A DNA stretch of 64,000 nt, taken from Armatimonadetes bacterium Uphvl-Ar1 (lineage in GTDB: Bacteria; Armatimonadota; Fimbriimonadia; Fimbriimonadales; Fimbriimonadaceae). Below are positions 1-64,000 of this stretch, in pieces (position 1 is the stretch's first letter; each line of letters begins with the position of its first letter). A program made the translations under genes and the position numbers. The stretch is from assembly GCA_002162075.1 (NCBI GenBank), contig CP021423.1:2418001-2482000 (forward strand), in the 5' to 3' direction. The notes below the pieces were generated by a model that searched no databases, was not told the DNA's origin, and was given only the letters and a program-made list of their open reading frames with translations.

Positions 1-2369
1 CAACCCGTACAAAGCCCAAGGTCAATTGTCATTGCCCACTGGTAGTTATCTTTAGCATCGTCTTTGAAATCCGTTCCTGGGTAAAGGCTCATCTTCTTGC
101 CTTCGCCAAACTCGTTCCAATCGCGATCATAACCCGCGTGCTCGTGGTGGTGCTTCCCAAACGGATGCCCCTCCTCAAGCTCCTTCAAAGTCGTAATCTT
201 GACCACTTCGCGGTCTTTATCAACCTGGGAGACATCAATCGTGTTGTGGTGCTGAACATTCGCCAGGACATATTCCTTGCCGGTTTTCTTCACCTCAACC
301 CCGCTCACCCAGTGACCATTCGTTGAAGGCCGGAGTAGATTCGCATTGAACCCACCACCCATCTTTTCGCCCTTCGCCGTACCAAAATCTCCCGCGACGG
401 TTCGACCGTAACCCATGTGAAGGACAACTACATCGTCCGCCTGACCAAGATTCACCCAGACCGGAACCTCCAACTTCTGGTTGCCGACCGTGACCTCTGC
501 CATATCCGCCTTACCATAGAACGGAATGACACCCGCAACCTTGCGCTCATTCGGAGCCAAAATTCCGAGCTTCTTCGCCGTCGCCGCGCTCATGAGCAGC
601 GCGTTATCCCAAGTCAAATTCGTTACCGGCTTCGGGGTTTCCTGGAGCCACATGTTGTTTGCGTACCGACCGTCTCCAATCATTGGATCCGGAAGAATCA
701 ACATCTCAATCCCGCTTGCTTGGCCCGTATTCAGCGAACCGAGAAGATTCTCCGTCACCGAAACAGTTGCCGCTGGTGCCGGCGCACCGTAAAAGCCCCG
801 CGCCAAAATTTCATTCCAATTTCCCCCACCTGATAGCTCAGCGGTTCGCTTGACAATTTCCAGCGGGATCGCCGTGTCACCTATGAGCTTATCAAGCACG
901 TGCAATGCCGACCGACCCTCGTAGATCGGCTCTATGATGGGTTGAGTGATCGTGACTGTGCCGTCCATCGCGACCCCGTCACCCCAAGCTTCCAAGAAGT
1001 GTGTTTCCGGAAGCACGTAATCCATGTACTTCGATGACTCGCACTTGTGACTGCTCAAATGAGCCTTCATCGTCACCTTTCCAAGCGCTTCCACAAAATT
1101 CACCGCAGGCGGCAAATCATAAACCGGATTCCCGCCAAGAACGAGCAAAATTGAAACCTGATTGGCATTCATCGCCGTCACCAAGTTCTCAATATCTTTG
1201 CCGTGATCCGCCGGAACCGGTTGCGGATCAACGATGAACTTCACCGCTTCACCCGCGCCGCCGCTCAAAAACTGATTGACGGCAATTACTGCCGCCTGAA
1301 CCGCCGCTGGCAAATGCGATCCAGCAACGAGAGCACTTCGCGCACCAGCTTTTCGCAAATCTTCCACGACCGCATCAATCGCCTTCTTTTCAACCGTACT
1401 CGGCAAAGTCGAACTTGCCGCACCCGGCACTCCAAGCGCACTTGCAATCGCCTGAACAATCGCTAGCATCTCACTTGGCTTAACCCGGAACCGGTGATCT
1501 GAAGCCAAACCAGTCGTCTGCGGATGACTCTCAAACGCGTAGACCCGACTCATCGAGCTATTAGGCACACGGCGTGTCGCAAAATCTCGACTATATCGAA
1601 TCGACATCGGGCCAGAGTACAGAACATCTGAATCCAGCGAAACAACGACATCTGCCTTGGTGAAATCATAAACCGGAACGAAATTTCCGCCGAGGGCCAA
1701 TCGGGCTGCTTCCCGCGCCGCATCATGGTTCACTGCCTCGTACTGGAACCATTGCATCTGCGGCCAAATCTTCTTCATTTCGCCCGCAAGCCGTGCCACG
1801 CTTGGAGAATTGACTGCCCCCGAAAGGACCGCAATTCCTGCACCCTTTTCTGTAGCCCGCATCGCTTCTTCAATCTTGATCAAGGCGTCATTCCAACCCA
1901 CCGGAGTACCCTTGAACGTTGGATTCTTCAAGCGATCAGGATCATATAGATTCAGAATTTCTGCCGAAAGCTTAGAGTCAATCGAACCCAAACTCGCACT
2001 GTGAAGCGGATTACCATCCACTCTCACCGGGCGACCATCAACCTGGTCAGCAACCAAACCGACTGAATAGCCATCCTTCATTCCCGCCGTCGCAAACTGC
2101 TTCCGCAAGCCAGCTTCCGCCCCTTCTGGTTGCTGAACAAACGGAATAATTTTTCGAGCTGGCTGATACCGACATCCCGTCAACCCCGCGAGTGCCGCCG
2201 CCGCTCCCATCAACTTCAAAACGTCCCGTCGAGGAAGCCCTTTCAAGCTCTCCCGATCAGGAAATTCGTCCGCCGCCCAAGGCTCAACTACCTCAGGTGT
2301 TTCGAAATGCTCTAATCCTTTGTAAAAGGTCACATTCGATCCGTTCTTCTTTTCGCTTGACTTACCCAT
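1..2369 (-). CDS. actB: Alternative complex III molybdopterin-like/Fe-S subunit ActB (partial, runs off window)
   Basis: An open minus-strand frame from the ATG at 2369 reaches the window edge without a stop (about 789 codons visible). Near residues 46-64 it has a twin-arginine segment and a lipobox-like Cys (RRDVLKLMG...LAGLTGC), suggesting Tat export and possibly lipidation. A long molybdopterin-oxidoreductase-like region follows. The last visible residues, W-A-M-T-I-D-L-G-L-C-T-G, match the start of the ferredoxin-like Fe-S domain that follows in ActB proteins. It lies 33 bases behind the pentaheme cytochrome ActA, the standard actA-actB order of the quinol-oxidising alternative complex III. 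A GAGGAAGGAA stretch sits upstream of the start. QrcB or another complex iron-sulfur enzyme is less likely because of the ActA and ctaAB neighbours. The Fe-S domain and actC-F lie outside the window. Confidence 0.88.
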   Translation of the reverse strand, partial: MGKSSEKKNGSNVTFYKGLEHFETPEVVEPWAADEFPDRESLKGLPRRDVLKLMGAAAALAGLTGCRYQPARKIIPFVQQPEGAEAGLRKQFATAGMKDGYSVGLVADQVDGRPVRVDGNPLHSASLGSIDSKLSAEILNLYDPDRLKNPTFKGTPVGWNDALIKIEEAMRATEKGAGIAVLSGAVNSPSVARLAGEMKKIWPQMQWFQYEAVNHDAAREAARLALGGNFVPVYDFTKADVVVSLDSDVLYSGPMSIRYSRDFATRRVPNSSMSRVYAFESHPQTTGLASDHRFRVKPSEMLAIVQAIASALGVPGAASSTLPSTVEKKAIDAVVEDLRKAGARSALVAGSHLPAAVQAAVIAVNQFLSGGAGEAVKFIVDPQPVPADHGKDIENLVTAMNANQVSILLVLGGNPVYDLPPAVNFVEALGKVTMKAHLSSHKCESSKYMDYVLPETHFLEAWGDGVAMDGTVTITQPIIEPIYEGRSALHVLDKLIGDTAIPLEIVKRTAELSGGGNWNEILARGFYGAPAPAATVSVTENLLGSLNTGQASGIEMLILPDPMIGDGRYANNMWLQETPKPVTNLTWDNALLMSAATAKKLGILAPNERKVAGVIPFYGKADMAEVTVGNQKLEVPVWVNLGQADDVVVLHMGYGRTVAGDFGTAKGEKMGGGFNANLLRPSTNGHWVSGVEVKKTGKEYVLANVQHHNTIDVSQVDKDREVVKITTLKELEEGHPFGKHHHEHAGYDRDWNEFGEGKKMSLYPGTDFKDDAKDNYQWAMTIDLGLCTG

Positions 2370-2402
2370 GTCGTCGGTTAAATTCCTTCCTCAAATCTCC
2401 AA

Positions 2403-3221
2403 TTAGCGGTGACACACCCAGCAGTCCGTGAGCTGCGAGACATTCACGCCTCGCTCCTGCATCAACTTGTATCCCTCGTGAATCTTGTCGTTCGGCAAAT
2501 GCTGCGTGTGGCCCTTACTGATGCGCCACTCGGTATCCGTGAGCTTCTCACCCGCCGCAATCTTGCGATAAAGCTCAAAAATCTGCTCGCGCGGACTCAA
2601 AACGTTCGCGTGGTCACCTTCATGACCGTGATCATCGCCGTGGTCGCCTGCCGGCGCATCGCCGTGCGATTCCGAACCCGAAGCCTTGACATCAATCATG
2701 TACTTCTCCGGATTCTTGTGGCAATCCAAACACCAAGCCATACTGAACGGCTTGCCCTTCCAAGTAATCGCCATTTCTTGCACCGCCCCGTGGCAGGTAT
2801 TACAGCTAATTCCCCGCTTGATGTGAATCGAGTGATCAAAGTAAACAAAGTCGGGAACCGCGTTGACCTTCGTCCATTCGATCGGCTTACCCGTCGCGTA
2901 ACTATTCCGAACCGGCTCGATCATCGGCGAGTTAGTCCAAATCTGCGAGTGGCAACTCATGCACACCTCGGTCGCCGGAACACTCGCGTGAGCTTGCTCT
3001 TCAACCGTCGTGTGGCAATAGCGACAATCAATCCCAAGCTCCTTAACGTGGTGCTTGTGACTAAACGGCACGGGCTGATCAATCGGCACCGTCGCCTTCG
3101 TGTTTGCCGGTGATCGTGTAATCAATGAACCCGATACGAGAAGTACAAGCGGTGCACCCGCTGCAATCAGCAGCGACGCACTCGCAATCGAATTTGCGTA
3201 GGGCTTAAAGATCTGTGCCAT
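2403..3221 (-). CDS. actA: Alternative complex III pentaheme cytochrome c subunit ActA
   Basis: This 272-residue protein has an uncleaved signal/anchor helix at about residues 11-32 and five CxxCH heme c motifs (C66-H70, C87-H91, C140-H144, C164-H168, C267-H271). Five hemes behind one N-terminal helix is the ActA pattern. The protein would sit on the outer face of the inner membrane and pass electrons from the quinol-oxidising core to cytochrome c or an oxidase. A His/Asp-rich stretch at about residues 187-204 could bind metal but is not diagnostic. A perfect GGAGG lies about 11 bases before the ATG. The gene is followed by actB and preceded by the heme A synthesis fusion, so heme A synthesis and complex III appear to be expressed together. 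Confidence 0.92.
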   Translation of the reverse strand: MAQIFKPYANSIASASLLIAAGAPLVLLVSGSLITRSPANTKATVPIDQPVPFSHKHHVKELGIDCRYCHTTVEEQAHASVPATEVCMSCHSQIWTNSPMIEPVRNSYATGKPIEWTKVNAVPDFVYFDHSIHIKRGISCNTCHGAVQEMAITWKGKPFSMAWCLDCHKNPEKYMIDVKASGSESHGDAPAGDHGDDHGHEGDHANVLSPREQIFELYRKIAAGEKLTDTEWRISKGHTQHLPNDKIHEGYKLMQERGVNVSQLTDCWVCHR

Positions 3222-3299
3222 AGGTGAATTGACCTCCGTAGTTTTGCATGTTCACACCCGGTTTTTCCGCCCGGGAAACTGGAATGTTTTGTCCTGATT

Positions 3300-5231
3300 T
3301 CATATCGTCCACACCCGATCCACTGCGATCACGACAAATATCAACGCCAAATAAACCATGGAGTACTTGAAAACCCCCCGTGCGTGCTCCCGATCCATCC
3401 GCTTCCACAAACCCGCACATTGCGACAACAACCCTAGGTTCAAAAGACCCGCCCCGATCCCATAAATCCAACCCGCTTGCCCTTGAACGAGTGGAATCAG
3501 ACAAAGCAAAACCGTAATAACGGCATACAGTCCGATCTGCATCACAGTAACACGATCACCTTTCACCACCGGCAACATCGGAACCCCTGCCTTCGCGTAA
3601 TCATCTTTGATCAAGATTGCCAAAGCCCAAAAGTGAACCGGCGTCCAAGTGAAGATCAAAGCAAATAGGAACCAAGCATACGGGCTTAACTCACCGGTCA
3701 CCGCCGCGTATCCCACCAGAGGCGGAAAGGCCCCCGCCGCACCACCAATCACGATGTTCTGCCACGTCCGCCGCTTCAGCCACAGCGTGTAAACAAACAC
3801 ATAGCAAAGCAACCCGCAAAGAGCCATCACCGCCGCAAGCGGATGCGCGCCAAACCAGAGGAGAGCCGTCGAAAGCACTGCCAAACTCGCCGCGAAAATT
3901 CCCGCCGCCTTATCCGAAACTGCATGAGTCAAAGTCGGACGCTTCGAAGTCCGCTCCATTGCCTCATCCAGATCCTTTTCAACCAGCATATTGAACGTAT
4001 TCGCCGCCCCTGCCGACATATAACCACCCAAGCAAACAATCACAATCAGCAAGAACGAAGGAGCCCCCCGCGCCCCGATAAACATCGCCGCTACCGTAGT
4101 AAAGAGCAACAACGAAATTACTCGCGGCTTCGTGAGCGCAACGTACGCCTTGATCAATTCCTTAAGCGGAAGCTTTTCCACTTCTGGCTCCTCAACGACT
4201 GCGTGGACAACATCCATCCCTTTAGGCATCGAATGCACCGCCAGCATGACCAAAGCCATCCAGTTCGCCAATGCAATCGCAAGGTGAGTGATCTGCATCC
4301 ACACCGGTGCGCTCATGACCAAATTCATTGTCCCAAACGCCATCTGGACAACATAAAGCCAAATCGTCCAATTCCCCCACCGCTGAACCTCTTCATTTTT
4401 CTCGCGCCGCTCCATCGCCAGCCGCGCAGTGAACAGCAATACCAAACCCGCCGCCATCGCCAAAAGCGGGTGCAAAACCCCTCCTCTGAGGACAGGATGC
4501 GCAGAATCTCCCAGGTGCATATTCACACGATCCATAAAGGAATTCGCCATCGCAAGTTCCGCGTGGAAAGCTGTCTTCCCCATCGCCGAAACCGCCCCCG
4601 TCATCCCCAGCAAAAAGAACAAACCAAGCGTCCACTTAAACGCCGAACCCATCCCACCTTGATTCGCAAAACTCGGCACCCGACCACCCCGCGCAAAGTG
4701 AGCCATTAAAGCGAGTGCCCCCATCAAAGCAAAGGTGTTCATCAAGTGAAGCGGCATCGTCACTGCCCGAGCTGTTGACTTGTCTTCAACAACCAAGCTG
4801 AATAAAACCAATATCGCCCCAATCGCCGCTGAAACCAAAGTAAACGCGAGAGCCCCTATCGACGCCTTCCGAACCGGCGACCCCTTAGGGAACAGTCGAA
4901 AAGACCAAATCATCATCCCCAGCACGCCCAACAAAAGCAAACCACTCGTCGCGCGGTGAGAAAGCTCTATGTAAGTCTTGAGCTGAGCCCCAATGGGCAA
5001 GACCCCACCATCACACATTGGCCAACTTGTTCCGCAGCCATCACCACTGAGAGAAGCCCGAACAAATGCCCCGAACAGCACAACAAAAACAGTTGCAACC
5101 AATAGATAAAGCGAACCCTTTGCAAATCTTTCTTTTGCGTTTTCAAGTCGAGTGTCGCTAAATGGAACCGCGTCGTTTCCGTTCCCATCCGCCCGGCGAT
5201 CAACATCTGAAGCCATTGCGTCTGACCCCAT
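3300..5231 (-). CDS. ctaAB: Fused heme A synthase (CtaA) - heme O synthase (CtaB)
   Basis: A single 643-residue membrane protein. The first half (about residues 40-345) resembles CtaA/COX15, with multiple helices, an early CGTSWPMC segment and the conserved His of an H-R-A-T-S-G motif. The second half (from about residue 355, 'YVALTKPRV') is a UbiA-type protoheme IX farnesyltransferase with the first Asp-rich motif N-M-L-V-E-K-D-L-D-E-A-M and a second motif around KDDYAKAGVPML. CtaB makes heme O from heme b and CtaA oxidises it to heme A, so the fusion couples consecutive steps. It heads the minus-strand run into actA and actB. Another Met five codons in (5216) could be the start. No frameshift is needed: both domains are in one frame. 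A heme a-type oxidase is implied but is not in the window. Confidence 0.93.
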   Translation of the reverse strand: MGSDAMASDVDRRADGNGNDAVPFSDTRLENAKERFAKGSLYLLVATVFVVLFGAFVRASLSGDGCGTSWPMCDGGVLPIGAQLKTYIELSHRATSGLLLLGVLGMMIWSFRLFPKGSPVRKASIGALAFTLVSAAIGAILVLFSLVVEDKSTARAVTMPLHLMNTFALMGALALMAHFARGGRVPSFANQGGMGSAFKWTLGLFFLLGMTGAVSAMGKTAFHAELAMANSFMDRVNMHLGDSAHPVLRGGVLHPLLAMAAGLVLLFTARLAMERREKNEEVQRWGNWTIWLYVVQMAFGTMNLVMSAPVWMQITHLAIALANWMALVMLAVHSMPKGMDVVHAVVEEPEVEKLPLKELIKAYVALTKPRVISLLLFTTVAAMFIGARGAPSFLLIVIVCLGGYMSAGAANTFNMLVEKDLDEAMERTSKRPTLTHAVSDKAAGIFAASLAVLSTALLWFGAHPLAAVMALCGLLCYVFVYTLWLKRRTWQNIVIGGAAGAFPPLVGYAAVTGELSPYAWFLFALIFTWTPVHFWALAILIKDDYAKAGVPMLPVVKGDRVTVMQIGLYAVITVLLCLIPLVQGQAGWIYGIGAGLLNLGLLSQCAGLWKRMDREHARGVFKYSMVYLALIFVVIAVDRVWTI

Positions 5232-5386
5232 CTAACTTCAAAACGCCTTGGTCTGTCAAGCGAAACTCGGGAGAAACGCCAAAATACTGATAAAAGTTCC
5301 CTGTCAGACCCATCTACTTTAGGGCCAGGAATAGTGACTAAAATTTCCAGATTCAACTGAACCTGGCGAAAATTATCACAAAAAAC

Positions 5387-5415
5387 TTGGACTTTGGTCC
5401 GATAATCAGTATCAT
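5387..5415 (+). promoter_or_regulatory. Sigma70-type promoter giving a leaderless transcript
   Basis: TTGGAC (5387-5392) and TATCAT (5410-5415) are separated by exactly 17 bases. The GTG of the next gene starts only 6 bases after the -10 box, where transcription would be expected to begin, so the mRNA would have almost no 5' leader. Confidence 0.6.
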
Positions 5416-5421
5416 ATCCCC

Positions 5422-6252
5422 GTGCGATTGATTCCCTTTCTCGTTGGAACCCTGGCCTCGTCCGCCTGCTTTGCAATGTCAACCGCAGCCGGGGGAGCCG
5501 CCGCGCACTTCACCTTCAACGAAGGCGGCAACGGTTTCCACGCCGTAGTAGCGGATATCAAGAATCCCAATATCACCGCCACAACTCAGCTTTCCCCACG
5601 CCTGACCAATATCTGGGGCATGCTCGGCAAATCCCAACCCGTTGCCGCTATCACCGGAACCTTCTTCGCCTACGAAAACCAAAAGCCCGTAGCCGATGTC
5701 CTCGTGAATGGTCAACTTAAAGCCACTGGATACCGAGGGTCAATTATTGCCGTTGACTGGTATGGCAACGTCAGCATCGTCAATGCGCAAGTCCAAAAGC
5801 CATTCGACTACCTCGGCTATCGCTACGCGCTCCGTGGCGGAGTCCGTGTCGTGGATAAAGGCACAATCGCCCCCAATCCCCGCGCCCAAGGCTTTCGCGA
5901 CCCCGCAATTTCAGGATCAGCCGCTCGCACCGGTGTCGGACTCACTGAATCCGGCAAGATCATTCTCCTCGCCACCCGAGAAAAAGTGACCCTTACAACT
6001 TTCGGCAAGGCTATGAAGGCTCAAGGTGCTGTCGACGCGGTCGCCCTTGATGGCGGCGGCTCAACCATGCTTTATTTCAACGGCGATGTCAAGATCAGCC
6101 CCAATCGCGGACTCAATAACCTCTTCCTCATCGAAAAGCGAAGCCCGTTCGACGCCGATTTTCAAAACCACCTCACCCGAATGACCGAGACCCAATCCAA
6201 AGGCGCGCTTCAAGGCGTCCTTGATTCATATTCCCGACCCACCCAGAGGTAG
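5422..6252 (+). CDS. Secreted phosphodiester glycosidase / NAGPA-like (DUF2233) protein
   Basis: A 276-residue protein with a GTG start and an N-terminal signal-like segment (residues 2-24). The body matches the family of N-acetylglucosamine-1-phosphodiester alpha-N-acetylglucosaminidase-like (DUF2233) proteins: an early G-T-F-F segment, R-T-G-V-G-L-T in the middle, and the hallmark A-L-D-G-G-G-S-T-M-L near residue 212. Family members hydrolyse sugar-phosphate diesters in the cell envelope. The substrate here is unknown. It is followed after 12 bases by a glycosyltransferase, so the two may be co-expressed in envelope glycan metabolism. Confidence 0.82.
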   Translation: MRLIPFLVGTLASSACFAMSTAAGGAAAHFTFNEGGNGFHAVVADIKNPNITATTQLSPRLTNIWGMLGKSQPVAAITGTFFAYENQKPVADVLVNGQLKATGYRGSIIAVDWYGNVSIVNAQVQKPFDYLGYRYALRGGVRVVDKGTIAPNPRAQGFRDPAISGSAARTGVGLTESGKIILLATREKVTLTTFGKAMKAQGAVDAVALDGGGSTMLYFNGDVKISPNRGLNNLFLIEKRSPFDADFQNHLTRMTETQSKGALQGVLDSYSRPTQR

Positions 6253-6264
6253 ACTCCCCGAGTC

Positions 6265-7008
6265 TTGGATCGCCCCCATCTCGCCGTGATTATCCCGGCC
6301 TATAACGAAGCAGAACGAATCGGCCCCACCCTGGCTCGGATCGCCGAATATCTCTCCAGCTACCCCAAGACATGGAGCGTCACCGTCATCAGCGATGGCA
6401 GCCAAGACAATACTAACCAAGTGGTCGAATCTTTTGCCGAGAGCAACCCCAACTTCTCCCTTCTAGCCTATTCTCCCAACCGAGGCAAGGGGTACGCCGT
6501 CCGCCGAGGAATGCTCGAAATCGAAGCGGATTACATCCTTTTCTCCGACGCCGACTTAGCTGCCCCTATCGAAGAACTCACTAAACTCGAAGCCGCAATC
6601 TCCGATTCAAAATCTATCGCTATTGGCTCCCGCCCACTTAAGGATTCTAAACTCGAAATCCGCCAACCCTGGTACCGCGAAATGCTCGGCCGAGCATTCA
6701 ATAAGGCCGTCCAACTCCTTGCCGTAAAAGGAATCGATGACACCCAATGCGGATTCAAAATTTTCCGAAATGATGTCGCAAAAGATATTTTTTCTCGATG
6801 TAAGTTAAACGGATTTGGATTCGATTTCGAGAGCCTGATCATCGCCCGAGACCTCGGCTATCAAATCGCGGAAGTCCCAATCCGCTGGTCCCACCAAGAA
6901 GGCAGCAAAGTCGTCCTCCTCCGCGATGGCCCAAGGATGCTCCGCGACCTCCTCAAGATCCGAGCATGGGGCAAAACCCGCCGGCTCCAAAAGCACGATG
7001 AATCCTGA
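6265..7008 (+). CDS. Family 2 glycosyltransferase (dolichyl/polyprenyl-phosphate sugar synthase-like)
   Basis: A 247-residue GT-A fold protein starting at TTG. It opens with a nucleotide-sugar binding strand (A-V-I-I-P-A-Y-N-E-A), has an S-D-G-S-Q-D-N-T loop, and a D-A-D motif in Y-I-L-F-S-D-A-D-L-A. These are typical of dolichyl-phosphate-glucose/mannose synthases, which load sugars onto polyprenyl phosphate at the inner membrane. No C-terminal transmembrane helices are present, so it would be a soluble or peripheral form. Its 3' end overlaps the following methyltransferase by 11 bases, indicating translational coupling. The sugar donor cannot be told from sequence. Confidence 0.85.
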   Translation: MDRPHLAVIIPAYNEAERIGPTLARIAEYLSSYPKTWSVTVISDGSQDNTNQVVESFAESNPNFSLLAYSPNRGKGYAVRRGMLEIEADYILFSDADLAAPIEELTKLEAAISDSKSIAIGSRPLKDSKLEIRQPWYREMLGRAFNKAVQLLAVKGIDDTQCGFKIFRNDVAKDIFSRCKLNGFGFDFESLIIARDLGYQIAEVPIRWSHQEGSKVVLLRDGPRMLRDLLKIRAWGKTRRLQKHDES

Positions 7009-7741
7009 AGAATATCGAAAGATGCGTTCCTTCGAAGACGACTACTGGTGGTTTGTCTCCCGTCGCGAACTCGCGCTTGCTCTCCTGGACACCCACGCAA
7101 AAACCCAAAACGCGACCATCCTCGATGTGGGATGCGGAACCGGCGCAGTTCTCTCAGAACTCGAATCAAGGGGCAACGCCGTAGGCATCGACCTCAGTCA
7201 CGATGCCCTCACCTTTTCCCATGACCGGGGCCTCAACCATTTGGTCTATGCTAACGCTGAACAACTCCCATTCGTGGATAATCTCTTCGATGCGGTTGTC
7301 AGCCTCGATACCATTGAGCACGTTCCCGATCACGAATCCGCCGTCGCCGAAATTTTCCGCACCCTCAAACCTGGCGGTGTTTTTGTCATGAATGTTCCTG
7401 CATTCGCATGGCTCTGGGGGCCGCACGACATCGCCCTCATGCACCAAAGGCGCTATACCCGCCGACAAGTCAAATCTCTTCTCATCAATCAGGGCTTTCA
7501 GGTCGAAAAACTCAGCTACTCCGTCTTCTTTCTATTCCCTGCCGTCATCCTCCGACGCCTTGCCGATAAATTCAACAAACGTGAGCCAAAAGTAACACTT
7601 CCCCAATTCAGCACCTCAACAAATCAAGCTCTCAAGTCGCTCATGCGCACCGAAGGCAAGCTATTCCAACTGGTCAATCTCCCGTGGGGCTCATCCGTCG
7701 TTTGTGTTGCCAAAAAACCAAACTCCACTCCCGGATCGTAG
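6998..7741 (+). CDS. Class I SAM-dependent methyltransferase
   Basis: A 247-residue protein with motif I (I-L-D-V-G-C-G-T-G), the downstream acidic G-I-D-L, and the post-I segment (P-F-V-D-N-L-F-D-A-V-V-S-L-D) of Methyltransf_11 family enzymes. I chose the ATG at 6998 because it follows the coding density of the glycosyltransferase it overlaps, and the start MNPEEYRKM leads directly into the YWWF motif common in these proteins. The longer upstream frame would lie within the glycosyltransferase. Homologues are often encoded beside polyprenyl-phosphate glycosyltransferases in envelope polysaccharide loci. The substrate is unknown. Confidence 0.82.
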   Translation: MNPEEYRKMRSFEDDYWWFVSRRELALALLDTHAKTQNATILDVGCGTGAVLSELESRGNAVGIDLSHDALTFSHDRGLNHLVYANAEQLPFVDNLFDAVVSLDTIEHVPDHESAVAEIFRTLKPGGVFVMNVPAFAWLWGPHDIALMHQRRYTRRQVKSLLINQGFQVEKLSYSVFFLFPAVILRRLADKFNKREPKVTLPQFSTSTNQALKSLMRTEGKLFQLVNLPWGSSVVCVAKKPNSTPGS

Positions 7742-7750
7742 TATCAAGCA

Positions 7751-8548
7751 ATGGCCAAGTTCCGCGTCGGATGCGTCCCCTATGTCAACGCCGCCCCTCT
7801 CATCTGGCCATTCGTAGAGGACGAGAACAGGCCCATCGAAGTCATTTTCGATGTCCCGAGCCAACTCCCAGCTCGGCACCAGACCGGAGAAATCGACGCC
7901 ATGCTCGTCTCCAGCATCGACGCTCTCCGCACTCCCGGAGCTCACATCGTCGACAAAGTCTGCATCGGCAGCAACGGCCCTGTCGAAAGCGTGCGCCTCT
8001 TCAGCCGAGTTCCTTTCGGAATGATCCAAACCCTCGCTTTGGACCAAAGCTCGATGACCAGTAACGCCCTCGCTCAGATCATTCTCCGCGAAGGCTACGG
8101 ATCAAGGCCCAACTGCATGGCCTTTCCCCCCGATCTAGAGGTCATGCTAGACGTCTGTGACGCTGCCATCATCATCGGCGATAACGGCCTCACCGCTCAG
8201 TCGCCCGGCGCGCGCGTCCTCGACCTCGGTCAAGCCTGGACAGATAACTATAATCTCCCCTTCGTTTGGGCTCTCTGGACAAGCCATCGCCCCATTGATC
8301 CAGAACTTGCAAACCTCCTTCAATCCGTCCTCAACCATCCGGTGGAAGAAAGCTACCCCTTCGCGATCAAATCCTCAGGCTGGGAACCCGAACTCGTTGC
8401 CCGATATCTCACCAATTGCGTCCAATTTCAGTTCGGTAATGAGGAGCAAATTGGATTACAATTATACGCATCTAAACTTCAACAAAACGCCATCGTAAGT
8501 GAGGTTTTCTACCCCACAATCACTGAGGGTACTCCTGCACCCAATTAA
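7751..8548 (+). CDS. mqnA: Chorismate dehydratase MqnA (futalosine pathway of menaquinone synthesis)
   Basis: A 265-residue periplasmic-binding-protein-like fold without a signal peptide. The start V-G-C-V-P-Y-V-N-A-A-P-L, the internal D-A-M-L-V-S-S-I-D and the later G-D-N-G-L and L-G-Q-A-W segments are characteristic of MqnA. The enzyme removes water from chorismate to give 3-[(1-carboxyvinyl)oxy]benzoate, the first step of the futalosine route. Menaquinone is the expected substrate pool for the alternative complex III encoded at the left edge. The stop interlocks with the convergent next gene at a shared TTAA (8545-8548). Confidence 0.9.
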   Translation: MAKFRVGCVPYVNAAPLIWPFVEDENRPIEVIFDVPSQLPARHQTGEIDAMLVSSIDALRTPGAHIVDKVCIGSNGPVESVRLFSRVPFGMIQTLALDQSSMTSNALAQIILREGYGSRPNCMAFPPDLEVMLDVCDAAIIIGDNGLTAQSPGARVLDLGQAWTDNYNLPFVWALWTSHRPIDPELANLLQSVLNHPVEESYPFAIKSSGWEPELVARYLTNCVQFQFGNEEQIGLQLYASKLQQNAIVSEVFYPTITEGTPAPN

Positions 8549-9708
8549 GTCAGCCTGTCTCTCATTATCCGCGCCGCCCCCACAATCGCCGCCATCTTCT
8601 GCGTGGCAATCTCATGCCCGTTCATCTCTCGCTCACTGAACGTCGCGAAGCCACAATCCGGGTTTAAAAACACATCCTTCGCTTCCCAGAATTGCAACGC
8701 CTCTTCGATCCGCGCTACGATCTCATCAACCGATTCGACATCGGGCGTCCTCGGATTCACGACCCCGAGCCCAATTTCCCGGCCTTCAAATCCCATGAGA
8801 TCACCTGCCCTCGGAGTCGCATATTCCAGAACCAACTGCTTCACCCGCATCCGCTCAAAATAAGGCTTGAGTGGACGGTAATGGCCTTTCAACAATGTTT
8901 CCTCCCGGGTACTCCAATTCCCTCGGCAAACATGCATACCGACCCTCATCCCATCCGGCGCATTATCAACCACTTGGTTCATCAAATCAACCGCAAACTC
9001 CAACTCTTCTGCCGGATCCTTCCTCGCCGCAAGCGCCGCACACATAAAGGTACGTGTCTGTCCTTGAGTGAAAACCAGCTCTGTCAAAACTGGCTCATCA
9101 AATTGCACGAATTCAACGCCAATCTCCGCCAATTCGCGCAACTCTTCTCCCAAAATCCTGACTACATCTTCACTCAAGTGTTCTTTGGAATCGTAAATTT
9201 TCCCCGTCTCTTCTGGCACCCACATCGCCCGTGTCAGCAAATAGGGCCCCGGCAAGGGAATCTTAACCGCATGGTCAGTAATTGACTTCAAGAACTTAGC
9301 CTCATGCACCGCCAAAGGTGATCTCCGACTAATCTTTCCAATACAGGTCGGATTTTTGATCGCTGTCGATGGCACGTCAAGCCGCTGTAACAATTCCTCA
9401 AACCCCGCCCTGTCTTCCACCAAATCAAGCATCTCCGCCAAAGTCATCAAGCGAGTACCGTCCAATTTCTCAGTAACAAAGCTGTAAAAATTATCTCGCC
9501 TCTGCTCACCATCTGTGACGATGTCAACTCCAACTTCCTCTTGGGCACGCACGCAAGCCACAACCGCATCGTCCGCCTCACGCTCAAAATCCTCAACTGA
9601 AAGCCAGCCCAACTGTTTCCTCCGTTGGGCATTCAAAAGCTCACGCGTGCGCGGCCAACTCCCAACCATTGTCACCGGAAAAAGTGGCAGATTAATTCCA
9701 GTATTCAA
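8545..9708 (-). CDS. Cobalamin-independent methionine synthase-like (MetE C-terminal domain) protein
   Basis: A 387-residue protein corresponding only to the catalytic barrel of MetE/UroD-like enzymes (COG0620). It starts with V-T-M-V-G-S-W-P-R, has D-I-V-T-D-G-E near residue 62, M-H-V-C-R-G-N-W in the middle and the zinc-type C-G-F segment near the end (N-P-D-C-G-F-A-T-F). Full MetE is about 750 residues; short forms transfer methyl groups from other donors or have unknown substrates. Its start overlaps the PhnD-like gene by 17 bases, and an acyl-CoA dehydrogenase precedes that, so the three form one operon whose pathway I do not recognise. Confidence 0.8.
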   Translation of the reverse strand: MNTGINLPLFPVTMVGSWPRTRELLNAQRRKQLGWLSVEDFEREADDAVVACVRAQEEVGVDIVTDGEQRRDNFYSFVTEKLDGTRLMTLAEMLDLVEDRAGFEELLQRLDVPSTAIKNPTCIGKISRRSPLAVHEAKFLKSITDHAVKIPLPGPYLLTRAMWVPEETGKIYDSKEHLSEDVVRILGEELRELAEIGVEFVQFDEPVLTELVFTQGQTRTFMCAALAARKDPAEELEFAVDLMNQVVDNAPDGMRVGMHVCRGNWSTREETLLKGHYRPLKPYFERMRVKQLVLEYATPRAGDLMGFEGREIGLGVVNPRTPDVESVDEIVARIEEALQFWEAKDVFLNPDCGFATFSEREMNGHEIATQKMAAIVGAARIMRDRLT

Positions 9709-10510
9709 GCCGATCTACCGCCTCAGAAAGTGCCCCAAATCCGGAAACTCGGCCCTGCTTCCATTCTTTAAGTCCCTCCATGTCCATCATTTCTCGATGA
9801 TCCGGATTGTCGTAGCTCATTGAATGCAAACACTCCAAGAACGCCCCTTCGCGCGTCGCATCAAAGTCTTCTCGCACACCAAAAACGCAATGATCAAACC
9901 GATCCGTCGTCGCCAAAACCTTGATCTTGTCCGGGTCAGCAGTTCCGTCACTTGACCATAGCTGCCAGTTCAAATCCAGGGTACAACTCGCATCGACCTC
10001 GCCCGCGACGAGGGCCTCCAGCGCATCCCGCTCCCCACCGATGTGGTCACCATGCTTGCCCAGCAGGACATCAAATCGCTTACCCGTGTAATCCGCTCCC
10101 TCCGAAAGACCAGCCCTCAACAGGAGCCCGCCGGGAATCAAAGTCGCCTGCGGAGAATCTTTCGCCCCAAATCCAACAACTTTTCCTCGCAAATCTTCAA
10201 CTGATTCAATTCCAGAATCTGACCGAACCACAATATGTGAACACCGATCCTGGTCGGTATCGCGCATCGCAATCGCCCGACAACCACTTCCAACGCGCCG
10301 AACCTGGTCAAGCCAAGCCAGCGGTGAATTCCAAGCTATCTCCACCTGTCCTGCCGCCAGCGAATCAATCAGCCGCTCGTAGTTCGTATAAAGCGTGTAA
10401 TCCAAGGGACAACCCTGATCATCAAAGTACTCCCGGATAATGTCCCAAATCACAACAACTTTGGCATCGTAAGCAACCGCCCCCAGCTGAATTGGCTCCA
10501 TTTTCGCCAT
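9692..10510 (-). CDS. PhnD-like phosphate/phosphonate-binding protein without signal peptide
   Basis: A 272-residue type II periplasmic-binding-protein fold related to PhnD/TauA-type ligand binders: an early L-G-A-V-A-Y-D-A, then Y-E-R-L-I-D-S-L-A-A-G-Q-V-E-I-A-W and a V-E-D-L-R-G-K-V-V-G-F-G segment. No signal peptide, lipobox or transporter genes are nearby, so it probably acts in the cytoplasm as an enzyme or ligand sensor, as MqnA relatives of this fold do. It shares one base with the acyl-CoA dehydrogenase stop (TGATG) and overlaps the MetE-like gene, implying a tightly coupled trio. Confidence 0.7.
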   Translation of the reverse strand: MAKMEPIQLGAVAYDAKVVVIWDIIREYFDDQGCPLDYTLYTNYERLIDSLAAGQVEIAWNSPLAWLDQVRRVGSGCRAIAMRDTDQDRCSHIVVRSDSGIESVEDLRGKVVGFGAKDSPQATLIPGGLLLRAGLSEGADYTGKRFDVLLGKHGDHIGGERDALEALVAGEVDASCTLDLNWQLWSSDGTADPDKIKVLATTDRFDHCVFGVREDFDATREGAFLECLHSMSYDNPDHREMMDMEGLKEWKQGRVSGFGALSEAVDRLEYWN

Positions 10511-11664
10511 CAGCCAAAAAGCTCCATCCCGAGAAGTGCCTTGCCCACAAAATCGTGCAACACATCGCTCGTCGGAGCCATCACGGTCATCGCCCGGGCA
10601 TCCCGGAAATTGCGCTCAATTCCCAAATGCTTACTAAAAGCCGCTCCGCCACAAGCCCGCATCCCCAGGTCGGTCACCTCAATTGCCGCCTCTGCCGCCT
10701 GCGCCTTCGTACCCAAAACCATCAGCATCGCCGCCGGGTCGCCGCTTGTCGCTTTCCCAATCGTTGCCGCCAGGTAAGCCCGCGCCTGATCAGTTTTGAT
10801 CCGCATTCGCGCCAATCGCTCCCGCAAATTCGGTAAGTCCGCCAACGACTGATCCAAATGCTGAAGTTTGGAATTCAACAAATGCTGCTGCGTCGCTGCC
10901 ACTGCCCCCTCCGCAACCCCAATCGAACACGCCGAATTCCCAATCGCAAAGACTGGCAAAACCGCACCCATCATCACGTCCATCGCCGTCCCAGCTTCAC
11001 CAATCCGCCGATCCCCACTGACCGAAACCCGCTCCATGACCATCGGCGCACTCATATTCCCCCGCATCCCCATCGCATTCCACGGCTTCTCAATCGTAAA
11101 TCCCGCATCCTCATCTGAGATCACATAAAGCGAAACTGCCATCGGATTCTCACTCCCCGCCGCCCGGGTGGTCGCCACATATCCATTCGCAATCCCCGCA
11201 CTCGTAACCCAACTCTTTATTCCATTCAGAAAAACCGCGTCTCCATCAACCTCTTCCTGGCTCATCGGTGCCCAAAAGTGGCTCCGGCTTCCCCGCTCAC
11301 TCCACGCCAATGTCGAAAGGTGCTTGCCCGCCGCCGCTGCCTTCAACTGATCAGCAAATTTATCCCCCGCTGCGTTGTAAGCCGCCACCCCGCAAAGGTG
11401 CATCAAATAAACCATCGCCGTGCTCGCGTCCTTTTGCGCAACCGTATCAACCGCCGCCGCTACTGCACTCAGCCCAAATCCCATCCCCCCAAATTCCGTC
11501 GGAACCGTCAACCCCCAATATCCATTCTCCGCCAAAGCCCCCATCGCCTCGGCCGGAAACCGACCATTCTCGTCAACATCCACTGCAAACGGCGCAATCT
11601 TCTCCGCCGCAATCGCTTCCAACTTCTCAATCGCACTTCGCTCAGCATCATTCAGGGCATACAT
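10510..11664 (-). CDS. Acyl-CoA dehydrogenase family flavoprotein
   Basis: A 384-residue protein with the three-domain acyl-CoA dehydrogenase layout: an N-terminal helical domain (AERSAIEKLEAIAAEKI), a middle beta domain with L-A-W-S-E-R-G-S-R-S and S-W-V-T-S-A-G, and a C-terminal helical domain ending in the flavin/tetramer segment M-R-A-C-G-G-A-A-F-S-K-H. It would oxidise an acyl-CoA or act as a flavin monooxygenase such as the desulfurisation and nitroalkane relatives. Leading an operon with PhnD-like and MetE-like proteins, a sulfur- or C1-linked role is conceivable but not shown. No beta-oxidation partners are adjacent. Confidence 0.85.
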   Translation of the reverse strand: MYALNDAERSAIEKLEAIAAEKIAPFAVDVDENGRFPAEAMGALAENGYWGLTVPTEFGGMGFGLSAVAAAVDTVAQKDASTAMVYLMHLCGVAAYNAAGDKFADQLKAAAAGKHLSTLAWSERGSRSHFWAPMSQEEVDGDAVFLNGIKSWVTSAGIANGYVATTRAAGSENPMAVSLYVISDEDAGFTIEKPWNAMGMRGNMSAPMVMERVSVSGDRRIGEAGTAMDVMMGAVLPVFAIGNSACSIGVAEGAVAATQQHLLNSKLQHLDQSLADLPNLRERLARMRIKTDQARAYLAATIGKATSGDPAAMLMVLGTKAQAAEAAIEVTDLGMRACGGAAFSKHLGIERNFRDARAMTVMAPTSDVLHDFVGKALLGMELFG

Positions 11665-11749
11665 CGTTCAAATTTTCCTCACCGATCAATCGGCACACTT
11701 GCCAAAACGAACCCTACCCCTATCACGTTCCCTAAATCTCGCTCAACAA

Positions 11750-12208
11750 TTAAGAAATCACCGTCCGACGTGAAATATCCACCGAATCTTTCAATGTCTG
11801 GTGCAACGGGGATCGCTCAAACGCAACATCAACGACTTCCTCCAAGTCACCAACCGCCCCGTCCGCACTCACATAAATGGTGATCGACATGGCCCGAATC
11901 CTCGGCGAACCCTCCTCACCCACAACCCCCAAATGCACCATTGCATTCTCAAGCTCCCCGCTGACAACCGCCTCAACCGAGAAAACCTCCATCCGCTGAG
12001 CCCGTAGAATCCGCAACATTCCCGCCACCAAGTCTGCGCCGTAACTTGAAAAAAACTGCTCCAATGCGCTCGGAATCTCCCCTTTTCCATCAAAACTCAC
12101 CGCCTCTCGAACACGCAACTCTTCCCCCCGAAGCGGTGCGACCATTGATCCGTCTTCCGCCGACCTCACCCGAACTGTCCAGTGAATTGGACTCAATCCA
12201 TAACTCAT
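11750..12208 (-). CDS. OsmC-like protein
   Basis: About 152 residues from the ATG at 12208, four bases after the repaired stop of fpg. The second half has the OsmC layout: a long helix with a buried position, a beta strand with S-I-T-I-Y-V-S-A-D-G, and a terminal R-S-P-L-H-Q-T-L segment. Family members are small dimeric thiol peroxidases or related proteins, with two redox Cys in active enzymes. I see no Cys at the expected positions in the visible sequence, so peroxidase activity is doubtful. A TTG at 12256 would give a longer form, but that stretch encodes the fpg C-terminus in another frame. Confidence 0.6.
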   Translation of the reverse strand: MSYGLSPIHWTVRVRSAEDGSMVAPLRGEELRVREAVSFDGKGEIPSALEQFFSSYGADLVAGMLRILRAQRMEVFSVEAVVSGELENAMVHLGVVGEEGSPRIRAMSITIYVSADGAVGDLEEVVDVAFERSPLHQTLKDSVDISRRTVIS

Positions 12209-12212
12209 CTGA

Positions 12213-13054
12213 TCACTTTTGCCGACCTGGCACCCACGCCGTGGTCCGACCTCCAACCTGCTCCCGAATCAACTGCTCCCCATGGAAAAACTCCTCCCCT
12301 TGCCCCCACCCCATCTTGAATGAAATAGCCAATCTTGAGGAAGCTTATCCTTATCCGCGTCTGCTTGGACTGCAACATCGAGGATCCACCAGAGCTTTTC
12401 GCGCAAAACTTTCACTTCGCCCAAACTCAACGAACTCCCCAGCCGTTTAGGAGCGATCCCCGCATGATAAAGCACCTCATCCGCAATCCAATTCCCAACC
12501 CCGCAAAACGCCCTTTGGTCAAGCAGTATCGCCTTCATCGGAGCCTTCCGTTTTTTCAGCATTGTAAATAACTCATCAACAGAGGCCAAATCAGTATAAC
12601 TATCTCTGCCTAAAGCAGTAACTTTCTCATCGCTTGCTGCCGATGATCCTTGCCACAACCGCGCCAGCCGGCGTCCATCTGTCATCACCACTTCCCGTCC
12701 ATCATCCGCCCGCAATCTCAATTTCAAGAATCTCGGTCGTCCTGCCTCATCGTCCAAAGGCGCGTTGCCTTGCTCTCGAATCCTCACCGTATCCATCCCC
12801 ACTTCGCGCACCCATCCGGCCATCCCCAAATGACCAAACATGCACCCCCGATCCCCCAATTCCAACCACCAATACTTGCCCTTGCGTCCCGTACCCGTCA
12901 CCGTCGCCCCACTCAACTGCGACAAAAACGCCTCCGGATCAACCCCCTTCAAAACAATCTCATCCGGCACAACCTCCACTTCCGCAATGACCTTCCCCGT
13001 CAAAACTCGATCAAAAATCTTCCTCACGCGCTCAACTTCTGGCAATTCCGGCAT
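12213..13054 (-). CDS. fpg: Formamidopyrimidine-DNA glycosylase Fpg, zincless-finger type, frameshifted near its end
   Basis: The true start is the M-P-E-L-P-E-V-E at 13054; Pro2 and Glu3 are the catalytic residues of Fpg/Nei enzymes that excise oxidised purines. The helix-two-turn-helix region (F-C-G-V-G-N-W-I-A-D-E-V-L) is intact. As given, the frame ends at 12269 before any finger. Adding one G to the G4 run at about 12301-12304 restores a frame ending at 12213 that encodes F-F-H-G-E-Q-L-I-R-E-Q, then V-G-G-R-T-T-A-W-V-P and G-R-Q-K. That is the beta-hairpin 'zincless finger' best known from plant, fungal and some bacterial Fpg, not the four-Cys finger. The repaired protein is about 280 residues, normal for the family. 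Confidence 0.85.
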
Positions 13055-13171
13055 CTCAATCCAGTCTACTAAATCCCCACCACGAAAGTTCGACCGTGCA
13101 ATTCCAACTTCCCAACCCAAAATTGAACTACTCTGTGTGAAAGCCCAATTGAGGCCCAAAGTAGCTCTTCT

Positions 13172-13564
13172 ATGATCAACACCGCTCTTGCCACCTTAGA
13201 AATTGCCCTAGCCCACTCCCCCAATGATGGGGACCTCCACCTCCGCCTTGGCCAAACCCTCATCGGACAAAACCGCCTCGAAGAAGCCAAACCCCACCTC
13301 GAACAAGCTCGAGCTCTGCTCCCCAAATCTCCCAAACCTCTCGCATCTCTCGCCACCATCGCAATCCAACGAAATAACAAATCAGAAGCCCTCAAACTCC
13401 TCAATCAGGCCCTCAAGCTCGACCCCCATAACTACGTCATCCGAAAGCAACGCTGGCTTATCCAATTCCCTGAAAAATTCCACCCATCCATTGATTGGGC
13501 ATGGCAACGCGAACAAGTGAAAAAAGAAATGGATGAAGAAAAGATGAAGCCATCCGGCAACTAA
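13172..13564 (+). CDS. Small tetratricopeptide-repeat protein
   Basis: A 130-residue protein with about three helical TPR units: A-L-A-T-L-E-I-A-L-A-H-S-P, then L-I-G-Q-N-R-L-E-E-A-K-P-H-L, then A-I-Q-R-N-N-K-S-E-A-L-K-L-L. It ends in a charged tail. There is no signal peptide or enzymatic domain, so it is probably a cytoplasmic adaptor. It is transcribed away from fpg with 117 bases between their starts. The partner is unknown. Confidence 0.7.
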   Translation: MINTALATLEIALAHSPNDGDLHLRLGQTLIGQNRLEEAKPHLEQARALLPKSPKPLASLATIAIQRNNKSEALKLLNQALKLDPHNYVIRKQRWLIQFPEKFHPSIDWAWQREQVKKEMDEEKMKPSGN

Positions 13565-13669
13565 CTCAGTTCATCTGATCTATTGCTGACTAAAATGTGA
13601 TTGAAATTAAGCAATGTTCGCACCATTGACAAAGTGATTTGTGACCTCGGTAAGAATGGAAAGCAAAAC

Positions 13670-14019
13670 TTAGAGAACCCAACGTCTCATTGCACGATTG
13701 ATATCTTCGTCCGTGACTTCCCAGGTTTCAGGATCACAGGAAATGGGAAACTGACGAATAGATTCTGCAATTCTATTAAATCGTTCAGGATTAGCCATCT
13801 GTTCACTTGGGAACACGGTCATGCCAACTAGCGACATCGCCGGAATCCCACGTTTCAATTGAGCGAGCCCCCTTTGAGACAATTCCAGGTGGGTTTCCCG
13901 AAGCTCTTCGGCGCTGGGAATAGCTCTTTCGTAGAAATCATATTTTAAGACAATTTGCCCTAACGACTTACTCTCATTAAAAGCCCACGCAATCAGTCCA
14001 AGCGAGTAGCTGTTATTGA
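13670..14019 (-). pseudogene. Uncharacterised reading frame directly after and in frame with adenosine deaminase
   Basis: About 116 codons stay open from immediately behind the TGA of the adenosine deaminase gene (14021-14023), in the same frame, to a TAA at 13670. The residues look protein-like (for example F-Y-E-R-A-I-P-S-A-E-E-L-R-E-T-H and D-P-E-T-W-E-V-T-D-E-D-I). No ATG or GTG with a ribosome site occurs early; the first usable start is a TTG at 13882. The stretch is more A+T-rich than its neighbours. It could be an N-terminally truncated gene fragment, an unusual-start gene, or a readthrough extension. I do not recognise the family. Confidence 0.4.
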
Positions 14020-14020
14020 C

Positions 14021-15010
14021 TCAAATTTGCCCCATCAACCCCACCTGATCCGGACAGAAAGACGCCGCCGCCGCCGTCCGAACCATCCCCCGCAAAACCT
14101 CCGCATCCCACCCAAACGCCGCCGAACACCGGGCGAACTCATCACTCAAAGTCGTCCCGAACATCGGCGGATCATCACTATTGATCGTAACTGCGACCCC
14201 CATCTCAAAGATTTCTCCGATCGGGTGAGCCTCAATCGCTGGAATTCCTGTCAGACAAACATTGGAAGAAGGACAAACTTCCAATACCATCCCCCGTTTC
14301 CTTAACTCCTTCACCAACTCCCCATCTTCCAAACAGCGAATCCCGTGCCCGATTCGCTGGCAGCTCGTCAACTCCAATGCTTCCCAAATCGAATGTGCCC
14401 CTTGCGTCTCCCCGGCGTGAGGAACAATCGGCAACCCCGACTCCCGCGCCAAATCAAATGCTGGCTTCAAATGCCTAGCCAAGTCCTTCCCCTCGACCCC
14501 TGAAAGCCCGAGCGCAACCACTCCCCGGTCGCGGCTTCCCACCGCCCGCTCCGCCGTCCGCATCCCCGATTCAATGTCATCCTCCCGAACAATATCAAGA
14601 ATCAGCCCCATCTCGACCCCTAGTTCCTCCTTCCCCCAAGCCATAGCCCGGTTCAAAGCATCAATCTGCTCATCCCAGGGAACCCCCGCCAGCTTCTCAA
14701 TCGTCGCCGCGGTGTAAGTCACTTCGCTCCAAATAATGTTCTGCTCCGCCTGACCGACCAGGAACTCTCGCGCAACAAACTCAATATCCTCCGGCGTACG
14801 AACACACCCGCTCACCGCCACATAAATCTCAACAAAATGCCGAAAATCTCGAAACGAATACCACTCCCGGAGCCCCTCAACTGAATCCGCCGGAAGGGAA
14901 ACCCCATGCCGCTCCGCCAGCCTCAGCACCGTCTCCGGACGAATCGACCCCTCCAAATGGACATGCAATTCCACCTTTGGCATCGCTCGGCAAACGTCAA
15001 TCGGAACCAT
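14021..15010 (-). CDS. add: Adenosine deaminase family protein
   Basis: A 329-residue TIM-barrel metallohydrolase. The zinc ligands H-V-H-L-E-G-S are near residue 15, the catalytic H-A-G-E-T is in the middle, and N-S-D-D-P-P is near residue 284, all as in adenosine/adenine deaminases. It converts adenosine to inosine in purine salvage. Related 6-aminodeoxyfutalosine deaminases share this fold and would fit the mqnA pathway in the same genome, so the exact substrate is uncertain. The start lies about 75 bases from the divergent arginine operon. Confidence 0.82.
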   Translation of the reverse strand: MVPIDVCRAMPKVELHVHLEGSIRPETVLRLAERHGVSLPADSVEGLREWYSFRDFRHFVEIYVAVSGCVRTPEDIEFVAREFLVGQAEQNIIWSEVTYTAATIEKLAGVPWDEQIDALNRAMAWGKEELGVEMGLILDIVREDDIESGMRTAERAVGSRDRGVVALGLSGVEGKDLARHLKPAFDLARESGLPIVPHAGETQGAHSIWEALELTSCQRIGHGIRCLEDGELVKELRKRGMVLEVCPSSNVCLTGIPAIEAHPIGEIFEMGVAVTINSDDPPMFGTTLSDEFARCSAAFGWDAEVLRGMVRTAAAASFCPDQVGLMGQI

Positions 15011-15048
15011 AACCCATCATATCTCCTTCCATCCTTCGGGCCCATCTA

Positions 15049-15082
15049 TTGCATATTTTGTATTTATCATGCATAATATGCG
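15049..15082 (+). promoter_or_regulatory. Arginine operon promoter with overlapping candidate ARG boxes
   Basis: TTGCAT (15049-15054), a 17-base spacer and CATAAT (15072-15077) form a good sigma70-type promoter. The ATG of argR follows at 15085, so the transcript would be nearly leaderless. The A+T-rich TGCATATT and AATATGC segments form an imperfect palindrome across both elements, including a perfect GCATA-A-TATGC at 15071-15081. Position and composition fit ArgR autoregulation, since ArgR family operators are about 18-base A+T-rich palindromes. Operator function is inferred. Confidence 0.6.
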
Positions 15083-15084
15083 TC

Positions 15085-15516
15085 ATGAACGACTCCCGGG
15101 AAGCCCGACTTGATGCCATCCGCAACATCATCGCCGAAACCTCCATCCCCAATCAAGAGGAATTGATCAAATCCCTGACCAACCTTGGCTACTCCGTTAC
15201 CCAATCCAGCGTGAGCCGCGATCTCACCGATCTCCGCATCAATAAATCCGGTGGATTTTATGTCCTCCCCGAAACCAACGCCATTCAACAACTCGGCATT
15301 CTCCAAGCAACCCCCGCCGGTCCAAATCTCCTCGTACTCAAGACCGCAATCGGCGCGGCACCCCTCATCGGTCTAAAAATCGACCAGCTCAAACTCAGCC
15401 AAATCATCGGAACGATATCCGGTGATGACACAATTTTCATCGCTACTGCCCAGCACACGGATCACCCTGTAATCCTCAAAGCCCTCGGGCTCACCACTTA
15501 CGGAGCGAGTAAATGA
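15085..15516 (+). CDS. argR: Arginine repressor ArgR
   Basis: 143 residues from the ATG at 15085. The N-terminal winged helix carries the family signature Q-S-S-V-S-R-D-L-T-D-L-R-I-N-K (about residues 44-58). The C-terminal domain has the arginine-binding/hexamerisation pattern G-D-D-T-I-F-I-A-T. With bound arginine, ArgR represses biosynthetic operons. Here it is the first gene of the operon it probably controls, overlapping argG by 4 bases (ATGA), and an AT-rich palindrome lies over the promoter. The longer upstream frame (from 15049) would cover the promoter, so I reject it. Confidence 0.9.
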   Translation: MNDSREARLDAIRNIIAETSIPNQEELIKSLTNLGYSVTQSSVSRDLTDLRINKSGGFYVLPETNAIQQLGILQATPAGPNLLVLKTAIGAAPLIGLKIDQLKLSQIIGTISGDDTIFIATAQHTDHPVILKALGLTTYGASK

Positions 15517-16721
15517 GCCAACCCCAGATCGCCCTCGCTTTCTCCGGTGGATTGGATACCTGTTGGTGCATCCCCGTGCTCAAGTCCCAAGGTTATGAAG
15601 TCACCACCGTAACCGTCGACGTCGGAGGATTTTCACCTGATGAACTAAAAGAAATCGAACTGCGTAGTCAACACCTTGGTGCCATCAAACACATCACCGT
15701 CCCTGCCGCCCAAATGTTCTTTGATGAAATTCTCCGCCACCTCATCGCCGGGAATGTCCTCCGTGGAAATCTTTATCCCCTCTGCGTCGGAGCCGAACGC
15801 TCCCTCCAAGCCCGCGAAACCGCCAAAATCGCCACCCAGATCGGTGCCGAAGCCGTCGCCCACGGCTGCACTGCCGCCGGAAACGATCAAATCCGATTCG
15901 AAATCGCCCTACGCACCCTCGCCCCAAATCTTAATATTCTTGCCCCCGTCCGTGACCAAGCCCCGTCTCGCCCCGACCAACTCGCCCTACTCAAAGCCAA
16001 CAACCTCGATTTCCCTGCCAATAAAGCGGCTTACAGCGTCAACTCCGGGCTATGGGGCGTGACCATCGGCGGAGAAGAAACAACCGGAACAGAATTCACA
16101 ATCCCCGAAGACCAGTGGCTACGCACCAAAAACGCCTTCGTCCAGACTCAACCTCCTGAATCTCTCACCATCACCTTCACCCACGGCATTCCCACTCACC
16201 TCAACTCAATCCCGCTTGACCCTGTTACCCTCATCACAAAGCTCGATCAAACCGTCGCAAAATTCGGCATCGGTCGAGGAATCCATCTCGGTGAAACCAT
16301 CCTCGGGATCAAGGGCCGTGTCGCATTCGAGGCTCCCGCCGCAACCGTCCTCGTCCAAGCCCACCGAGAACTGGAAAAGCTCACCCTCACCAAGCGCCAA
16401 ATCGCCCTCAAAGATCAAGTCGCCGCTCTCTATGGCGAATGGGTTCACGAAGGACTCTTCACCGAGCCAGCTTCACGAATGGCTGAATCACTCTTCACCG
16501 AATCCCAGAAGTCTGTCAGTGGCGATGTTCACATCGCCCTCCACCCTGGACATTCATTTGTATCTGGAGTTACTAGCCCTTATTCTCTCCACGCCGCTTC
16601 GCGCGCCGTCTATGGCGAAGCCGTGGGAGAGTGGACCCCCGAAGACGCCAAAGGATTCGCCCGGCTCTACGGCCTTGCGGGAATTCTTCACGCGCGTGCC
16701 AATCCCGGGGTGAACCCATGA
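15513..16721 (+). CDS. argG: Argininosuccinate synthase
   Basis: A 402-residue protein with the N-type ATP pyrophosphatase loop A-F-S-G-G-L-D-T near residue 8, A-H-G-C-T-A-A-G-N-D-Q-I-R-F-E near residue 110 and V-N-S-G-L-W-G in the middle. It joins citrulline and aspartate using ATP. The gene opens the enzymatic part of the operon and overlaps both argR and the next gene by 4 bases. In sequence style and position it resembles the Bacteroidetes-type argG that works with an acylornithine carbamoyltransferase. Confidence 0.93.
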   Translation: MSQPQIALAFSGGLDTCWCIPVLKSQGYEVTTVTVDVGGFSPDELKEIELRSQHLGAIKHITVPAAQMFFDEILRHLIAGNVLRGNLYPLCVGAERSLQARETAKIATQIGAEAVAHGCTAAGNDQIRFEIALRTLAPNLNILAPVRDQAPSRPDQLALLKANNLDFPANKAAYSVNSGLWGVTIGGEETTGTEFTIPEDQWLRTKNAFVQTQPPESLTITFTHGIPTHLNSIPLDPVTLITKLDQTVAKFGIGRGIHLGETILGIKGRVAFEAPAATVLVQAHRELEKLTLTKRQIALKDQVAALYGEWVHEGLFTEPASRMAESLFTESQKSVSGDVHIALHPGHSFVSGVTSPYSLHAASRAVYGEAVGEWTPEDAKGFARLYGLAGILHARANPGVNP

Positions 16722-17776
16722 GGGCTCTCATCCTCGACAAAATCGCTAGCGTCACCCAGAATGCCGCTCTCCGCCGAGATGTCCGAATCAGCGACACTTA
16801 CCCCTGTCAAGAAGGCGACATTGTCGCCGTCCGTGTTCTCACAAACAAGGCAACTTACAATGCCCTCGAGCTCACGACAGGAAGAATGTCCATCCTCAAG
16901 CAGGGCGATATCATCGCCGGAGCACTGGGGCATCGCAATGCCCTCCAGGGCTACGCCGGACACATCCCCAGAGCCCTCAAAACTGGCGACACGATTAACC
17001 TCCTCAATATGGGCGGCGTCCTCGGCATTTGCACCAGCCATTCACCACTCGTCGGACCGCCTCACCAATGTGAACTCCTCGGGAGCATTCTCAGCTTCCC
17101 CACCCTCAACTCCCGCCAAGGCGTTCCCGCCAACATCGCTACCAACGCCCCCCAGCTCCAATCCAAACTTCAAAACAATCTCCCCCCCATCATCGCCGTC
17201 ATCGGCACTTGCATGAATTCCGGCAAAACTGAAGCTTGCCTCACCATCATCCAACAACTCGTCCGCCGGGGCCTCAAAGTTTCTGCCGCCAAAACCACAG
17301 GCGTTTCCCTTCGTCGCGACATCCTTGCTATGGAAGATGCCGGAGCCACTGAGGTCGCTATTTTCACTGACCTTGGCATCGTCACAACCCAAGCCTCTAA
17401 CGGTGCAAACCTCACAAAAACCCTTATCAACAAACTCGCTCAGTCAACTCCAGATGTCATCATCCTCGAACTCGGCGATGGACTTCTCGGCGAATATGGA
17501 GTCGCCGCAATTCTGAACGATTCCCAAATCGCCGCATCCCTCACCAGTATCGTCCTCGCCGCTTCCGACCCTGTCGGGGCGTGGGGCGCAGTCGAACTTC
17601 TTAACCGCCGACACCAGATCACGCCCACTCTCATTACCGGACCCGCCACCGACAACACCGCCGGAAGCGAAGTCATTTTCCGTGAAACACAAATCCCCGG
17701 GCTGAACGCTCGCCACAACCCCATTGAGATTGTCGATCTTCTGGCCAAAACTCTCACCCCAAAAACTCATGTCTAA
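16718..17776 (+). CDS. Unknown P-loop NTPase embedded in the arginine operon
   Basis: 352 residues from the ATG at 16718, which overlaps the argG stop (ATGA). Residues 1-130 form a domain rich in G-D and G-G turns (G-D-I-V-A-V-R-V, G-H-R-N-A-L, L-L-N-M-G-G-V-L-G). Residues 160-172 have a Walker A-like G-T-C-M-N-S-G-K-T, and residues 247-261 a hydrophobic strand V-I-I-L-E-L-G-D-G-L-L-G that could serve as Walker B. The C-terminal part resembles dethiobiotin-synthetase/MobB-like or DUF1611-like NTPases. The gene overlaps argC by 8 bases, so it is translated with the pathway. It occupies the slot where other operons hold argD or an acetyltransferase. Its function is unknown; a kinase, ligase or amino-acid-sensing role are all possible. 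Confidence 0.75.
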   Translation: MRALILDKIASVTQNAALRRDVRISDTYPCQEGDIVAVRVLTNKATYNALELTTGRMSILKQGDIIAGALGHRNALQGYAGHIPRALKTGDTINLLNMGGVLGICTSHSPLVGPPHQCELLGSILSFPTLNSRQGVPANIATNAPQLQSKLQNNLPPIIAVIGTCMNSGKTEACLTIIQQLVRRGLKVSAAKTTGVSLRRDILAMEDAGATEVAIFTDLGIVTTQASNGANLTKTLINKLAQSTPDVIILELGDGLLGEYGVAAILNDSQIAASLTSIVLAASDPVGAWGAVELLNRRHQITPTLITGPATDNTAGSEVIFRETQIPGLNARHNPIEIVDLLAKTLTPKTHV

Positions 17777-18818
17777 ACACATCCCCACAATCGTCCTCGG
17801 CAGCACCGGCTACGTCGCCGCCGAAATCATCGGACTTCTTCTGAATCATCCCAGCTTCCGCATCGAAGCCGCAATCAGCACTTCCCAAGCCGGAAACCGG
17901 ATTGACGAAATCTTCCCTCACCTCATCGGCCCCGCCGGAGACTTGACCTTTAAATCGCTCGACCAAATCTCCAATCTCCTCGCCTCAAAACGCCAAACCG
18001 CAATTTTCTCTGCCCTTCCCCACGGTGAAACCGCCGCCTTCATCCAAAACCTGCTCCAGCAGTCCAAAACGAACGCCCAAATCGTGGACGTCTCCGCTGA
18101 TTTTCGTTACCGTACATCCGACGAATACGAAGCAGTCTATGGCAAACCTCATCCCGCACCAGAACTCCTCAGCTCATTTACATGTGCCCTCCCGGACATA
18201 ACCCCATCAACTCCCGACACCCACATAGCTCACCCTGGTTGTTTCACAACATGCGTCACTCTTCCCCTCGCGGGACTCTTTGCATGTGACCTCATCGAAC
18301 CCCATGTCAACGTCTCTGCCGTCACCGGATCAACCGGTGCCGGACGCCAACCCGGAGCAGGCACCCACCACCCGCACCGCCAAAGCTCGATGTGGGCTTA
18401 CCAACCCCTCAATCACCGCCACAAACCAGAAATGGAAAATCTCGTCGCCCCCTGGGAGCCCAACGCGCAAGTCACTTTCGTTCCCCACTCTGGACCGTTC
18501 GCACGAGGTATCCACGCGACAATTTTCGCAACCCTCAAATCAAACTCCGACTCCGAAGCCGTCATCGCCCAACTCCAAAAATTCTTTGAGCCATCTCCAT
18601 TCATCCGTGTCGGCTCCAAGATGCCCGAGCTCAAATCCATTGTCGGCTCAAATCGCTGCCAAATCGGGATCGCTGTCCAGGGCCGACAACTCGTCACGAC
18701 TGGCATCATCGACAATCTCGTGAAAGGTGCTGCCGGAGGTGCCGTCCAGTGGATGAACCGCCTCTTTAGCCTCGAAGAAACTGAGGGCTTGCTCAACGCC
18801 ACTCCCGGCTGGATATAA
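17769..18818 (+). CDS. argC: N-acetyl-gamma-glutamyl-phosphate reductase
   Basis: 349 residues from the ATG at 17769. It has an NAD(P)-binding start (V-L-G-S-T-G-Y-V-A-A-E), the catalytic Cys in H-P-G-C-F-T-T near residue 158, and the family segments G-S-T-G-A-G and F-V-P-H-S-G-P-F-A-R-G. It reduces acylglutamyl phosphate to the semialdehyde. Given the succinyl-type residue in the downstream carbamoyltransferase, the acyl group could be succinyl rather than acetyl. Confidence 0.92.
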   Translation: MSKHIPTIVLGSTGYVAAEIIGLLLNHPSFRIEAAISTSQAGNRIDEIFPHLIGPAGDLTFKSLDQISNLLASKRQTAIFSALPHGETAAFIQNLLQQSKTNAQIVDVSADFRYRTSDEYEAVYGKPHPAPELLSSFTCALPDITPSTPDTHIAHPGCFTTCVTLPLAGLFACDLIEPHVNVSAVTGSTGAGRQPGAGTHHPHRQSSMWAYQPLNHRHKPEMENLVAPWEPNAQVTFVPHSGPFARGIHATIFATLKSNSDSEAVIAQLQKFFEPSPFIRVGSKMPELKSIVGSNRCQIGIAVQGRQLVTTGIIDNLVKGAAGGAVQWMNRLFSLEETEGLLNATPGWI

Positions 18819-18822
18819 ATTC

Positions 18823-19809
18823 ATGAACGACTTCCTCTCCCTCCGAAATCTCCCCCGCGATCAAATTCAGAGCCTGGTCAATCTCGCCCGCGAACTCAAA
18901 GCCAACCCCATAAACGACACCCTCAAAGGAAAAGTGATCGGCCTCCTCTTCATGAATCCCAGCCTCCGCACCCTTGCCAGCTTCCAGTCGGGAATCGGGC
19001 AAATGGGCGGAACCAGCGTCGTGATTCAACCAGGCACCGGAACCTGGACTCTCGAAACCCGTGACGGCGTCGTGATGGATGGCTCCGAAGTCGAACATAT
19101 CAGCGAAGCTATCCCCGTTCTTGCCTCTTATTGCGACATTCTTGGCATCCGTTCGTTCGCCAATCAAATCAATCTCAAAGAAGATCTCGCCGACGGCCTC
19201 ATGCACAAGTTTGCCGACCTCTCCCCCAAACCTCTCATCAACATGGAATCCGCCAGCGATCACCCGTGCCAAGCCCTCGCCGATTGGCAAACCCTCGATG
19301 AACTCAACATCCCGTCAGACGGCAACTTCGTCCTCAGCTGGGCATGGCATCCTAAACCTCTCTCCTACGCTGTACCCCGCGCTGCCCTTTCCATGGCCTC
19401 CCTCCGAGGAATGAATATCACGATCCACTCCCCCAAATCTCACCCTATCCCCGATGAACTCATCGCCGAAGCCAAAACCCTCGGCGCAAAGTCCATCCGC
19501 CACACCCATACCCCCGCCGAATCACTCAAAAACGCCGATGTTCTCTACTGCAAATCGTGGGTTGCCCCCCAAAACTACGGCAATCCGGAAGCTGAGATGC
19601 TCCTCCGGAAAGACCTCCGTAACTGGTGCGTCGCCGAATCCTGGTTCCAAACCGCAGAGCCCGACGCCAAATTCATGCACTGCCTGCCCGTACGTCGCAA
19701 CGTCAAAGTCGCCGACGAAATTCTCGATGGTCCTCGCTCTGTCGTCATCCATCAAGCCGAAAATCGACTTCACGCTCAAAAGGCAATCCTCACAAACCTG
19801 ATCAACTGA
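18823..19809 (+). CDS. argF': N-acylornithine carbamoyltransferase (ArgF', acetyl/succinyl-ornithine type)
   Basis: A 328-residue protein related to the acylornithine rather than the ordinary ornithine transcarbamylases. Carbamoyl-phosphate binding is shown by F-M-N-P-S-L-R-T (43-50), H-P-C-Q (147-150) and H-C-L-P (286-289). The stretch G-T-W-T-L-E-T-R-D-G-V-V-M-D-G (71-87) and S-W-A-W-H-P-K-P-L (172-180) are family hallmarks. Residue 90 (in D-G-S-E-V-E-H) aligns with the specificity position that is Glu92 in Xanthomonas acetylornithine and Pro90 in Bacteroides succinylornithine enzymes. Here it is Val, which points to succinylornithine. It replaces argF/argI in the route, so citrulline is made as an acyl derivative and deacylated by ArgE'. 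Confidence 0.9.
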   Translation: MNDFLSLRNLPRDQIQSLVNLARELKANPINDTLKGKVIGLLFMNPSLRTLASFQSGIGQMGGTSVVIQPGTGTWTLETRDGVVMDGSEVEHISEAIPVLASYCDILGIRSFANQINLKEDLADGLMHKFADLSPKPLINMESASDHPCQALADWQTLDELNIPSDGNFVLSWAWHPKPLSYAVPRAALSMASLRGMNITIHSPKSHPIPDELIAEAKTLGAKSIRHTHTPAESLKNADVLYCKSWVAPQNYGNPEAEMLLRKDLRNWCVAESWFQTAEPDAKFMHCLPVRRNVKVADEILDGPRSVVIHQAENRLHAQKAILTNLIN

Positions 19810-19810
19810 C

Positions 19811-20683
19811 ATGCAATCCACCACCGTCCAAGCCCTCCGCCACGCCTTGCCCTATCTCGAACATTACCGTGGCAAACTCTTTGTCTTGAAATGTGGCGGC
19901 GAGGCCCTTGGGCACCCGTCCCACCTCGCCAGCCTCATCGAGCAAATCGCCGTCCTCCACCAACTTGGAATCCAAATTGCCCTCGTTCACGGTGGCGCCC
20001 CGCAAGCCACTCAACTCGCCAAGACCTTAGGACAAGAGCCAACATTCATTGACGGTCGCCGGGTCACGACCCCAGAAGCCCTCGAATCCACAATCATGGC
20101 GATCAACGGGCTCGCTCAAGCCACACTGCTCGCCGCCGCCCGCCGGCAAAATCTACCCGCAATTGGCCTCTCCGGGATCGATCACGGAATCATTCAATCC
20201 ACTAAACGCCCACCCGTCAAAACCAGCCAAGGCACTAAGGATTTCGGTCAAGTTGGAGACATTCAAACCGTCAACTGTAAACCGCTCAAAAACCTGATTG
20301 CCAATCAAACGATCCCTTTCATGAGCCCCATCTCCGCCGATTCAGAAGGCCAAATCCTCAACATCAATGCCGATGACGTCGCCGCCCAAATCGCCCTGGC
20401 TCTTGGAGCTACCAAGCTCATTCTGGTCACAACTCCCCGGGGCATCCTGAGCGATCCCGGAGATCAAAACTCTCTGATCTCCCAACTCACCCTTTCCGAG
20501 CTCGATCAACTGCATCGGAGCGGAATAATCTCGACCGGTATGCTCCCCAAATCCAAAGCCATTCGCACCGCTCTGGAAAACGGTGTCGAGCGCGTTCACG
20601 TCATCAGCTACCAGTTCCCTGACAGCATCCTCACCGAAGTTTTCACCAATGAGGGCTGCGGTACCCTGATCCTCAATGACTAG
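19811..20683 (+). CDS. argB: Acetylglutamate kinase family (N-acylglutamate kinase)
   Basis: A 290-residue amino-acid-kinase fold protein: the N-terminal V-L-K-C-G-G-E-A-L, the L-V-H-G-G loop near residue 59, the T-P-E-A-L-E segment and the C-terminal S-T-G-M-L-P-K nucleotide site. It phosphorylates N-acetyl- or N-succinyl-glutamate. It starts one base after the argF' stop. A 201-base stretch with no gene separates it from argE', the only large gap in the operon. Confidence 0.9.
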   Translation: MQSTTVQALRHALPYLEHYRGKLFVLKCGGEALGHPSHLASLIEQIAVLHQLGIQIALVHGGAPQATQLAKTLGQEPTFIDGRRVTTPEALESTIMAINGLAQATLLAAARRQNLPAIGLSGIDHGIIQSTKRPPVKTSQGTKDFGQVGDIQTVNCKPLKNLIANQTIPFMSPISADSEGQILNINADDVAAQIALALGATKLILVTTPRGILSDPGDQNSLISQLTLSELDQLHRSGIISTGMLPKSKAIRTALENGVERVHVISYQFPDSILTEVFTNEGCGTLILND

Positions 20684-20884
20684 TTTAATTACTTTGAACC
20701 GAATGTTCCCCGTCAGGTCGATGAGACACTCTTTGACGTTCTCCCGATCGCTCATCTCAGCTATGGAAGCGCTTCATTTTCGGGTAGGCGGGAACCCAGT
20801 CCCGAGAGAGAGTGCCAAAGGCACCTCCTTAATCCTAACCAAGTCTCAAGTAAGCGATCAACTGTGTCAGGGGGATACCACCCT
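20684..20884 (+). repeat. Non-coding insertion-like stretch inside the arginine operon
   Basis: This 201-base gap breaks an otherwise overlapping operon. It contains small inverted repeats: GAAGCGCTTC (20766-20775) and GTGCC-AAA-GGCAC (20812-20824), plus a GGGA...TCCC pair around 20790-20802. A short minus-strand frame starting at 20755 runs into argB and looks like chance. The clustered palindromes suggest a REP-like or mobile repeat relic. A copy elsewhere would be needed to prove it, and none is in the window. Confidence 0.35.
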
Positions 20885-21933
20885 GTGACTAACCTCCTCG
20901 CCCTCCACCGCGATCTCATCGCGATCCCTTCCGTTTCCCACAGCGAAACAGAAATCGCTGACTTCGTCTTCTCCTACCTCACACAAAACGGCATAACCCC
21001 AACTCGAATCGGCAACAACATCATCGCCCAGACCAGCGACGAAACACGACTTCTCCTCAATTCCCACCTCGACACCGTGCCCCCAACGATGCGTGGACGC
21101 GACCTCCCTGGGAACCCACTCAAGAGAACGACATCATCTTCGGCCTCGGATCCAACGACGCAAAAGGATGTGTTGCCGCCATGATCACCGCCTTCATCGC
21201 CAACAAATCAACCCCCGGACTGGCCCTCCTCCTCAGTCCCGAAGAAGAAACCGGTGGTCAAGGCACCGAATTTGCTTGGCCGATCCTCCGCGATGAACAG
21301 AACTGGCACCCGGAAGCCATCATCGTCGGCGAACCTTCCGAACTCCAAATCGGCACCGTCCAACGCGGACTTCTCCTCCTGGACCTCGTCGCAAAGGGCC
21401 AAGCCAGCCACGCCGCTAACGCCGACCCGAGTGGCAAAACGAATCCCATTTTCACTCTTGCCCGTGACCTCGTCAAGCTCCAAAACATCACCCTCACCCC
21501 TCACGCCGAACTTGGTCAACCCACCATCCAACCGACCACCTTGACGGGAGCCGAAGCCCGAAATCAGATCCCTGGCGAAGCCCGAGCCAGCTTCGATATC
21601 CGAACCGTTCCTATCGAAACCCACGCTGAAATCATCGCTCTCCTTGAAGAAACTCTCACCTCCGAAATTGAAGTTCGATCCCAACGGCTCACGCCTTTCG
21701 CTTGCAACCCCGAAGCCCGAATCATCCGGACAATACAATCCCTCCACCCACAGTCCAAAACCTTCGCCAGCCGCACGATGTCGGATCAAGTCCACTTCAC
21801 TGGGTTCAATGCCGTCAAATTCGGTCCTGGTGTCTCTGCCCGATCCCATACTGCCGACGAATTTATCCTCGCTTCCGAACTCATCGCCGGGGCACAAGCC
21901 TACGACCAAATCATCAAGGAATTCCTATCATGA
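20885..21933 (+). CDS. argE': N-acyl-citrulline/ornithine deacylase (ArgE'/LysK-type M20 peptidase), frameshifted
   Basis: GTG at 20885 preceded by an AGGGGG sequence; a GTG at 20864 is an alternative. The M20 fold is clear: metal-site N-S-H-L-D-T-V-P-P, then D-A-K-G in the other frame, S-P-E-E-E-T-G-G-Q-G and the final S-A-R-S-H-T-A-D-E. As given, the frame breaks at the C5 run 21080-21084. One extra C yields H-L-D-T-V-P-P-N-D-A-W and one continuous protein of about 349 residues. It should remove the acyl group from N-acylcitrulline after ArgF', matching the Bacteroidetes pathway. It overlaps argH by 4 bases (ATGA). The frameshift is probably a sequence error. Confidence 0.85.
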
Positions 21934-23108
21934 ACAAAACGACTCGCCTCTGGGACAAAGGCCAACCCATCAACGACCAAATCCTCGCCTTTACCGTTGG
22001 CAACGACCCCCTCCTCGACCAACGCCTTATCCCCTACGACATTACTGCCAGCGTCGCCCACGCCCAAATGCTTGGCGAACAAAACCACCTCACCCCAGAA
22101 GAAGTCGAAAAACTCACCCGAGCCCTCGAAGAACTCCGAAGCGAAGACATCCAAATCTCTATACAAGAAGAGGACTGCCACACCGCCATCGAAAACCACC
22201 TCACCCAAAAGCTCGGCGGCCTCGGCGGCAAGATTCACCTCGGACGATCCCGCAACGACCAAGTTCTCACTGCCCTCCGACTCTATTACCGTCAAGTTAT
22301 TGCCGATATTCATTCCTACACAAAAGAGGCCGTGGCAAGTCTGATAGAGCTCGCCCACAACCAAGGCGAGATCAAAATCCCTGGATACACCCACCTCCAA
22401 CAAGCCATGCCCTCATCTGTATCTCTATGGGCTGATGGATACGTTGCCGAGCTCAATCATTCTCTCAACTCATTTGCCGCCGCCGATCACCTCGTCATAC
22501 TCAACCCCCTCGGGTCTGCCGCAGGCTACGGCACCCCCGGGCTCACCCTTGACCGTGAATCCACTACCAAAAAACTCGGATTCAACCAAACCCACGAACC
22601 CGTCACCGCCCCACAACTCAGTCGAGGAAAAGCTGAATCCGCCCTCGCGTTCAGCCTGTGCCTCATCATGCAAGATCTCGGCCGACTCGCCGCCGATCTC
22701 TGTCTCTATAACTCCCAAGAATTTGCCCTCGTCACCCTTGCCGATGACATCACGACCGGGTCAAGCATCATGCCCCAAAAGCGCAATCCCGATGTCTTCG
22801 AACTCATCCGGGGCCACTCCGCCCAGGCTCCCGCCGAACTCCAAGCCATCCAGAACATAACCCTCAAGATGTCCTCTGGCTACCACCGCGACCTTCAACT
22901 GATCAAAGAACCTCTCTTCCGACTCATTGACCGCACCCAACAAACCCTCCAAATCACCGCCTACGCTCTGACACGAATCACCTTCGACACCGACCGAGCG
23001 GCTCAAATAACTGACCCCGGAATCCACGCCGCCGAAGCCGCATTTGCTCTCGTTCAAACAGAGAAAATCAGCTTCCGTGAAGCCTACCGCCGCATCGCAG
23101 CAAACTAA
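21930..23108 (+). CDS. argH: Argininosuccinate lyase (short form)
   Basis: 392 residues from the ATG at 21930. It has the fumarase/aspartase superfamily signature S-S-I-M-P-Q-K-R-N-P-D near residue 277 and the catalytic G-Y-T-H-L-Q-Q-A-M-P region. Most ArgH are about 460 residues; this one lacks the C-terminal tail and ends at F-R-E-A-Y-R-R-I, as in Bacteroidetes-type operons. It splits argininosuccinate to arginine and fumarate, the last step. A strong hairpin terminator follows. Confidence 0.92.
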   Translation: MNKTTRLWDKGQPINDQILAFTVGNDPLLDQRLIPYDITASVAHAQMLGEQNHLTPEEVEKLTRALEELRSEDIQISIQEEDCHTAIENHLTQKLGGLGGKIHLGRSRNDQVLTALRLYYRQVIADIHSYTKEAVASLIELAHNQGEIKIPGYTHLQQAMPSSVSLWADGYVAELNHSLNSFAAADHLVILNPLGSAAGYGTPGLTLDRESTTKKLGFNQTHEPVTAPQLSRGKAESALAFSLCLIMQDLGRLAADLCLYNSQEFALVTLADDITTGSSIMPQKRNPDVFELIRGHSAQAPAELQAIQNITLKMSSGYHRDLQLIKEPLFRLIDRTQQTLQITAYALTRITFDTDRAAQITDPGIHAAEAAFALVQTEKISFREAYRRIAAN

Positions 23109-23143
23109 GCAAACCCGCACCAACTTCAATACTTAAAAATTCA

Positions 23144-23182
23144 AAGTTGCTCTCCTTTCCCTAAAAGAAAGAAGAGCAACTT
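23144..23182. terminator. Bidirectional terminator between argH and rsr
   Basis: A 10-bp perfect inverted repeat (AAGTTGCTCT / AGAGCAACTT) encloses an inner CTTTC/GAAAG pair. Read on the minus strand it is followed by TTTGAATTTTT, so it best fits termination of the rsr transcript, and it would also slow argH readthrough. Confidence 0.75.
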
Positions 23183-23189
23183 ATGACCG

Positions 23190-24779
23190 TTAGTCCGCCA
23201 GAAACTGGCGAATCAAACTCGGAACCGAAGCATCAAATCCCACTACATTGAGTGTGAGCGGATCACCCGGATCTCCAATTGTTGACCTCGAAGAAGCCAT
23301 TGCGACAACAATCAACTTCGCCCGAGGATTTAACTTGCTTCGGTACTCCTTCATCGCTTGCGCCGGATGCTGACTTCCGTACCAGGTTTCTGAGTCTGTG
23401 TAGATCACAAACGCGTCCACCGCCAACTTCCGCTTCAGCGCAAAGTGGATCGGAGCCGCACAGTCCGTTCCTCCGCCTCCGGTCTTCTCAAGAATCCCGA
23501 CTACGTGATCCAATCGCATTGAACGATTCAACTTCAGTTCATACGCTTTCGTGTCAAAAGCGATATGCGTAACCGATTCTTCTTGAGCCGAAGTCACGAG
23601 AGCCATCGCCGCACAAGCCTTTCGGCAGTCCAGCCCGGCAATTCCCGCAACCGACGTTCCGCACATCGATCCCGAAACGTCAAGCCCCAGCACCAAGCGT
23701 CGGCCCGCTGATTCCACGTTCTCGAACGAGTCGTAAAACGCACGGTCAAGCGCATCAACCACTCTTTGAACCGGCTTCCACGTTCCAGTTCCCCGGAACC
23801 CTCGCCCGCTCGAATAAGTGTTCAAAGCCGCCAAAATGGTGATCGGGTGAATCCGCGACTTCCGCAACCGCATCGGGTTCTCAAGCGCCGAAACAACCGT
23901 TTCAACTCCGTTCGAGTACCCCGAAAGGATGCCCTTACGCAACACGCCAAGCTTGGAAAGATTTCCCAAATTTCGCAGCATCGCCGTCAATGGCATATCA
24001 TCCAACAAAGCTTCCCAAACCAGCGGCTCAGTCAACCATTCTGTCGGAACAGCTTCTCGCGGTATCCGATTCTCGCGAATCAAACGACACGCTTCCGCAA
24101 GATCAGTCACTTGGTGTAAAGCCATCGCCGCCCGAACAATCGGAATCTCCAGATTCAACTCCTTAGCCGTTGCCCACTTGAACAAAGCATTGTGCTCGTC
24201 CGACACCGCTACCGGGTGAGCGAGCCGCAGCAAGTCACGGTGACTCCAACCATTCCGAGACTGATACTTGATCAATCCGTAAGCCAAGGCCTCCGCAGAT
24301 TGCGAGTTGTACCAATTTCCAATTGCCTTCCGCAATCCGCGACCCCATCCTCGGAGAGAGTCACAAGCTGAAGCAAATGCAAACAAGTGCGTTCCAGTTC
24401 GGCATACGAGCGGTACGGCAACATAGGCTGCCTTCCGAGTCGGCTCATCCCCGTACGTTGTCGCCAACGCAAGAGCAAAAATCGCCGCATCGTTCTTCGG
24501 TGCCAGATTTTTCGTGCTGACCTCAATGATTCGCGATACTAACCGCAAACCATCTTCCTTGATTGCCTCGATCACGTTCTGGGCGTTCATCTCCGTCAAG
24601 GCCATGGCCCCAACGTAATAAGTACCTGTCTCGCTCCCAAGGATCAAGAAACGGTCAACGAGTTCCCATCGATCAACCGCCCATCCAAAGCCACCTGCAT
24701 GGTTCTTGGTCTGACCAGAACCTGCAATAGCTCGATTTTGACGGGTCTTATTCGATTGGAAGAGTTGTGTGTATTTCAT
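23190..24779 (-). CDS. rsr: Ro60-type TROVE domain protein (Rsr)
   Basis: A 529-residue protein, the usual length of bacterial Ro. Residues about 10-360 form the HEAT-repeat TROVE ring that binds Y RNA on its outer surface and single-stranded 3' ends in its cavity. Residues about 361-529 are a von Willebrand A domain with an intact MIDAS: D-V-S-G-S-M (367-372), Thr in G-G-G-T-D-C (435-440) and Y-T-D-S-E-T (460-465). AAGGAG lies 9 bases before the ATG. In Deinococcus, Ro with its Y RNA works in rRNA maturation and with PNPase in RNA decay. Here five Y-RNA-like elements lie between a sigma70-type promoter and this gene on the same strand, so all are probably transcribed together. Confidence 0.95.
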   Translation of the reverse strand: MKYTQLFQSNKTRQNRAIAGSGQTKNHAGGFGWAVDRWELVDRFLILGSETGTYYVGAMALTEMNAQNVIEAIKEDGLRLVSRIIEVSTKNLAPKNDAAIFALALATTYGDEPTRKAAYVAVPLVCRTGTHLFAFASACDSLRGWGRGLRKAIGNWYNSQSAEALAYGLIKYQSRNGWSHRDLLRLAHPVAVSDEHNALFKWATAKELNLEIPIVRAAMALHQVTDLAEACRLIRENRIPREAVPTEWLTEPLVWEALLDDMPLTAMLRNLGNLSKLGVLRKGILSGYSNGVETVVSALENPMRLRKSRIHPITILAALNTYSSGRGFRGTGTWKPVQRVVDALDRAFYDSFENVESAGRRLVLGLDVSGSMCGTSVAGIAGLDCRKACAAMALVTSAQEESVTHIAFDTKAYELKLNRSMRLDHVVGILEKTGGGGTDCAAPIHFALKRKLAVDAFVIYTDSETWYGSQHPAQAMKEYRSKLNPRAKLIVVAMASSRSTIGDPGDPLTLNVVGFDASVPSLIRQFLAD

Positions 24780-24820
24780 TTCTTTTTTCTCCTTGTGTTT
24801 TCCAGTCTGATTTCAGTCTC

Positions 24821-24929
24821 GCGGGCAAGTGGCGCCATGGCGTAAACATTGGCAAAGCCAACGCCCCCTAGATTTGAACTAGGTAAACCCAAAAGGGCCT
24901 CTTACCGATAAGCCAGAGCTTCGGCCCGC
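24821..24929 (-). ncRNA. Y RNA-like element Y5 (T-arm module)
   Basis: 109 nt, the copy closest to rsr (42 bases upstream of its start). The ends pair GCGGGC/GCCCGC. The 5' strand carries GGGCCGAAG and GGCTTATC; the 3' strand has GCCATGG (pairing with CTCTGGC) and the CTTGC box. The insert has a perfect T-arm, CCTAG-TTCAAAT-CTAGG (24867-24883), followed at once by a helix of up to 10 bp (GGGCGTTGGC, loop TTT, GCCAATGTTT) that mimics an acceptor stem capped by a triloop. No D-arm is seen. This is a reduced version of the permuted-tRNA module of Y3. Confidence 0.85.
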
Positions 24930-24948
24930 AAGAAAGGCGTTTTGTAAC

Positions 24949-25096
24949 GACTTCCGGACAAGGCTTGGCCTGGGAAAAGTTGCCCGTCCGCGATCCACTC
25001 GCCTCAACGCAGCGCGTTGGTCGCTCTTTCCAGCGAAGACACCCAAAGTGGGCAACTAGGATAGGAGGGATAACCCAAACATCCGGCCCGGAAGTC
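24949..25096 (-). ncRNA. Y RNA-like element Y4 (multi-hairpin module)
   Basis: 148 nt. The outer stem GACTTCCGG/CCGGAAGTC is a perfect 9 bp. The Ro-type 5' strand is GGGCCGGATG then TTTGGGTTATC; the 3' strand has CCCAGG (pairing TTTGGG) and the CTTGT box. The insert is closed by a perfect 7-bp stem GTTGCCC/GGGCAAC (25050-25056 with 24979-24985). Inside are three hairpins: TCGCT/AGCGA, CAACGC/GCGTTG and GCGA/TCGC. The resulting four-way junction is cloverleaf-shaped but has no TTCGA-type T-loop, so it is not an obvious tRNA mimic. Confidence 0.82.
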
Positions 25097-25132
25097 AAAT
25101 CTTCAATTGTTGTCGTTGTAGGGATGAGTCGG

Positions 25133-25266
25133 GATTGCAGACAAGGGTTGCCTTGGCCAAGTGCTCTAACCACTGAGCTACCTTCGCCCCGGAAGGCGAA
25201 AGGCTGGATTCGAACCAGCGACCTCTCACGTTATAGGTGATAAGCCAAAAGCTTCGGCCCGCAATC
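25133..25266 (-). ncRNA. Y RNA-like element Y3 (YrlA-type, circularly permuted tRNA module)
   Basis: 134 nt. Outer stem GATTGC/GCAATC; Ro-type 5' strand GGGCCGAAGC then TTTTGGCTTATC; 3' strand GCCAAGG and CTTGT. The insert is a circularly permuted tRNA body: T-arm GCTGG-TTCGAAT-CCAGC (25203-25219), then an 8-bp acceptor-like helix CTTTCGCC/GGCGAAGG capped by TTCCGG (25181-25202), then exactly two linker bases (TA), then a canonical D-arm GCTC-AGTGGTTA-GAGC (25163-25178) with the GG of a D-loop. The Ro stem takes the place of the anticodon arm. This matches the tRNA-mimic domain known in bacterial YrlA RNAs. Confidence 0.93.
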
Positions 25267-25297
25267 TCAAATTTTCGTCATCGAACCGTTGGAACGA

Positions 25298-25398
25298 ACT
25301 CGCGAACAAGGGGACGCATCTGGCTATTCTTTCCCAGAGACCCGTATGATCAGGCCCCGTGAGTTTCTAAGGTAAGCCAAAAGCTCCGGCTCGCGAGT
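25298..25398 (-). ncRNA. Y RNA-like element Y2
   Basis: 101 nt. Perfect 8-bp outer stem ACTCGCGA/TCGCGAGT. The 5' strand has GAGCCGGAG and TTTTGGCTTACC; the 3' strand has AGCCAGATGC, which pairs with GCTTTTGGCT at 9 of 10 positions, followed by the CTTGT box. The roughly 45-nt insert can form a weak G-U-rich helix (GGGGCCT with GGGTCTC) and shows no T- or D-arm. The Ro-binding part is well conserved while the effector part is not tRNA-like. Confidence 0.82.
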
Positions 25399-25422
25399 AC
25401 GATTCCAAAGTGAATGGTTCAG

Positions 25423-25496
25423 GCGGTAGGCAAGTCACTTGCAACTTGGGTACTTTCTCGGTATCAACGATAACCCAAGGCATCCGGCCCACACGC
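25423..25496 (-). ncRNA. Y RNA-like element Y1 (compact, promoter-proximal)
   Basis: 74 nt, the shortest copy. Outer stem GCG-(T)-GTGGGC/GCCTACCGC with one bulge and one G-U pair. The 5' strand has GGGCCGGATG and CTTGGGTTATC, and CTTGGGT pairs perfectly with ACCCAAG. The 3' side has GACTTGC in place of CTTGT. The loop is only about 20 nt and can fold as TATC-GTT-GATA. It lacks any tRNA-like module and looks like a minimal Y RNA with just the Ro-binding stem. Confidence 0.75.
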
Positions 25497-25625
25497 ATTT
25501 AATGAGTCAGGGAGCTAGTGGGGATAATCCCGCTCCAAATTCGTCGTTTCTTCTCTGTGCCATCGCCGCACTTCAAGGAGCCGACAATAACACTATTTAG
25601 GTTGTATGCCTGTCACAGCGATGGA
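25497..25625 (-). other. Leader of the Y-RNA/rsr transcript
   Basis: About 120 bases between the predicted start (near 25619) and Y1, with no reading frame. It contains one solid hairpin at 25511-25536: GGAGC/GCTCC outside and GGG/CCC inside around ATTAT. There is no T-run, so it is not a terminator. Its GGGATTATC loosely recalls the GGSTTATC box of the Y elements, so a decayed sixth copy is possible but unproven. Confidence 0.4.
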
Positions 25626-25654
25626 AATGTACCACGCTAAAAAAGGACTGTCAA
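25626..25654 (-). promoter_or_regulatory. Sigma70-type promoter of the Y-RNA array and rsr
   Basis: On the minus strand a perfect TTGACA (25654-25649) is followed after exactly 17 bases by TACATT (25631-25626). The predicted start is near 25619. No other promoter this good was seen between the array elements, and no terminator separates them from rsr, so one primary transcript carrying five Y RNAs and the rsr message is the simplest reading. Confidence 0.7.
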
Positions 25655-25918
25655 CCGAGTCCCAAAAAAAACGACCTCCATATATTCAAAGTTTTAGCCT
25701 GAAATTGAACTCAAATCCGGTGCTCGCAAAATCGCTAGGACCATCCCCGTTGCGGCCAAATTCCGTCCCACCCATACCGTTTCCACAAAACTAGACCATA
25801 ATAGAACCGTTCGATGTCCGGATTCCTGGTGAGGCGATAATTTTGGGAATGACCCTTAGATTCCCCTGACCCGAAAGAAACAGACCCGAAACAAACGCTA
25901 AACCAGCGAGTCAAAAAC

Positions 25919-26323
25919 ATGGCAGTCAAAACCCTATTCGTTGGGAACCTTCCGTTCTCAGCTACAAATACTCAGCTCGAAGCTCATTACGGAGCCTACG
26001 GTGGAACCAACGCCCGCATCATCCCCGACCGAGGATTCGGATTCGTGGACGTGGACGAAGATCAAATGCAAGCCGCAATTGATGCCACCAACGAGCAAGA
26101 CTTCAAAGGCCGAAATATCCGCGTCAACGAAGCTAAGCCCCGAGAAGACCGACCCCGCGAATCACGCGGCGGCGGTGGCGGTGGTTACGGCGGCGGTGGT
26201 GGCGGTGGCTACAACCGAGGCGGCGGAAGCGGCGGCGGTGGTGGTTACGGCGGCGGCGGTGGACGTGGCGGCGATCGTGACCGCGGTGGACGCGGCGGAC
26301 GAGATCGCGACGACCGCTGGTAA
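25919..26323 (+). CDS. Glycine-rich RRM RNA-binding protein
   Basis: A 134-residue protein. Residues 3-78 form one RNA recognition motif with RNP2 (L-F-V-G-N-L) and RNP1 (R-G-F-G-F-V-D-V, one residue different from the classical K-G-F-G-F-V). A Gly/Arg-rich low-complexity tail follows, ending in repeated R-G-G and R-D-R units. The layout matches cyanobacterial Rbp and plant GRP RNA-binding proteins, often cold-induced RNA chaperones. It is transcribed away from the Y-RNA/rsr unit with about 265 bases between their promoter regions, so a shared RNA-related role is attractive but unproven. A hairpin CGCT/AGCG lies just before the ATG and no clear Shine-Dalgarno is seen. Confidence 0.92.
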   Translation: MAVKTLFVGNLPFSATNTQLEAHYGAYGGTNARIIPDRGFGFVDVDEDQMQAAIDATNEQDFKGRNIRVNEAKPREDRPRESRGGGGGGYGGGGGGGYNRGGGSGGGGGYGGGGGRGGDRDRGGRGGRDRDDRW

Positions 26324-26340
26324 CAAACCAGCAACAAAAA

Positions 26341-26373
26341 ATCCCCTTGCTCTATCAGCAAGGGGATTTTTTT
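26341..26373. terminator. Strong intrinsic terminator after the RRM gene
   Basis: A 10-bp stem ATCCCCTTGC/GCAAGGGGAT with loop TCTATCA is followed by seven T on the plus strand and preceded by an A-run, so it can terminate both the RRM gene and the convergent secreted-protein gene. Confidence 0.9.
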
Positions 26374-26389
26374 GTCAAAAAGTAAATCT

Positions 26390-27004
26390 CTATCCTCCGC
26401 CCTCCGCCTTCTTCACCTCCGCTCTCGACTCCGCAATCACCGTTTCCCAAGTCACCCATTTCCCCGTGTCCGAATCAATCGATCCCTTAATCCCCATCTT
26501 TTTAGTCGTCGCGATGTACCCCTCGACCAACTTCTGAGCCCGCTTCATCTTCGCGAGCCGAGTTGGCTCCTCAATCGACCTCTCCGCCGCAATCCCAAAC
26601 AAAATATCCGCAAAACCCACACTCGATTTCGCTCCGCTACCCACCTGAACCACCGGAGTCCGGAACACAAACTCCCGATCGTTCACCGCCATGTAAGTGA
26701 TCCCCCCTTCCTGGCGAAACTGAATCTCCAAATCACACGCCCCCGAACTCCAGGGCACCCGCACCCCGCTTTTCACTTGGATGCTCGGCCCCTTGTACCA
26801 TGGCCCGACAAAGGTTGTCAAAAACTTGGCGCAGACCGCCGCGCTCACCCCTTTCACCTCGTCCGGATGCATCACCTGTCGGAATTCCGTCCCGTCCGCT
26901 TGCCGCATCGCCCGGTCAAACATCACCTCGACCTGCTCTTCCGTGAGGTCATAATCCTGCCCCACCATCACCCCACACATCAACGAAAACGCCAATACCG
27001 ACAT
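26390..27004 (-). CDS. Secreted protein of unknown function
   Basis: About 204 residues from the Met at 27004 (an upstream in-frame Met at 27022 is possible). The start MSVLAFSLMCGVMVGQ is a signal peptide with likely cleavage after Gly-Gln or nearby. The mature part is mixed alpha/beta with no motif I recognise. A Lys/Arg-rich helical segment (L-A-K-M-K-R-A-Q-K-L) precedes an acidic end. It is divergent from the methyltransferase gene, with about 20 bases between their starts. Confidence 0.6.
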   Translation of the reverse strand: MSVLAFSLMCGVMVGQDYDLTEEQVEVMFDRAMRQADGTEFRQVMHPDEVKGVSAAVCAKFLTTFVGPWYKGPSIQVKSGVRVPWSSGACDLEIQFRQEGGITYMAVNDREFVFRTPVVQVGSGAKSSVGFADILFGIAAERSIEEPTRLAKMKRAQKLVEGYIATTKKMGIKGSIDSDTGKWVTWETVIAESRAEVKKAEGGG

Positions 27005-27024
27005 GAATCTATAATACGCCACTC

Positions 27025-27747
27025 ATGAATCAAATGCCCGAATCCTCCCTCGAAAAATGGCGATCCTCCGCCCAAGCCTGGATCACCGACCAGGGCCAAA
27101 CCGGTGACTGGTCGCGCCGCACCATCCTCGACCCCGCTCTCGAAACAATCCTCCCCAATCTCCAGAACAAATCTGTTCTCGATCTCGGCTGCGGCGAAGG
27201 CCGGTACGCCCGAATCCTCAAATCCAAAGGCGCAATCGCTACGGGAATTGACCCCACCCCCGAATTCATTGACCACGCCAGATCCCAAGACCCCGATTCA
27301 ACCTACATCCTCGCCCACGCCGAATCCATCCCCCTCCCCGACCACCATTTCGACCTAATCCTCAGCTATCTCAGCATCATCGACATCCCAGACCTCGAAG
27401 CCGCCAGCCAAGAAATCTCTCGACTGCTCCGGCCCGGCGGAGAATTCTTTGTCGTCACAATTAGCAACCTCGCCTCAACCACCCCCGGCTGGGTCAAAGA
27501 CGAGAACGGCAACAAGCTTTACCGCCATGTGGATCGCTACATGGAACACTTCGGATTGGATCTCGAATGGCGCAATATCCGCGTCACGAACTACCACCGC
27601 CCTCTCTCCTACATCCTGAACTTATTTCTCCAGAAATCGTTCGTCCTCACCCAATTTCTCGAACCCCTCCCCCCACAAACTGATCCCCAATATCCCTACG
27701 AATTCCGGTGCCCCAACTTTCAAATCTACTCCTTCCGCAAACTTTAG
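27025..27747 (+). CDS. Class I SAM-dependent methyltransferase
   Basis: A 240-residue protein with motif I V-L-D-L-G-C-G-E-G-R-Y near residue 53, the acidic G-I-D-P-T and a post-I region F-D-L-I-L-S-Y-L-S. It belongs to the Methyltransf_11/UbiE-like group. The substrate is unknown and no pathway neighbours help. Its stop interlocks with the convergent oxidoreductase gene at TTAG (27744-27747). Confidence 0.82.
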   Translation: MNQMPESSLEKWRSSAQAWITDQGQTGDWSRRTILDPALETILPNLQNKSVLDLGCGEGRYARILKSKGAIATGIDPTPEFIDHARSQDPDSTYILAHAESIPLPDHHFDLILSYLSIIDIPDLEAASQEISRLLRPGGEFFVVTISNLASTTPGWVKDENGNKLYRHVDRYMEHFGLDLEWRNIRVTNYHRPLSYILNLFLQKSFVLTQFLEPLPPQTDPQYPYEFRCPNFQIYSFRKL

Positions 27748-28835
27748 TCCACCTCCCCATCCGCCAGACCATCCGGCAACCGAGCTGGCTGTACCCCACT
27801 CTCTATCAACACCGCCGATCCAGAAACAGAAGACTCATGCGCGGCATGCATGACCTCCAATGCATGAAATGCCAACTCTCCACTCGCTCGGTGCGCCCGA
27901 CCGGACCGAATCCCCGCCGCCATATCAGCCAGCCCAATCGAGCGAGAATTCTCCCGATTCGCAAACCGTAGCGGAACATCCACCCACTCATCACCTCGCC
28001 CAAGTCGAATCTCACCCCCAAATGTATTCGGATCAGGACAATTCAAACTCCCCTCCGTCCCATAAACCTGGATATTCGGCAAAGTGTGCGCCCGCACATC
28101 AAAGCTCGTCACCAGCGTGCCGACCACCCCGCTCTCCATTTCCAGCAAACACTGAACATGAGTCGGCACCTTGACCGGCGCAACCTTCCCGGCATGAGGC
28201 TCCGAAGTAATCATCCGCTCCTCCAAAGCCTTGGACGTTGTCCCAAAAACCCGACGTACCGGCCCAAACAGGTGAACCAAAGCCGTGATGTAATACGGCC
28301 CCATATCAAACATCGGCCCCGCTCCCTCTTCATAAAAGAAAAACGGATTCGGATGCCAAGCCTCGACGCCCGCACTGAGCATAAACGCCGTGAACGATGT
28401 CGGCTTACCGATCATCCCTTCTTCAATCGCCGCCCGAACCGTCTGGTAACCCGCGCCCAAAAAAGTATCAGGGGCACAACCCACCCGCACTCCCTCCGCC
28501 GTCGCCAAGTCCAATATCTCCCGTCCTTCTTCTCGCTTAACCGCCAGCGGCTTCTCTCCATAAACATGCTTCCTCGCCGCAATCCCCGCCCGCATAATCC
28601 CTGCATGCTCCACCGGATCAGTCAAATTCAAAACAACATCAATTTCGGAATCTCCGAGCAATTCAGCAACCGAAACCGCCCGAATCCCAAACTTCTCCGC
28701 TGCCCCAACCGCCCGCTCATGGATCCGATCCGCCCCCGCCACAATCTCAATCCCCAGCATCCGCGGAGAAATATCCATATAAGCTGGACTGATATTCCCG
28801 CACCCAATCACACCAATTTTCATCTGTTCCATCAT
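27744..28835 (-). CDS. Gfo/Idh/MocA-type sugar oxidoreductase
   Basis: A 363-residue protein with an N-terminal Rossmann fold (I-G-V-I-G-C-G-N-I near residue 7), the typical G-E-K-P-L-A segment (catalytic Lys-Pro) near residue 93 and a C-terminal alpha/beta domain containing D-M-G-P-Y-Y-I-T-A-L. Such enzymes oxidise or reduce sugars with NAD(P), commonly forming 3-keto sugars. The upstream ThuA-like gene on the same strand lies one base away, and a DUF1080 protein is divergent, a recurring set in glycoside 3-oxidation loci. Confidence 0.88.
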   Translation of the reverse strand: MMEQMKIGVIGCGNISPAYMDISPRMLGIEIVAGADRIHERAVGAAEKFGIRAVSVAELLGDSEIDVVLNLTDPVEHAGIMRAGIAARKHVYGEKPLAVKREEGREILDLATAEGVRVGCAPDTFLGAGYQTVRAAIEEGMIGKPTSFTAFMLSAGVEAWHPNPFFFYEEGAGPMFDMGPYYITALVHLFGPVRRVFGTTSKALEERMITSEPHAGKVAPVKVPTHVQCLLEMESGVVGTLVTSFDVRAHTLPNIQVYGTEGSLNCPDPNTFGGEIRLGRGDEWVDVPLRFANRENSRSIGLADMAAGIRSGRAHRASGELAFHALEVMHAAHESSVSGSAVLIESGVQPARLPDGLADGEVD

Positions 28836-28836
28836 C

Positions 28837-29490
28837 TCACCTCAGCCGTATTCCTTGCAAGGGATCTCCCGCTCGACTAGCCCACAAAATTCCCCGCGTA
28901 ACCAGTTCCTTCACCATCGGCAAGCTCAACGCCGCCAAATCATGTCCAATCGAACAGTAAAAAACTAACCCTTTCCCCCACTTCTTAGTCCATGCCACCG
29001 GCATCCTCACCCCGCCAAAATCTTCAAACTCCGTCCACGCCAAAACCTGAATCGCCGGGTCAACATGCAAGTAGTACTTCTCACTCCGAACCTCAAAATC
29101 CTCCAACCCCTCGGTCAACTCCCAACCTGACTCGACAGAAACTTGATACTGCCGATCCCCCGGACCAGGGTGCGCTACGAACTGCCCTCCCACCACAAAC
29201 TGATATTCCGTGCAACTGCGGAATGCATCGCCCATCCCCCCGTGGACTCCTGCGAGTCCCACCCCTTCACCTACTGCCGCAACCAATTCTGCAGCCACTT
29301 CTGCCGGAATCTCGCCCATGGTCCAGTTCGGCACCACCACATCAAAGTCCCTCGCTCTCCGAAAATCATCAATCTCACGCGCGCATTCAACGTGCGCTCC
29401 TCTTTCTTCAAGCCATACCTTAAGCAAATCCGCAACCCCGTGGGGATTGTGCCCTTCCCAACCTCCGCTCACAATCAAAACCCTCGCCAT
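28837..29490 (-). CDS. ThuA-like protein
   Basis: 217 residues from the Met at 29490 (M-A-R-V-L-I-V-S-G-G-W). The flavodoxin-like ThuA fold is shown by the start, the internal W-T-M-G, the G-V-H-G-G-M-G segment and the H-P-G-P-G region. ThuA proteins act on trehalose and other sugars and are thought to isomerise or reduce keto-sugars. The start of the longer frame (29622) would overlap the divergent DUF1080 gene and adds no conserved sequence. It is co-directional with the oxidoreductase. Confidence 0.85.
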   Translation of the reverse strand: MARVLIVSGGWEGHNPHGVADLLKVWLEERGAHVECAREIDDFRRARDFDVVVPNWTMGEIPAEVAAELVAAVGEGVGLAGVHGGMGDAFRSCTEYQFVVGGQFVAHPGPGDRQYQVSVESGWELTEGLEDFEVRSEKYYLHVDPAIQVLAWTEFEDFGGVRMPVAWTKKWGKGLVFYCSIGHDLAALSLPMVKELVTRGILWASRAGDPLQGIRLR

Positions 29491-29524
29491 CGTGCAATCT
29501 AGTATGATTCCGGCGAGAACAAAA

Positions 29525-30267
29525 ATGATCGCCGCCATTTTCTCCGCCGCTCTCGTTTCTACCGTCCAAACCGGATTCCAACCCATTTTCAACGGCAAAG
29601 ACTTCTCCGGCTGGACCCCCAAAGTAACTGGTCACCCTCTCGGCGAAAACTTCGCCAACACTTTTCGGATCCAAGACGGCTCAATCACCGTATCCTACGA
29701 CGGCTACAAAAACGGCTTTCAAGACAAATTCGGTCACCTCTTTTACAAATCCAAACTCAAAAACTACATCCTCCGCCTTGAATACCGATTCATCGGCACC
29801 CAATGCCCCGGTGGCCCGGGTGGGCGTACAAAAACAGCGGGATCATGTACCACGGTCAAACCGCAGACACAATGACTCTCGGCCAATCATTCCCCGTCAG
29901 TGGAGAATTCCAGTTCCTTGGTGCGGACCCCGGTCAAACTCGCGGAACCGGCAACCTGTGCACCCCCGGCACCCACATCCTCAAAGACGCCAAGACCATC
30001 CGTCAACACGTGATCGAAGTCGGCGGCCCGAGCTTAGAAGGAGAACAATGGGTCAAAGCCGAACTCGAAGTCAACGGTCATCATATCATCCATCGCATTA
30101 ACGGACAAGAGGTCTACCGCTACCAACACCTCGTCTTTGATCCCAAAGACGCCGACGTCAAGCGCATCCTCCCCACCGACTCACTCGAAATCACCAGTGG
30201 AACAATTTCCCTCCAATCCGAATCCCACCCGATCCAATTTCGCAACATCGAACTAAAAGTTCTGTGA
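29525..30267 (+). CDS. Secreted DUF1080 (3-keto-disaccharide hydrolase-like) protein, frameshifted
   Basis: A signal peptide (M-I-A-A-I-F-S-A-A-L-V-S) leads to the family start F-N-G-K-D-F-S-G-W. As given, the frame breaks at the GGG of 29818-29820. One added G joins Q-C-P-G-G-P-G to W-A-Y-K-N-S-G-I-M-Y-H-G and gives one protein of about 247 residues ending in F-R-N-I-E-L-K-V-L, the usual end of this family. DUF1080 proteins are lectin-like glycoside hydrolase/lyase partners of Gfo/Idh/MocA and ThuA enzymes. An ATG at 29504 is an alternative start. The frameshift is probably a sequence error. Confidence 0.82.
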
Positions 30268-30278
30268 TTTCGCCTTCA

Positions 30279-30314
30279 CCTCCCCCTCCCTAAACTCTTT
30301 TAAGGAGGGGGAGG
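30279..30314. terminator. G/C palindrome between convergent genes
   Basis: CCTCCCCCTCC and GGAGGGGGAGG are perfect complements separated by 14 bases, and a further GGAGGGGGTGGG follows. It lies between two convergent genes and can act as a terminator in both directions. The purine/pyrimidine pattern is like dispersed intergenic palindromes seen in many genomes. Confidence 0.6.
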
Positions 30315-30346
30315 TTGGAGGGGGTGGGTCAATCCCATAGCACCGT

Positions 30347-31648
30347 TCAACTCCCAAACGAATAACTAAATCCCATAAAGAACGATGGCCGAATCACAGA
30401 TCGAGTAAAGGGCACCGTCGGTGCCCCATCCCCAACCCTAAATCCTCCGAACAACTCCTCTTCTCGCCGGAACAGAATGCCGTATTGAACCGCCATCTTG
30501 AGGTCTCGATCTAGAAACCAGCTAACCCCAAGTGAGAGAGAGCCACTCAGTTCTTCGCCTTCTCGACTCTCCAAGCCCGGACTAATTGAAAACCCGATTC
30601 GGTGCCGCCTCCTGTCATACAATCCAATTGTTAAAATTTGAGTCAGAAATGTAAACTTTTCAGCATTGTCATCTTCCAGAACAACATGAATGTTTCCCTG
30701 CAAACTTGGCAACACCTCAATCGAATTTCGCTGGGAGACAATCCTGCTCGCTGAGACATTGTTAACCGTTGTTGTTGCCGTCGAATACGTTTGTCTCGGA
30801 CTCACAATAAAATTAACTCCCGTAGACAGATTTGTAACAATTCCCGGCTTTCGTGCTACCAAAATCGGCAAAGAGGCCGTCACCAATTTCGCACCTTCAC
30901 CCTTAGGCATGACTTCAACTGTCAGCCGACCATCAAAGTCAATATTTGAAATCGTCAAGACCTTGTTGCTCGCCGTGGATTTCATACTTGGCAAGCCATC
31001 CAACACCCCCTTCAAAGAGACCTTCACTCGATTGATCGCCTCATATATTCCCTGGGACTCCAATAACGTCCGCTGACCACCCGAACGCTCCAGGCCAATC
31101 AGCAACTCCTCAATTTTGCCAACCGCTGAGACAATCGCTTGATCCTCAACTGGTGAATCGACACCTTTCTTGAGGAGTCGAGCATCAATTTGAATATTCA
31201 GCGCATCAATAAGTGGTCGCAACTGACTTCGAGCCGAATCGCTAGCAAATCCAATCAAAACATCATCGGCCGTTGCAACCGCGAGCCGACTCAAACCTGG
31301 ACCACTTTTAGTCTGCTGCCACTCAACAAATTGGGCCGATTTGTCGTCACCTCCAACGACATATTTCAACTTCACTACCGCTTCCGCAGGAATGCCAATC
31401 AATTCAACGTGAAGCTGACTTCCTCGCGAGTAAATTTCAAAGTTCTCGCTCGCTACATCCGCTGATGAACGAACATAGAACATCCTTTGACTCCCAAAGT
31501 CAAAAACAAAGCGCGAGAACGACATTTGCGAGTATTTCGGTGGATCAAACGGCTTCTTTACATTTGCCTCTTGCTCTGTATTCAATTCAAGACCAATCGC
31601 AAGTCCGGCAAATCCAATCATTAATCCCGCGCCAAAAATCTTTCTCAT
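30347..31648 (-). CDS. Putative outer-membrane beta-barrel protein
   Basis: About 433 residues from the Met at 31648. A signal peptide (M-R-K-I-F-G-A-G-L-M-I-G-F) leads to a mixed N-terminal region with a helical segment near residue 170. The last 150 residues show alternating hydrophobic strands and end in F-F-M-G-F-S-Y-S-F-G-S; a C-terminal aromatic pattern like this is typical of beta-barrel proteins inserted by BamA. No family is recognised. The stretch appears more A+T-rich than its neighbours. Confidence 0.5.
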   Translation of the reverse strand: MRKIFGAGLMIGFAGLAIGLELNTEQEANVKKPFDPPKYSQMSFSRFVFDFGSQRMFYVRSSADVASENFEIYSRGSQLHVELIGIPAEAVVKLKYVVGGDDKSAQFVEWQQTKSGPGLSRLAVATADDVLIGFASDSARSQLRPLIDALNIQIDARLLKKGVDSPVEDQAIVSAVGKIEELLIGLERSGGQRTLLESQGIYEAINRVKVSLKGVLDGLPSMKSTASNKVLTISNIDFDGRLTVEVMPKGEGAKLVTASLPILVARKPGIVTNLSTGVNFIVSPRQTYSTATTTVNNVSASRIVSQRNSIEVLPSLQGNIHVVLEDDNAEKFTFLTQILTIGLYDRRRHRIGFSISPGLESREGEELSGSLSLGVSWFLDRDLKMAVQYGILFRREEELFGGFRVGDGAPTVPFTRSVIRPSFFMGFSYSFGS

Positions 31649-31744
31649 AACTACAACTATAAGGGCAATAGTGAGAAGAATCAATATGGCAAAACGACTC
31701 TAAGACATTTCATGAATTATTCATATACTTTTCTTGAAGAATTC

Positions 31745-31771
31745 AAAAAAAGGGAGGGTTTTCACCCTCCC
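31745..31771 (-). terminator. Intrinsic terminator of the secreted-protein gene at 31798
   Basis: On the minus strand GGGAGGG, loop TGAAAA, CCCTCCC and then seven T. It lies 27 bases after the stop of the gene it ends. Confidence 0.9.
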
Positions 31772-31797
31772 AAAAACAATGCCCTTACAAAATCTCT

Positions 31798-33222
31798 CTA
31801 CCCACCGCTTGTCGTCGACCAAGTCTTCGCCGAATTCCAGGCCGTATTCATGGCGATCTGAGCATTCATTCCGTACTCGCCATCGCCGCCACCGCCTCCA
31901 CCCGACTGCTCAAAGCCGCCGCCGCCTCCACCACCAATTCCCCACTCCGTTAGCGCCGCCTCAAACTGTTGAGCCATTGCAAGGCGTTGTTGTGCGGAAG
32001 CCCCCGCCCATTGCTGCCGAATCCCTGCATAAATTTTCGGCGCATTCGCAATCAGCATTTGGAGTTGCGGATCAAATCCAGGTAACCCTTGAATAATCCC
32101 CGCTCGAATCGTCATTACCGCCTCCGAAGTCACTTCGTCAGTCGGTCGGCCGCTCGCCACCCACATAAAGATCAACATCTCCATCGTCGCATCAATGTCT
32201 CCCTCACTGATCTGCTGATCCCAGCCATCCTTCGCAGGCTTGGCCGTTGTCGTCCCCATCTGATTGGTTCGGCGAGTAATCGCATCCCACATCACCTGCG
32301 CATACCCAATTCCCATCTCCGATCCGTTCCGAAACGCATTCTCAAAAACTGCCTTACCCTCCGCCCGGCTCTGATCCCGTTCGGCCTGAGTCCCCGTCGT
32401 TAAAGTCTTCAAAAGCTCGGCGCCTTGGTTTGCCAATATGCGTTTCCCTTCCGCATCTGCCTTGGAATAGAACTCAACAAATCGCTCCTGCGTCGCCAAG
32501 AACTCAGTCTCCGTGAACTGAATATCAAACAACACCTCAATCACCGTCACAAAATTCGCCACACTTCCATAAGTCAACGGCGGCTCACCTTTCACAATGA
32601 CCGCCCCCATCGGCTGACGCTTAAAATTCCCTTTCATCTGCTGCGCCGCCCCCGCAATCGAAGCCTGGCTAAACAAACCTGACCCCGAACTGCCACCCGA
32701 TCTCGGAGTACGCGACTCAATCGCGACACTATTCTCAACCTCCGTCGCCAGCTTCATCCCCTTCGCGTCCCCCGTCCGCCAAGAAGCAATCACCGCCAAC
32801 GCATTCCGCTTCCCAACCACGACTGTAATCCGCCCCGCCAAGCTCACCCCGTCCTCATCGGTATAGGTCATATCAACCCGCGCCGCCTTCCGTCCATCAA
32901 ACGTGACTTCGCTCCGCTTTTGGCTCCGGACCGTCCCGTCTTCACCTAAAACCTGAGTCAAAAATCCAACGAAAGCATCATGAATCCCGCCATGCTGACT
33001 CGCATCAATATCACTTGGCGAATTCTGCACAAACAAGGTCACATTCGCCGCTTTCTCATCGTCAGGATCGGTCACCTCCGTCAAGAAGAGCCCATCCCCA
33101 AGGTCCGTTTTCGCCGCCGACCACCCTTGTGGAACTGTGCACGCAAATGCCCCGCCCGGGTCAACATATGAACCTGCAAAACCCATCAACAACAACGCCG
33201 GGAGCAACACCTTGAGTGCCAT
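31798..33222 (-). CDS. Secreted protein of unknown function with Gly-rich C-terminus
   Basis: About 474 residues from the Met at 33222. The signal peptide M-A-L-K-V-L-L-P-A-L-L-L-M-G-F-A-G-S is followed by a domain resembling surface-exposed or lipoprotein folds (F-A-C-T-V-P-Q-G-W to about residue 150, with an anti-parallel strand pattern). A helical region of about 200 residues then leads to a tail with two long glycine runs. The middle helices (residues 180-400) recall DUF-type periplasmic proteins, but I cannot name the family. A strong terminator follows. Confidence 0.55.
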   Translation of the reverse strand: MALKVLLPALLLMGFAGSYVDPGGAFACTVPQGWSAAKTDLGDGLFLTEVTDPDDEKAANVTLFVQNSPSDIDASQHGGIHDAFVGFLTQVLGEDGTVRSQKRSEVTFDGRKAARVDMTYTDEDGVSLAGRITVVVGKRNALAVIASWRTGDAKGMKLATEVENSVAIESRTPRSGGSSGSGLFSQASIAGAAQQMKGNFKRQPMGAVIVKGEPPLTYGSVANFVTVIEVLFDIQFTETEFLATQERFVEFYSKADAEGKRILANQGAELLKTLTTGTQAERDQSRAEGKAVFENAFRNGSEMGIGYAQVMWDAITRRTNQMGTTTAKPAKDGWDQQISEGDIDATMEMLIFMWVASGRPTDEVTSEAVMTIRAGIIQGLPGFDPQLQMLIANAPKIYAGIRQQWAGASAQQRLAMAQQFEAALTEWGIGGGGGGGFEQSGGGGGGDGEYGMNAQIAMNTAWNSAKTWSTTSGG

Positions 33223-33300
33223 ACTGCTACGATACACGCGATCCACCCACCAGTCAAACTTAGTGGCGATTCCCGACTACTCTTGGCGAATATAAACTAG

Positions 33301-34593
33301 TTAATCCCCCGTCACCCGCCGAACAAACTTCCACGCATCATCCATCCCCTCCGCCACAACCATCAAATGCTCCGCATTCTCATATGTCTTAAACTCCGTC
33401 GCCTGCTTCCCAAGCGCCTCGACCGTACCCTTCAGCATCGCCATCTCTCCCGCCCCCAGACCCACAAAAACGGGAATCCCTTCCGGCATCTTGCCCCCCG
33501 CTGGCGCAAAAACCACTATCGCGTCAACATCATCCGCTGCCGCTCCCAGAGCCAAGCCGCCCCCCATCGAATGACCAGCGATCACCAGCTTTTCCATCTT
33601 GACTCCCTGAGCCGCCAGCCACGCCCGGCAATCACTGACCGCATTGCCCGAAGCTCGTGGAGAAAGCACCAACCACCCATCCTTGACCGCTCGATCAATG
33701 AATCCTCCCGCTCCATAGCTTTCTGGGAACATATTCTCGCTCCCCCCTGCCCCGTGAAGCGCAATTAAAACCCGCTTGTACTTCGACGGTTTATCGAACG
33801 GGCCAGACCCTCCGCTCACCCGGATCACCGTGCTTTCCCACCGGGCATAAACGGGCATCAAATCTTTCTGAACTTCCGGAACCGTGGACTCCGCCCGTGC
33901 CGCTGCATCCGCAACCGTGAACGGAGATTCTAAACCCCCGAGTCGACCCGCCGAAAGTTGACGCGCAACCTCGTTCCAATGTGGATGCGCAACCCTTGCA
34001 AGCCCCTGCTTGATACCAATCGCCGGTGCTCCCTTTGATCCCCAATCTTTTGCCCCAACGAGCCACGCCGAACCACTATCAAATTGGACATCCCCTACCG
34101 AAAAATTCTCCGTCCCGCGCACAGATTCATGAAAGGGGGGATAAATCATCGCAATTGCCCGATCCTGCGTTTTCACTTGGCGCACTACCGCCCCACTTGC
34201 CGGAACCATAAACTCCTGACCCTCCCACTTCAACGTGAGCGAACCCGCCCCCGCATAAGCCCGAGCTATCGTCACCTCAACCGTTTCCCCCGGCTCATAA
34301 ATCTGGGGCTTCACCCGAAAAATTAACTCCTCACCTGCTCTCGGAGTCCGACCTTCCAAAATCGCTGTTGCCTGATCAAGTTGCTGACACACTGGCCCAA
34401 ACTGACCAGAAAAGAACCCCATCACCGCCCGATTAACCAGCGGCATCGCCTGCTTCTTTTTCGCCGCATCTGCCTTCACCCAGGCCGCATCCATTACCCG
34501 CAACCGAATCCCCATGTCCACCCGGCTCGCCGTGACCTCACCCCCTGCCTGCCCCAAAATCATCAACGCCAAACTCATGACCAACATATCCAA
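33301..34593 (-). CDS. Secreted alpha/beta hydrolase (esterase-like)
   Basis: A 430-residue protein with an N-terminal signal segment (M-S-L-A-L-M-I-L-G). The first half is a beta-sandwich-like region. The second half is an alpha/beta hydrolase: oxyanion-hole H-G-A-G-G near residue 270, nucleophile G-H-S-M-G-G near residue 340 and a likely catalytic His in N-A-E-H-L near 408. It resembles PHB depolymerase- or dienelactone-type esterases. The substrate is unknown. Confidence 0.75.
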   Translation of the reverse strand: MDMLVMSLALMILGQAGGEVTASRVDMGIRLRVMDAAWVKADAAKKKQAMPLVNRAVMGFFSGQFGPVCQQLDQATAILEGRTPRAGEELIFRVKPQIYEPGETVEVTIARAYAGAGSLTLKWEGQEFMVPASGAVVRQVKTQDRAIAMIYPPFHESVRGTENFSVGDVQFDSGSAWLVGAKDWGSKGAPAIGIKQGLARVAHPHWNEVARQLSAGRLGGLESPFTVADAAARAESTVPEVQKDLMPVYARWESTVIRVSGGSGPFDKPSKYKRVLIALHGAGGSENMFPESYGAGGFIDRAVKDGWLVLSPRASGNAVSDCRAWLAAQGVKMEKLVIAGHSMGGGLALGAAADDVDAIVVFAPAGGKMPEGIPVFVGLGAGEMAMLKGTVEALGKQATEFKTYENAEHLMVVAEGMDDAWKFVRRVTGD

Positions 34594-34737
34594 CTCCTAC
34601 TCAATAGACGACCAAAACCTCTCCACGATTTACTCAATCTCCAGCCAATAGCTCTGCCTAACCAACCACGCAATACGGTCCAAATCCGAAGCCTCACGAA
34701 TGACAACCTGTTCATTTACAAAAAAATCTCAAATCTT

Positions 34738-34764
34738 TGTCGGTATCGATGCATCTCCAACGAC
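34738..34764 (+). promoter_or_regulatory. Candidate ECF42-type promoter for the YCII-sigma operon
   Basis: TGTCGG (34738-34743) and CGAC (34761-34764) are 17 bases apart and 44 bases before the YCII start. They resemble the TGTCGA ... CG(A/T)C pattern described for ECF42 targets, which would mean autoregulation. One mismatch and a short motif keep the confidence low. Confidence 0.35.
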
Positions 34765-34807
34765 ACACTATCGAGCAACCGCTCACAATACAACCGGAAA
34801 CACAAAA

Positions 34808-35170
34808 ATGAAAAACTACTTGATCACGATCTTCAACTCGCCAGAAGCCGAAAAGACCTGGGAAAATCTCACGCCCGAGCAAATGCAAGCCAGCATGGCC
34901 AAATACATGGCCTACTCAGAACGCCTCCGCAACGAGGGCCGTCTCCTCGCTGGAGAAGGACTGAGCATGAACGGCCACACTATCCAGGGGACAGGTGCGG
35001 ATCAGCATGTCACCGACGGCCCCCACATCCTCGCCAAAGAACTCGTCGGTGGATTCTATTTCATCACCGCCGAAAACCTTAATGAAGCTCTTGCAATCGC
35101 CCGAGATTGCCCGGGTCTTGCTCATGGAGCAACCGTCGAAGTCCGAGAACAAATGGACTACGGTCAGTAA
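34808..35170 (+). CDS. YCII-related (DGPF-domain) protein
   Basis: 120 residues from the ATG at 34808, M-K-N-Y-L-I-T-I-F-N. The middle has the family segment H-V-T-D-G-P-H and a ferredoxin-like alpha/beta pattern. YCII/DGPF proteins are small cytoplasmic proteins of unclear role that are commonly encoded next to ECF42 sigma factors, as here (8 bases apart). They are thought to be targets or partners of the sigma factor. Confidence 0.85.
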   Translation: MKNYLITIFNSPEAEKTWENLTPEQMQASMAKYMAYSERLRNEGRLLAGEGLSMNGHTIQGTGADQHVTDGPHILAKELVGGFYFITAENLNEALAIARDCPGLAHGATVEVREQMDYGQ

Positions 35171-35178
35171 AGAGCCAA

Positions 35179-36360
35179 ATGGACACCCCAAACTTCCGCA
35201 CCGAACACGGCAAAATCACCGCCCACTTAGTGCGGAAGTTTGGACCCAATCACCTCGACGACATCCTCGATGCAACCCAAGATGCGTTCATCACCGCCCA
35301 CCAATCTTGGCCCCATCACGGAACGCCCAAAAATCCCACTGGTTGGCTCATAACCACCGCCGAGCGACGACTCATTGACCAACTCCGCCACAAAATTCGC
35401 CTCGAAGCACTAGACTCCGATCTCCCAACCAGCGAAGCAAAGGGCCCCGACGAGCTCCACTTGTTCTTCCTTCTTTGCTCCCCCAAACTAAGCTACCAAG
35501 ATCAAATCTGCCTTATGCTTCGCACCCTCGGTGGACTCAACTCTGCCGAAATCGCCCGCCTCTTCCATCAGTCCGAAGAAGCCATCCAACGTCGAATTTC
35601 CCGTGCCAAATCAAAACTAAACCCCGCCGATCTCACCACCCAACCAACTGCTGAATCAATAAACGCAATCCTCAAAACCCTCTACCTCCTCTTCACCGAA
35701 GGGTACGAAACCGCCCGGGGGCCAGACCACATCCGCCCCGATCTTGCCCGCCAAGCTCTTATCCTCATCGCCCAGCTCGCCTTACTCACTCAAGAAGAGT
35801 TCCCCGAAGTCCATGCCCTCAAGGCCCTTATCCACTTCAACATCAGCCGATTTCCTGCGCGAATAACCACTGACAATCAACCAGTTTTTCTCGCCGACCA
35901 AGACCCCGCTCAGTATGATCAACACCAAATCCAACTCGGATTCCAGTCTTTAGAGCAAGCATTCCAAACCACCTACATCACCCAATATCATCTCGAAGCT
36001 GGACTGGCTGCCGCCATCTCTCGCAACGCTCCAGCCGAAGAAATTCTGAGTTGGCATGAACAGTTAGTGAACGCATTTCCGAGCCCTAACGCCCGCCTCT
36101 CCCACGCTATCGCCCTTGGAACAGCCCACAGCCCCGAAGCGGCCCTCACCCAGCTTGCCACCTTAACCGATCTCATCGCAAGTCCTTATTACCACGCCGC
36201 GCTTGGATTTTTTCAAGCTAAGAACAATCAGCCTGATGCCGCTGGCGAAAGTTACCGCCGCGCCATCGGACTCTCTATGTCTCAACCAGTCAAGACCGCT
36301 CTCAAAGAACGTTTGACCAACATCCATTCTTCTAAAATCCAAGCAAGGAGAAAAACGTAG
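35179..36360 (+). CDS. ECF sigma factor with C-terminal extension (ECF42 type)
   Basis: 393 residues from the ATG at 35179. Sigma2 (D-D-I-L-D-A-T-Q-D-A-F near residue 28) and sigma4 (L-N-S-A-E-I-A-R-L-F-H near residue 122) are followed by a long helical TPR-like domain (about residues 160-380) with L-F-T-E-G-Y and conserved P-A-A-E-I-L-like turns. This C-terminal extension, together with the neighbouring YCII gene, defines ECF42. The group lacks a classical anti-sigma factor, and activity is thought to depend on the extension. A TfoX-C protein follows after 10 bases. Confidence 0.88.
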   Translation: MDTPNFRTEHGKITAHLVRKFGPNHLDDILDATQDAFITAHQSWPHHGTPKNPTGWLITTAERRLIDQLRHKIRLEALDSDLPTSEAKGPDELHLFFLLCSPKLSYQDQICLMLRTLGGLNSAEIARLFHQSEEAIQRRISRAKSKLNPADLTTQPTAESINAILKTLYLLFTEGYETARGPDHIRPDLARQALILIAQLALLTQEEFPEVHALKALIHFNISRFPARITTDNQPVFLADQDPAQYDQHQIQLGFQSLEQAFQTTYITQYHLEAGLAAAISRNAPAEEILSWHEQLVNAFPSPNARLSHAIALGTAHSPEAALTQLATLTDLIASPYYHAALGFFQAKNNQPDAAGESYRRAIGLSMSQPVKTALKERLTNIHSSKIQARRKT

Positions 36361-36370
36361 GACGAAATGA

Positions 36371-36652
36371 ATGCCCGGTCGCACAATGCCGCCAACCGAT
36401 CAAACTCCCGTCGAAGAGCTCTTTAATCTGAGCAACCTAACCGGCGGGTGGCTCCGAGAACTTGAAATCACCAACTACGGCGAACTGTGTGGGGCCGACC
36501 TGCACGCTGTCTGGTTCGAACTCAAAACTCGTCAAAATCAAGTCTCCAAGCTGATGTTCTATGCTCTGTGGGGCGCAGTAAACAATGTCCACTGGAAACA
36601 AACACCTCCCGAAGTCATCCAGAATTTCGATAACTGGAGAAAAACACTCTAA
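36371..36652 (+). CDS. TfoX C-terminal domain protein
   Basis: A 93-residue protein. The helix-hairpin-helix-like C-terminal domain of TfoX/Sxy is shown by L-T-G-G-W-L-R-E-L-E-I-T-N-Y-G-E-L and the A-L-W-G-A-V segment. The N-terminal TfoX domain is absent. Such stand-alone domains occur beside YCII and sigma factor genes. Its role is unknown. Its stop interlocks with the convergent S4 gene at CTAA (36649-36652). Confidence 0.75.
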   Translation: MPGRTMPPTDQTPVEELFNLSNLTGGWLRELEITNYGELCGADLHAVWFELKTRQNQVSKLMFYALWGAVNNVHWKQTPPEVIQNFDNWRKTL

Positions 36653-36867
36653 TCCCGGCTAGTTACCAAAATCTCCTCCCCCCCAATCACCACTTGATCT
36701 CCAACCCTAATCTTCCGCCCGCGCCGCTGATCAACCTCCCCATTCACAAAAACCTCTGTCTCCGCCAAAAACATCTTGATCTCCCCCCCGTTACCAATCA
36801 TCCCCAAAGCTTTGACCAACTGCCCCAAAGTGATGAATTCTGTATAAATTCCAAATTCCCTTGCCAT
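36649..36867 (-). CDS. Small S4-domain RNA-binding protein (YaaA/RlbA-like)
   Basis: A 72-residue protein comprising one S4 fold: I-T-L-G-Q-L-V-K-A-L-G, N-G-G-E-I-K, and V-F-V-N-G-E-V-D-Q-R-R-G-R-K. Such proteins bind structured RNA, often in ribosome assembly. It is a stand-alone gene in minus orientation. Confidence 0.85.
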   Translation of the reverse strand: MAREFGIYTEFITLGQLVKALGMIGNGGEIKMFLAETEVFVNGEVDQRRGRKIRVGDQVVIGGEEILVTSRD

Positions 36868-36945
36868 AACCCCATCATGACGCCCTAATCAAAAACAATG
36901 GGGGCCCGATCGAAATGCGAGACAGGACCACCATTTGCGGACAAG

Positions 36946-37596
36946 TTACTGAGCCGCGATCTTCTTCGCGGCCATCATCAACTCTTCGGAAGTCAATCGA
37001 ACGCGATAATCCGGATTGAAATGAACATATCCAATCTTGCCCGAAGCATCCGCAATGAAAACGGAAGGCACTGGCAAAATGTGGTGAGTCTGACCTCCCG
37101 CTGTCTTCTCAAGATCAATCTTGTAATTCTCTTTGTACATCGTCACCGTCTTCTCATCAACTTCAAACGCCACGCCAAACGCTTTCATTGTTGCCGCACT
37201 GGAATCCGAGAGTAACTGATAATCCAACTTCTCCTTACCGAGTGTTTTCTTCAATTCTTCCGGTGAGTCCGGGGTCACTGCCACCAACTGGAAACCCAAC
37301 TCCATAAGTTCTTTATGCGACTTAGCCAAGGCTGCAAGATGACGGTTGCAGAACGGGCACCACCCTCCTCGATAGAAAACGAAAACCGTCGGCTTTCCCA
37401 TCGAAACTTTCTTTGCCGTAGTCGCTTTTCCTTCCAACGAAACCAAAGCTGAATCAGGAATCATCGAGCTAACCGGAATCGGCTTCGCGTCTTCTGCTTT
37501 CTGCGGAACCATCGCTTGAACGCCCGCAATTGCCGCCGTGCCCACCACTGCAAGCGCACCGAACGCCGCAATCTTCTTGAATCCAAACGAGTTCAT
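36946..37596 (-). CDS. Secreted peroxiredoxin-like (AhpC/TSA) protein
   Basis: 216 residues from the Met at 37596. A signal-like start (F-K-K-I-A-A-F-G-A-L-A-V-V-G-T-A) precedes a thioredoxin fold with F-Y-R-G-G-W-C-P-F-C-N near residue 80, giving a peroxidatic/resolving pair. Membership in the bacterioferritin-comigratory/AhpC-TSA group is clear. It is probably a periplasmic or membrane-anchored thiol peroxidase. The upstream Met at 37671 would add an unconserved 25 residues. Confidence 0.82.
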   Translation of the reverse strand: MNSFGFKKIAAFGALAVVGTAAIAGVQAMVPQKAEDAKPIPVSSMIPDSALVSLEGKATTAKKVSMGKPTVFVFYRGGWCPFCNRHLAALAKSHKELMELGFQLVAVTPDSPEELKKTLGKEKLDYQLLSDSSAATMKAFGVAFEVDEKTVTMYKENYKIDLEKTAGGQTHHILPVPSVFIADASGKIGYVHFNPDYRVRLTSEELMMAAKKIAAQ

Positions 37597-37710
37597 TTTC
37601 TGTCCACTCATGCCCAACCAAAGTGGAAAACCCCTGCGGCAGTTCCCCAAAAAGTTCAAAAAAATCATCAAAACCTGTTAAATTTCCTTTATCATTGAAG
37701 TGATAGCTCT

Positions 37711-38049
37711 ATGAACAACCGCTGGCAACACTTCAGATTCAATTACAATCGCCGCCCCATCATCTTTCGCGGCATCAATCTCTGGGCATACCCTTGGAAA
37801 GCTGTCGGGATATCCACAGAAATTCTCGGCCCCGGTCGGGACGTCACGCTTGAAGCAGGCATCTATGAAATCCGCGTCAAAGGCACCTCCCACTTCTTTG
37901 CCGCCGTCGAAATCCTGCCCAACTACTGGCTTTTCGCCGCAAAAGACGACCCCTTCGACTTCACCGGCAACCCTGCAGAAACAGAGCCGGATCCCCCTCA
38001 TCGCTCTGCTTGCGAACCGATCCCAGAATGCCTGCAAAGATACTTCTAG
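37711..38049 (+). CDS. Hypothetical protein
   Basis: A 112-residue protein with a conserved-looking globular region (F-R-G-I-N-L-W-A-Y-P-W-K and G-I-Y-E-I-R-V-K-G) and a Pro-rich, Cys-containing tail. There is no signal peptide or recognised motif. Coding evidence is the open frame, its fit between neighbours, and the absence of competing frames. Function unknown. Confidence 0.5.
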   Translation: MNNRWQHFRFNYNRRPIIFRGINLWAYPWKAVGISTEILGPGRDVTLEAGIYEIRVKGTSHFFAAVEILPNYWLFAAKDDPFDFTGNPAETEPDPPHRSACEPIPECLQRYF

Positions 38050-38052
38050 GAA

Positions 38053-38613
38053 TCAACCACGCGGAATAATGCAACCAATCGCAGCCGTTGTCGGCTGACT
38101 CACAGATAGTCCCGCTAGGATCTCATCAAGGGCCACCCGAAGGTCTCGCCGATAACCTTCCCGCACCTTGCCATGCTCCACATTTTGATTATCAATCCGG
38201 CCTCGGTACTTCATTCGCCACCCAGCATCAAACACCACAACTTCTGGCGTCACCGTTACCCCCGTCGCCTTCACCCACTTCAACTCCGGATCCATGAATC
38301 CCGGAATCTGATATCCAAATTCCTTCCAGTGCTTGCGGTACTCCGGAGCATATTTGGGTGATCCAAGATAAACCAAAGAAAAGCCAACTCCTTTCTTACC
38401 GTATTCCGCCTCAATCCGCTGAATCTCCGGTGCATAGCGGTTTGCAATCGGACATTGGTCAGTAACAAAAACTAAAACGTGGGCCCGGTTTTCACCCATT
38501 TTGAGTTGAGCCACGTCACCCGCCAAGTTCAACCCTGCTCCCAGCTCAATCGGATTAACCGGAAGCTCATCAGCTCCCACCGCAAGAATCACACCCAGTA
38601 GCCAGCCTGTCAC
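38053..38613 (-). CDS. Redoxin-like thioredoxin-fold protein
   Basis: A 186-residue protein with an N-terminal signal-like segment and a thioredoxin-like core with D-Q-C-P-I-A-N-R-Y-A-P-E-I, where one Cys replaces the usual CxxC. This sequence type is common in Planctomycetes, Armatimonadota and Acidobacteria next to cytochrome c/monooxygenase-like proteins, as here on the opposite strand with 43 bases between the starts. It probably handles thiol or copper chemistry in the periplasm; the exact partner is inferred. Confidence 0.78.
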   Translation of the reverse strand: MTGWLLGVILAVGADELPVNPIELGAGLNLAGDVAQLKMGENRAHVLVFVTDQCPIANRYAPEIQRIEAEYGKKGVGFSLVYLGSPKYAPEYRKHWKEFGYQIPGFMDPELKWVKATGVTVTPEVVVFDAGWRMKYRGRIDNQNVEHGKVREGYRRDLRVALDEILAGLSVSQPTTAAIGCIIPRG

Positions 38614-38656
38614 GACTCAAGTGTACAGCAAAAGTCTCAAAAGGTAAACTATCTCT

Positions 38657-39870
38657 ATGCTCACCAAAGCCGTTATTCCCGCCGCGGCTTCGACCGCTCT
38701 GCTGACGGTTGCCGCATTCACCCCATCCCAAAGCTCTCCCCCGAGTCCAAATTTCGCCGAAAATATCGCCCCCATCATTCAAAAAAAGTGCCTCCCTTGC
38801 CATGGCCCTGGCGGAATTGGACCATTTGACTTCACCACTTACCGCAAATTCAATCAGCATATCGAGCTCATACGCATTCAAACCCTCAGTCGGAATATGC
38901 CCCCCACCCACAGCTCATCCGATTTCGGTCCAATCGCCACCGCCCCGCCCCTCACCGACGAAGAACTCGTCACCATCCAAAGCTATATCCGCGCCGGAAC
39001 TCCCGAAGGAAAACCACTCCTGACTCCAATCGCCCGTCCCACCGAATCCACTACTCGACCAACGCTCACCCTCAATCCCAAAAGTCCAAAACCCTCTCGT
39101 GCCGAAGGTGTCATGTATTGGCAAACCGAGATTTTCCCTATCTCGAACCCAACTCACCTCACTGCCCTTAGCCTCACTCCAGAAAATCCCCGCGTCGTCC
39201 GCAGTGCTCAGTTCTATCTCGCTCAGCCCGGTACCGACCCACTCCTGATCCCCGAAAATCCCAACGTTCTCATTTCTTCCCCAACCATTGTTCCCCTAGG
39301 TTCATGGGCACCTGGCTTCCCATCCTGGAAACTTCCCCCAAAAACGAGCTTTACCCTCCCCAAAGGTTCAATGCTTATCGTTGCCAGTAAAATCCAACCG
39401 TCAGGTCGTTCCCAGTCAACTAACTTTGCCCTCAACCTCACAGTGACCCCCAACCCCAGTCAAACGCCGCCGAAATTTTAACCTTCCGAAACTCTGACTT
39501 TAAGATCCCCGCCAACGAAGCTCCTGTTATCACACTTGGAAAATCCCTGACCCAGCCAGCAACTTTGATCGGGATCATTCCAAAAGCGCGCTTTTACTGT
39601 GGAGTCGTAAGCGCAACCGTTACCGAACAAAACCAAAAGACGAAGAAACTTCTAAAACTTGATCGATGGAACCCATTTTGGACAGGTAACTATCAGTTCG
39701 CGAAGCCAATTATGCTTTCCGCCAAAGCAAAGTTGGCGTTTGATTTCACCTATTACAACGATGATCGATGCTCAATGAACGAATTCCGGGATCCGGAGAC
39801 TGTCGTCTCGGGACCCCGTTGGGAAGATGAGGTGTGCGAAATGCACCTCCTGATTAGCCGTCCTCGTTAA
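38657..39870 (+). CDS. Secreted cytochrome c / copper monooxygenase-like protein, frameshifted
   Basis: A signal peptide (A-A-A-S-T-A-L-L-T-V-A-A-F) is followed by one heme motif C-L-P-C-H in a cytochrome-like segment with G-P-F-D-F-T-T-Y and the M-P-P-T-H motif. This layout resembles the N-terminal cytochrome region of Planctomycete copper type II ascorbate-dependent monooxygenase-like proteins. The frame as given stops at 39481. One added C in either C-run at 39447-39451 or 39454-39457 reads through (A-A-E-I-L-T-F-R-N) to the stop at 39870, giving about 404 residues. The redoxin lies divergently upstream, so the two are probably functionally linked. Confidence 0.7.
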
Positions 39871-41453
39871 CGGACGAACTTAAAGCTCACTTCGTCAATA
39901 CCTGCCTGGAGACGAGCTACAGTCCGCACATCCGCAAACCACTTGATTTGCACCTTGACCGCATTCGTTCCTGGTTGCACATAACGATTTGCCTGATTCG
40001 CAATGACGACCGTTCGCGTCGTTGACGCCAGCTGGAACGGCTCAGAGCTGAATTCATCGTAGCTATTCGTCGTCCAATTGAACACCCGAATACGCTGGCG
40101 ATATCCTCCCGATGCCGCTCTTGAAACGACCTTGACTTCAATTCGATCAGGTGATGAGTCAAACGCATTGGCCGACGTTTCAATTCCTGCGGCACTTCCG
40201 TCTGGACTCGACCCACCAACTTCTGATAGTCGAAGCTCGTTTCCGTCTGACGCTTCCAAAGATGCCAAATTGCCGCTGACTACAGAAGCTCGCAGAAGCG
40301 AGAAATCCGCAGCTGGCTTTCGTCGAGTTGTTGCTTCCGTAACATCCAAAATGTAAAGACCTGTGTTGATGTCACTGACCAAAACTGTCCCACTGGGAAA
40401 GAACGGATAGCAACTCCAAGCTCCGTCATATCCGCGGTTATCATCTGCCAAAAAGGTGTCGTACCAGCCAGTTTGAATCGGAGATATTGGGTTGTCACCG
40501 ACTTCAAAGACTCTCAGACCACTGCGATAGTTGGCCTGGAATACAAATCCATCATCCACATACTGGTTATGGTCAATCGCCAACAACCCCGTAGTGAATG
40601 AACCTACATAGTAAGCATTCAGGGGATCTTCGACATTGAAAATCAGAGACCGAGTTGGAACCTGGAGGTTGCTTTCGTCGAATTCGTCGTCAACGTAAAG
40701 ATACTTCTTATCGTGGCTCAACCAACCCTGGTGACAATAACCCATGTTGGGATAAATGACTCGCTTGATCATGACCGGATTGTTTTTGTTCGTCATGTCG
40801 TAAATGTCGATCCCACGATTCTCGCTAAATCCGTACCAAATCTGCTTGCCAGCAAACGGGCCAGAGTCATAAGTAACTATCTGAGCATCGTGATGGTAGT
40901 TGGTCGTCATACTCGCCGGACCAACTTGAACCGGATTGGTCGGATCGGTTAGATCGAAGCACATTGTTGTGCCTGTCCCATTCCTAGAACCTACCGTATA
41001 CAAGAATCCGTTCTCGTCATCCATCACGACGTTATGAGTCCGACCGGGGCTCGCTATTGTCCGCACCAATGTAATGACTCCATTGTCAATATCGCGAATG
41101 TCAATCACCTGGATGCCAGTACCGGTAGCTTCCGTTACAGCATAAACAACGCCATTGTAGACCTTGACACTCCCCCACAAACTGGCAGTGTGAGGAACCG
41201 AACCAACAATCACAGAGTTTGCTGGATCAGTGATCTCAACAAAGGCCACCTTATTGTTCAAACCCATAATCGCGTATTCGCGACCAGAAGGGCTTACATA
41301 ACCCCAGCAGTCATTTCCAGATCCCGAACCAAATGCCGCGAGCGAAAAATGCTTATGCAACTTTACCGCTTGTGACTGCTGGGCTTGGCAGGTTACAGCG
41401 AGGATAGAAATCACCATCAACGCCAAAATTTTTTGTCCGATTTTTGCAAGCAT
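39867..41453 (-). CDS. Choice-of-anchor B family secreted protein
   Basis: A 528-residue protein. A signal peptide (L-A-L-M-V-I-S-I-L-A-V-T-C-Q-A) with a possible lipobox Cys is followed by a beta-propeller built of LVIVD-type repeats (for example V-A-F-V-E-I-T-D-P-A-N and I-Q-V-I-D-I-R-D), ending near residue 370. A C-terminal sandwich domain follows (about 400-528). The N-terminal part matches the choice-of-anchor B family, extracellular proteins of unknown ligand found in Bacteroidetes, Planctomycetes and related groups. It ends 4 bases inside the convergent cytochrome-like gene. Confidence 0.82.
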   Translation of the reverse strand: MLAKIGQKILALMVISILAVTCQAQQSQAVKLHKHFSLAAFGSGSGNDCWGYVSPSGREYAIMGLNNKVAFVEITDPANSVIVGSVPHTASLWGSVKVYNGVVYAVTEATGTGIQVIDIRDIDNGVITLVRTIASPGRTHNVVMDDENGFLYTVGSRNGTGTTMCFDLTDPTNPVQVGPASMTTNYHHDAQIVTYDSGPFAGKQIWYGFSENRGIDIYDMTNKNNPVMIKRVIYPNMGYCHQGWLSHDKKYLYVDDEFDESNLQVPTRSLIFNVEDPLNAYYVGSFTTGLLAIDHNQYVDDGFVFQANYRSGLRVFEVGDNPISPIQTGWYDTFLADDNRGYDGAWSCYPFFPSGTVLVSDINTGLYILDVTEATTRRKPAADFSLLRASVVSGNLASLEASDGNELRLSEVGGSSPDGSAAGIETSANAFDSSPDRIEVKVVSRAASGGYRQRIRVFNWTTNSYDEFSSEPFQLASTTRTVVIANQANRYVQPGTNAVKVQIKWFADVRTVARLQAGIDEVSFKFVR

Positions 41454-41621
41454 GTCAACACCACACCCTCAATGTCGAGGATGTACAATCTAAAGAATAT
41501 CGTATCTCGTCCATCAAATCAAACAAATTTTGGAATAATTCATCCACAAATCCAATAATTAACCGCAATTTTCACAGGATTCCGGACAACTGCAACAACA
41601 GTTGCCCGGACATCACCAAAA

Positions 41622-42864
41622 TCAATTGACCACAATCCGCGACAAGCGGGCGTTCGCCCCTTCGGTCAAAACATAAAGAAAACCATCTGGCCCCTGCCGA
41701 ACATCTCGAACCCGAGAACCCATGTTCAACTGAGTGATCCCAGAACTCGACCCTGATCGTCCAGATCAACCCGGCGCACATCCTGACCCGCCAGTCCGCC
41801 ACTGAAGACATCACCCTTCCACTTCGGATACTTGTCTCCGGAATAGAATGCCATCCCGCAAGGTGCCGGACAGGGCGTCCAAGCTACGAGCGGATCAACC
41901 ATTCCTGGCAAGGAAGTATGATCAGAAATCTTCGGCCCTGAGTATTCAAAGCTAAATGTCGCTTCCGGCCAACCGTAGTTCTTGCCCGCCGCGATCACGT
42001 TCACTTCGTCACCGCCCCGCGCACCGTGCTCATTCGCATAAACTCGGCCCGACTTAGGATCACGCGCCATACCTTGAATATTGCGGTGACCCAAACTGTA
42101 GATTTCCGGCAATGCCCCTCTTTCCCCACGAACGGGTTGTTCTTCGGTGCCTTGCCATTCTCATCCAAGCGCAACACTTTGCCGATATGACTTCCCAAAT
42201 CCTGAACATGGTGGCGAGTCAACCGGCCATTGATCGCCGATGGCGGGTTTCCACCATCCCCAATACTCATCAAAAGCGTTCCATCAGCCATCCAGACAAT
42301 CCGAGAACCAAAGTGCTGCCCTCCGGGCTTAGCAAAATTAGGCTTGAAGATCACTTCAGCATTTTGGAGCTGATTCCCGACCAACTTGCCCCGCGCCAAA
42401 ACTGTGTAATTCCCTTGTCGTGTCCCCTGAACCGTCGTCATGTAAACCAGCCCGTTTTGCGCAAACTTCGGATGCAAAACCACATCCATCAACCCCCCTT
42501 GCCCAACTTCAATTGTCTCCGGCAGCCCAGAGACTTCCGTCTTGGCTCCGGTTTTAGGGTCGACAATCAGGAGCCGCCCCGCTCGCTCAGTTACAAGCAT
42601 TCGACCATCCGGCAAAAACGCCAATCCCCAAGGAGTATTGAACCCCGTCATCAAGACTTCTTCTTTCCAATTCGGCTCCGCCTTCGGAACACCGGTTGGC
42701 TCAACCTTCCCCTGGACTCCTCCCTCGGCAACAACCGACAAATCGCCTCCACCGCCCGCCTTTATCGGATCATCCTGACTCCCCGTTGCCTGGACACAAG
42801 CCACCGTTCCCATGGCCAAAGCTCCCGCAACTCCAACAAATGTCCAATTTCGCCGCAAACTCAT
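41622..42864 (-). CDS. PQQ-dependent sugar dehydrogenase, twice frameshifted
   Basis: A signal/lipoprotein start (T-F-V-G-V-A-G-A-L-A-M-G-T-V-A-C) leads to a soluble glucose dehydrogenase/sorbosone dehydrogenase beta-propeller: L-A-F-L-P-D-G-R-M-L-V-T-E-R, G-G-L-M-D-V-V-L-H-P-K-F, G-H-R-N-I-Q-G. It is broken by two indels: one at the C4 run 42115-42118 (plus strand) and one at the CCC 41739-41741. One added base at each restores a continuous frame of about 414 residues ending in A-R-L-S-R-I-V-V-N. PQQ is the expected cofactor for oxidising sugars in the periplasm. The indels are probably sequence errors. Confidence 0.82.
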
Positions 42865-42977
42865 GCCTCTAATCTACTCATTTTCTGGGCCACCTGATGC
42901 ATATTTCAACCAAAAATCTAGTTACCGCGTAATCACTTAACGTGGGTAACATCCCCCCGGCTCGCCCGCCTAACCTT

Positions 42978-43679
42978 ATGCCTCCCGAGCAAACCTCAGA
43001 TTCAAAGGCACAACACCCCATAAAGCGAACACCCCTTCGTGCCGTCGCCGACCTATTCTCAATCCGATACCACGCCCGCCGGCTCAAAGAAGACCTCGCC
43101 GCAACCAAAGCCGCACTCGAACGCCGAAAAGCTCTCAATGAAGGCGCCGCTACCGCCGACGAACTTCCCGACATTTTCCGAGGCAAAATGATGGGCGTTT
43201 TCTTCGCCACCGGTTGGACAAATCTCATCGGAATCGTCATCGGCGGCATCCTCCAATTCCGAACCGGAAACCCCCTCATCGGGCTCTACTCAACACCACC
43301 CCTCTGCTTCCTCATCACCGGAATCGCTTTTCAGATCGGATGGTGGGCCGACAACAAAAAAATCTACAACCGGTTTCACAAAGACCCCGCTCACCAATTC
43401 CTCCAACTTCAAAAAGATATGTGGCCCGTCCATCGCGCCGCTCTCCCGATCGCAATTGGCTTTAGCCTCCTCAACTACATCATTCTCACACCTCTGTATA
43501 GCGTTCTGACATGGATCAACCCCGGCCTCGCCAAAAACACCCCCGCCGGAGCCCTCATCATGGCGATCGAGTTCCTATTCATCGGCGGAACATTTGTCCG
43601 GCTCATGGGTGACTTTTTCGACCGCCATGGCTACACCCTCGCCGCTAAGTACCGCGACATTTGTATCGAAAAATCTTAA
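42978..43679 (+). CDS. Hypothetical membrane protein
   Basis: About 233 residues from the Met at 42978. A soluble N-terminus of about 85 residues includes a Lys/Arg-rich amphipathic stretch. It is followed by predicted helices around F-F-A-T-G-W-T-N-L-I-G-I-V-I-G-G, P-P-L-C-F-L-I-T-G-I-A-F and L-P-I-A-I-G-F-S-L-L-N-Y-I-I-L. No family is recognised. It converges on the glycolipid-type glycosyltransferase and shares a TTAA at 43676-43679. Confidence 0.55.
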   Translation: MPPEQTSDSKAQHPIKRTPLRAVADLFSIRYHARRLKEDLAATKAALERRKALNEGAATADELPDIFRGKMMGVFFATGWTNLIGIVIGGILQFRTGNPLIGLYSTPPLCFLITGIAFQIGWWADNKKIYNRFHKDPAHQFLQLQKDMWPVHRAALPIAIGFSLLNYIILTPLYSVLTWINPGLAKNTPAGALIMAIEFLFIGGTFVRLMGDFFDRHGYTLAAKYRDICIEKS

Positions 43680-44758
43680 AGTTCGCGCAAAGCCTGAACG
43701 ATTTTAGCCGCCGCATCGGGCAAAGCTTGCTCCAACCCCGCCGCTGACATTGCCTTGAGCCTTTTGTCGTCCAATTTCCCCAAAGCAGACCGAAGTTCAT
43801 CCAAATTGTGAGCAATCACCCCCGCCCCAATGTCGCGCAGAAACGTCGCATTTCCCTCTTCCTGACCTGGAATCAGAAATGGCCAATACACACAAAATGG
43901 AATCCCACTCGCTAAACTCTCAAAGGTCGTCAACCCACCCGGTTTACTCACCAAAAGGTGGGAAGTCTGCATTAATTCCGCCATCTTTGCTGCATCAATA
44001 TGCCCCAAAACCACCACCCGATCATCACCCCCAAAAACGGTCGTCAACGAGTCAAAAGCGGCTTGATTGCGTCCTGCAACAACCCGAACCCGCCATCCAG
44101 ATTCCAACATAACTTTCACCGCATCAGTCAGCGGCCCCCCACCAATCCCCCCACTCGACACCACTGCCCATTTTTCTCCGCCCCAACTCCGTTCAAATTT
44201 CCGCTCACCAAAAACCGGATGAATCGGAATACCCGTCACAACACAGTGTGCACCAAGCCTCGGTTTACGGCGACGTAAAACCTCCTTCGTCCATTCTTGA
44301 GGCACAAAAAACGCATCCGGACGTCCCCGGAGCCACATGCGGTGAACATACAAATCCGTAACAACAATCCCCATCCGGAACCCAAACTCACGCCGCAAAG
44401 GAACAAGCCTCGGCTGTGGCAAACTGTGCGTGCAAACCACCCAATCCGGACGCATATCCGCAATCAACTTACGAATCTTACTTGTGAAAGTAAAGTCCAA
44501 GACTGTTTGAAAACCATAGTTAAATAAAGGTCGGTCGGAACTCTTGTACAAATGTCCCCAAAGTTCAGGGCGATCCTTGACTAGCTTCTCATAACCCCCG
44601 CGATACCAACTCGTAAAGGCATCCGGGGTCACATCCATTACATCCACAACGACCGCTTCCAATCCTGCTCGCTCAGCCTCCGCCGCAATTGCAAACGCCG
44701 CCGACATGTGGCCATTCCCCGTACTCGCCGAAAGAATCAAGAGCTTTGGATTATCCAA
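43676..44758 (-). CDS. MGDG-synthase/UgtP-like glycosyltransferase
   Basis: A 360-residue GT28-type protein. The N-terminal L-S-A-S-T-G-N-G-H-M-S-A-A near residue 10 is the family signature, as are V-V-D-V-M-D and V-S-S-G-G-I-G-G-G-P-L-T, the last forming the UDP-sugar site together with K-P-G-G-L-T-T-F-E. Relatives add glucose or galactose to diacylglycerol at the inner membrane. It overlaps the acyltransferase by 8 bases, so both are made together. Lipid acceptor and sugar are unknown; a carotenoid acceptor is possible given the CrtO-like partner. Confidence 0.82.
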   Translation of the reverse strand: MDNPKLLILSASTGNGHMSAAFAIAAEAERAGLEAVVVDVMDVTPDAFTSWYRGGYEKLVKDRPELWGHLYKSSDRPLFNYGFQTVLDFTFTSKIRKLIADMRPDWVVCTHSLPQPRLVPLRREFGFRMGIVVTDLYVHRMWLRGRPDAFFVPQEWTKEVLRRRKPRLGAHCVVTGIPIHPVFGERKFERSWGGEKWAVVSSGGIGGGPLTDAVKVMLESGWRVRVVAGRNQAAFDSLTTVFGGDDRVVVLGHIDAAKMAELMQTSHLLVSKPGGLTTFESLASGIPFCVYWPFLIPGQEEGNATFLRDIGAGVIAHNLDELRSALGKLDDKRLKAMSAAGLEQALPDAAAKIVQALREL

Positions 44759-45540
44759 CCGCCTGCTCCCGCCGCTCCGACTGTTTCCGGAACCGCTTCA
44801 CCAATGGCCAAATCCTGCGTCGGTTTAACCGCTGCAAGAGCGCACACCCCAAATCCGCATAAAACACCAATATCGTGAATGGCACCGCAAGCCAAAGCTC
44901 GTGCCAAACCGCAAAGAAAACAGGGAATACCCCCGTCAATGCCATCGAGAAATGTGTAAGTTCGCTCACTCGCGAAGTATTCTCAAATCGAATTACATCC
45001 TCCGCTTTCGTACCAACATATTCAACTTCCATCCCCGCCGCCCTCTGCTCGGGTGTCAATCGCAATCCGTTGATCACATACTCCACTAACATCTTAAACC
45101 AAAGCATTCCCAACCAACGATAAACTCGATCTGTTTCCCAACCTTTTGGTGAAAACCACCACTCTCCCAAGTCTCGCTGCGCACAATCTGAATCACCTCG
45201 GTAATTGAATCACCTGGTCGCAATCGATGAATCACGCTGGCTTTGTATGCCTCCAATACGATCAGACTTGTATGAAACAGCACTAAAGCCAAAAATAGCC
45301 CCGCACCCCAGTAGCCGTCGAATCGCCAAAACATCAGTAGAACGGGCAGGTGAAAAACTAATCGCCAAAAGTTCGCTTGGCCAAAATATCGCGTCGCAGA
45401 CCGCAACTCCTCAATTTGATCTGCCGAATACCCCCCGACTCTTTGGCCTCACTCAAACTCGGCAAAGGCTCCTCACCAGCTTTCCGAGAAACAAAAAGGT
45501 GGAACTGCCGTAGCCCAAGCTTTTCAAGCAATTCCATCAT
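44751..45540 (-). CDS. CrtO-like acyltransferase (glycosyl-4,4'-diaponeurosporenoate acyltransferase family), twice frameshifted
   Basis: The parts read across three frames. Adding one base at the C6 run 45431-45436 and one at CCC 45166-45168 (both plus strand) joins them into one protein of about 263 residues. It has several helices, then G-E-W-W-F-S-P-K-G-W-E-T-D with L-G-M-L-W-F-K, and late S-E-L-T-H near the catalytic region and A-L-L-Q-R-L-N-R-R-R near the end. These agree with the CrtO-type acyltransferase family, which adds a fatty acid to sugar groups of carotenoids or related lipids. It is followed, in overlap, by a glycolipid-type glycosyltransferase. Confidence 0.6.
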
Positions 45541-45553
45541 CGCGAACTCTCAA

Positions 45554-46360
45554 CTATTTGGTTGAACCAGCCGCAAGCCGTTTCAACGCCTCCCAATTGC
45601 TTCCCCGCTCAATTTTCTCCGGCCCCATTCGCAAAAGCTCAAGCCGACCATCAAAATGTTCAACAACTGCCGTGCAGTTCTCAACAAAGTCACCAGTATT
45701 AACATATACAAATCCGTCTTCTTCGGTGACAATTTGCGGACGGTGAACATGCCCGCAGACCACCCCATCAAAGCCCGCCTCCCGCGCATAATTCCCAACA
45801 AGCGATTCGTAATGTGTCGCCTTGCCAATAAACTTCTTGATCCCCTTCTTGGTCACCGTCGTAAAGTCAATCGGACCCTTGCCATCCCTGCTCCGTTTCT
45901 TGTTCAGACTTGCATTTGCCATACCCAGCACTTCATAAGCCCAAGCACCTACAAAAGCGAGCGGCTGATACTTCGTACAGCTCCGGTCAAAGATATCCCC
46001 GTGAACAACAAGCAAGTCCTTCCCATCCACCGTCTCGTGAAGAAAACTCGGCTCGATATCCAAGTTCCCCAACTGCACTCCGTGGATCCTCCGCATAAAC
46101 GCATCATGATTTCCCGGCGTGTACCGAACAACCGCACCCCGATTTCCGTGGGCCAAAATCTCTCGAATAATCCCCGTCGCCTGCGGCCCCCATTTGCGGT
46201 CTTTACGTCCAACCCAACCGTCAATAATATCCCCCACCAAATACAAGTACTCACATTCAAACGACTCTAAAAATCGCAACGCCTCATCACTTTGAGACCC
46301 CACTGCCCCAATATGGATGTCCGAGATGAACACGGACCGGTAAGCCTGTCGATCTGCCAT
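45554..46360 (-). CDS. LpxH-like metallophosphoesterase
   Basis: 268 residues from the Met at 46360. The metallophosphoesterase ligands are present: S-D-I-H-I-G, G-D-I-I-D-G-W, G-N-H-D-A, V-V-H-G-D-I-F-D and C-G-H-V-H-R-P. It belongs to the UDP-2,3-diacylglucosamine diphosphatase family (COG2908). In this clade members sit beside glycolipid glycosyltransferases and may act on other lipid-linked diphosphates, so LpxH activity is not certain. The Met at 46435 would add an unconserved extension covering the promoter. Confidence 0.82.
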   Translation of the reverse strand: MADRQAYRSVFISDIHIGAVGSQSDEALRFLESFECEYLYLVGDIIDGWVGRKDRKWGPQATGIIREILAHGNRGAVVRYTPGNHDAFMRRIHGVQLGNLDIEPSFLHETVDGKDLLVVHGDIFDRSCTKYQPLAFVGAWAYEVLGMANASLNKKRSRDGKGPIDFTTVTKKGIKKFIGKATHYESLVGNYAREAGFDGVVCGHVHRPQIVTEEDGFVYVNTGDFVENCTAVVEHFDGRLELLRMGPEKIERGSNWEALKRLAAGSTK

Positions 46361-46384
46361 GTAAGAGCGGTTAACGCACTCCAT

Positions 46385-46414
46385 ATTGTACAAGATACAG
46401 ACTGAACCGCTCAA
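46385..46414 (-). promoter_or_regulatory. Sigma70-type promoter of the LpxH-like gene cluster
   Basis: On the minus strand TTGAGC (46414-46409) and TACAAT (46390-46385) are separated by 18 bases. The predicted start is about 18 bases before the ATG at 46360. Confidence 0.5.
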
Positions 46415-46465
46415 ACTCGGCCCTTCTCCGCGCAACTAATCCAGGTATATCACCTTATCCGCAAC

Positions 46466-47998
46466 ATGGTGCCGTCACCGCCGACTCCCCATGAACCCCA
46501 AACCCCCGCATGGCGCATCATTCTCGCTTGCGCTGCCCTGTCGTTTTTCGTCCACCTCATCTGTATCCAAGCCCACGGCTATTTTCGTGACGAACTGTAT
46601 TACCTCGCCTGCGCGAATCGCCTCGCCTGGGGCTATGTTGACCACCCTCCCCTATCTGTCTTCGTTCTCAAAGGGTTCACATCCCTGTTCGGCACCGAAC
46701 TTTGGGCCGTCCGATTGCCTGGATTCCTATCCCACATCGCAATCGTAATCTTGTACGGACTTATCACCGCTCACCTCGGCGGCAAAAAAACCGCCCAAAC
46801 TCTAGCTTGCCTTTTCGCCAGTCTGACGCCTGTTTTTGCCGTCGTGACCCACCTCTATTCCATGAACGGCCTCGATATTGCCCTCTGGGCCGCCGCCGTT
46901 CTTGCGTGGCTCAAAGCCTCTCACCCCGAATCCCGAAAACTCTGGATCATCGTCGGGCTATTCTGCGGACTTGCCCTCCTCAACAAACTCAGCGGACTCT
47001 GGCTCGTTGCGGGGCTCGGACTTTCAACCCTCCTCTCATCCCGCCGAATTGAACTCAAGTCATATGAGCCCTGGGTCGGCATCCTTCTCGCGTTTCTCAT
47101 TTTTGCCCCCCACTTTGCCTGGCAACAAGAACACAACTGGATCACCCAAGAATTCGTCCGCAATGCCACCCAGTTCAAAATGGTGCCTCAACCCCCTTGG
47201 ATGATCCTCGGGGTTCAGGTCGTCGTCACAAATCCAATCCTCGCAATCCTCTGGATTCTCGGCATCTACGCCGGAATCAAAAATCCTCATTGGCGCCCCT
47301 ATGCTCTCACCTATATCCTCGTCATCACCGTGCTTCTCCTCAGCATGAGGAGCCGAGAAAACTACCCTGCGCCCGCCTACATCTTCGTCGTTCCCCTTGG
47401 AGCCATCTACCTGAGTCAATTGTTCAAAGAACTCAAATGGACTCGCTCCACATTTGTTGGAGCCCTGATTCCATCGAGCATCTTCTGCCTCTGCATGGCT
47501 CTTCCCATTCTCCCGCCCCCGCTCTTTGAACAGATCGTCTCAAAGTCCGACGTAGAGGTCCCCGCCGCCGAACGCGGTAAAAAATCACCCCTCCAAGGCC
47601 ATGCTGATATGTTTGGATGGCCGGCAATGGCCGCCACCGCCCGCGAAATCTGGCTCACCCTCCCCGAAGAAGAACGGAACCGGACACCCATCTTCGGTAT
47701 GAACTACGGCGAATCGTCTGCCGTTTGGTTTTTCAATCAGGCCGAACCAAACCTCAAAGTCATCGGGCGTCACAACGAATTCTGGTTGTGGGGACCCGGC
47801 GATTGGGATGGCCAAACTCTGATCGTCGTCGGCGCACTAACGCCCGAGATTCGGGACGCATTTAATTCTGCCGAAGAAGTCGCCCGACTCAACGAGCGAT
47901 ACGCTGTCCCCGAAGAAGCAACCGCCCCCATCACGATCCTCCGTGGGCTCAAAAAGCCCGTCCCCGAGTTTTGGGCCGATGTCCGCCACATTCAGTAA
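46466..47998 (+). CDS. GT39-family glycosyltransferase (dolichyl-phosphate-mannose-protein mannosyltransferase-like)
   Basis: A 510-residue polytopic membrane protein. The N-terminal helix is followed by the extracytoplasmic loop with D-E-L-Y-Y-L and D-H-P-P-L-S, the acidic motif of GT39/ArnT-type enzymes, and a row of hydrophobic helices to about residue 350. The soluble C-terminal part carries W-G-P-G-D-W-D-G. It probably transfers a sugar from a polyprenyl carrier to an envelope acceptor. Starts divergently from the LpxH-like cluster. Confidence 0.8.
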   Translation: MVPSPPTPHEPQTPAWRIILACAALSFFVHLICIQAHGYFRDELYYLACANRLAWGYVDHPPLSVFVLKGFTSLFGTELWAVRLPGFLSHIAIVILYGLITAHLGGKKTAQTLACLFASLTPVFAVVTHLYSMNGLDIALWAAAVLAWLKASHPESRKLWIIVGLFCGLALLNKLSGLWLVAGLGLSTLLSSRRIELKSYEPWVGILLAFLIFAPHFAWQQEHNWITQEFVRNATQFKMVPQPPWMILGVQVVVTNPILAILWILGIYAGIKNPHWRPYALTYILVITVLLLSMRSRENYPAPAYIFVVPLGAIYLSQLFKELKWTRSTFVGALIPSSIFCLCMALPILPPPLFEQIVSKSDVEVPAAERGKKSPLQGHADMFGWPAMAATAREIWLTLPEEERNRTPIFGMNYGESSAVWFFNQAEPNLKVIGRHNEFWLWGPGDWDGQTLIVVGALTPEIRDAFNSAEEVARLNERYAVPEEATAPITILRGLKKPVPEFWADVRHIQ

Positions 47999-48092
47999 CC
48001 AAATCCCCGCACCCCTACCTAAATCGCCCTCACCCCAATCAGGAACAAGCAAACCAGAGGATCACTGGATTCTCTCACCCATTGCTTGACCC

Positions 48093-48866
48093 ATGAACAC
48101 TCACCTCAACCACGAACAAATCCCTGCCTCTCACGCCATTCACCACCCTGCAATCGCGCAGCTCCAAGCTGTTCGCGCCACCCAAGTTTCAGAGTCCCCC
48201 GCCAGCCAACGTCCCGGCTCGGAGAGCCATTCCCAGCGTCACCAAGAAGCCGGAATTTCCGCTGGCGGCGCCGGGCCCGGCCCCATCCCCGAATTCAGCC
48301 CGGACTACCTCCGGATCAAGGAACGTCTCGATGTCGCCCAATCCACCCTCCATCAACTGACCGACCTCATTGACGGAACCGTGGACGGCGTCTCTGGTTA
48401 TGGCCCCGCCAGCAACAAGAATAACCAGCGACTCCTCAAAGGTGCCGTTGGTGCCGCCCAAGAAATCGTTTCCCATGCCGAAGCGGGTGGCGAAGCCATC
48501 ATCCGCCTCCAGCCCGCAAACATCTATAACAAAACCATCCCCACCGAATCCCAACGCGCCATCGCCGCGTATGGGGCAAACGCATTTCACGCTCCCCAAA
48601 AATCAAAAGATCCTTCCCTCGTACGTCAAGCAATCCACATCCTTCAACTCCATGTCGCTGGCCCGAACGGAGTCCTTGCCGACCTCCAAAATTTAGCCGA
48701 AAACGGCCCTCACGCTTCCGACCGTGCCCGTCGCGCTCTCGGGGAAGCCCGCAACACCCTCGTCGGCCTCCAAAACGTTATCGCCGACACCCAAGCCAAA
48801 GCCCTCGACCAAATGCGCGCTACCGGAACAATCGCCCATGCTAAACCCCTCGACCGTAATCTCTAA
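48093..48866 (+). CDS. Hypothetical protein
   Basis: A 257-residue protein with no signal peptide. A low-complexity His/Ser/Gly-rich N-terminus (about residues 1-70) precedes a mainly helical region with repeated Leu/Ala spacing (V-A-Q-S-T-L-H-Q-L-T-D-L-I-D-G and A-I-H-I-L-Q-L-H-V-A-G-P). It is not recognised as any family. It lies between GT39 and mutS and ends 3 bases from the convergent mutS. Confidence 0.5.
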   Translation: MNTHLNHEQIPASHAIHHPAIAQLQAVRATQVSESPASQRPGSESHSQRHQEAGISAGGAGPGPIPEFSPDYLRIKERLDVAQSTLHQLTDLIDGTVDGVSGYGPASNKNNQRLLKGAVGAAQEIVSHAEAGGEAIIRLQPANIYNKTIPTESQRAIAAYGANAFHAPQKSKDPSLVRQAIHILQLHVAGPNGVLADLQNLAENGPHASDRARRALGEARNTLVGLQNVIADTQAKALDQMRATGTIAHAKPLDRNL

Positions 48867-48869
48867 ATT

Positions 48870-51449
48870 CTAGTTCAAAGAGCGTTTCCACTCATCCAGT
48901 TTCATCAATGCCTCCAGCGGTGAAAGCGCATTCACATCCAATTCTTTAAGTGCCTCGACAACCGCGTGCGGTTGCTCCTCAAAGAGCGAAAGCTGCATCC
49001 GTTGCAAACTCACCGGAACCTCCACCCGATCCTCACGCCCTTCCAAAGAATTCAAAACCTCCCCCGCTCGCCGAACCACACTTGGTGGCACCCCCGCCAT
49101 TTTCGCCACATGGAGTCCATAGCTCCGATCCGTCCCCCCCGGTAAAACCTTATGTGCCCAAACGATCTGATCCCCACGTTCCTCCACCGCAACCCGAAAG
49201 TTAGCGACCCCCGGCGTCTGTTCCGCAATCTGATTGATCTGATGATAGTGCGTAGCAAACAATGTCTTAGCTCGCGTCCGCGCTAAATATTCCACCATCG
49301 CCCAGGCAATCGCTAGTCCATCAAACGTCGAAGTCCCCCGACCGACCTCATCCAAAACCACCAAACTCCGATCAGTTGCGTTATTCAAAATATTGGCACT
49401 CTCAACCATCTCCACCATAAACGTACTTTGACCGAGCGCAATCTCATCCTTCGCCCCGATCCGCGTAAACACCCGATCACACAACCCTAGGCGACAGCTC
49501 GCCGCTGGAACAAAACTACCAATCTGCGCCATCACCACAATCAAAGCCGCCTGACGAAGAAACGTTGATTTCCCGCTCATATTCGGACCGGTCAATACGA
49601 TGAGCCTGGTTTCATCACCTAAGTCCAAGTCATTCGGAACAAATGTGCCAACCCCCGCATCCACCACCGGATGCCGCCCCGATCTCACTTCAAAGACGTC
49701 TTCGTCTACCAAATCGGGCTTCACATACCCCCGGTCGAGTGCAACTTCCGCCAGCCCACATAAACAGTCAAACTCGGCAATCACTCGCGCCGTCTTCAAA
49801 AGAGCTGGCCCATGTGCCGCAACCAAGTCCCGCAATCGGCAGAAAATCTCAAACTCCAATTCATCCGCTTTCTCCTCTGCCCCCAAAACCGCCGACTCAT
49901 GCTCCTTGAGTTCTGCCGTAATGTATCGCTCCGCATTCGCCAAAGTCTGCTTCCGAATGTAGTGATCGGGAACTTTGTCCGCCATCGCCCGACTCACTTC
50001 TAAGTAGTAACCAAAGACCGAGTTGTAACCCACTTTGAGTTTTTCTAACCCCGTTGCTGCCCGTTCTTTTGCCTCAAGCCGAGCGATATACCCCTTCCCA
50101 TCCCGGGAAAGCTGGCGTAAAGCATCGAGCTCCAGGTCAAACCCTTCCCGAATCACCCCGCCGTCCCTCGCCGAAACAGGTGCCGAATCCGCCACCCCCT
50201 TCCTCAATTGCTCCGCCAACTCTTCATGCCGATCAAAGTCGTTTTTCAGAACTTTCAAATGCCCCAACGCGACCCGTCGAACTGCGTCCTCAATCGCCGG
50301 CAGCGCTTCTAGCGAATCCCGCAAACCAAGCAAATCCCTGGGTGTCGCAAGCCCCGTCGCACACCGGCTCACCGACCGCTCAATATCGCAGAGCCGCTTC
50401 AATCCCGCCCGCAAATCCGCCCTCACTAAAACGTGCCCACCAAACCGCTCCACCGATTCGTTCCGCGCGCGAATCATCCCCAAATCCAAGAGCGGTTGCT
50501 CAATCCACCGCCGCAATAGCCGGGCTCCCATCGTCGTCACCGTCCCATCAAGAACACTGAGCAACGTATTTCTCCGCCCTCCATCCCCCAAATTCTGAGT
50601 CAATTCCAAACTTCGACGGGTGCTCGGATCAAGCTGCATAAACCCATCAGTAGAGTAATAAGCCAACCCCGAAACATGCGAGAGCCCAACTCCGTTTGTC
50701 CGCGCATAATCCAAAACCATCCCCGCCGCCACCGCTGCTCCCGGACGATCATCAATCCCAAAACCACCCAACTGAACAACCTCGAACTGATCTTTCAAAA
50801 GTCGCTCGGCCTTTCTCGCATCCACTCCATCTCGCTCTGTCGCGATCAAACCCAGTCCATTCGCCGCCGTCTCCTCAATTCCAACTGCCATCTTAGGGGA
50901 AAAGAGCACTTCCGCCGGCATCAAACGCGCCAACTCCTGCAAAACCCGCTCTCCCACCCGATCCCCATCAATTTCCGTGACCATAAACTCTCCGGTCGAA
51001 GAATCCAAAGTCGCGATCCCTGCCTTCCCGTTCACCAAACACAATGCCGCAAGAAAATTGTTGCTCCCCGGAGTCAACATAGACTCTTCCATCAACGTCC
51101 CCGCCGTCAAAACTCGCGTAACTTCTCGGCGAACCAACCCCTTGGCCTTTTTCGGATCCTCAACTTGGTCGCAAAGTGCCACCTTCTGTCCCAGCCGAAC
51201 AAGTTGCGCCAAATATTTCTCCACCGAATGAAACGGCACCCCTGCCATCGAAATGCGGCCATTCTTTCCATCCTCCCGACCCGTCAAAGTAATCTCAAGA
51301 AGTCTCGCCGCCGTTTCCGCATCTTCTCCATAGAACTCGTAAAAATCCCCCACCCGCATCGCCATCAATACGCCCGGATGTGCCTCTTTCGCCCGGAAAT
51401 ACTGTTGCAACATGGGGGTCTGCGCGTTCACTTCAAAAACCTTCTCCAC
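48870..51449 (-). CDS. mutS: DNA mismatch repair protein MutS
   Basis: An 859-residue protein with all MutS domains: the mismatch-binding domain (G-D-F-Y-E-F-Y near residue 34), the connector, core and clamp regions, and the ABC-type ATPase with Walker A G-P-N-M-S-G-K-S-T-F near residue 622, D-E-V-G-R-G-T-S-T-F-D-G and T-H-Y-H-Q. It recognises mismatches and recruits MutL. The start is set by the conserved N-terminus M-L-Q-Q-Y about 12 residues into the frame. Confidence 0.95.
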   Translation of the reverse strand: MEKVFEVNAQTPMLQQYFRAKEAHPGVLMAMRVGDFYEFYGEDAETAARLLEITLTGREDGKNGRISMAGVPFHSVEKYLAQLVRLGQKVALCDQVEDPKKAKGLVRREVTRVLTAGTLMEESMLTPGSNNFLAALCLVNGKAGIATLDSSTGEFMVTEIDGDRVGERVLQELARLMPAEVLFSPKMAVGIEETAANGLGLIATERDGVDARKAERLLKDQFEVVQLGGFGIDDRPGAAVAAGMVLDYARTNGVGLSHVSGLAYYSTDGFMQLDPSTRRSLELTQNLGDGGRRNTLLSVLDGTVTTMGARLLRRWIEQPLLDLGMIRARNESVERFGGHVLVRADLRAGLKRLCDIERSVSRCATGLATPRDLLGLRDSLEALPAIEDAVRRVALGHLKVLKNDFDRHEELAEQLRKGVADSAPVSARDGGVIREGFDLELDALRQLSRDGKGYIARLEAKERAATGLEKLKVGYNSVFGYYLEVSRAMADKVPDHYIRKQTLANAERYITAELKEHESAVLGAEEKADELEFEIFCRLRDLVAAHGPALLKTARVIAEFDCLCGLAEVALDRGYVKPDLVDEDVFEVRSGRHPVVDAGVGTFVPNDLDLGDETRLIVLTGPNMSGKSTFLRQAALIVVMAQIGSFVPAASCRLGLCDRVFTRIGAKDEIALGQSTFMVEMVESANILNNATDRSLVVLDEVGRGTSTFDGLAIAWAMVEYLARTRAKTLFATHYHQINQIAEQTPGVANFRVAVEERGDQIVWAHKVLPGGTDRSYGLHVAKMAGVPPSVVRRAGEVLNSLEGREDRVEVPVSLQRMQLSLFEEQPHAVVEALKELDVNALSPLEALMKLDEWKRSLN

Positions 51450-51513
51450 AGTATGCCAAATCCCCTCCCTCCCCTCTCACCCCTATACCAGCTAAAATAA
51501 AGCTGGATCGCAC

Positions 51514-51900
51514 ATGAAAAAGCTCCTCATCCGCTGGATCATCCTTGTCGTCGCCTTCATTGGGGCCAGCTTCTTGGTCAATCTCGTCATCCCCAATGGC
51601 ATCACAATCGATCTCACAACCCAGGGAATCATGACGTTGTTTGTCGGAAGCGCTTTCCTCGCCATCGTCAATGCAACGCTAGGCAAACTTCTCAAGCTCA
51701 TCGCACTGCCCCTCAACTGTCTCACCCTTGGCCTCTTCGCCCTCGTGATCAATGCCGCCCTGTTCTGGGCTGTCGGAAGTCTCGGCCTCGGCTACAAAGT
51801 AGAAGGATTCCTCGCCGCCTTTGTTGGCTCCATTCTTGTCTCGGCGATCAGTGCCGTCCTCGGAGTCTTCATCCCGGATGATAGCAAAGAAAAAGACTAG
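51514..51900 (+). CDS. Holin-like phage-holin family 4 membrane protein
   Basis: A 128-residue protein with about four hydrophobic helices (I-I-L-V-V-A-F-I-G-A-S-F, I-M-T-L-F-V-G-S-A-F, L-N-C-L-T-L-G-L-F-A and L-V-S-A-I-S-A-V-L-G-V) and a charged C-terminus. It fits the mycobacterial 4-TMS phage holin superfamily (DUF360/YvlD-like), which is common in chromosomes and not a sign of a prophage. It overlaps yvcK by 23 bases, so the two are coupled. Confidence 0.85.
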   Translation: MKKLLIRWIILVVAFIGASFLVNLVIPNGITIDLTTQGIMTLFVGSAFLAIVNATLGKLLKLIALPLNCLTLGLFALVINAALFWAVGSLGLGYKVEGFLAAFVGSILVSAISAVLGVFIPDDSKEKD

Positions 51901-53200
51901 ACGGCTTCAAAACTGGCTTCTGCCAACCGCCGACCTCTTCCGCTACGTCCTTCTCGCCGCGGGAGGCTTTCTCGTACTCCTCCTCGGAATTCACATGAGC
52001 TTCCAGTACGTCCTGCAAGCTCTTTTCAACAATGTCGGCGTCACTTGGGATAACATCGCCTCCCAAATCTCAGGCCAACCTGATGGTCGCCAAGTCACCC
52101 ACCTCGTTGGAGGAATCCTCATGGCCATCGGAGGCTACAGCGTATGGCGCGGAACGCGGGGGTTCTTCCGCCGACTCGGTTCAGTCGCCGCAACTCCTGG
52201 CAAAAACGCCCTTGTCTCGGGCTATCTCAAACGTCAACAACTCGCCCGTGGCCCCCGCATCGTCGCCATCGGCGGTGGAACTGGACTCTCGACCCTCCTT
52301 CGGGGCCTCAAGCAATACAGTTCCAACATCACCGCCATCGTCACCGTCACCGATGACGGCGGATCATCCGGACGACTCACCCAAGAAATGGGCATCATCC
52401 CTCCCGGTGACCTTCGGAACTGCCTTGTCGCCCTCGCCGATGCCGAAAAGCGAATGACCGACCTCTTCCAGTACCGATTCTCCGCCGGCACTGGAGCTCT
52501 CAGCGGACACAGCATTGGCAACCTCCTCCTCGCCGGATTTGTCGAACAAGCCGGGGGAGACTTCGACGAAGCCCTCCAACTCGCCTCCGAAGTCCTCGCC
52601 ATCCGTGGACGCGTCATCCCCTCCACGACCGACAATGTCACCCTCCGCGCCCTCATGGAAGATGGCTCCACCCTCGAGGGCGAAACCACAATCGTTGAAT
52701 CTCACCTCAAAATCCAGCGCATCTATCTCAACCCCGCCCACCCCCGTCCCCACGAAAGTGCCATCGAAGCCATCCGCGAAGCCGATCTCATCTGCATTGG
52801 CCCAGGAAGCGTTTACACCAGCATCGTCCCCAATCTTCTCGTACCCGGAATCGCCGAAGCAATCCTTGAATCGGACGCTCTCAAAGTTTACATATGCAAT
52901 GTCATGACCCAAGCGGGCGAAAGCGACAAGCTCACCGCCGCCGAACACGTCGTCGCTCTTCAAGCAAACGTTCCCAATCGTGTTTTCGATTACGTTCTCA
53001 TCAACACCGCAACTCCCCACATTGACCTCGTCGAAAAATACCAAGCCTCCAACCAAGAACTCGTCATCCCCGACGCTGATCGGATCAAGCAAATGGGTTA
53101 CCGACCCGTTCCTGGCAACTTCATGTCAGAATCCGACTACGTCCGCCACGACCCCATGCGCATCGCCGCTCGACTCATTGACCTCCTCAAAAAAACATGA
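51878..53200 (+). CDS. yvcK: YvcK/CofD-like gluconeogenesis factor with N-terminal membrane helices
   Basis: 440 residues from the ATG at 51878. Two predicted helices (about residues 18-37 and 68-82) precede a CofD-like domain starting R-I-V-A-I-G-G-G-T-G-L-S-T-L-L-R-G-L-K (near residue 125), with D-D-G-G-S-S-G-R and P-P-G-D-L-R-N-C. YvcK proteins bind UDP-sugars and are required for envelope integrity and growth on gluconeogenic substrates. The N-terminal anchor is typical of the non-Bacillus subgroup. It precedes gmk with a 4-base overlap. Confidence 0.9.
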   Translation: MIAKKKTRRLQNWLLPTADLFRYVLLAAGGFLVLLLGIHMSFQYVLQALFNNVGVTWDNIASQISGQPDGRQVTHLVGGILMAIGGYSVWRGTRGFFRRLGSVAATPGKNALVSGYLKRQQLARGPRIVAIGGGTGLSTLLRGLKQYSSNITAIVTVTDDGGSSGRLTQEMGIIPPGDLRNCLVALADAEKRMTDLFQYRFSAGTGALSGHSIGNLLLAGFVEQAGGDFDEALQLASEVLAIRGRVIPSTTDNVTLRALMEDGSTLEGETTIVESHLKIQRIYLNPAHPRPHESAIEAIREADLICIGPGSVYTSIVPNLLVPGIAEAILESDALKVYICNVMTQAGESDKLTAAEHVVALQANVPNRVFDYVLINTATPHIDLVEKYQASNQELVIPDADRIKQMGYRPVPGNFMSESDYVRHDPMRIAARLIDLLKKT

Positions 53201-53769
53201 ACGGCATCGCTATTATTCTCAGCGGCCCTTCGGGGGTTGGCAAAGACACAATCATCGACCGCTGGCAACAGCTCGATCCATCCGTCCATCGCGTAGTAGC
53301 CTTTACCACCCGTCCGCCCCGTCCCGGCGAAGAGAATGGACACTCTTACCACTTTGTCACCCGCTCAACGTTTGAATCTCTCGCTGCTTCTGGACATTTC
53401 CTAGAATACAAAGAAGTCCACGGTAACTTCTACGCCACCCCTCTCAAAACCCTCCGCGACATGGTCAAACAAGGAAAAAAAGCCATCCTAAAAATAGATG
53501 TTCAAGGCGCCCTCCAGGTCATGCCCGATCACCCTGAAATCCTCAGTATCTTCCTCCTCCCTCCGTCAACTGAAGAACTCATCAGCCGCCTCAAAAACCG
53601 AGGCACCGAATCCCCCGAAAAACTCGCCGAACGCATCAAGAACGCCGAATTTGAACTCGCCCAAGCCCCCCACTACCAACATCAAGTCATCAACCACAAC
53701 GTAGATGACTGCGTCCAAGAAATCATGACCATCGTGGAGGAAGCATGTCAAACATCGTCCTCGGAGTAA
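53197..53769 (+). CDS. gmk: Guanylate kinase
   Basis: A 190-residue protein with Walker A L-S-G-P-S-G-V-G-K-D (one residue different from the usual final Ser/Thr), T-T-R-P-P-R-P-G-E and the Y-K-E-V-H-G-N-F-Y GMP-binding segment. It phosphorylates GMP to GDP. It overlaps the yvcK stop by 4 bases and the coaBC start by 25 bases. Confidence 0.93.
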   Translation: MNGIAIILSGPSGVGKDTIIDRWQQLDPSVHRVVAFTTRPPRPGEENGHSYHFVTRSTFESLAASGHFLEYKEVHGNFYATPLKTLRDMVKQGKKAILKIDVQGALQVMPDHPEILSIFLLPPSTEELISRLKNRGTESPEKLAERIKNAEFELAQAPHYQHQVINHNVDDCVQEIMTIVEEACQTSSSE

Positions 53770-54926
53770 GCGGAAGCATTTCTGCTTACCGCGCTTGTGA
53801 CCTCGCTCGCGATCTCATGCGGGCAGGACATACCGTCCGCGTCTGCCTCACCGATTCTGCCGCGAAATTCGTCACCCCCGTCCTCTTTGAGACCCTCACC
53901 GGCAACCCCTGCCTCACCGATACATTCGAAGAACCCATCCGGGGCCGAATGGCGCACATCGACTGGGCGCGGCAAGCCGACCTGATTCTCCTCGCTCCCG
54001 CCACCGCCAACACCCTCAATAAACTTGCTCAAGGCATCGGCGATGACATGCTCACGACCCTTATTCTTGCCGCTCAAGTTCCCCTCCTCATCGCCCCCGC
54101 CATGAACCCGGTGATGTACACCCATCCCGAAACCCAAGCAAGTATTCACAAACTCCAATCCCAAGGCGCATTTTTCATCGAACCCGCCGAGGGCGATGTC
54201 GCTTCCGGAGAAACCGGTCAAGGAAAACTCGCCCCGAACGCCGAGATCATCGCTTCCGCCGAGTCAATTCTCGCCCGACGACAATCCCTCACCGGAAAAA
54301 CCATCCTCATCACCTCCGGACCGACCCAAGAATCCATCGATTCCGTCCGTTTCCTGACAAATCGATCCTCCGGCAAAATGGGCCTCGCCATGGCTCGTGC
54401 GGCTCAACTGATGGGTGCCGAGGTTATCCTCATATCTGGCCCAACAAGTCTCCCCGATCCCGCAAATGCCACCACCATCCACGTTCGTACCGCCGAACAA
54501 ATGCTCGCCGCCGCACATGAGCAAGCACCAAAAGCCGACTGGATCATCGGCCTCGCCGCCGTCTCTGATTACCGCCCCGCCAACCCAAGCCCAACCAAAA
54601 TCCGGCGATCAGAAGAAGACCTCACCCTCACGCTCGTCCCCAATCCCGACATCATCGCCACATTAGCCCAGCAAAACCCCACCAAGCGCGTCGTCGCATT
54701 CGCTGCCGAACCCACCCAAGACCCCGCCTACGCCGTAGAAAAGATGCATCGCAAAGGCGTCTCCGCCATCGCACTTAACGACATTTCTAACCCCCAAATC
54801 GGATTCCAAAGCGACGAGAACGAACTCACATTGATCCTCGCAAACGGCAAATCCTTCCAATCCGGTCGCAAATCCAAACTCAGCTGCGCACTGTGGCTTC
54901 TGGATCAGCTCAGCGAAAATCCCTAA
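53745..54926 (+). CDS. coaBC: Bifunctional phosphopantothenoylcysteine decarboxylase/synthetase CoaBC
   Basis: A 393-residue protein. The N-terminal flavin-dependent CoaC part (G-V-S-G-S-I-S-A-Y-R, A-P-A-M-N-P-V-M near residue 116) precedes the CoaB part (I-T-S-G-P-T-Q-E near residue 190, and D-Y-R-P near residue 275). The two halves convert 4'-phosphopantothenate through the cysteine adduct to phosphopantetheine in CoA synthesis. Its end overlaps the convergent secreted-protein gene by 4 bases (CTAA, 54923-54926). Confidence 0.93.
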   Translation: MSNIVLGVSGSISAYRACDLARDLMRAGHTVRVCLTDSAAKFVTPVLFETLTGNPCLTDTFEEPIRGRMAHIDWARQADLILLAPATANTLNKLAQGIGDDMLTTLILAAQVPLLIAPAMNPVMYTHPETQASIHKLQSQGAFFIEPAEGDVASGETGQGKLAPNAEIIASAESILARRQSLTGKTILITSGPTQESIDSVRFLTNRSSGKMGLAMARAAQLMGAEVILISGPTSLPDPANATTIHVRTAEQMLAAAHEQAPKADWIIGLAAVSDYRPANPSPTKIRRSEEDLTLTLVPNPDIIATLAQQNPTKRVVAFAAEPTQDPAYAVEKMHRKGVSAIALNDISNPQIGFQSDENELTLILANGKSFQSGRKSKLSCALWLLDQLSENP

Positions 54927-55585
54927 CGCCGCAAACTTACCGATACCGTTGTCTTTCCATCATTGATCAAGCCCCGGATCGTGGCATCCATGGCAATCCA
55001 CTGACCCGTCTTGGCATCAATGACCCAGGTTCCGCGCCCCATTTCCGGACGCTCCCGGTCATTCCCTGCAACCACCATCTCCACCGTAGCCCGCCCGTCG
55101 GTAACCGAGCGCAATGTGTAGCTCAAACGAACCCCCGGAATCTTGCCCCGCTCTGGATAAACAACCTGCCATCCGCCCCCGACTGCGACCGCCTGTTCCG
55201 GTGCAACAAAGCTCCGAACTCGGCCCAAACTCCACGCATCCCTGGCTTCCGTATCTTTTAACCCCACAAACCCCTTCACCATTCCTCGCGCATTAAAATC
55301 AACCATAGTTTCGGTCTTGCGTGCATCGCGCATCTCGTCCGCCCCCATGCGAATATCTGTCCCCAAATTCGTAGTCTTCGTCCGGTATCCCTCGCCCGAA
55401 ACCGAATCCACAACTTGCTTCAACCGCGCCGAGACAACATACTTCGGCTCCGCCCCCGGCGTCTCCATTCCAAACGTAAACTCCGAAGCATCCCCCTTAT
55501 TTGGCATCCATCGCAAGCTGTATTCATCCGCCGGTGCCAAAACCCCCGCGTTCACCGCAACGAAAATCAAACCGCAAACCGTCAT
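54923..55585 (-). CDS. Secreted protein of unknown function
   Basis: A 220-residue protein. A signal peptide (C-G-L-I-F-V-A-V-N-A-G-V-L-A) leads to a mature part with repeated antiparallel strand patterns (T-F-G-M-E-T-P-G-A, Y-V-V-S-A-R-L-K). No family recognised. Transcribed away from the adjacent secreted protein at 55628. Confidence 0.5.
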   Translation of the reverse strand: MTVCGLIFVAVNAGVLAPADEYSLRWMPNKGDASEFTFGMETPGAEPKYVVSARLKQVVDSVSGEGYRTKTTNLGTDIRMGADEMRDARKTETMVDFNARGMVKGFVGLKDTEARDAWSLGRVRSFVAPEQAVAVGGGWQVVYPERGKIPGVRLSYTLRSVTDGRATVEMVVAGNDRERPEMGRGTWVIDAKTGQWIAMDATIRGLINDGKTTVSVSLRR

Positions 55586-55627
55586 AATCTATAGAATAGA
55601 CGGAGCAACCCCTCAAGTGATACGCCC

Positions 55628-56950
55628 ATGAAAATTTCGACCCTCCTTGCCCTCTTCATCGCTGTACCTCAGCTCGCACTGGCTCAATCCGATACTGAAC
55701 TCGACTACATCAAAACGCTAACTCTTCCTAATATCTTTTACTCAAAGAGCAAGGCGGTATATGTCATGCCCCCCAAACAGGTCTTTTACGGTGCTGTCGC
55801 CGGAGTATCAGTTCGATCAGACTCCCAATACATTAGCTTCGTCGGCGACACCTCCGCCCATCGAACAATTCCTGGTCATTCAGAAAAAGGCTTCTCCGCC
55901 CTCAACATCGGCCCGACTCAAGCCATCTACACTTATCACTTCCGATCCGGCACATTGAAGAAAATAATGGATGTTCCAGCAAAAATATTGGACTGCTCTT
56001 TCCCAGTAGGCAGCCAAGACCTCTATCTCTCAGTTGAACAAAATGATCAGATCATCAACCTTTTGATTTCGCCCGAATCCGGCCAGCGACGCCAATTCAT
56101 TCCGCCAAAATTTGAGTTTGATTCTAGCTATCCCCGGTTTATCCCCACTCAGAATGTTGTCGTCTATACAGACCAAGACGCCAATGAAAATCTTATTCTC
56201 CATGTACTTTCGTTACAGAACACGGGAACCAGAACTTTCAGATTTGGAAAAATTCCTCAGTACTTCGTAAATTCTTCCGCTTCAAATCTGTATGTAAATA
56301 TTGATCGAACCCAATTCGAAGTTAACCTTCAGAATGGTCAACTCACCGAAATGCCTCAGGGCTTCAAAATTCCGTATCAAGAACCACCCTACGAGGTAAT
56401 CCCCGGCGAATCTGTTGCGATTGGCGATCCCTCCATATTTCGGCGAAGGTGGTCGGACGAGCAACCATCAACAACTGAGAATCTCAAGCCTCTCATCATC
56501 GCCCGCGACGGACTTGATGGGAAGTCAACATTCGATGGAAAATTTGTTTACTACACAGACCGCTCCGGCCTTTTCCTCGCTGATCTCGTCAATATCTCCC
56601 TCCCTGATTTAACTGAACTTGCCAAAGAAACTGTCAAACGGGAAACAATGTCCCGCGCCAAACAGGTCGGAACCGGAATAATGATCTACACGGCAGACTA
56701 CGACGATCACTTACCCCTCGCCAATGACTGGCAAGGATCCGTTCATCCCTACCTCAAAAATAAGTCGCTAACCAACGGATTTACATATCTCATGAATGGT
56801 CAAAATGTATCAGAAATCGAAAACATCACCCAAACAATAATGGGAATGATCGAAACCCCATTTGGAACAGCAATCGTCCGCGGCGATTCATCGGTAATCT
56901 GGAAAGACCGCCCGAAACGAATCGAGAATCAAGCCAATCTTAAATTCTAA
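55628..56950 (+). CDS. Secreted protein with DUF1559-like 'YTADYDDHLP' tail
   Basis: A 440-residue protein. The N-terminus M-K-I-S-T-L-L-A-L-F-I-A-V-P-Q-L-A-L-A is a signal peptide. The middle forms a predicted beta-propeller-like repeat region. The C-terminus has the tail sequence common in Armatimonadota and Planctomycetes prepilin-type secreted proteins (G-T-G-I-M-I-Y-T-A-D-Y-D-D-H-L-P), but the protein is not a pilin. No further family is recognised. Its stop overlaps the convergent DAHP synthase by 11 bases. Confidence 0.6.
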   Translation: MKISTLLALFIAVPQLALAQSDTELDYIKTLTLPNIFYSKSKAVYVMPPKQVFYGAVAGVSVRSDSQYISFVGDTSAHRTIPGHSEKGFSALNIGPTQAIYTYHFRSGTLKKIMDVPAKILDCSFPVGSQDLYLSVEQNDQIINLLISPESGQRRQFIPPKFEFDSSYPRFIPTQNVVVYTDQDANENLILHVLSLQNTGTRTFRFGKIPQYFVNSSASNLYVNIDRTQFEVNLQNGQLTEMPQGFKIPYQEPPYEVIPGESVAIGDPSIFRRRWSDEQPSTTENLKPLIIARDGLDGKSTFDGKFVYYTDRSGLFLADLVNISLPDLTELAKETVKRETMSRAKQVGTGIMIYTADYDDHLPLANDWQGSVHPYLKNKSLTNGFTYLMNGQNVSEIENITQTIMGMIETPFGTAIVRGDSSVIWKDRPKRIENQANLKF

Positions 56951-57968
56951 GCCCGCAGTATTCCGCCAGACCCCGAAGCTCATTCACCAAAGCCGAAAAC
57001 TGCTCCGTATCCAATGCCTGGGAGCCATCGCTTAAAGCCTCGTTCGGATCAGGATGCATCTCGATCATCACCCCGTCCGCCCCTGCCACGACTGCCGCCT
57101 TGGCCATCGGTGCCACCAACGACGCCACTCCCGTCCCGTGACTCGGATCAACCACAACCGGCAAGTGCGTCAACTCCTTCAAAACTGGCACTGCGTTCAA
57201 GTCCAATACATTGCGCATATAAGTCTTGTCCATTGCCAAAATCCCTCGCTCACAAAGCACAACGTTCGGGTTCCCCTGGTTCAGAACATACTCACTCGCC
57301 AGCAAAAACTCATCGATCGTCGCTGATGGCCCCCGCTTCAAGAACACCGGCTTGCCACTCTTCCCCGCCTCAATCAATAGCGGGAAATTTTGCATACTTC
57401 TAGCCCCAATCTGCAACATATCCGTATGCTCCGCCACAATCTCAACCTTGTCCGCAGACATGACTTCAGTAATCGTCGCAAGCCCAGTTTCCTCAGAAAC
57501 TCGCTTCATAATCTCAAGCCCTTCCTCCTGCAAACCCTGGAACGAGTAAGGTGAGGTCCGAGGCTTAAAAGCCCCGCCGCGCAACATCGTTGCTCCCGCC
57601 GCTTTCACCTGGTCAGCCGATTTGCGGAACTGCTCATAGCTCTCAACCGAGCAAGGTCCCCCGATAACGACAAATTTTCCCGATCCAAATTCAACATTCC
57701 CCGCCCGGACAACCGTCTTCTCCGGATGAAACTCCATTCCCGCCAATTTGAATGGACTCGAAGTCTGCGTAATCTTACTAACAAAATCTAGCCGCCCCAA
57801 AACCGATTCCAAGTCCACACGCTGGTCGTGAGACAAACTCGCCGGAATCCCGACCGCCCGCCGAGGCTCACCCGGCAAAATCAGCGGCTCAATTCCCCGA
57901 TTTTGAATAATCGAGCAAACCTGGTCAATCTGGGCATCGCTCGCCCCCACTTTCATCAAAATCAACAT
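56940..57968 (-). CDS. aroF: 3-deoxy-7-phosphoheptulonate (DAHP) synthase
   Basis: A 342-residue type Ibeta enzyme. An N-terminal ferredoxin-like/ACT-type regulatory domain (about residues 1-75, ending G-M-E-F-H-P) is followed by the synthase barrel with G-G-P-C-S-V-E, G-A-F-K-P-R-T-S-P-Y and H-G-T-G near the end. It condenses PEP and erythrose 4-phosphate, the first step of the shikimate pathway, whose chorismate also feeds MqnA. The N-terminal domain can confer feedback control by an aromatic amino acid. Confidence 0.93.
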   Translation of the reverse strand: MLILMKVGASDAQIDQVCSIIQNRGIEPLILPGEPRRAVGIPASLSHDQRVDLESVLGRLDFVSKITQTSSPFKLAGMEFHPEKTVVRAGNVEFGSGKFVVIGGPCSVESYEQFRKSADQVKAAGATMLRGGAFKPRTSPYSFQGLQEEGLEIMKRVSEETGLATITEVMSADKVEIVAEHTDMLQIGARSMQNFPLLIEAGKSGKPVFLKRGPSATIDEFLLASEYVLNQGNPNVVLCERGILAMDKTYMRNVLDLNAVPVLKELTHLPVVVDPSHGTGVASLVAPMAKAAVVAGADGVMIEMHPDPNEALSDGSQALDTEQFSALVNELRGLAEYCGLRI

Positions 57969-57989
57969 GGAAGCCTCAAATATACCGAC

Positions 57990-60236
57990 TCAACCAAGCT
58001 GACCCAGGCTGACCGTCCATGCCCTCAGCAGTTCCAAGGTCATCCCTTTATGCAAGCTATCGTTACGACACTCACACAAAGCCGAATAAATACACAGCGG
58101 GCAACCTTCCCCGCATCCGCAAGCTTCTACTAACTCCTTCGCCCGGTTCAATAGCATTCCGCGCTCTCGATAACACTGCTCCACTAAACCCAGCCCCCCC
58201 GGTGCAACGTCATAGAGAAACACCGCTGGCTCCATTGTGTCCGGCGCCAAAACGTACCAACTCGAACCCATATCCCGCCGATCACAACCCGCAACCAACG
58301 GAGCCACTGCCCCCAAAGCGTGCTCTAATCCGTGAATCCCTCCCGTTGCCTTGTCCACTCCCAGGTCAAATCCCGGCACCAGTCCCCATGCCATCCCTAG
58401 CCGCATCGCCACCGTATCAATCGTCCGGCTCATCGGCTCCAACTCTTCTTCAGAAAGGATCGCATTCCCCCGCAAGCTCATTTTCCTGTAGCCAGTCACA
58501 AGGGTCGTGACACTCACCGCCTCCAAACTCGCTGCACAGTCCCCACGATCATCCTTCTCCAGCACCGCCTGAGATTCAATCACGCTCTGGACAATCGCCT
58601 GAGTGTAATAATCCCCTTCAAACCTATTAAGTTCAGCGACCCCCTCCGTCCAGTCCACTCGCTCAACGATATAACTTTCACCCCGATGCAAATGAACCGC
58701 CCCCATATGCGCCCCTTGCATCGCCCGCCACTTTTCCATATCTCCCAAAGGTTCACCATGAGCAAAAAGCTGGACGGACTCTCCATCCGCCGTCCTGATA
58801 TTCACTTCCGACGCCGGTGATCGGTGCGCCGGGAAGAAGATCATCCCCGCCGATTCTTTCGCCTCACCTGCCTCAATCAACCCATCTACGACCGAGCGCG
58901 CGTCCCACTTCTCAATGTCCCCCCACGTCATAGGACGTTCATGGAGAGCACACTTAATCTGCCGGGCGGCAATCAGAAGATTGCGCACACTCGCCAGAGA
59001 TGGCTCCGGCTCACCCGCGAGCAAGTTAATTCGCCGAGCCAAAAACTGCTCCAACGGATCAGCATGAGCTAGCATCAACGCCATCCCCCCTCGCCCCGCT
59101 CGTCCCGCCCGACCTGCCTGTTGCCAAAAACTTGCCCGGCTTCCCGGATACCCATTCAGAATCACTAAATCCAATCCCCCGACATCAACTCCAAGCTCCA
59201 TCGCGTTCGTTGTTGCAATCCCTCGGAGTGACCCCGAAAACAGCCTCTTCTCAATGTCTCGCCGTTCTTTTGGTGTATATCCCCCGCGGTAAGCATCAAT
59301 CCAACCTGCATCCCCTCCAATCTTTTCTAACTCATTGCGCCCCGCCCGCAATACCAATTCCACTCCCGTCCTGGATCGACAAAACACCATCGTTTTGACT
59401 CCATGGTTCACAGCCTCCGCCAGAAGTTCCGCCGTCTCGGAGTTCGGGCTCCGTGCCTCACTCACCTCATCATCAACGGCTTCGACGACCACAACCTGTT
59501 TCTCACCTTGGGGTGACCCATCACGCTCAATCAATCCACAATCCCGACCCGTTAAGTCGAAAAAATGTTGAGCCGCATTACTCGTGGTGGCGGAACAAGC
59601 AATAATCTGTGGCCTGCTCCCATGCCACTCACAAAGCCGGAGCAATCGCCGCAAAACCCATCCGAAATGCCCTCCAAATGCTCCGCGGTAAACGTGCGCT
59701 TCATCAATCACAATCAAGCGCAAATTCTTCAAAAACCGGAGCCAATTCTCATGACCAGGAAGAAGGCCGATATGAACCATATCAGGATTCGTCAGGATGA
59801 TGTTCGCTTGTCTTCGGATCGCCGACCGGCCAGATCGTTCTGTATCTCCATCATAAGTCGCACAGAGCACGGAATCCCCTGGCACCAACTCCATCAATTT
59901 CCCCAGCTGATCCTGGGCCAGTGCCTTCGTCGGAAAGAGAAAAAGACACCTAGCTGCTGGCTCTTCCAAGCAAGCCTTCAACGCAGGGATCACATAGCAG
60001 AGCGATTTACCGCTCCCTGTACCCGTTAAAACCATCAAATCTTCGCCTTGAGACGAGCGATCCACTGCCTCAGCTTGGTGGGAGTAGAGCCGATCAATAC
60101 CTCGGTCAGTCAGCCACCTCTTCAATTCATCTGGCACAACGGCAGGCATGTCCGCCCACTCTGCCGACCGCGAAGAAATGAGCGTCGCATGAACAGGCCG
60201 ATCTCGCAATATCTGCCCGATCCGCCGCGCATCCAT
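57990..60236 (-). CDS. DEAD/DEAH-box helicase with C-terminal DUF1998-like metal site (MrfA-like)
   Basis: A 748-residue superfamily 2 helicase. Motif I is T-G-T-G-S-G-K-S-L near residue 77, motif II V-I-D-E-A-H-V-Y near residue 175, followed by a SAT motif (C-S-A-T-T-S-N-A). The C-terminal region has the clustered Cys of the MrfA/Hrq1 group (G-C-G-E-G-C-P-L-C, then C-E-C). MrfA processes DNA damage such as interstrand crosslinks. The Cys motif and length support the assignment. It is in a run with TatC and DAHP synthase that does not suggest a pathway. Confidence 0.85.
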   Translation of the reverse strand: MDARRIGQILRDRPVHATLISSRSAEWADMPAVVPDELKRWLTDRGIDRLYSHQAEAVDRSSQGEDLMVLTGTGSGKSLCYVIPALKACLEEPAARCLFLFPTKALAQDQLGKLMELVPGDSVLCATYDGDTERSGRSAIRRQANIILTNPDMVHIGLLPGHENWLRFLKNLRLIVIDEAHVYRGAFGGHFGWVLRRLLRLCEWHGSRPQIIACSATTSNAAQHFFDLTGRDCGLIERDGSPQGEKQVVVVEAVDDEVSEARSPNSETAELLAEAVNHGVKTMVFCRSRTGVELVLRAGRNELEKIGGDAGWIDAYRGGYTPKERRDIEKRLFSGSLRGIATTNAMELGVDVGGLDLVILNGYPGSRASFWQQAGRAGRAGRGGMALMLAHADPLEQFLARRINLLAGEPEPSLASVRNLLIAARQIKCALHERPMTWGDIEKWDARSVVDGLIEAGEAKESAGMIFFPAHRSPASEVNIRTADGESVQLFAHGEPLGDMEKWRAMQGAHMGAVHLHRGESYIVERVDWTEGVAELNRFEGDYYTQAIVQSVIESQAVLEKDDRGDCAASLEAVSVTTLVTGYRKMSLRGNAILSEEELEPMSRTIDTVAMRLGMAWGLVPGFDLGVDKATGGIHGLEHALGAVAPLVAGCDRRDMGSSWYVLAPDTMEPAVFLYDVAPGGLGLVEQCYRERGMLLNRAKELVEACGCGEGCPLCIYSALCECRNDSLHKGMTLELLRAWTVSLGQLG

Positions 60237-60240
60237 ACTC

Positions 60241-61050
60241 CTAGTCTAGCGCGTTCAAAACTTCCGCATCGGAATCTCGACCTTTCATTGTGAGCCGCGC
60301 CGCCGCAATACTTCCAAAAGTCAAAATCAATAGCGGAACACCCATCAAAGTCAATGAGAAAATGTCACCAGAAGGGGTAATAACTGCCGTCGCCACAAAC
60401 ACACCCACCGAAGCCTGTCTCCAGTACCGTGTTACTGCTTGCGGAGTGATAATTCCCAGTTTGGTCAAAAAGAATACGATCAGCGGCAACTGAAATCCAA
60501 CACCAAACGCAAGAATCATCTTAGAACTAAACAAAACGATATCTGCCGGATTCTGTATAACCTCCGCCCCCTTAAAGCCCTGGGACATTTCCGCAAACCA
60601 CCGGAACGTTATGGGCAAAATCATATAACCCAAGAACCCACCCAAAGCAAATAACGCCACCGAGAATGGCACAACCACTTGCAGCGGCTTCTGCTCATGG
60701 GGACGCAGCCCAGGTTTTATGAACCCCCAAATCTGCATAACCGTCAGCGGAATAGTAATAACTAACCCCAATGTCAACGCCATTTTGAGCTGGAAGAAGA
60801 ATGCTTCCGGCAAACTACTCCAAGCCGCAGAAAATTTGAACCCCTCGGGCAAAGACTTCTTGACCATCAAAAAGATATGGTCATAAACCGGGGTCACGAG
60901 CCACCACCCGGCAACCATTCCGATAGCAATCACCAATACAATTCTGAACAGGCGAACCCTCAACTCCTCAAGATGCTCTCCCAAAGTGAGACGAAGCTCA
61001 TCGGATCGATCCGATGAGCTTCCATCTTGCTGATCAAGGCGTTGCGCCAT
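60241..61050 (-). CDS. tatC: Sec-independent protein translocase TatC
   Basis: A 269-residue membrane protein with about six helices. The cytoplasmic N-terminus carries the family motif H-L-E-E-L-R-V-R-L-F near residue 26, followed by the helix V-I-A-I-G-M-V-A-G-W-W. Late helices include A-T-A-V-I-T-P-S-G-D. TatC binds twin-arginine signals and exports folded proteins; ActB, encoded at the left edge, has such a signal. TatA is not in the window. Confidence 0.93.
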   Translation of the reverse strand: MAQRLDQQDGSSSDRSDELRLTLGEHLEELRVRLFRIVLVIAIGMVAGWWLVTPVYDHIFLMVKKSLPEGFKFSAAWSSLPEAFFFQLKMALTLGLVITIPLTVMQIWGFIKPGLRPHEQKPLQVVVPFSVALFALGGFLGYMILPITFRWFAEMSQGFKGAEVIQNPADIVLFSSKMILAFGVGFQLPLIVFFLTKLGIITPQAVTRYWRQASVGVFVATAVITPSGDIFSLTLMGVPLLILTFGSIAAARLTMKGRDSDAEVLNALD

Positions 61051-61089
61051 GACTCATATTATTGGCGATTTTGATTCCAGAACCTGGGC

Positions 61090-62583
61090 TTACCGCTCCA
61101 AAATCGTGATGACTCGTGATTGTTGTCGAAGAATCATCTTCACGCCAACGGAGCCACCCGGAGCAGATCCACCGCCACCGAATCCACCGCCATCTGCCGG
61201 CGGCACACCCGCGGCTCCACCATTGTCTTGACCTCCGCCATCCCGAGTTGCTTGGTTCAAGCTCTTCCTCATGTTAAATGAGGGACCACCCATCGTGTAG
61301 AGATCAATTCTGCTTGAGGCATCAGCAAGAGTTCCCGGCCCAATGCTGGCACCACCAGGGCCGACTGGACCGCCCCGACCACCTCGCCCTGTCGGCGGGC
61401 CGCCGGCAGCACCACCACCATTTCCTCCACCCCCGCCTGAACCGCCGACCTCAACAATCTGTTCAGACGTTTGGCGCAGTTCTTCTCGGATCAGAATTCC
61501 ACGATCCAATGCGAACCATTGAATGGATTCAATCTTCAAATTTTGTGTTTCTCCTTCGACACCATCAAGGCTGTTGAGACCACGAAGATCGTCAGCTCCC
61601 AAACTCAATTCCGTTCGGATTTTCGCGCATGGAATTCCTTGCTCCCATTCAACAGATTCAAGCGTGCCCCGAGCAACTTGGTTTGCGACATACTTATCTT
61701 GCTCATGCCGTTTGTCCAAGTCTAACTGTGCAAGTGGAATCGCTGCTTGCCAGGAATCCCCAACCGCAACTTTGCGTGAGGGCAGGATTGGCGGTGGGAA
61801 CAGCGCGAAGAGATCCGTGCGGGCATCCACACTGCCACCTTCCCATGGGAAGAACGTCGGCAACGAGGTGAATACTTCCCGCCCCGTGTTCGTGATACGC
61901 ATGAAAATCGGGTGCATTTCAAAGTCGCGGTATCGCTGCGGCTCCGTCGCGCCAACAACGTTCAGCCACGCGTAATCCTTGCCCTTTTCCGGCAATGCTT
62001 GAATGCGGATTAAACCTTCGTTCCCGTAATTGTTGTGGTGAGCAATCAAATAGCGTACGTTAATTGGTGGCGAAGCGATTTCTGCCGCACGCGAGCCCAA
62101 TTGTGCTTGAGCTTGTGTCACGACCGAAACAACTGATTGTTGACTTCGATTGTATGTGTATTCTCGGCCTGGGGTGAACCGATACCGCAAACTGAACCCG
62201 TCCGGATTTCGGTTGATCAAACTCTCCGAGTTATCAAGCGTCACGTTAACGCTCGATCGGTTCAAAACCATCGGAGCACCTTGAGTATAGAAGTACAAAA
62301 CTGCTTCCACAGTCAGTGGCCCATCCGCAAGCCTCCGCTCCTTCGTATTCAAATTGTAAACGTAGTCATCGCCCTCAACGTCCGGCACGACTGCTTCCAA
62401 GAACTTCCCGTTCACCAAAATTCCAATGTATCCCCCTTCCGGAATACTGTTCTTGGGAATTCGAACCTTTACGGTCTCACGAACCTTTGAGCCATCAACT
62501 GGGCGGCGGATTGTAAAGGTGCCCTGAGCCAATGCCCCCGCAACCAAGACGGTTGCCAACGCTGCTGCGAATAATCTGTTCAT
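61090..62583 (-). CDS. Secreted protein of unknown function with Gly-rich tail
   Basis: About 497 residues from the Met at 62583. The signal peptide L-F-A-A-A-L-A-T-V-L-V-A-G-A-L-A-Q is followed by an Ig-like strand region (about residues 5-110, T-F-T-I-R-R-P-V-D-G) and a long unrecognised mixed domain. The C-terminal 100 residues are Gly/Pro-rich, with several G-G-G runs. It is probably an extracytoplasmic protein; function unknown. Confidence 0.55.
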   Translation of the reverse strand: MNRLFAAALATVLVAGALAQGTFTIRRPVDGSKVRETVKVRIPKNSIPEGGYIGILVNGKFLEAVVPDVEGDDYVYNLNTKERRLADGPLTVEAVLYFYTQGAPMVLNRSSVNVTLDNSESLINRNPDGFSLRYRFTPGREYTYNRSQQSVVSVVTQAQAQLGSRAAEIASPPINVRYLIAHHNNYGNEGLIRIQALPEKGKDYAWLNVVGATEPQRYRDFEMHPIFMRITNTGREVFTSLPTFFPWEGGSVDARTDLFALFPPPILPSRKVAVGDSWQAAIPLAQLDLDKRHEQDKYVANQVARGTLESVEWEQGIPCAKIRTELSLGADDLRGLNSLDGVEGETQNLKIESIQWFALDRGILIREELRQTSEQIVEVGGSGGGGGNGGGAAGGPPTGRGGRGGPVGPGGASIGPGTLADASSRIDLYTMGGPSFNMRKSLNQATRDGGGQDNGGAAGVPPADGGGFGGGGSAPGGSVGVKMILRQQSRVITILER

Positions 62584-62760
62584 CAAGCAATCTCCGGTAC
62601 GCAACGAGCCAACAATCACCGCGCGCACACGTTATCTTACGTCTCAGACGCAGGCCAAGTCCCCAGACGTTACAATCTGACCGACAAAAACTTCGCGTCC
62701 CAAACGGGGAAAATTCTACCCCCGACCGCAACAAAAATCGAGCACAATCATAGGTGACCC

Positions 62761-64000
62761 ATGTCCACTATTTCCCTCGATCTCGAATCCCTCAACCCGC
62801 AACAAAGAGAAGCCGTCGAACACCCCGGCGGCCCCCTCATGATCGTCGCCGGAGCTGGGTCAGGAAAAACAAGGGTCATCACATATAGAATCGCTCGACT
62901 CATCGGCGAAGGTTGCCCACCGTACAGAATCCTCGCCGTAACGTTCACTAATAAGGCCGCAAAGGAAATGCGCGAGCGAATCGAGAACCTCGTCGGACCC
63001 AATGCCAAAGATATCTGGATGGGCACATTCCACGCCCTCTGCGCCCGAATCCTCCGCATGGACGGAACCGCCATCGGCATAGATCGCAATTTCGTCGTCT
63101 ACGACGATTCCGAACAACTCTCACTCATCAAAGACTTGATCAAATCACGGGGATTCGACGACAAAGCTATCCAGCCGCGAGGAGTACTTTCCGAAATCTC
63201 CCGCGCCAAAGAGCAAATGCTCACTCCCGAAAAATACGCGGACCGCGCTAGTTCATTCTTCGAACGAACCGTCGCCGGAATCTACAAAGACTACCAACGA
63301 CGACTTCAAAACGCCAACTCGTTGGACTTCGATGATCTCCTCTTCAAAGCCGTCCGCCTTCTCGAAGAATCCGAATCCGTCCGAGAAAAGTACCAAGAAA
63401 AGTTTCTCCACGTCCTCGTCGACGAGTACCAAGACGTCAACTTCACCCAATACCGCCTCGCCGATCTCCTTGCTGGCAAAAACAAAAACCTCACCGTCGT
63501 CGGCGACGACGACCAGTCCATTTACGCCTGGCGCGGGGCCGATGTCGGGCTCATGATGCGGTTCACCCTCGATCACCCGAAAGCCACATTGGTCACTCTC
63601 GACCAAAACTATCGTTCAACCCAAAACATCTTGAGCGGCGCATATTCCGTCGTCAAGCACAACCGGGGGCGCAATGACAAAAAGCTGTGGACCTCAAATG
63701 ACTCTGGCGAACTCATCCAAATTGGCGAAACCGGGACCGAGCACGACGAAGCCCGTCTTGTCGTCGACCGCATCAACCACGAAATCCGCACCGGGCGTCA
63801 CACCTACGGCGACTTCGCCATTCTTTATCGCACAAACGCCCAATCCCGAGTCATAGAAGAAGCCTTCCTCACCCACCAAATCCCCCACATCCTCGTTGGT
63901 GGACAGAGATTCTACGATCGCAAAGAAATCAAAGATATGATCGGTTACCTCCGCGTCGTCTGGAACCCCGCCGATGAAGTCTCCCTCCGCAGAACAATCA
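62761..64000 (+). CDS. pcrA: UvrD/PcrA-type DNA helicase (partial, runs off window)
   Basis: At least 413 codons from the ATG at 62761 with no stop before the window edge; the start is supported by an AGGTGA about 6 bases upstream. Visible motifs are Q-motif L-N-P-Q-Q-R-E-A-V, Walker A A-G-A-G-S-G-K-T, motif Ia T-F-T-N-K-A-A-K-E-M, DEYQD (V-D-E-Y-Q-D), motif III G-D-D-D-Q-S-I-Y-A-W and motif IV Y-R-S-T. They define a UvrD/PcrA SF1A helicase in repair and plasmid/phage replication. The C-terminal half is outside the window. Confidence 0.92.
   Translation, partial: MSTISLDLESLNPQQREAVEHPGGPLMIVAGAGSGKTRVITYRIARLIGEGCPPYRILAVTFTNKAAKEMRERIENLVGPNAKDIWMGTFHALCARILRMDGTAIGIDRNFVVYDDSEQLSLIKDLIKSRGFDDKAIQPRGVLSEISRAKEQMLTPEKYADRASSFFERTVAGIYKDYQRRLQNANSLDFDDLLFKAVRLLEESESVREKYQEKFLHVLVDEYQDVNFTQYRLADLLAGKNKNLTVVGDDDQSIYAWRGADVGLMMRFTLDHPKATLVTLDQNYRSTQNILSGAYSVVKHNRGRNDKKLWTSNDSGELIQIGETGTEHDEARLVVDRINHEIRTGRHTYGDFAILYRTNAQSRVIEEAFLTHQIPHILVGGQRFYDRKEIKDMIGYLRVVWNPADEVSLRRTI

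Follow-up and report, generated by a model that had tools for sequence, protein, structure and literature searches.

Although arginine synthesis is textbook biochemistry, its first step, the N-acylation of glutamate, lacks a known gene in some genomes. In the arginine operon of Armatimonadetes bacterium Uphvl-Ar1, a gene for a P-loop protein, here called X, is located between argG and argC. This raises the question whether X carries out a step of the pathway and, if so, which one. The window is the whole stretch of 64,000 nucleotides that was analysed, and feature positions refer to it.

Gene X within the arginine operon

The following features were assigned (with the basis of the assignment in parentheses):

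15085..15516, + strand: argR, arginine repressor (TIGR01529, 2e-26, below the cut-off of this model)
15513..16721, + strand: argG, argininosuccinate synthase (TIGR00032, 295 bits against a cut-off of 268)
16718..17776, + strand: X, candidate P-loop N-acylglutamate (probably N-succinylglutamate) synthase (ORF; operon linkage; ArgJ/ArgA exclusion)
16718..17095, + strand: X N-terminal beta-rich domain, residues 1-126 (AlphaFold2 model; comparison with solved folds blank)
17180..17755, + strand: X C-terminal P-loop domain, residues 155-346, SIMIBI-type as in BioD, CTP synthetase, and DUF1611/DgcN (model and fold matches)
17204..17230, + strand: Walker A motif GTCMNSGKT, residues 163-171 (sequence)
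17769..18818, + strand: argC, N-acyl-gamma-glutamyl-phosphate reductase (TIGR01850, over cut-off)
18823..19809, + strand: argF', N-acyl-ornithine carbamoyltransferase, succinyl-type by Val90 (PRK04523, over cut-off)
19090..19092, + strand: codon for ArgF' residue 90 (Val), the acetyl/succinyl specificity position (alignment)
19811..20683, + strand: argB, N-acylglutamate kinase (TIGR00761, over cut-off)
20864..21184, + strand: argE, 5' part, frame broken in the assembly (ORF and family scan)
21181..21933, + strand: argE, 3' part, M20-family deacylase of the succinyl-DAP desuccinylase/acetylornithine deacetylase group (PF01546 and PF07687, over cut-off)
21930..23108, + strand: argH, argininosuccinate lyase (TIGR00838, over cut-off)

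The operon order is argR, argG, X, argC, argF', argB, argE, argH. The reading frame of X is uninterrupted and codes for 352 residues. Its start codon (ATG, 16718) precedes the end of argG (16721) and its stop codon (TAA, 17776) lies beyond the start codon of argC (ATG, 17769). The overlaps of 4 and 8 bases that had been claimed in an earlier note on this DNA are thus confirmed by the ORF coordinates. The start codon of argR is ambiguous, with an in-frame TTG further upstream at 15049.

The argE gene (20864-21933) is represented by two overlapping ORFs. Indels in the assembly are a possible source of this split, because an aminotransferase gene of the same genome (G000:C1:1527582-1528465) is likewise broken and argE is intact, with a single open frame of about 350 residues, in a relative (L022) with 91% identity.

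The earlier note had also stated that argD and an acetyltransferase gene are absent from this operon. This holds for the window, where argF' directly follows argC. A search of the genome (G000, one contig of 2.99 Mb, on which X is present as a single copy) revealed no ortholog of the neighbours' argD; the best match has 31% identity (895329-896447), and one further match is broken.

Domains, fold, and family relationships of X

The AlphaFold2 model of X (mean pLDDT 92.8, pTM 0.89) shows strands up to about residue 126 and an alpha/beta P-loop domain from about residue 155. Both the separate N-terminal domain of about 130 residues and the Walker A-like motif described in the earlier note were recovered in this way, the latter at residues 163-171. 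Conserved residues are found in both domains: among the 54 aligned X members, D7, Y47, E51, R56, D64, and R73 are invariant in the N-terminal domain, as are G163, G169, K170, K192, D201, D207, E251, and D254 in the C-terminal domain.

A Foldseek-type comparison of the two domains, which had been proposed as a check, identified the C-terminal domain as a P-loop domain of the SIMIBI type and left the N-terminal domain without a solved counterpart. When the N-terminal domain was predicted alone (pLDDT 92.8) and compared to the PDB, no solved-fold match was obtained (Foldseek best E 0.48, VIA-align best Z 3.2), although Foldseek could miss a fold. For the C-terminal domain, the matches include 2g0t (Z 17.3), 2obn (Z 16.5), and 7xrj (Z 15.4, rmsd 3.1, 179 aligned residues). 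We take 2g0t to be a DUF1611 protein (its PDB title says only putative nucleotide binding protein). X thus has the fold of the DUF1611/DgcN P-loop domain (PF07755; 7xrj, 2obn, 2g0t), but DgcN is not singled out, as its Z-score is tied with those of CTP synthetase, BioD, HypB, and other SIMIBI folds. FtsY/Ffh and MobB are also proteins of this fold.

At the sequence level, the best family match of X is MobB (PF03205, 1.2e-5 over residues 159-251). The scores stay below the curated cut-offs for MobB (PF03205, 25.7 against 26.6 bits; TIGR00176, 23.1 against 76.2 bits) and for DUF1611/DgcN (PF07755, 16 bits against a gathering cut-off of 25), and X is thus rejected as a member of either family. 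The NCBIfam scan gave no model over its cut-off. Pfam and NCBIfam scans up to E 10 did not return any GNAT or kinase model, nor the ArgJ model PF01960. The note had regarded a match to a known unrelated family, such as a mobilisation ATPase, as an argument against its own proposal; X stays under every curated cut-off. A mobilisation or plasmid ATPase is also rejected because X is a single-copy gene on the only contig of its genome and is locked to its operon.

The relationship to DUF1611 deserves a closer look. With E-values up to 1, PF07755 matches 40 of the 54 X members (best 4.7e-5), and a profile comparison between X and DUF1611, the latter represented by 16 proteins of relatives, resulted in 18% probability over 34 P-loop columns. 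On the present comparison, sequence kinship between X and DUF1611 is thus seen for the P-loop only. The N-terminal domains differ by sequence, and DUF1611 proteins read GQTG or GQIG where X has the invariant K192 (correspondence by eye). DUF1611 genes over the cut-off occur in 86 of 121 related genomes; G000 is without a match.

BioD and CTP synthetase have the P-loop fold class in common with X, and the BioD lysine after strand 2 aligns with K192 of X in a profile alignment. Sequence likeness does not extend beyond the P-loop region (E 0.45), and both the N-terminal domain and the gene context differ. Among PDB sequences, X has no single-sequence match, and a profile search returned only matches in the range of the P-loop, with E 0.4 or worse.

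Open-licence literature was searched for DUF1611 with P-loop and arginine, and for N-acetylglutamate synthase with DUF1611, and no paper was found for either. Papers found for DUF1611 alone were unrelated by title. As judged by titles, none of the listed open-licence papers on the succinylated pathway or on N-acetylglutamate synthase neighbourhoods names a P-loop N-acylglutamate synthase.

Linkage to arg operons and absence of ArgJ and ArgA

X was searched in a close set of 61 genomes (G000 and relatives) and was found in 21 of them, adjoining arg genes in 20. The remaining one (G052, locus L021) shows 24% identity, is outside an arg operon, and was left out of the counts. A wide scan of the genomes of 84,980 species resulted in at least 564 coding loci, of which the best 80, from many phyla, were analysed. 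Together with 19 loci from relatives, these form a linkage set of 99 loci, which includes at least seven duplicates (six by sequence, plus L077).

In 96 of these 99 loci, argC follows X immediately on the same strand, with a median gap of 38 bases. In the three others (L103, L104, and L106, the last at a contig end), no arg gene was detected downstream of X. The gene before X is argG in 82 loci, argR in nine, and argB in two; six have none or are at a contig edge. The order argG-X-argC, the conservation of which had been proposed as a check, is thus found well beyond the window. Relatives far from arg genes would have counted against a role in the pathway; the arg-type relatives are located in arg operons. 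Because X is conserved in other phyla and argC is directly downstream in nearly all loci, the presence of the X reading frame in the arg operon is far more than chance.

Carriers of X (according to the depositors' labels, as also applies to taxon names of MAGs) belong to Armatimonadota, Planctomycetota, Gemmatimonadota, Myxococcota, Acidobacteriota, Elusimicrobia, and some Gammaproteobacteria. In the Corallococcus family (G110), 10 of 39 genomes have X. A variant operon, argR-X-argC-argD-argB, occurs at L078-L082, L084, and L091, with argG, argF', and argH not detected beside it.

Among the best 80 of at least 564 loci, X is accompanied by argC in 77, by argG, argB, and argR in 69 each, by argD in 65, by argF' in 61, by argH in 56, and by argE in 36, all counts being lowered by contig ends. 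Only step 1 is without a gene in the X operons. These counts bear on the idea that X replaces the ArgD or the ArgE step rather than step 1. It would account for the missing argD in the window and for the many gammaproteobacterial operons in which argE was not detected. However, both genes do occur beside X, argD so frequently that X as a substitute for ArgD is rejected, and the P-loop NTPase fold is neither that of a PLP enzyme nor that of a metallohydrolase. We consider this replacement highly improbable, and the absence of argD, which is correctly described for the window, proved to be a side issue.

The distribution of X was compared to that of ArgJ, which supplies the acetylated form of the same intermediate. 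ArgJ is encoded in 23 of the 61 close genomes, and all 20 genomes with an arg-operon X lack it (Fisher p 1e-11 for the 44 genomes that have argC, ArgJ, or both, uncorrected for kinship). Of the 43 argC-positive genomes, 20 have X, 22 have ArgJ, and one (G030) has neither; in the latter, argC adjoins a LysX gene over the cut-off and thus belongs to a LysW-type lysine pathway cluster. Within the same bacterial family, ArgJ takes a position next to argC in all eight genomes that have it (gap 42-72 bases). ArgJ was also absent from 50 X-positive genomes from many phyla (selected from the best 80 of at least 564 loci; at least four of them repeat relatives), with 10 of 14 controls positive. The two genes never occur in the same genome in the sets searched.

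A similar picture emerges for ArgA (TIGR01890), the enzyme of the step for which X is proposed. According to excerpts of a review, ArgA consists of an amino-acid-kinase and a GNAT domain (PMC4490483), and X matches neither. No ArgA over the cut-off was detected in 54 X-positive genomes or in the 61 close genomes. Strong matches to the ArgA model in X-positive genomes fall in the kinase part and are thus argB-like; weak GNAT-like matches exist in some of these genomes (best GNAT-range E 3.5e-8). In Gammaproteobacteria (the class of G081, a Chromatiales record; n=185), ArgA is found in 123 genomes, but all five that carry an arg-type X, defined as E below 1e-120, lack it (p 0.004). It is present in all seven gammaproteobacterial genomes that have only a distant X paralog; these counts leave out eight genomes in which the match covers the P-loop only (E 4.6e-5 to 1e-3). 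The exclusion counts are non-independent, as operon cassettes may be swapped as a whole, so that there are fewer events than genomes. As shown by the ArgJ and ArgA counts, X is present where step 1 lacks a known gene and is absent where a known gene is present.

This pattern has to be weighed against an alternative, namely that X, as an NTPase, has an accessory or regulatory role (as an assembly factor, a sensor, or a metabolon protein) and that N-acylglutamate is made by an unlinked single-domain GNAT. GTPases and accessory factors, among them HypB, FtsY/Ffh, and MobB, do share the P-loop fold of X. Single-domain synthases exist (ArgO, S-NAGS, and C-NAGS, as described in passages of PMC4490483 and PMC3827942) and are indistinguishable from other GNATs by search. 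Such a GNAT is encoded beside the operon in two of 121 sequences (120 loci and the window). These are the related gammaproteobacterial loci L061 (15715-16242, after argH) and L066 (15760-16272), where it is directly 3' of the arg operon. The L061 GNAT has its only homologue among these sequences in L066 and, not being conserved, was rejected as the step-1 gene. X is absent from 23 of 23 ArgJ genomes among the 61 close ones and arg-type X from 123 of 123 ArgA-positive Gammaproteobacteria, and such avoidance is unexpected for an accessory factor of later steps. As to regulation, which the earlier note had offered as its second option, the operon already contains argR, and this option is unsupported. 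We thus consider an accessory or regulatory role unlikely.

Because X is operon-locked in many phyla, in just those genomes that lack the known first enzyme, it is probably (with a probability of about 0.75) the first enzyme of arginine synthesis here and in many phyla, one that N-acylates L-glutamate. The best reading is that X would be a non-GNAT, non-ArgJ, non-orthologous replacement for ArgA, which has the GNAT fold, and for ArgJ. The suggestion in the earlier note that X fills a missing step is thus strengthened by comparative genomics and is narrowed to step 1; the reaction itself is inferred.

Proposed reaction and acyl group

As a glutamate-capping enzyme, X would acylate the amino group of L-glutamate, and the product would feed ArgB, ArgC, ArgD, ArgF', and ArgE. 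Two chemical routes can be envisaged. X may transfer the acyl group from CoA, with the P-loop holding the phosphates of acyl-CoA (a guess that extends to DgcN); this option fits the DgcN precedent. DgcN acetylates D-glutamate. It opens the D-Glu conversion pathway, as stated in excerpts of the DgcN literature. Alternatively, X may activate the acid with ATP, which the P-loop would bind as in BioD. The latter option fits the BioD-like residue set, since X keeps the P-loop Lys and the invariant residues K192, D201, D207, E251, and D254, which are of the kinds seen in ATP-using members of the fold. We nevertheless regard an ATP-using acylating enzyme as rather unlikely. The conserved N-terminal domain may contribute to the binding of glutamate or of the acyl group.

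The nature of the acyl group can be approached via ArgF'. The window protein aligns with N-acetylornithine carbamoyltransferases and with the Bacteroides-type transcarbamylase. In the Xanthomonas enzyme, the specificity site has Glu, a residue of the acetyl type. According to passages of PMC7311316, a succinyl substrate is preferred when position 90 (BT3717 numbering) is S, P, A, or V. The window ArgF' has Val at this position, which is a variable site in ArgF' alignments. In 78 loci (of 100 examined, duplicates included), the residue is A in 42, V in 22, P in four, S in two, Q in six, and T in two. Because a succinyl-type residue is thus found in 70 of 78 cases, most X-bearing arginine pathways look succinylated, and X would accordingly be expected to make N-succinylglutamate. 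Provided that X is an N-acylglutamate synthase, succinyl is the somewhat favoured acyl group.

X may instead make N-acetylglutamate, with acetyl-CoA as donor, at least in some lineages, a variant that is compatible with X being the first enzyme. Q or T, which are outside the published succinyl set, occupy the site in eight of 78 loci, NCBIfam names the model of the window ArgF' (PRK04523) N-acetylornithine carbamoyltransferase, and the PDB title of 7xrj is 'N-acetyltransferase DgcN-25328'. On the other hand, Glu is found at the specificity site in none of the 78 loci. We consider this variant a tentative but tangible possibility.

Cabys_1732 and BT3761 (from Caldithrix and Bacteroidetes) resemble X in that they are assigned to step 1 and belong to an arginine operon that also contains argG and argC. 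We take synthases of this type to be GNAT-type proteins. X, a P-loop protein that is spread over other phyla, differs from them by description. In excerpts of PMC7311316, BT3761 is considered probably the N-succinylglutamate synthase of the succinylated pathway in Bacteroidetes, and GapMind fills the glutamate-succinylating step only for this group. Passages of PMC5317091 place its relative Cabys_1732 in a locus argAGCBEH and report, as of 2017, that this type of synthase is restricted to Bacteroidetes and C. abyssi. The gene succinylating glutamate was unidentified in 2015 according to an excerpt of a review from that year (PMC4490483). If our assignment is true, X fills step 1 for all the groups listed above, from Armatimonadota to some Gammaproteobacteria, removes false calls of arginine auxotrophy in many genomes, and brings an unrelated fold into the set of N-acylglutamate-forming enzymes.

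Paralogs of X (E 1e-38 to 1e-49) are also encoded outside arg operons, some adjoining ABC exporters and one an M20 peptidase; none of them enters the exclusion counts. In the distant paralogs L178, L179, L181, and L021/L041, all outside arg operons, a transporter-like gene follows. By family scan, this gene codes for an MsbA/CydD-like ABC exporter in L179, and that of L041 matches in the membrane part only. In L177 (6399-8603), from a genome that also has an arg-type X, the paralog adjoins an M20-family hydrolase, and the two are possibly another acylation/deacylation pair.

What the first reader, a model, noticed from the sequence alone, without database searches (positions are those of the whole stretch)
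25133..25266. Y3 carries a complete circularly permuted tRNA body
Directly visible order inside the Ro stem: T-arm GCTGG-TTCGAAT-CCAGC; 8-bp acceptor-like helix capped by TTCCGG; a two-base TA linker; D-arm GCTC-AGTGGTTA-GAGC. Read around the circle this is acceptor-D-(anticodon)-T with the Ro-binding stem in the anticodon position. The D-loop GG and T-loop TTCGAAT could form the tRNA elbow. Known: bacterial YrlA RNAs have this domain, and tRNA-processing or modifying enzymes recognise it. The fit here is very tight, which makes it the best template for the whole array.
Basis: partly seen in the sequence, partly recalled or inferred. Interest (0 to 1): 0.85.

Follow-up and report, generated by a model that had tools for sequence, protein, structure and literature searches.

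The report
Y RNA containing a whole permuted tRNA
Next to a bacterial Ro60 gene lies a small RNA whose core is a whole transfer RNA with its ends joined and its chain reopened; this is a known trick of bacterial Y RNAs, but here, and in many other bacteria, the RNA also keeps an anticodon arm, which the published descriptions I could read do not mention.

Summary
On the minus strand at 25266-25132, upstream of a Ro60 gene (23190-24779), T-arm, 8-bp acceptor hairpin, TA and D-arm follow one another as described. It is a YrlA-type bacterial Y RNA, a class already known to contain a circularly permuted tRNA domain (PDB 6CU1). Relatives show heavy compensatory change (98.6% of cells paired; 0 of 500 shuffles match). 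A model built only from this genome's own tRNAs, cut and rejoined, finds Y3 as its best hit in the genome (67.8 bits, E 7e-14).

Between Ro stem and T-arm sits a hairpin with a 7-nt anticodon-like loop, then a 5-nt variable loop. The bases after the D-arm (27', 28') pair with 43 and 42, completing a 5-bp anticodon stem. So the Ro60-binding stem appears not to replace the anticodon arm but to be inserted in its 5' strand, between positions 28 and 29. Of 90 Ro60-linked permuted domains from several phyla and viral contigs, 55 have the hairpin (shuffles about 7) and 50 the full split stem. The 15-48 Levitt pair covaries (G-C 68, A-U 16). What the retained loop does is inference only.

The parts
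25132..25266 (-). Y3, the YrlA-type Y RNA as a whole
   Evidence: Rfam YrlA 30.6 bits, E 2.5e-4, below the gathering score of 69; clade model R1 141.1 bits, the sequence being part of that model
25257..25266 (-). Ro60-binding stem, outer helix, 5' strand GATTGCGGGC
   Evidence: pairs with 25133-25142; 5 of the 12 pairs in this helix have changes on both sides in relatives
25254..25256 (-). bulged C (25256) and GA that pairs with UU of the 3' strand: Y RNA Ro60-binding signature
   Evidence: invariant in 9 orthologues; signature as described for vertebrates in PMC4726728
25133..25145 (-). Ro60-binding stem, 3' strand CTTGTCTGCAATC
25244..25252 (-). inner Ro-stem helix, 5' strand GCTTTTGGC (partner GGCCAAGGC at 25158-25150)
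   Evidence: sequence complementarity; fold with the Ro stem enforced
25239..25243 (-). UUAUC motif after the Ro stem 5' strand
   Evidence: present in Y1, Y3, Y4, Y5 (UUACC in Y2); a UUAUC motif is also conserved in vertebrate Y RNAs and nematode sbRNAs (PMC4726728)
25227..25239 (-). anticodon-arm-like hairpin: 29-31 CAC, loop 32-38 CUAUAAC, 39-41 GUG
   Evidence: compensatory changes in orthologues; 55 of 90 Ro60-linked domains have at least 3 bp and a 7-nt loop in this register, shuffle mean 6.6; aligned as an anticodon arm by the Rfam tRNA model and by the real-tRNA model R2
25225..25226 (-). positions 42-43 (AG), proposed to pair with 28' and 27'
   Evidence: 27'-43 Watson-Crick in 75/90, 28'-42 in 77/90; shuffle maxima 44 and 45; off-register at most 48%
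25220..25224 (-). variable loop 44-48, AGGUC (G45, G46, C48)
   Evidence: G45-G46 in 65/90; 15-48 is G-C 68, A-U 16, other 6
25203..25219 (-). T-arm GCTGG-TTCGAAT-CCAGC
25181..25202 (-). acceptor helix, closed by a loop instead of open ends
   Evidence: 6 of 7 counted pairs change on both sides among orthologues
25179..25180 (-). U8-A9 linker
   Evidence: TA in 77 of 90 relatives
25163..25178 (-). D-arm GCTC-AGTGGTTA-GAGC
   Evidence: same letters as the D-arm of tRNA-Asp and tRNA-Met genes of this genome
25160..25162 (-). A26 and 27'-28' (CU), D-side start of the anticodon stem
23190..24779 (-). Ro60/Rsr gene (TROVE and Ro60 vWA domains)
   Evidence: Pfam PF05731 E 4e-40, PF25045 E 2e-53
25422..25496 (-). 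Y1, Ro-stem Y RNA
   Evidence: R1 16 bits, E 0.025
25297..25398 (-). Y2, Ro-stem Y RNA with another insert
   Evidence: R1 31 bits; fold z -5.4
24949..25095 (-). Y4, Ro-stem Y RNA with another insert
   Evidence: R1 21.9 bits
24816..24933 (-). Y5, Y RNA with T-arm and acceptor-like hairpin but no D-arm
   Evidence: R1 35.9 bits; relatives
25626..25654 (-). promoter-like site TTGACA-17-TACATT (with TG) before Y1
   Evidence: 10 of 12 matches, but 0.8 sites expected by chance

Best explanation
Y3 is a YrlA-type bacterial Y RNA. Its two ends form the stem with a bulged C that Ro60 binds. Its middle is a complete tRNA body in permuted order: anticodon hairpin, variable loop, T-arm, acceptor helix sealed by a loop, U8-A9, D-arm. 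The chain is open in the 5' strand of the anticodon stem, between positions 28 and 29, and the Ro60-binding stem sits in that gap; 27'-43 and 28'-42 from the D-side plus 29-41, 30-40, 31-39 from the hairpin rebuild a 5-bp anticodon stem. By this reading Ro60 holds the stem while the tRNA-shaped module, elbow included, is offered to proteins that recognise tRNAs: modifying enzymes and, as in the known cases, an effector such as PNPase. Shown here: gene linkage, sequence, covariation, similarity to real tRNAs. Inferred: binding, modification, tethering, and any use of the anticodon loop.
For: Ro60 gene directly downstream on the same strand. Orthologues beside Ro60 with 98.6% of cells paired, 15 pairs changed on both sides, 0/500 shuffles, slid controls 29-42%. 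Real-tRNA model R2 finds Y3 full length, 67.8 bits, best of the genome, and Ro60-linked domains in other phyla and viral contigs up to 73.9 bits. Hairpin in tRNA register 55/90 against 6.6 by shuffling; U33 50/55, R37 51/55. Split stem pairs 27'-43 75/90 and 28'-42 77/90; in the 46 non-redundant domains 34 and 36 against shuffle maxima 26 and 25. 26-44 is not Watson-Crick but mostly purine-purine, as in tRNA. Levitt 15-48 covaries. PNPase is encoded in the genome.
Against: Score below Rfam's YrlA cut-off (30.6 against 69 bits). Single-sequence folding prefers another arrangement at the base of the Ro stem (-53.6 kcal/mol) to the proposed one with the hairpin (-49.2) or with the split stem (-43.9). 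35 of 90 domains lack the hairpin. No expression data.
Confidence: 0.82

Rival explanations
1. Ordinary three-arm YrlA: only T, acceptor and D arms matter; the anticodon-like hairpin is a vestige of tRNA ancestry or a spacer with no function.
For: Many YrlA lack the hairpin, including a high-scoring Rfam member (L376 311-192, 85.3 bits). The 34-36 triplet changes quickly even within the genus. The hairpin is an unmodelled insertion in Rfam's YrlA.
Against: Stem letters change in a compensatory way while U33, R37, G45, G46 and the 7-nt and 5-nt lengths stay; a functionless relic should decay.
Confidence: 0.3
2. The full tRNA shape, anticodon loop included, is a decoy or sensor: Ro60-bound Y3 captures proteins that act on anticodon loops (anticodon nucleases, t6A or other loop modifiers).
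For: U36-A37-A38, called a universal determinant of t6A enzymes (PMC9654439), is in 23 of 35 hairpins outside this phylum against 9 of 29 real tRNAs of this genome (p 0.011). 28 of 55 loops equal a real tRNA loop of this genome against 10.3 expected from column make-up. The Salmonella authors proposed YrlA as competitive inhibitor of an anticodon nuclease (PMC7790460). The triplet is hypervariable.
Against: Y3's own loop CUAUAAC lacks U36-A37-A38. RtcB of this genome lies about 200 kb away. No anticodon nuclease was looked for here. Salmonella YrlA was not cut. The counts are not corrected for relatedness.
Confidence: 0.18
3. A true permuted tRNA gene: the transcript is cut and rejoined into a working tRNA.
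For: All four arms and core contacts are present.
Against: No CCA; acceptor ends joined by a short loop; Ro60-binding stem conserved; own triplet AUA; congeners have different triplets.
Confidence: 0.02
4. Remnant of a tandem tRNA pair, without function.
For: Tandem tRNA genes match models R1 and R2 over the same positions.
Against: Conserved beside Ro60 with compensatory changes across genera; no tRNA called in the window.
Confidence: 0.02

Closest known systems
YrlA-type bacterial Y RNA (Chen 2014; Wang 2018, PDB 6CU1; Rfam RF02553)
   Same: Encoded beside Ro60; ends form the Ro60-binding stem; T-arm, closed acceptor helix and D-arm in permuted order. The circular permutation relative to tRNA is published (PMC11472068).
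   Different: Extra anticodon-like hairpin (a 12-nt insertion against the Rfam model), so that the Ro stem branches from within the anticodon stem; below Rfam's cut-off.
tRNA
   Same: Four arms, 5-nt variable loop, U8-A9, 15-48 Levitt covariation, non-Watson-Crick 26-44, letters for the elbow contacts.
   Different: Ends sealed at the acceptor, no CCA, chain open in the anticodon stem, Ro60-binding stem added.
Circularly permuted tRNA genes of algae and archaea (PMC3978253)
   Same: Order of halves exchanged.
   Different: Those are processed to ordinary tRNAs; here the permuted form with the Ro stem appears to be the final product (inference).
Vertebrate Y RNAs and nematode sbRNAs
   Same: Bulged C in the Ro-binding helix; UUAUC after the 5' strand.
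   Different: No tRNA-like module; PMC4726728 calls bacterial ones not homologous.

Membership tests
YrlA-type bacterial Y RNA (functional class) | encoded next to a Ro60 gene | tested here: met
   Ro60 at 23190-24779, same strand; the same in relatives
YrlA-type bacterial Y RNA (functional class) | ends pair into a stem with the Ro60-binding signature | tested here: met
   helix 1; invariant bulged C, GA/UU and CUUG
YrlA-type bacterial Y RNA (functional class) | tRNA-like module with T-arm, acceptor and D-arm in permuted order | tested here: met
YrlA-type bacterial Y RNA (functional class) | binds Ro60 and tethers an effector such as PNPase | not testable with these tools
   only the genes are seen: Ro60, PNPase
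YrlA-type bacterial Y RNA (functional class) | carries tRNA-type modifications (pseudouridine by TruB, dihydrouridine by DusA) | not testable with these tools
   target letters are present; described for YrlA in PMC8394870
Rfam RF02553 as curated | score at or above the gathering cut-off of 69 bits | tested here: not met
   30.6 bits, E 2.5e-4. An annotation threshold; other Ro60-linked relatives also score 34-66 bits, so it is not filed as an Rfam RF02553 call
functional tRNA | recognised as a tRNA gene with free acceptor ends | tested here: not met
   ARAGORN none; Rfam tRNA 19.2 bits against 29; acceptor closed by a loop

The most novel reading that the evidence does not exclude
In about half of the bacterial and viral Y RNAs of the YrlA type examined, the tRNA mimic is a complete four-arm tRNA: the anticodon arm is kept, with a decoding-like 7-nt loop and a 5-bp stem whose 5' strand is opened between 28 and 29 to take in the Ro60-binding stem. 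The Ro60 particle then displays an anticodon loop that tRNA-recognising proteins can read.
Probability: 0.5. Interest if true: 0.78.

Novelty: new variant of a known kind. Interest (0 to 1): 0.6.

Why it matters
Accessible descriptions of YrlA name D, T and acceptor arms only (PMC8394870). If many YrlA RNAs also keep an anticodon arm, explanations of why Ro60 particles mimic tRNA must account for it, and the proposal that YrlA competes for an anticodon nuclease (PMC7790460) becomes testable in species that have the loop against species that do not. It also gives an exact graft point (28/29) and a reason why Rfam misses these RNAs.

Tried and rejected
Ordinary tRNA: none called. Rfam at gathering scores: no hit in the window. 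Hits of R1 over model positions 27-107 in every genome of the phylum: tandem tRNA genes, not Y RNAs; a first whole-genome pattern also found only tandem tRNAs. Most of the 118 and 120 pattern matches in genome and viral collections lack Ro60 on the fetched stretch. First model of a 4- to 5-bp local anticodon hairpin (28-42, 27-43 on the hairpin side): dropped, because these pairs are mostly U-G or mismatched while the D-side pairs covary. Free-energy folding neither proves nor favours the split stem. Original YrlA papers (Chen 2014; Wang 2018; Sim and Wolin 2018) are not held, so priority for the anticodon arm could not be checked.

Full report
What is there. On the minus strand between a Ro60 gene (23190-24779; TROVE and Ro60 vWA domains) and a divergent RRM protein gene (25919-26323) lie five Y RNAs with the same end sequences, GRGCCGRA...TTAYC and CTTG. 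The clade model R1 finds all five: Y1 25496-25422 (weak, E 0.025), Y2 25398-25297, Y3 25266-25132, Y4 25095-24949, Y5 24933-24816. One promoter-like site precedes Y1, but 0.8 such sites are expected by chance. The genome is one contig of 2.99 Mb. Its phylum is probably Armatimonadota, family Fimbriimonadaceae: a named Fimbriimonadaceae contig shares about 90% identity with tRNA genes of genomes in the same family group. That is an inference from relatives, not a proof.

The finding as stated is correct. T-arm 25219-25203, acceptor hairpin 25202-25181, TA 25180-25179 and D-arm 25178-25163 are all there. Rfam's YrlA model aligns end to end but at 30.6 bits, under its cut-off of 69. The circular permutation of this RNA class relative to tRNA is published (PMC11472068; PMC8394870), so the core of the finding is a new member of a known kind.

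Conservation. Thirty-two of 101 related genomes have Ro60. Nine Y3 orthologues upstream of Ro60 were aligned without reference to structure. The structure named beforehand from Y3 pairs in 98.6% of cells, with 15 pairs changed on both sides; 0 of 500 shuffles reach this, and sliding the partners by 1-3 columns gives 29-42%. The acceptor helix is rewritten almost completely between species. Caveat: the structure was derived from one of the sequences, which favours it over slid versions.

A non-circular test. I took tRNA genes of this genome, cut 26 of them at position 26/27, joined 3' half to 5' half by TTCG, and built model R2 from these alone. R2 finds Y3 from its anticodon arm to A26 at 67.8 bits, E 1.6e-15 in the window; the next window hit has E 2.3. 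In the whole genome it is the best hit, E 7e-14; the second, 60.3 bits, is a tandem tRNA pair, as expected for such a model. R2 also finds Ro60-linked stretches of other phyla and of viral contigs, up to 73.9 bits.

The missed arm. Between UUAUC and the T-arm, Y3 has CAC-CUAUAAC-GUG, then AG, then AGGUC. In tRNA numbering these are 29-31, loop 32-38, 39-41, 42-43 and 44-48. In orthologues the stem changes in a compensatory way (CAC/GUG, CGA/UCG, UGC/GCA, CGC/GCG, CGG/CCG) while C32, U33, A37, G45 and G46 stay. I collected permuted domains lying on the Ro60 strand of loci that hold a Ro60 gene by HMM: 90 domains, 28 from this phylum and 62 from elsewhere (Streptomyces, Lentzea, Rhodococcus, Nocardia, Acidobacteria, Comamonas, Enterovirga and viral contigs among them). 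A scan over loop lengths and spacings peaks at loop 7 and spacing 5: 37 of 90 with at least 4 contiguous pairs, shuffle mean 2.6, maximum 9. With at least 3 pairs there are 55, of which 50 have U33 and 51 a purine at 37.

The split stem. The two bases after A/G26 at the end of the D-arm (27', 28') are Watson-Crick complementary to 43 in 75 of 90 and to 42 in 77 of 90 domains; shuffles average 31 with maxima 44 and 45, and every other register lies at 48% or less. In 46 non-redundant domains the counts are 34 and 36 (maxima 26 and 25). Position 26-44 is not Watson-Crick but mostly A-A, G-A or A-G, as in tRNAs. Fifty of 90 have both the hairpin and both D-side pairs; in the non-redundant set 18 of 46. 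So the anticodon stem would be complete, with the Ro stem leaving its 5' strand between 28 and 29. Domains without the hairpin tend to continue pairing at 29'-41, the arrangement drawn in Rfam. Members above Rfam's cut-off can carry the hairpin as an unmodelled insertion (L357, Comamonas testosteroni, 76.1 bits, AGA-CUUUUAA-UCU), and others lack it (L376 311-192).

Tertiary contacts. Positions 15 and 48 are G-C in 68, A-U in 16, other in 6 (Fisher p about 3e-14 for the G/A by C/U table, not corrected for relatedness). C13-G22 with G46 occurs in 76 of 90. These are the letters that make the tRNA core; that they form is inferred.

Limits. Energy folding gives -53.6 kcal/mol for an alternative, -49.2 with the canonical Ro stem plus hairpin, -43.9 with the split stem enforced; such models do not score stacking of junctions or tertiary contacts, but they give no support to the split stem either. 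The related sequences are not independent, and the 90-domain set was found with descriptors that demand T, acceptor and D arms (not the hairpin). The key YrlA papers were not readable here.

Function. The established role of this class is to bind Ro60 and tether it to PNPase (Deinococcus; PMC8394870, PMC7790460); PNPase and RtcB genes exist in this genome, far from the locus. I judge tethering of a tRNA-recognising effector most likely. A decoy or sensor role of the anticodon loop is possible: U36-A37-A38 is frequent outside this phylum (23 of 35 against 9 of 29 real tRNAs, p 0.011), but Y3 itself has A36-A37-C38, and the triplet differs between congeners, so no single tRNA is copied. Over 27-65 Y3 is nearest to tRNA-Ile(GAU) (29 of 39), while its D-arm equals that of tRNA-Asp and tRNA-Met.

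Noticed in passing
window 24816-24933 and L037, L042, L038, L036: Y5 and its relatives keep a T-arm with UUCRA loop and an acceptor-like hairpin but have no D-arm, and carry a small extra hairpin before the T-arm: a D-armless, half-tRNA Y RNA.
   Followed up: partly
window 25243-25239 and the same place in Y1, Y4, Y5: UUAUC follows the Ro stem 5' strand, as in vertebrate Y RNAs and nematode sbRNAs; Rfam's nematode family ceN72-3_ceN74-2 weakly matches Y4 (E 1.2).
   Followed up: no
L026:2381-2508, L013:2401-2529: Some relatives have a Ser/Leu-like D-arm (TGGCCGAGTGGTCGAAGGC), so different tRNA types seem to be mimicked.
   Followed up: no
L076, L119, L129, L181, L184, L274: Tandem tRNA-Asn genes (several of them in Streptomyces) with spacers of a few bases, whose adjoining acceptor strands could fold like the permuted hairpin: a possible origin of such RNAs.
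   Followed up: no
L098:1910-3569; L240: A Chloroflexota contig with Ro60 beside 15 tRNA genes, and a viral contig with Ro60, a YrlA-like RNA and about 10 tRNA genes.
   Followed up: no
L265:4922-5000: ARAGORN calls a tRNA-Thr that overlaps a Ro60-linked YrlA-like domain, probably a miscall caused by its anticodon-like arm.
   Followed up: no
window 25919-26323: Glycine-rich RRM protein gene divergent from the Y RNA array.
   Followed up: no
window 17724-23108: Run of ORFs that look like arginine biosynthesis genes upstream of the Ro60 gene; by eye only.
   Followed up: no
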